Assembly (NCBI GenBank): GCA_021792815.1
Contig: JAJYTX010000086.1
Span: forward strand, 1-8,936
DNA from: Pseudomonadota bacterium
Lineage (GTDB): Bacteria; Pseudomonadota; Gammaproteobacteria; Steroidobacterales; Steroidobacteraceae
Direction of reading: 5' to 3'
DNA length: 8,936 bases
Part shown: one piece after another, positions 1 to 8,936 of the stretch
Numbering within the stretch: the stretch's first letter is position 1
Layout of the letters: each line of letters begins with the position of its first letter
Program-made: the position numbers and the translations under genes
Notes under the pieces: generated by a model
What the model was told of the DNA's origin: nothing
Database searches by the model: none
The model's input: only the letters and a program-made list of their open reading frames with translations

Positions 1-377
1 TCTGCGCCCGCGCCGACCAGCAGCACGTGGCGGGATTTCTCCATCACGCGGCGGGCCAGCTCGACAGGATTTCTCACATGCCGGACCGCGGCCACCGCGC
101 CCGCCCGCAGCGTCAGGCCGTCCATGACGGCCGCATCGAGTTCCGCCGTTCCCTGGCGCGTCAGCGCCGCGCCCCGCCCCGCGTTGAACAGCGGGTTGTC
201 TTCCAGGGCTCGCACCGCGAGCGTCACCGCATCCAGACTGGTACCGCCCCGCTCGAGGACCTCGAAGGCCTGATCGAGCGCGGCGGCGAGTCCTTCGCGA
301 TACTGCGCCTGCTGCGCCTCCGGGAGCGCCGGGAGCGACAGGTCGCCCGCACCGCCATGAACCGCAATGGCATACAT
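1..377 (-). CDS. iaaA: Isoaspartyl peptidase / L-asparaginase, Ntn-hydrolase type (N-terminal part)
   Basis: This is the N-terminal 125 codons of a plant-type asparaginase/isoaspartyl peptidase; the gene leaves the window at position 1. Family members hydrolyse beta-aspartyl (isoaspartyl) dipeptides and asparagine and mature by self-cleavage into alpha and beta subunits. Seen directly: the opening MYAIAVHGGAGDL (residues 1-13, family HGGAG), NPLFNAGRGA (61-70), ELDAAVMDG (79-87), RAGAVAAV (91-98) and RNPVELARRVMEKS (102-115). All follow the order and spacing of E. coli IaaA. Full proteins are about 300-330 residues, so the autocleavage Gly-Thr and the catalytic Thr lie outside the window and activity cannot be judged. 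The start is the ATG at 375-377, preceded by a GGAGG Shine-Dalgarno six bases upstream and followed at once by the conserved N-terminus. It is transcribed divergently from pyc. Confidence 0.93.
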   Translation of the reverse strand, partial: MYAIAVHGGAGDLSLPALPEAQQAQYREGLAAALDQAFEVLERGGTSLDAVTLAVRALEDNPLFNAGRGAALTRQGTAELDAAVMDGLTLRAGAVAAVRHVRNPVELARRVMEKSRHVLLVGAGA

Positions 378-383
378 CGGGAG

Positions 384-388
384 CCTCC
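384..388 (-). promoter_or_regulatory. Ribosome binding site of the isoaspartyl peptidase gene
   Basis: On the minus strand the sequence GGAGG lies six bases upstream of the ATG at 375-377. It is a strong Shine-Dalgarno match and fixes the start codon of the peptidase gene. Confidence 0.75.
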
Positions 389-417
389 GATGAACCCCCA
401 GCCGCTCGCGCAGCAGC

Positions 418-423
418 TATGAT
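418..423 (+). promoter_or_regulatory. Possible -10 element upstream of pyc
   Basis: TATGAT matches the sigma-70 -10 consensus at five of six positions and stands out in GC-rich DNA. No good -35 hexamer lies 16-18 bases upstream; that stretch is C-rich. Transcription from here would give only about a 10-base leader before the GTG at 441. This is a weak candidate, listed because the 63-bp divergent gap must hold signals for both genes unless pyc is transcribed from inside the peptidase gene. Confidence 0.22.
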
Positions 424-440
424 CGGGCGGCATCTTACCG

Positions 441-3400
441 GTGAACAAGGCCATGTTGCAGAAGATTCGAAGCATTCTGGTCGCCAACCGCGGCGAGATT
501 GCCATCCGTGTCATGCGGGCCGCAAGTGAGCTCGGGCTGCGCACCGTGGCCGTATATTCCCAGGAGGACCGCTTCTCGCTGCACCGCACCAAGGCGGACG
601 AGGCGTATCTCGTGGGACAGGGCAAGGGCCCCGTCGAGGCGTACCTGGATATCGAAGGCATCCTGCGCATCGCTCGCGAGGCCCGAGTGGACGCCATTCA
701 TCCCGGATACGGCTTCCTGTCCGAAAATCCAGAGTTCGCGGCCGGTTGCGCGCGGGCCGGGATCCGCTTCATCGGCCCCGAGCCCGAGACCATGCGTACA
801 TTGGGCAACAAGGTGATCGCGCGCGAGCTCGCCGCCCAGGTCGGGGTGCCCGTGATGCCCGCCACGGCGCCCCTGCCGGAGGGCATCGAGGACTGCCAGC
901 GGCTCGCCGGGCAGATCGGCTATCCGGTCATGCTCAAGGCGAGCTGGGGCGGTGGCGGACGCGGCATGCGGATCGTGCAGAGCGATGAGCAGCTTGGGCA
1001 GCTGCTGCCGGTTGCACGCCGCGAGGCCAAGGCCGCGTTCGGCAACGACGAGGTCTACCTGGAAAAGCTGGTGCGCCACGCGCGCCACGTCGAGGTGCAG
1101 ATCCTGGGTGATGCCCATGGCGGGCTCGTGCACCTTTACGAGCGCGACTGCACCGTCCAGCGACGCAATCAGAAGGTCGTCGAGCGCGCCCCGGCGGTAT
1201 TTCTCACCGAGGCGCAGCGCGCCGCAATCTGCGGGGCGGCGCTTGCGATCGGCCGTGCGGCGCGCTATCGCAACGCCGGCACGGTGGAGTTCCTGCAGGA
1301 CGCCGACAGCGGGAAGTTCTATTTCATCGAGGTCAATCCGCGCATCCAGGTCGAGCACACCGTCACCGAGTGCGCCACCGGGATCGACCTGGTCAAGGCG
1401 CAGATCCGCATCGCCGCAGGCGCGCGCCTCGGCACTGCCGACAGCGGCGTGCCGCCACAGGAGCAGATCCGCATTCAAGCGCACGCGCTGCAGTGCCGTG
1501 TCACCACCGAGGATCCGGAAAACGACTTCATCCCCGATTACGGCAAGATCAGCGCCTACCGCAGCCCCGCCGGGTTCGGCATCCGTCTGGACGCCGGCAC
1601 CGCCTATACCGGCGCGATCATCACCCGCTCCTATGACTCTCTGCTCGTCAAAGTGACGTCGTGGGCGTCCACCCCCGAGGAGACCATTGCACGGATGCAT
1701 CGGGCGCTGTGGGAGTTCCGCATCCGTGGCGTGGTCACCAACCTGCGCTTCCTCGACCAGGTCATCACCCATGCGCGCTTCGCCCGCGGCGAGTACACGA
1801 CGCGATTCATCGACGAAACCCCGGAGCTGTTCCGCTGGCCACGCAAGCGAGACCGGGCGACGCGCATCCTCACCTACATCGCCGAAACCATCGTCAACGG
1901 CAATCCGGAGACCCGCGGCCGCCCGCGGCCGGCGCGCATCGAAAGCGCAAGACTGCCGCCGGCGGTCCTCGGTGATCCGCCGCCCGGCACGCGTCAGACG
2001 CTCGAGGAGCTCGGCCCGGAGCGCTTCGCGCAGTGGATGCTGCGCCAGGAGCGCGTACTGCTCACCGACACGACGATGCGCGATGCGCACCAGTCGCTGC
2101 TGGCGACACGGGTGCGCACCATCGACATGACGGCCATCGCGCCATACTACGCCAGCCTGGCGCCCGAACTGTTCTCCGTGGAATGCTGGGGCGGCGCCAC
2201 GTTCGATGTGGCCATGCGCTTCCTGCGCGAGGACCCCTGGCAGCGGCTCTCGGCGCTGCGCGAGCGGCTGCCGAACGTGCTGCTGCAGATGCTGCTGCGC
2301 TCCGCCAACGCAGTCGGCTACACCAACTATCCGGACAATGTGGTACGGTTTTTCGTGCGGCGCGCCGCCGAGCGCGGCATCGACCTGTTCCGGATCTTCG
2401 ACTCGCTCAACTGGGTCGAGAACATGCGCGTGGCCATCGACGCGGTACTGGAAGCGGGCAAGCTTTGCGAGGCGGCGATCTGCTACACCGGCAACCTGAG
2501 CGACCCGCGCGAGAAGAAATACACCCTGGAGTACTACCTGAAGCTCGCGCGCGAGCTGAAGGCCGCGGGCACGCACGTGCTCGGCATCAAGGACATGGCC
2601 GGGTTGTGCCGGCCGCGGGCCGCCTACAGCCTGGTCAAGGCTCTCAAGGAGGAAATCGGCCTGCCGGTGCACTTCCACACCCACGACACCAGCGGCATCG
2701 CCGCGGCAAGCGTGCTTGCCGCCATCGATGCCGGCGTGGACGCCATCGATGGCGCCATCGATGCGATGAGCGGACTCACCTCGCAACCGAACCTCGGTTC
2801 GATCGTCGAAGCGCTGCGCCACGGAGCGCGCGACCCAGGGGTGGATCCGGGGAAGCTGCGCATGCTCTCGTCCTACTGGGAACAGGTACGCCGGCTCTAC
2901 GCTGCCTTCGAAAGCGACCTGCGCTCCGGGGCATCAGAGGTCTACGTGCACGGCATGCCCGGAGGACAGTACACCAACCTGCGCGAACAGGCCCGTTCCC
3001 TCGGCATCGACACCGCACATTGGCCGCAGGTGGCCCAGGCCTATGCCGACGTCAACCTGATGTTCGGCGACATCGTCAAGGTCACTCCCACCTCCAAGGT
3101 GGTCGGCGACATGGCGCTGTTGATGGTCACGAGTGGCCTGACTGCGCAGCAGGTGCTCGACCCGAAGGTCGATGTAGCCTTCCCTGAGTCGGTCGTACAG
3201 CTGTTCCACGGCGATCTCGGCCAGCCCTGCGACGGCTTTCCGCAGGCGCTGCAGCGCAAGGTGCTGAAGGGAGGCGCGCCGCTCGCCAGCCGCCCCGGCG
3301 CCACACTGCCGGCGGTCGATCTCGAGGCCGTGCGGGCCACGATCCAGGAGCAGGTCCCGCGCCCGGTCACCGATGACGACCTCGCCTCGTACCTGATGTA

Positions 3401-3899
3401 CCCGAAGGTCTGGCAGGACTACGCCGCCGAGCGGACGCAGTACGGCGACGTGAGCATTCTGCCGACCCCGGTATTTTTCTACGGCATGGAGCCGGGCCAG
3501 GAAATCAGCATCGATCTGGAGCGGGGGAAAACGCTGTTCGTGCGCTACGTCGCCTGCAGCGAGCCCCACGACGATGGCACGCGCACCGTGTTCCTCGAGC
3601 TCAACGGCCACCCGCGTGCGCTGCGCGTGCCCGACCGCAGCCAGGCGCCCAGGCGTCCGCCCCAGCGCAAGGCCGAGGCGGGTAACCCGCGCCAGGTGGG
3701 CGCGCCCATGCCGGGTACCATCGCCACCATCGCAGTGAGTGTGGGGCGCAGAGTCGCCCGTGGCGACGTGCTCGCCACGCTGGAAGCGATGAAGATGGAG
3801 ACCCAGGTGCGCGCCGAGATCGACGGCGAAGTGGTGGAAGTGCCGGTCACTCCGGGCCAACAGGTCGATCCGAAGGATCTTCTGGTGGTGCTGCGCTGA
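441..3899 (+). CDS. pyc: Pyruvate carboxylase, single-chain biotin enzyme
   Basis: A complete 1152-residue pyruvate carboxylase, the usual length for the one-chain form. It carboxylates pyruvate to oxaloacetate using ATP and bicarbonate, refilling the TCA cycle. Domains in order: biotin carboxylase (about 8-470) with ILVANRGEIAIRV, the ATP-grasp glycine loop KASWGGGGRGMR (166-177), RRNQK (241-245) and EVNPRIQVEHTVTE (297-310, catalytic Arg301); carboxyltransferase (about 540-810) with TDTTMRDAHQSLLATR, metal ligands Asp548, Lys717 (in GIKDMAG), His746 and His748, and ANAVGYTNYPDNV; the PYC-specific domain with VTPTSKVVGDMA (Thr882); and a C-terminal biotinyl domain with EAMKMET, biotinylated Lys1118. 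No key residue is missing. The wording (DTSGIAAASVLAA, TSQPNLGSIVEAL) is very like the Rhizobium enzyme. The start is GTG 441; ATG 453, four codons inside, is an alternative and neither has a strong Shine-Dalgarno. The last 53 bp overlap the convergent membrane-protein gene. Confidence 0.97.
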   Translation: MNKAMLQKIRSILVANRGEIAIRVMRAASELGLRTVAVYSQEDRFSLHRTKADEAYLVGQGKGPVEAYLDIEGILRIAREARVDAIHPGYGFLSENPEFAAGCARAGIRFIGPEPETMRTLGNKVIARELAAQVGVPVMPATAPLPEGIEDCQRLAGQIGYPVMLKASWGGGGRGMRIVQSDEQLGQLLPVARREAKAAFGNDEVYLEKLVRHARHVEVQILGDAHGGLVHLYERDCTVQRRNQKVVERAPAVFLTEAQRAAICGAALAIGRAARYRNAGTVEFLQDADSGKFYFIEVNPRIQVEHTVTECATGIDLVKAQIRIAAGARLGTADSGVPPQEQIRIQAHALQCRVTTEDPENDFIPDYGKISAYRSPAGFGIRLDAGTAYTGAIITRSYDSLLVKVTSWASTPEETIARMHRALWEFRIRGVVTNLRFLDQVITHARFARGEYTTRFIDETPELFRWPRKRDRATRILTYIAETIVNGNPETRGRPRPARIESARLPPAVLGDPPPGTRQTLEELGPERFAQWMLRQERVLLTDTTMRDAHQSLLATRVRTIDMTAIAPYYASLAPELFSVECWGGATFDVAMRFLREDPWQRLSALRERLPNVLLQMLLRSANAVGYTNYPDNVVRFFVRRAAERGIDLFRIFDSLNWVENMRVAIDAVLEAGKLCEAAICYTGNLSDPREKKYTLEYYLKLARELKAAGTHVLGIKDMAGLCRPRAAYSLVKALKEEIGLPVHFHTHDTSGIAAASVLAAIDAGVDAIDGAIDAMSGLTSQPNLGSIVEALRHGARDPGVDPGKLRMLSSYWEQVRRLYAAFESDLRSGASEVYVHGMPGGQYTNLREQARSLGIDTAHWPQVAQAYADVNLMFGDIVKVTPTSKVVGDMALLMVTSGLTAQQVLDPKVDVAFPESVVQLFHGDLGQPCDGFPQALQRKVLKGGAPLASRPGATLPAVDLEAVRATIQEQVPRPVTDDDLASYLMYPKVWQDYAAERTQYGDVSILPTPVFFYGMEPGQEISIDLERGKTLFVRYVACSEPHDDGTRTVFLELNGHPRALRVPDRSQAPRRPPQRKAEAGNPRQVGAPMPGTIATIAVSVGRRVARGDVLATLEAMKMETQVRAEIDGEVVEVPVTPGQQVDPKDLLVVLR

Positions 3900-4872
3900 C
3901 GGCCGCGCCGGCGAACGCCCGGCGGCTCTCGATCAGCTGCCAGATGCCCAGGCCGGGTATGCCGGTGACCCATTCACGTGCGCGGCGAATCAGCGAGCAC
4001 GCGACGGCCGGCGCGGCCGCAATTCCGAGCAGCGCGCACACCAGCACGTAGCCGGCTTCCTGCACGCCGAGCGCGGCCGGAACCGCGAAGCCGAAGGTTC
4101 GCAGGCCGCAGAACAGGCTGTCGATGATGAGCGCGCCGGTCACCGTGACCGCGACCCCCATCAGATGAAAAATGATCCAGGTTTCCAGTGCGCCGAGCAT
4201 CCAGGCGAGGGTGTGCGTGGCGAAGGCGGCCGTCGTCCGGCGATCCGGTGCGGAGACCTGCCGCAGGGCTTGTCCGATGTCGGGTCCGATGTCGGGTCCG
4301 ATCCGAACCGCGGGCCAGCGCCGGGAAATCAGCCGCGCTGCGCCTTCCAGCATCGACAGCAGACGCTGTCGGTAGACAATCACTGCGAGCGCCAGGACAC
4401 CCGCCGGCAGCACCGCGGAGGTCGCCAGCCGCAGCGACGCCGCGTGGTGCCCGATGAGCAGCAGGATCGCGCCGGCCAGCACATAGGGCAGCTTGGCGAG
4501 CTGCTCGACGATGACATCCACGAGCATGGAGCTCATCGCCGGCAGGCCGCTCAGTCCCGCGAGGCTCAGCGCGCGTACGCCGGCCACGATTCCGCCCAGC
4601 TGGGAAAACGGCAGCACCTCCGCCGTCGCTTCACGCACATACCGGGCCCAGATGAATTTCCACGGCGAGGCGCCGCTCTGCCTGTTGCCGATGAACGACC
4701 AGGCGGATCCTGTCAGCGCAATCACCGGCAGATGGATCAGCGCGACGATCACCAGACCGGCGAGACCGACTCTCTCGGCGGCCTGCGCCACTGCGCCGAC
4801 TCCCGCGTACGCCACCGCCGCAACCAGCCCCACGGCGCCGAGCACGGCCGCGAGGAGCTTGGCGCGGCTCAT
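3847..4872 (-). CDS. HpnL-like / lysylphosphatidylglycerol synthase TM-domain (UPF0104-type) integral membrane protein
   Basis: A 341-residue polytopic inner-membrane protein. Hydrophobic segments are visible near residues 5-25, 36-57, 115-140, 149-168, 216-236, 240-262 and 270-292. REATAEVLPFSQLGGIVAGV (80-99) and GFAVPAALGVQEAG (261-274) resemble HpnL and the transmembrane flippase-like part of MprF (the LPG_synthase_TM family). Members lack the soluble aminoacyl-transferase domain, as here, and are thought to move or help modify lipids; HpnL is tied to hopanoid lipids in some bacteria. No hopanoid gene is in this window, so that role is not implied. The ATG (4870-4872) overlaps the sulfotransferase stop as ATGA, indicating translational coupling. 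Residues 192-199 are a duplicated GPDI from a 12-bp tandem repeat. The charged, proline-rich C-terminal tail (about 318-341) is encoded partly antisense to the end of pyc. The family call is firm; the substrate is unknown. Confidence 0.86.
   Translation of the reverse strand: MSRAKLLAAVLGAVGLVAAVAYAGVGAVAQAAERVGLAGLVIVALIHLPVIALTGSAWSFIGNRQSGASPWKFIWARYVREATAEVLPFSQLGGIVAGVRALSLAGLSGLPAMSSMLVDVIVEQLAKLPYVLAGAILLLIGHHAASLRLATSAVLPAGVLALAVIVYRQRLLSMLEGAARLISRRWPAVRIGPDIGPDIGQALRQVSAPDRRTTAAFATHTLAWMLGALETWIIFHLMGVAVTVTGALIIDSLFCGLRTFGFAVPAALGVQEAGYVLVCALLGIAAAPAVACSLIRRAREWVTGIPGLGIWQLIESRRAFAGAAVSAAPPEDPSDRPVGPE
4273..4302. repeat. 12-bp tandem repeat, 2.5 copies, in frame
   Basis: The unit TCCGATGTCGGG occurs twice exactly (4273-4284 and 4285-4296), followed by a six-base partial copy. 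On the minus strand it encodes GPDIGPDIG in the cytoplasmic-looking loop of the HpnL-like protein. The length is a multiple of three, so gain or loss of units keeps the frame. Confidence 0.9.
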
Positions 4873-6101
4873 GCCGGGCTCGTCGATAACGCGCTTTCCG
4901 GGGTCGAGCGGTTGCGCTCGGGGCGGATATCGAACACTTCCATATATCGCGCAAAGCGTTCGCGCAGCCGCGGGGCATCGAGACCGAACGCTTCGAGGCT
5001 GTAGTGATGCACCGGGTAGCCGCCGCGCGGCCTCGTGCGCAGATACTCCGCCACCCGGGTCTCGGCCTGCTCGCTCAACGTCATTCCGCAGTGACGGTAC
5101 AGCCGCTCCAGCGTTTCCATGGGGGCGCCCACGACGTCGTGATAGTACAGGTGCAGGATGTTGCCGCCCTGCGAATGGGCGCTCACGATCCGCTCGGCGC
5201 CCTCCGCCCAGCGGTCGCTCACCTCATGCCCAATCTCCGTGCGGGCGACGCGCAGGGAAAACGGGCGCCTGAGGACCTCGGTGAGCCTGGCCACCGATGC
5301 GAGAACGCGCAACGGATCGCGGTGCAACATGATGACGTGCGCATCGGGATAGGCCGCCCGAAGCGCATCGAGGGCAAAAACGTGATCGGGACACTTCAAT
5401 ACCCAGCGCCTGCCCAGCGGCAGCTGCGCATCGAGGTGCTGGAGAAAACGCCGGTGAAAGATGTACGCGATATGGTGTCCGTGCCGGTCGATCCAGTCGC
5501 GATACGAGGGGATGCGGTACATGGTATCGAACCGCAGGCTCTGAAAGACCTGTGCGGTGATGTCGGTGCATTCCTGCGGAGCGTTGGCCTGCAGCGGGTG
5601 CAGGGTGGCGAGCTCGGGCGAGAGCAGCCGCAACAGCGCAAACTGGCGCTCGACGCGCGCCCGGCGCCGCTCGCCCGATGAAAGCAGGCGGCCTCTCGGA
5701 TAAGGGTAGATGAGCTGCCAGCTGCGGGGCACCGCGATGGCCGGATCGAGCGACAGCAGCGAGTGCAGGAAGGTCGAGCCGCTGCGCGGCAGGCCGGTGA
5801 TGAAGATCGGGCGGGTCAGGGGACGGCGGACGATGCCCGGATCGGCCTCCTCGGCGATATCGAGCCGCAGCAGATTGTCGAGACAGCGCAGGGCGTCGAA
5901 CCGGGCCGCGAGGTGGCCGAAGACGCTGAGCTGTGCTTCCCCGTCCAGGGCATGCAGGAGATGGCGCAGAGCCGCGGTGAACGTCCAGTCGGAGAAATCC
6001 TGGCGTCCGCCGCGGCGCAGTGACGTCGCGATGAGCGCGTCGGCGTCGAGCGGCGCGATGCGCTCGAAAGCTCGGGACATCTGCCGCTGAAAGAATGCCA
6101 T
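4869..6101 (-). CDS. PAPS-dependent sulfotransferase family protein
   Basis: A 410-residue sulfotransferase of the broad bacterial Sulfotransfer_3-like group. These enzymes move a sulfo group from PAPS to a hydroxyl or amino acceptor. The 5'-phosphosulfate loop is FITGLPRSGSTFLHSLL (100-116), and the 3'-phosphate-binding segment is VIMLHRDPLRVLASVARL (256-273), with the Arg-Asp-Pro and the downstream Ser typical of the family. LKCPDHVFALDAL (235-247) and QECTDIT (176-182) are also family-like. There is no signal peptide or membrane span, so it should be cytoplasmic. The first 95 residues are a helical domain seen in the longer members. The start is ATG 6099-6101, nine bases after AGAGGA on the minus strand; an internal Met8 is a weaker alternative. 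Its stop overlaps the start of the membrane-protein gene. The acceptor cannot be read from the sequence; a lipid or other envelope molecule is inferred from that neighbour. Confidence 0.92.
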   Translation of the reverse strand: MAFFQRQMSRAFERIAPLDADALIATSLRRGGRQDFSDWTFTAALRHLLHALDGEAQLSVFGHLAARFDALRCLDNLLRLDIAEEADPGIVRRPLTRPIFITGLPRSGSTFLHSLLSLDPAIAVPRSWQLIYPYPRGRLLSSGERRRARVERQFALLRLLSPELATLHPLQANAPQECTDITAQVFQSLRFDTMYRIPSYRDWIDRHGHHIAYIFHRRFLQHLDAQLPLGRRWVLKCPDHVFALDALRAAYPDAHVIMLHRDPLRVLASVARLTEVLRRPFSLRVARTEIGHEVSDRWAEGAERIVSAHSQGGNILHLYYHDVVGAPMETLERLYRHCGMTLSEQAETRVAEYLRTRPRGGYPVHHYSLEAFGLDAPRLRERFARYMEVFDIRPERNRSTPESALSTSPA

Positions 6102-6110
6102 GCGTTCCCG

Positions 6111-6116
6111 TCCTCT
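6111..6116 (-). promoter_or_regulatory. Ribosome binding site of the sulfotransferase gene
   Basis: AGAGGA on the minus strand lies nine bases upstream of the ATG at 6099-6101. It supports that start over the internal Met codon seven codons later. Confidence 0.55.
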
Positions 6117-6181
6117 TGGCTGAACTCACCACGCCGGCTCCAGGGGCCCATCGGGTCGATGAGCCGGGCGTTCCGGCCCTG

Positions 6182-6209
6182 AGTATATGCAAGCCGGGAG
6201 GAAGGAAAA
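6182..6209 (-). promoter_or_regulatory. Possible sigma-70 promoter for the sulfotransferase-membrane protein pair
   Basis: Reading the minus strand, TATACT (6187-6182) matches the -10 consensus at five of six positions. It lies 16 bases downstream of TTTTCC (6209-6204), a poor -35. This is the most AT-rich patch in the 132-bp gap after the glucoamylase-like gene and would give a leader of about 75 bases. No convincing terminator separates the two genes, so read-through is equally possible. Confidence 0.3.
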
Positions 6210-6233
6210 TTCCCCGGGGACTTCGGAATGCCC

Positions 6234-8165
6234 TTATCGATTGACCTTTGGCGCCGTGCTGCGCCCATTCGACACTCGAGCTAGACCGTGGACTAGGCTG
6301 GAGGCAGGCGAAACGGACGGTGCGCCCGGCGTGGTCGCGTCGAACCAACCACCCGTGAATTCAGCGCGGCGCAATCCGGCACGGACGTAGGGATTGCGCC
6401 GCATGATCCGCCAGATCAGCCCGCTTCGTTCGTTCTCGATCATCGCGATGATCGGCCCCTGATCGATGCCGACGAACTGATCGTCGACCCAGCCGCGTCC
6501 TGGCACGACATAGCCATCCCGGGCCAGCCGGGCGTGCGTGAAGCTCGGGTTGAAGGCGTCGAGGAAGCCGTAGCGGGTGTAGAGAATGTCTCCGTAGTCG
6601 CGCAAAAGCGCCTGCGTGGCCTGGATCACATGCCGCGGGGCGAACGGCAAAGACCCGAGCACCGCGGTCGGCGCCAATGTGCCATCGTCATCGCGCCGGT
6701 GGATAATGCCGCGTGCGTAATAGCCATAAAACTGCCGCATCCGGCCGTGAAAGGGGGCGCGGACATTGCCCGGCCCGTCACAGGCGGTGAGTCCCCAGAT
6801 GTCAGGGCCGTACCCCGCCCAGCCTTTGGGGTTGTCGATGGCGTACTGGCGCTGCGCGAGCGTGGCTCGGCGGCCGTTCACGAAGTAGGTCTCCCCGTGG
6901 GCCCGCATGAACGCGTCGGCGATGCCCCGCAGGTCGATCCACACCGCAGTGTACTGGGGGCCGAACTGCGGACCGAAAGCCAGTAGCGTCTGGCCATCGA
7001 GCTGGCGCCAGTCACGGCCGTCGGTCGCGGTCCACGCCGTCCAGGCGTTGTTGCGCAAAGGGTACGTCGGGGAGCCCAGACCGAGGATGTACAGGATCGA
7101 CGCTTCGTTATATCCGGCCCAGCGCGCCTTCGAGAATCCCTTGCGGGGGTACCAGGCCATGCTGACAAGCGGGTTCAGTCCCGGTGCGGCCCAGCCCCAA
7201 TTGACGCGCCGGTACAGCCGGTCCGCGGTCTGGCGTACCTGGGTTTCGGTCGGCGTGGGGTGGTCGAAGTAGCTTTCGGCGGTGAGCACACCGGCCATGA
7301 GCAGCGCGGTGTCAATGGTGGAGAGCTCGCTGTTGCGATACCTCAGGCCGCTGCGCATCCCGAGGAAGTGATAGAACAGTCCATGATACCCGGCGTAGCC
7401 CTTCGGCCCCGGCCCCTGCGGCCGGCTCAACAGGAACGCGAGGACCTTGAGCACGCGAGCAGCGGCGGCGTGCCGGGTGACATACCCCCGATCGGCACCG
7501 ATCACATCCGCCGTCAAGGCAAAACCGACCGCCGCGATGCTCGAGGGGCCGCGCGACGGCCAGCGATCCGGTGACAGCCCGGTGACCGGATCCGCGGTGT
7601 CCCAGAAGTAATCGAATGTCCGTCGCTCGATATCGCGCAGCATGCGTCGAGGATCGGCCGCGAGACTCTGCACGCAAGGCTGGGAGATCAGTGCGACCGG
7701 GGTCGGCGGCCAGGGCTGCCACGCCGACGCGTGCGCGCACGCGATCGACGCAATGGCGCCGGGCATGGCCGCGCGCTCCATCGCCAGATGGGTAAACGGA
7801 TCCCCGGTGTGCCAGAACTCATCGAGAGTCCGGCGGGCGATCTCCCGGTACCGGTCTCGGGAGCCGACCGGGAGGCGCCACACGTCATGCTGAGAGAACG
7901 GCGCGAGGTCTGGTGGCTGCGTTTGGGCGGATGATGCCTGCCCGCCGGCGATCAGGGCAATCGCCGTGAGCACGCCGGCCAGCCGCAGCCACCAACGGCC
8001 CGGCCGGGCGGTCAGTCGCACTCGGGCGGAGTGCGGTGCGGACGCTGCCGCCTGGAGCGTGTGGCCCTGCCAGGCCGCCCGTAATGCCGCCTCCTGCGCT
8101 TCGCCCTTCATGAGCGAGAAGCCGTTCATCACGCGCGATACGGTCGCGGTGGGGACTCCGGTCAA
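6234..8165 (-). CDS. Glucoamylase-like (PF10091 / GH144-like) exported glycoside hydrolase with an in-frame LacI-type N-terminal extension
   Basis: Residues are numbered from the TTG at 8163-8165, the outermost ordinary start codon (643 codons). Residues 58-80 are a hydrophobic segment ending ASSA-Q, a good signal-peptidase site, so the catalytic part should be periplasmic or secreted. An (alpha/alpha)-barrel-type domain follows: RRTFDYFWDTADPVTGL (181-197), GYHGLFYHFL (259-268), SELSTIDTALLMAGVL (279-294), GYNEASILYILGLGSPTYP (351-369), YGPDIWGLTACDGPG (452-466), DDDGTLAPTAVLGSLPF (492-508), YGFLDAFNPS (532-541) and IDQGPIIAMIENERSGLIW (567-585). These are the hallmarks of the glycoamylase-like family, which includes endo-beta-1,2-glucanases (GH144), so the substrate is probably a beta-glucan, not proven. 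A GTG at 8019-8021 would give a normal 32-residue signal peptide and may be the true start. Residues 107-149 are a diverged copy of 177-220. The region before residue 45 is a LacI helix-turn-helix (separate entry). Confidence 0.85.
   Translation of the reverse strand: MTGVPTATVSRVMNGFSLMKGEAQEAALRAAWQGHTLQAAASAPHSARVRLTARPGRWWLRLAGVLTAIALIAGGQASSAQTQPPDLAPFSQHDVWRLPVGSRDRYREIARRTLDEFWHTGDPFTHLAMERAAMPGAIASIACAHASAWQPWPPTPVALISQPCVQSLAADPRRMLRDIERRTFDYFWDTADPVTGLSPDRWPSRGPSSIAAVGFALTADVIGADRGYVTRHAAAARVLKVLAFLLSRPQGPGPKGYAGYHGLFYHFLGMRSGLRYRNSELSTIDTALLMAGVLTAESYFDHPTPTETQVRQTADRLYRRVNWGWAAPGLNPLVSMAWYPRKGFSKARWAGYNEASILYILGLGSPTYPLRNNAWTAWTATDGRDWRQLDGQTLLAFGPQFGPQYTAVWIDLRGIADAFMRAHGETYFVNGRRATLAQRQYAIDNPKGWAGYGPDIWGLTACDGPGNVRAPFHGRMRQFYGYYARGIIHRRDDDGTLAPTAVLGSLPFAPRHVIQATQALLRDYGDILYTRYGFLDAFNPSFTHARLARDGYVVPGRGWVDDQFVGIDQGPIIAMIENERSGLIWRIMRRNPYVRAGLRRAEFTGGWFDATTPGAPSVSPASSLVHGLARVSNGRSTAPKVNR
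7506..7847 (-). repeat. Diverged internal protein repeat in the glucoamylase-like gene
   Basis: Copy 1 (residues 107-149, about 7847-7719) and copy 2 (177-220, about 7637-7506) are 70 codons apart. REIARRTLDEFWHTGDP aligns without gaps to RDIERRTFDYFWDTADP, and 14 of the first 25 residues are identical (107-131 against 177-201). The likeness continues as AIASIACAHASAW against SSIAAVGFALTAD after a one-residue gap. The DNA is well diverged, so this is an old duplication. Copy 2 looks like the normal family N-terminus; copy 1 is the extra. Confidence 0.7.
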
Positions 8166-8222
8166 AGTCGTGACATCTCGAAGATCAACGGGGCAAGGAT
8201 GCAGTGAGAATACCGCCGCCGT
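8022..8222 (-). pseudogene. LacI-family helix-turn-helix remnant or in-frame fusion domain
   Basis: The frame of the glucoamylase-like gene stays open upstream to a TAG at 8223-8225. It encodes VDLRDVTTLTGVPTATV followed by SRVMNG and GEAQEAALRAAWQ, which align along the whole LacI-type DNA-binding domain (consensus pattern: DVA-LAGVS-ATVSRVLNG, then the TRERV-AA helix). After about 45 residues the LacI hinge and sugar-binding domain are missing, and the frame runs into the signal peptide of the hydrolase. No ATG, GTG or TTG lies before the helix-turn-helix in this frame. A CTG at 8202-8204 would put the domain at the usual distance from the N-terminus but has no Shine-Dalgarno. I read it as the leftover of a regulator gene joined to its neighbour by deletion; a functional fusion cannot be excluded. 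Confidence 0.65.
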
Positions 8223-8225
8223 CTA

Positions 8226-8388
8226 GAGGGCATTGGCCGGTACCCGAGGGGATCTCCCGTCCATCCGAGCCTCATCCCACGGTTGCCGCGTACAGGCTGC
8301 CGCTCCCAGTCGAAGAACGGTCGGCGTCTGCACGGCCTGTCGGGAACGTCCGGTGCGGGAGAGCGTGTCCAACGTCTCGCGTCAGCGC
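8226..8388. other. Non-coding gap between the FAH-family gene and the LacI-like remnant
   Basis: About 160 bp with no protein I recognise in any frame. I see no convincing terminator hairpin with a T-run, no good -35/-10 pair and no clear LacI-type palindromic operator with a central CG. It may hold the promoter of the downstream gene or be residue of the deleted regulator region. Confidence 0.5.
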
Positions 8389-8936
8389 TCAGATTCGCCG
8401 CCACGCCACGACGCGCTGGCGCTGCTCGCCGAGCTTTTCGATACCGAGGCGCAACGTGTCGCCCGGAGCCAGATAGAGCGGTTCAGGCTTGCGGCCCATG
8501 CCGACACCGGGAGGGGTTCCGGTCGTGATGATGTCTCCCGGCTCGAGCGTCATGAAACGGCTGAGATAGCTCACGATCGCGGCAACGGGGAAGATCATCG
8601 CACGGGTGTTGCCGGTCTGCATGCGCTGGCCGTTGACGTCCAGCCACAGGTTCAGGTTCTGCACGTCGCCGACCTCATCGCGTGTGACCAGCCACGGACC
8701 GACCGGCCCGAACGTGTCGCATCCCTTGCCTTTGTCCCACGTGCCACCGCGCTCGATCTGGAATTCACGCTCTGAAAGATCGTTCACCACGACATAACCG
8801 GCAACGTATTTCAGCGCGTCGCGCTCCTCGACGTAGCGCGCAACGGTGCCGATGACGACACCGAGCTCTACCTCCCAGTCGGCTTTCTTCGAGCCCTTCG
8901 GCAACATGATCTCGTCGTTGGGCCCGTGCAGACAGC
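8389..8936 (-). CDS. Fumarylacetoacetate hydrolase (FAH) family protein, C-terminal part
   Basis: The C-terminal 182 codons of an FAH-family enzyme; the start lies beyond the right edge (whole proteins are about 280 residues). The family hydrolyses, decarboxylates or isomerises acyl-pyruvate-type and related keto acids with a divalent metal. Seen directly: ADWEVELGVVIG with its two metal-ligand Glu residues, GYVVVNDLSEREFQIERGG (with the metal-ligand Asp), GTWDKGKGCDTFGPVGPWLV, SYLSRFMTLEPGDIITTGTP, PGVGMG and LRLGIEKLGEQRQ. This wording is that of the widespread proteobacterial 2-hydroxyhepta-2,4-diene-1,7-dioate isomerase/ureidoglycolate-lyase-annotated subgroup, whose true substrates are mostly unknown; the reaction here cannot be settled. 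No active-site residue is missing in the visible part. The stop is TGA at 8389-8391. It is on the same strand as the glucoamylase-like gene but separated by a long gap, so a common operon is not evident. Confidence 0.94.
   Translation of the reverse strand, partial: CLHGPNDEIMLPKGSKKADWEVELGVVIGTVARYVEERDALKYVAGYVVVNDLSEREFQIERGGTWDKGKGCDTFGPVGPWLVTRDEVGDVQNLNLWLDVNGQRMQTGNTRAMIFPVAAIVSYLSRFMTLEPGDIITTGTPPGVGMGRKPEPLYLAPGDTLRLGIEKLGEQRQRVVAWRRI

Follow-up and report, generated by a model that had tools for sequence, protein, structure and literature searches.

A lacI gene fossil at the start of an exported GH144-like glucanase gene, with a 105-nt block that appears to be kept as nucleotides

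We propose that the LacI-like beginning of a glycoside hydrolase frame in the window (by which we mean the whole stretch of 8,936 nucleotides analysed) is a decayed lacI fossil fused to the gene of an exported GH144 enzyme, and that one block of the fossil is kept as nucleotides, likeliest as the leader or translation-start region of the enzyme gene. Judging from sequence comparison, we would give this reading a probability of roughly two in three. The evidence that carries it comes from six DNA sequences (the window and the loci L001, L002, L003, L074 and L075, three being close relatives), in which the DNA of the block changes slowly while its surroundings drift, without the pattern of changes expected of a coding sequence.

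The frame and its predicted enzyme

The minus-strand frame 6237-8222 is open, and the LacI-like stretch, the hydrophobic segment and the PF10091 domain all lie in it; the unbroken frame described in the sequence-only reading is indeed there. Its only Pfam domains are PF10091 and a weak LacI helix-turn-helix (HTH) match, the C-terminal sugar-binding core domain of LacI/GalR being absent. The hydrophobic segment is followed by an ASSA/Q-like cleavage site; both the signal peptide and this site were read by eye from the sequence. Coordinates are collected in Table 1.

Table 1. Features of the window discussed in the text
Feature	Position	Strand	Basis
GH144-like glucanase gene from TTG 8165, 643 aa including the stop	6234..8165	-	gene call; public cluster P0001 has the identical 643 aa
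Old lacI start codon TTG, shifted by +1 from the frame	8194..8196	-	alignment to four intact lacI genes, distances
Conserved 105-nt block, lacI HTH codons apparently kept as nucleotides	8076..8180	-	comparison of six sequences
TTG, likeliest start (inferred)	8163..8165	-	only in-frame start codon common to all six DNA sequences
Possible RNA hairpin, suggestive only	8068..8146	-	folding
Remaining lacI-derived stretch (hinge region), poorly conserved	8022..8075	-	alignment
Signal peptide, predicted; GTG 8021 is an alternative start; cleavage ASSA/Q	7926..8021	-	sequence, by eye
GH144 catalytic domain, (alpha/alpha)6 barrel	6300..7706	-	residues 154-622 aligned to 8xul, Pfam, model, Foldseek
Glu codon aligned with catalytic E239 of XcSGL	7104..7106	-	8xul alignment counted by eye; PMC12102758

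The hydrolase had been recognized from the letters as GH144-like, and several lines agree with this. The PF10091 'Glycoamylase' domain is matched with E 1.3e-75 (254.1 bits against a cut-off of 27), among solved structures the closest in sequence is 8xul (the GH144 enzyme XcSGL, XCC2207; E 1.2e-155), and this entry also comes first when Foldseek is run on the AlphaFold2 model (mean pLDDT 64). According to PMC12102758, E239, F286 and Y367 (XcSGL numbering) are the clan-defining residues, E239 being catalytic; in the frame the aligned positions are occupied by Glu, Phe and Tyr (counted by eye, offset 14), and the Gln at the E239 place in the 8xul chain we read as the E239Q mutant of that paper. 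Judged by its family, the catalytic part is GH144-like and endo-beta-1,2-glucanase-like. It resembles the GH144 endo-beta-1,2-glucanases XcSGL (XCC2207/8XUL) and CpSGL (5GZH/5GZK; PMC12102758) in the catalytic domain, of which 469 residues are aligned; unlike them, the window gene has a lacI-derived leader and extra N-terminal residues, and its activity is a prediction. In L001, L002 and L003 the signal peptide is followed by Pro/Gln/Ser-rich linkers of differing lengths, absent in the window, L074 and L075.

As for the neighbours, positions 8389-8936 (minus strand), upstream of the glucanase gene, hold the C-terminal part of an FAA-hydrolase-family gene that is cut by the window end; its best NCBIfam match is 2,4-didehydro-3-deoxy-L-rhamnonate hydrolase NF053535, at 332 bits against a cut-off of 500 for this partial gene. 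L001-L003 have at this place what we take to be a TonB-receptor-like gene instead. After the glucanase gene, at 3847-6101 (minus strand), come a sulfotransferase (PF13469) and an HpnL-like membrane protein (TIGR03476), overlapping by 4 nt; this overlap and the gene order suggest one operon of glucanase, sulfotransferase and HpnL-like protein. The HpnL and pyc ends overlap convergently at 3847-3899.

Origin of the LacI-like stretch and decay of the DNA-binding protein

The N-terminal 74 amino acids match Pfam LacI PF00356 with E 2.5e-5 over profile positions 2-32 of 46, and the window scores 24.4-24.8 bits, under the curated cut-off of 27 bits. In a whole-frame search of 200 family genomes, intact LacI-type genes match frame residues 6-62 with up to 59% identity. 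Further, an alignment with four intact lacI genes shows all six remnants tracking lacI from its start codon as far as about codon 65, that is, the likeness extends beyond the HTH and takes in the DNA-binding domain and the hinge. On this comparison we regard the resemblance as true homology and not chance. DNA identity of the block to the intact lacI gene L035 is 62-74% across the remnants (74% for the window), against 48-54% to L038, another lacI type, which means that the block resembles the L035/L039/L029 type. The fossil is homologous to these LacI/GalR regulators in HTH and hinge; unlike them, it has no sugar-binding core, its start is broken, its HTH is decayed and it appears to be kept as nucleotides.

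The sequence-only reading had offered, as its cautious option, a deletion that joined lacI to the hydrolase gene, and as an origin this option holds, given intact lacI genes in relatives and the situation in genome G003. There an intact lacI of the type resembling the block and a GH144 gene (L004) lie on one contig and strand, at 31016 and 37049, about 6 kb apart, and the GH144 gene has its own ATG and signal peptide; the genes between them are presumably TonB-receptor-like and halogenase-like. A separate intact lacI together with a hydrolase that has its own start had been named beforehand as the observation that would refute a real fusion, and G003 provides it.

The L001 fossil, with an aldehyde-dehydrogenase-like gene on one side and MFS-like and pyc genes on the other, lies where an intact lacI stands in G006, but one of the other lacI type. 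Its MFS-like and pyc flanks are 75-79% identical to the flanks of the intact lacI/ABC-transporter cluster of G006, and the TonB receptors of the L001 and G006 regions have no match to each other at E 1e-10. The joining event has support, its precise route does not. The intact cluster in G006 (L085/L148) and G005 (L086/L149) we take to consist of lacI, a binding protein, two permeases, an ATPase and a GH39-like gene, sitting presumably between a TonB-receptor/halogenase-like pair and MFS-pyc. In our opinion the lacI origin of the fossil is well supported by comparison; the deletion or recombination event, and the number of origins, we infer.

Regarding that number, 23 loci were obtained by scanning genome contigs, and three of them (L001, L002 and L003) match from the first residue; genome searches added G044 (L074) and G130 (L075). 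At the DNA level (search with window 8060-8205) the stretch is found at E < 1e-25 in 5 of 217 family genomes, in none of which a second strong copy was seen; 36 further genomes gave weak matches only, up to E 0.01, some of them inside intact lacI genes. Of 120 candidates in a protein search with N-terminal residues 1-72, one was hit, the cluster of the window itself. Genome G172 carries the enzyme on a contig that ends before the remnant region, and P0005, whose enzyme domain is identical to that of G172, has the remnant. In the enzyme tree the nine carriers, a count that leaves out P0006, P0007 and G172 (L047), whose N-terminus is unseen, fall into two clusters: the window, L001-L003 and P0004 in one, and P0003, P0005, L074 and L075 in the other. 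The deep forks are weak and 0 of 200 bootstraps unite the two clusters, so that a single origin is not shown by the tree. A single origin is nevertheless suggested, the main sign being one 3-nt deletion common to all six remnants relative to the four intact lacI genes.

The DNA-binding domain had been called whole, which it is not: the last third of the Pfam domain is unmatched, and helix 1 of the window lies 5' of TTG 8165 (codon 6 of the block), the first ATG, GTG or TTG in frame. Only L002 and L003 still have the old lacI TTG start in frame; in the window and L075 it is shifted by +1, in L074 by +2, and in L001 it has become TTC, which means that the HTH start is broken or frameshifted in four of the six sequences. 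Pfam LacI scores are 24.8 bits for the window, 14.6 for L001, 15.8 for L002 and 16.1 for L003, with no match in L074 and L075, as against 66.6, 65.4 and 67.4 bits for three intact genes. In the recognition helix, L001-L003 have Asp in place of Val, and in the AlphaFold2 model (20-sequence alignment) residues 1-151 have pLDDT < 50 and form no HTH. The comparison shows a DNA-binding protein function that has decayed, with apparently relaxed constraint at the protein level.

Conservation of the block as nucleotide sequence

In the block, 8180-8076, 71 of 105 columns are invariant across the six sequences, against 26% of 218 four-fold sites of the enzyme (Fisher p 7e-13), and changes per site amount to 0.41 against 1.17. 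DNA on both sides drifts: there are 1.12 changes per site in the 33 columns found 31-80 columns upstream of the block and 1.04 in the 45-column tail downstream. The 30 columns that adjoin the block upstream are intermediate, at 0.82, and the 5' edge of the block is therefore not sharp. Within the block the 15 pairs range from 77 to 94% identity, and the five that include the window from 81 to 89%; for codons 36-52, on the hinge side, the five relatives have 47-61% identity with the window.

The changes themselves do not look like those of a protein-coding sequence. They number 8, 20 and 15 by codon position in the block, with no significant difference from a uniform distribution (p 0.08), and this pattern differs (p 1e-8) from the 21, 14 and 64% of the enzyme. 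Pooled over 11 pairs, pN/pS of the block in the LacI frame is 0.93; in the other five frames it ranges from 0.57 to 2.06, and the values of single pairs lie anywhere between 0.35 and 3.39. For the three close pairs among L001-L003 they are 0.35-0.60, from 3-4 synonymous and 3-5 nonsynonymous changes, which leaves room for some weak protein constraint in this group. The lowest of the six frames, +2 with its 0.57, was considered as an overlapping gene and rejected: the window has a stop just upstream and no ATG, GTG or TTG inside it.

It is instructive to set synonymous change in the block beside that in the first 35 or so codons of neighbouring genes. Block pS is 0.12 for window-L001, 0.23 for window-L002 and 0.06 for window-L074. 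The beginning of the sulfotransferase gene gives 0.39 (window and L001) and 0.30 (window and L002), that of HpnL 0.53 and 0.54 for the same pairs, and that of pyc 0.31 (window and L074). No 35-codon window of sulfotransferase or HpnL (minimum 0.20 each) is as low as the window-L001 block, and none of pyc (minimum 0.14) as low as the window-L074 block, while the window-L002 block is not under the minima of sulfotransferase and HpnL (0.21 and 0.23). In the close pair L001-L002 the block has pS 0.11, and the beginnings of HpnL (0.03) and sulfotransferase (0.10) change no faster. Taken together, a block that is conserved while its surroundings drift, and that has no coding pattern, argues for a fossil kept mainly as DNA or RNA; for these six sequences the comparison shows a 105-nt part of it held as nucleotide sequence.

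One may object that the fossil is a functionless deletion scar, in which the block is conserved by chance or through recent recombination among species. This shares the origin evidence with our reading and would sit well with the promoter, Rfam family and covariation that were sought and not found (see below). We nevertheless consider it improbable, because four-fold sites, the more distant upstream DNA and the tail all change about three times as fast as the block; the enzyme encoded by the same molecule has diverged normally, with pS 0.42-0.49 in the 11 pairs formed across three groups (L001-L003, the window, L074-L075); and no second strong copy was seen in a genome as a donor for conversion. 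The single strong copy per carrier genome likewise disposes of a repeated regulatory element.

The bolder option of the sequence-only reading was a functional one-component membrane regulator, with the LacI HTH in the cytoplasm, one transmembrane segment and a periplasmic GH144 sensor or enzyme, in the manner of ToxR and CadC. There is indeed one open frame, and the order LacI-like stretch, hydrophobic segment, GH144 domain recurs in L001, L002, L003, L074 and L075 and in the proteins P0003 and P0005; the old TTG start is still in frame in L002 and L003, and the low pN/pS of the close pairs points the same way. Recurrence in several species had been proposed as support for a real fusion and is indeed seen, but the conserved part looks like nucleotides and not like protein. 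Against a regulator stand the HTH start (broken or shifted in four of six), Pfam LacI absent in two of six, the change of Val to Asp in the recognition helix of L001-L003, the pooled pN/pS of 0.93, the AlphaFold2 model without an HTH, helix 1 outside the part that is likely translated, and a hydrophobic segment that looks, by eye, like a cleavable signal peptide. We ruled this candidate out on the grounds of the start codon, the loss of Pfam score, the pN/pS value and the model of the N-terminus, and we would grant it only a very slight probability. With transmembrane transcription regulators such as ToxR and CadC (PMC10269533) the frame shares a DNA-binding-like stretch, a hydrophobic segment and an exported domain; unlike theirs, its HTH is not maintained and its hydrophobic segment reads as a cleavable signal peptide. 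A passage search of the main text of PMC10269533 for the terms LacI and glycos gave no occurrence. Among the literature matches listed, in a search whose scope left out most subscription journals, there was no case of a LacI-glycosidase fusion, a membrane LacI regulator or a leader made of a lacI remnant.

Translation start and candidate control signals

Probably translation begins at TTG 8165, inside the block, since this is the only start codon in frame in all six DNA sequences. For P0001 the gene call begins at TTG 8165, and those for P0002 and P0005 begin at the corresponding position; P0003 and P0004 have other called starts, and the codons around TTG 8165 seem to be missing from P0003. 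No good Shine-Dalgarno-like site was seen by eye before TTG 8165. L074 and L075 have no ATG, GTG or TTG between codon 22 and the signal-peptide core, and have in-frame ATGs also further upstream.

The alternative is a start at GTG 8021 or its equivalents, with the whole fossil as an untranslated leader or as a promoter or operator, perhaps with a dyad bound by a protein. In the window this GTG, at codon 54, would give a compact signal peptide; in L001 and L002 a GTG follows nine codons later, and L003 has an ATG at 57. Two dyads, GTCA-N6-TGAC and CGCGA-N5-TCGCG, noticed by eye and post hoc, have mostly conserved arms and variable spacers, with one arm base differing in L001 and one in L075. 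We consider such a start unlikely, although it deserves to be taken seriously: L074 and L075 have no ATG, GTG or TTG there, the gene calls for P0001, P0002 and P0005 (not P0003 or P0004) point to TTG 8165 or its match, and the gaps between block and signal peptide are multiples of three.

Searches for control signals were mostly negative. There is no sigma-70-type promoter or terminator in window 7950-8500 and no Rfam match above the gathering cut-off in window 7900-8500, where one unrelated sub-threshold match was obtained. Palindromes like TGTAAACGTTTACA or TGAAAACGCTTACA stand directly before three of the four aligned intact lacI genes (L035, L039 and L029; by eye) and were not seen by eye in the upstream DNA of the window. 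The palindromes upstream of these three genes, TGAAAACG(C/T)TTACA or TGTAAACGTTTACA, are possibly autoregulatory operators.

A hairpin at 8068-8146 is suggested and has partial support. The consensus fold has an energy z of -2.98 (300 column shuffles) with 96.1% of cells paired. For single sequences the hairpin energy z is -1.6 in the window, -6.0 in L001, -1.8 in L002 and -1.5 in L003; L074 (0.0) and L075 (+1.2) fold no better than shuffles. Pair-preserving changes, scored on single-sequence structures, give p 0.0035 for the window, 0.36 for L001, 0.026 for L002, 0.11 for L003, 0.05 for L074 and 0.12 for L075. Covariation shows no excess over shuffles, a double change occurring in 1 of 34 pairs, and among the intact lacI segments folded (9 of 11, by eye) the hairpin is not formed alike. 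The property under selection in the block may be RNA structure, a protein site or translation initiation.

The course of events that we favour is the following. A deletion or recombination in a sugar-utilisation cluster would have excised the body of a lacI gene and left its first 65 or so codons attached to the gene of a secreted GH144 beta-1,2-glucanase. The DNA-binding function then decayed, as the comparison shows, through loss or frameshift of the start and changes of HTH core residues, and the block would have become the leader and translation-initiation region of the glucanase gene. LacI-derived residues would be a dispensable extension before the signal peptide, removed together with it, while an RNA, possibly the hairpin, or a protein-binding site within the block would tune expression. 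On this view the gene would make an ordinary exported GH144 enzyme and no membrane regulator. It is tempting to go further and to speculate that codons of a LacI DNA-binding domain have turned into a cis-regulatory RNA or DNA element (hairpin or operator) that controls initiation of the beta-1,2-glucanase, the fossil having replaced the regulator protein; we offer this tentatively, as a possibility that falls somewhat short of an even chance.

There is a partial parallel in gene remnants exapted as bacterial regulatory RNA. PMC8687705 mentions the origin of an sRNA from a degenerate element and cites the review of Jose et al. 2019 for exaptation; in both cases a piece of a former gene is kept as non-protein sequence. 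Unlike those RNAs, the piece in the window stands in cis, joined to the 5' end of an enzyme gene, and is a candidate leader only. No case like the present one was found for exapted gene remnants in bacteria among the matches listed, most subscription journals lying outside the scope.

An apparent fusion of an HTH to an enzyme, which surveys of domain architecture could list as a new class of sensor, can thus be a gene fossil, and the nucleotides of such a fossil can be conserved for another reason than its protein. If the leader function is true, the lacI remnant would be a bacterial comparative example of a coding sequence becoming a control region.
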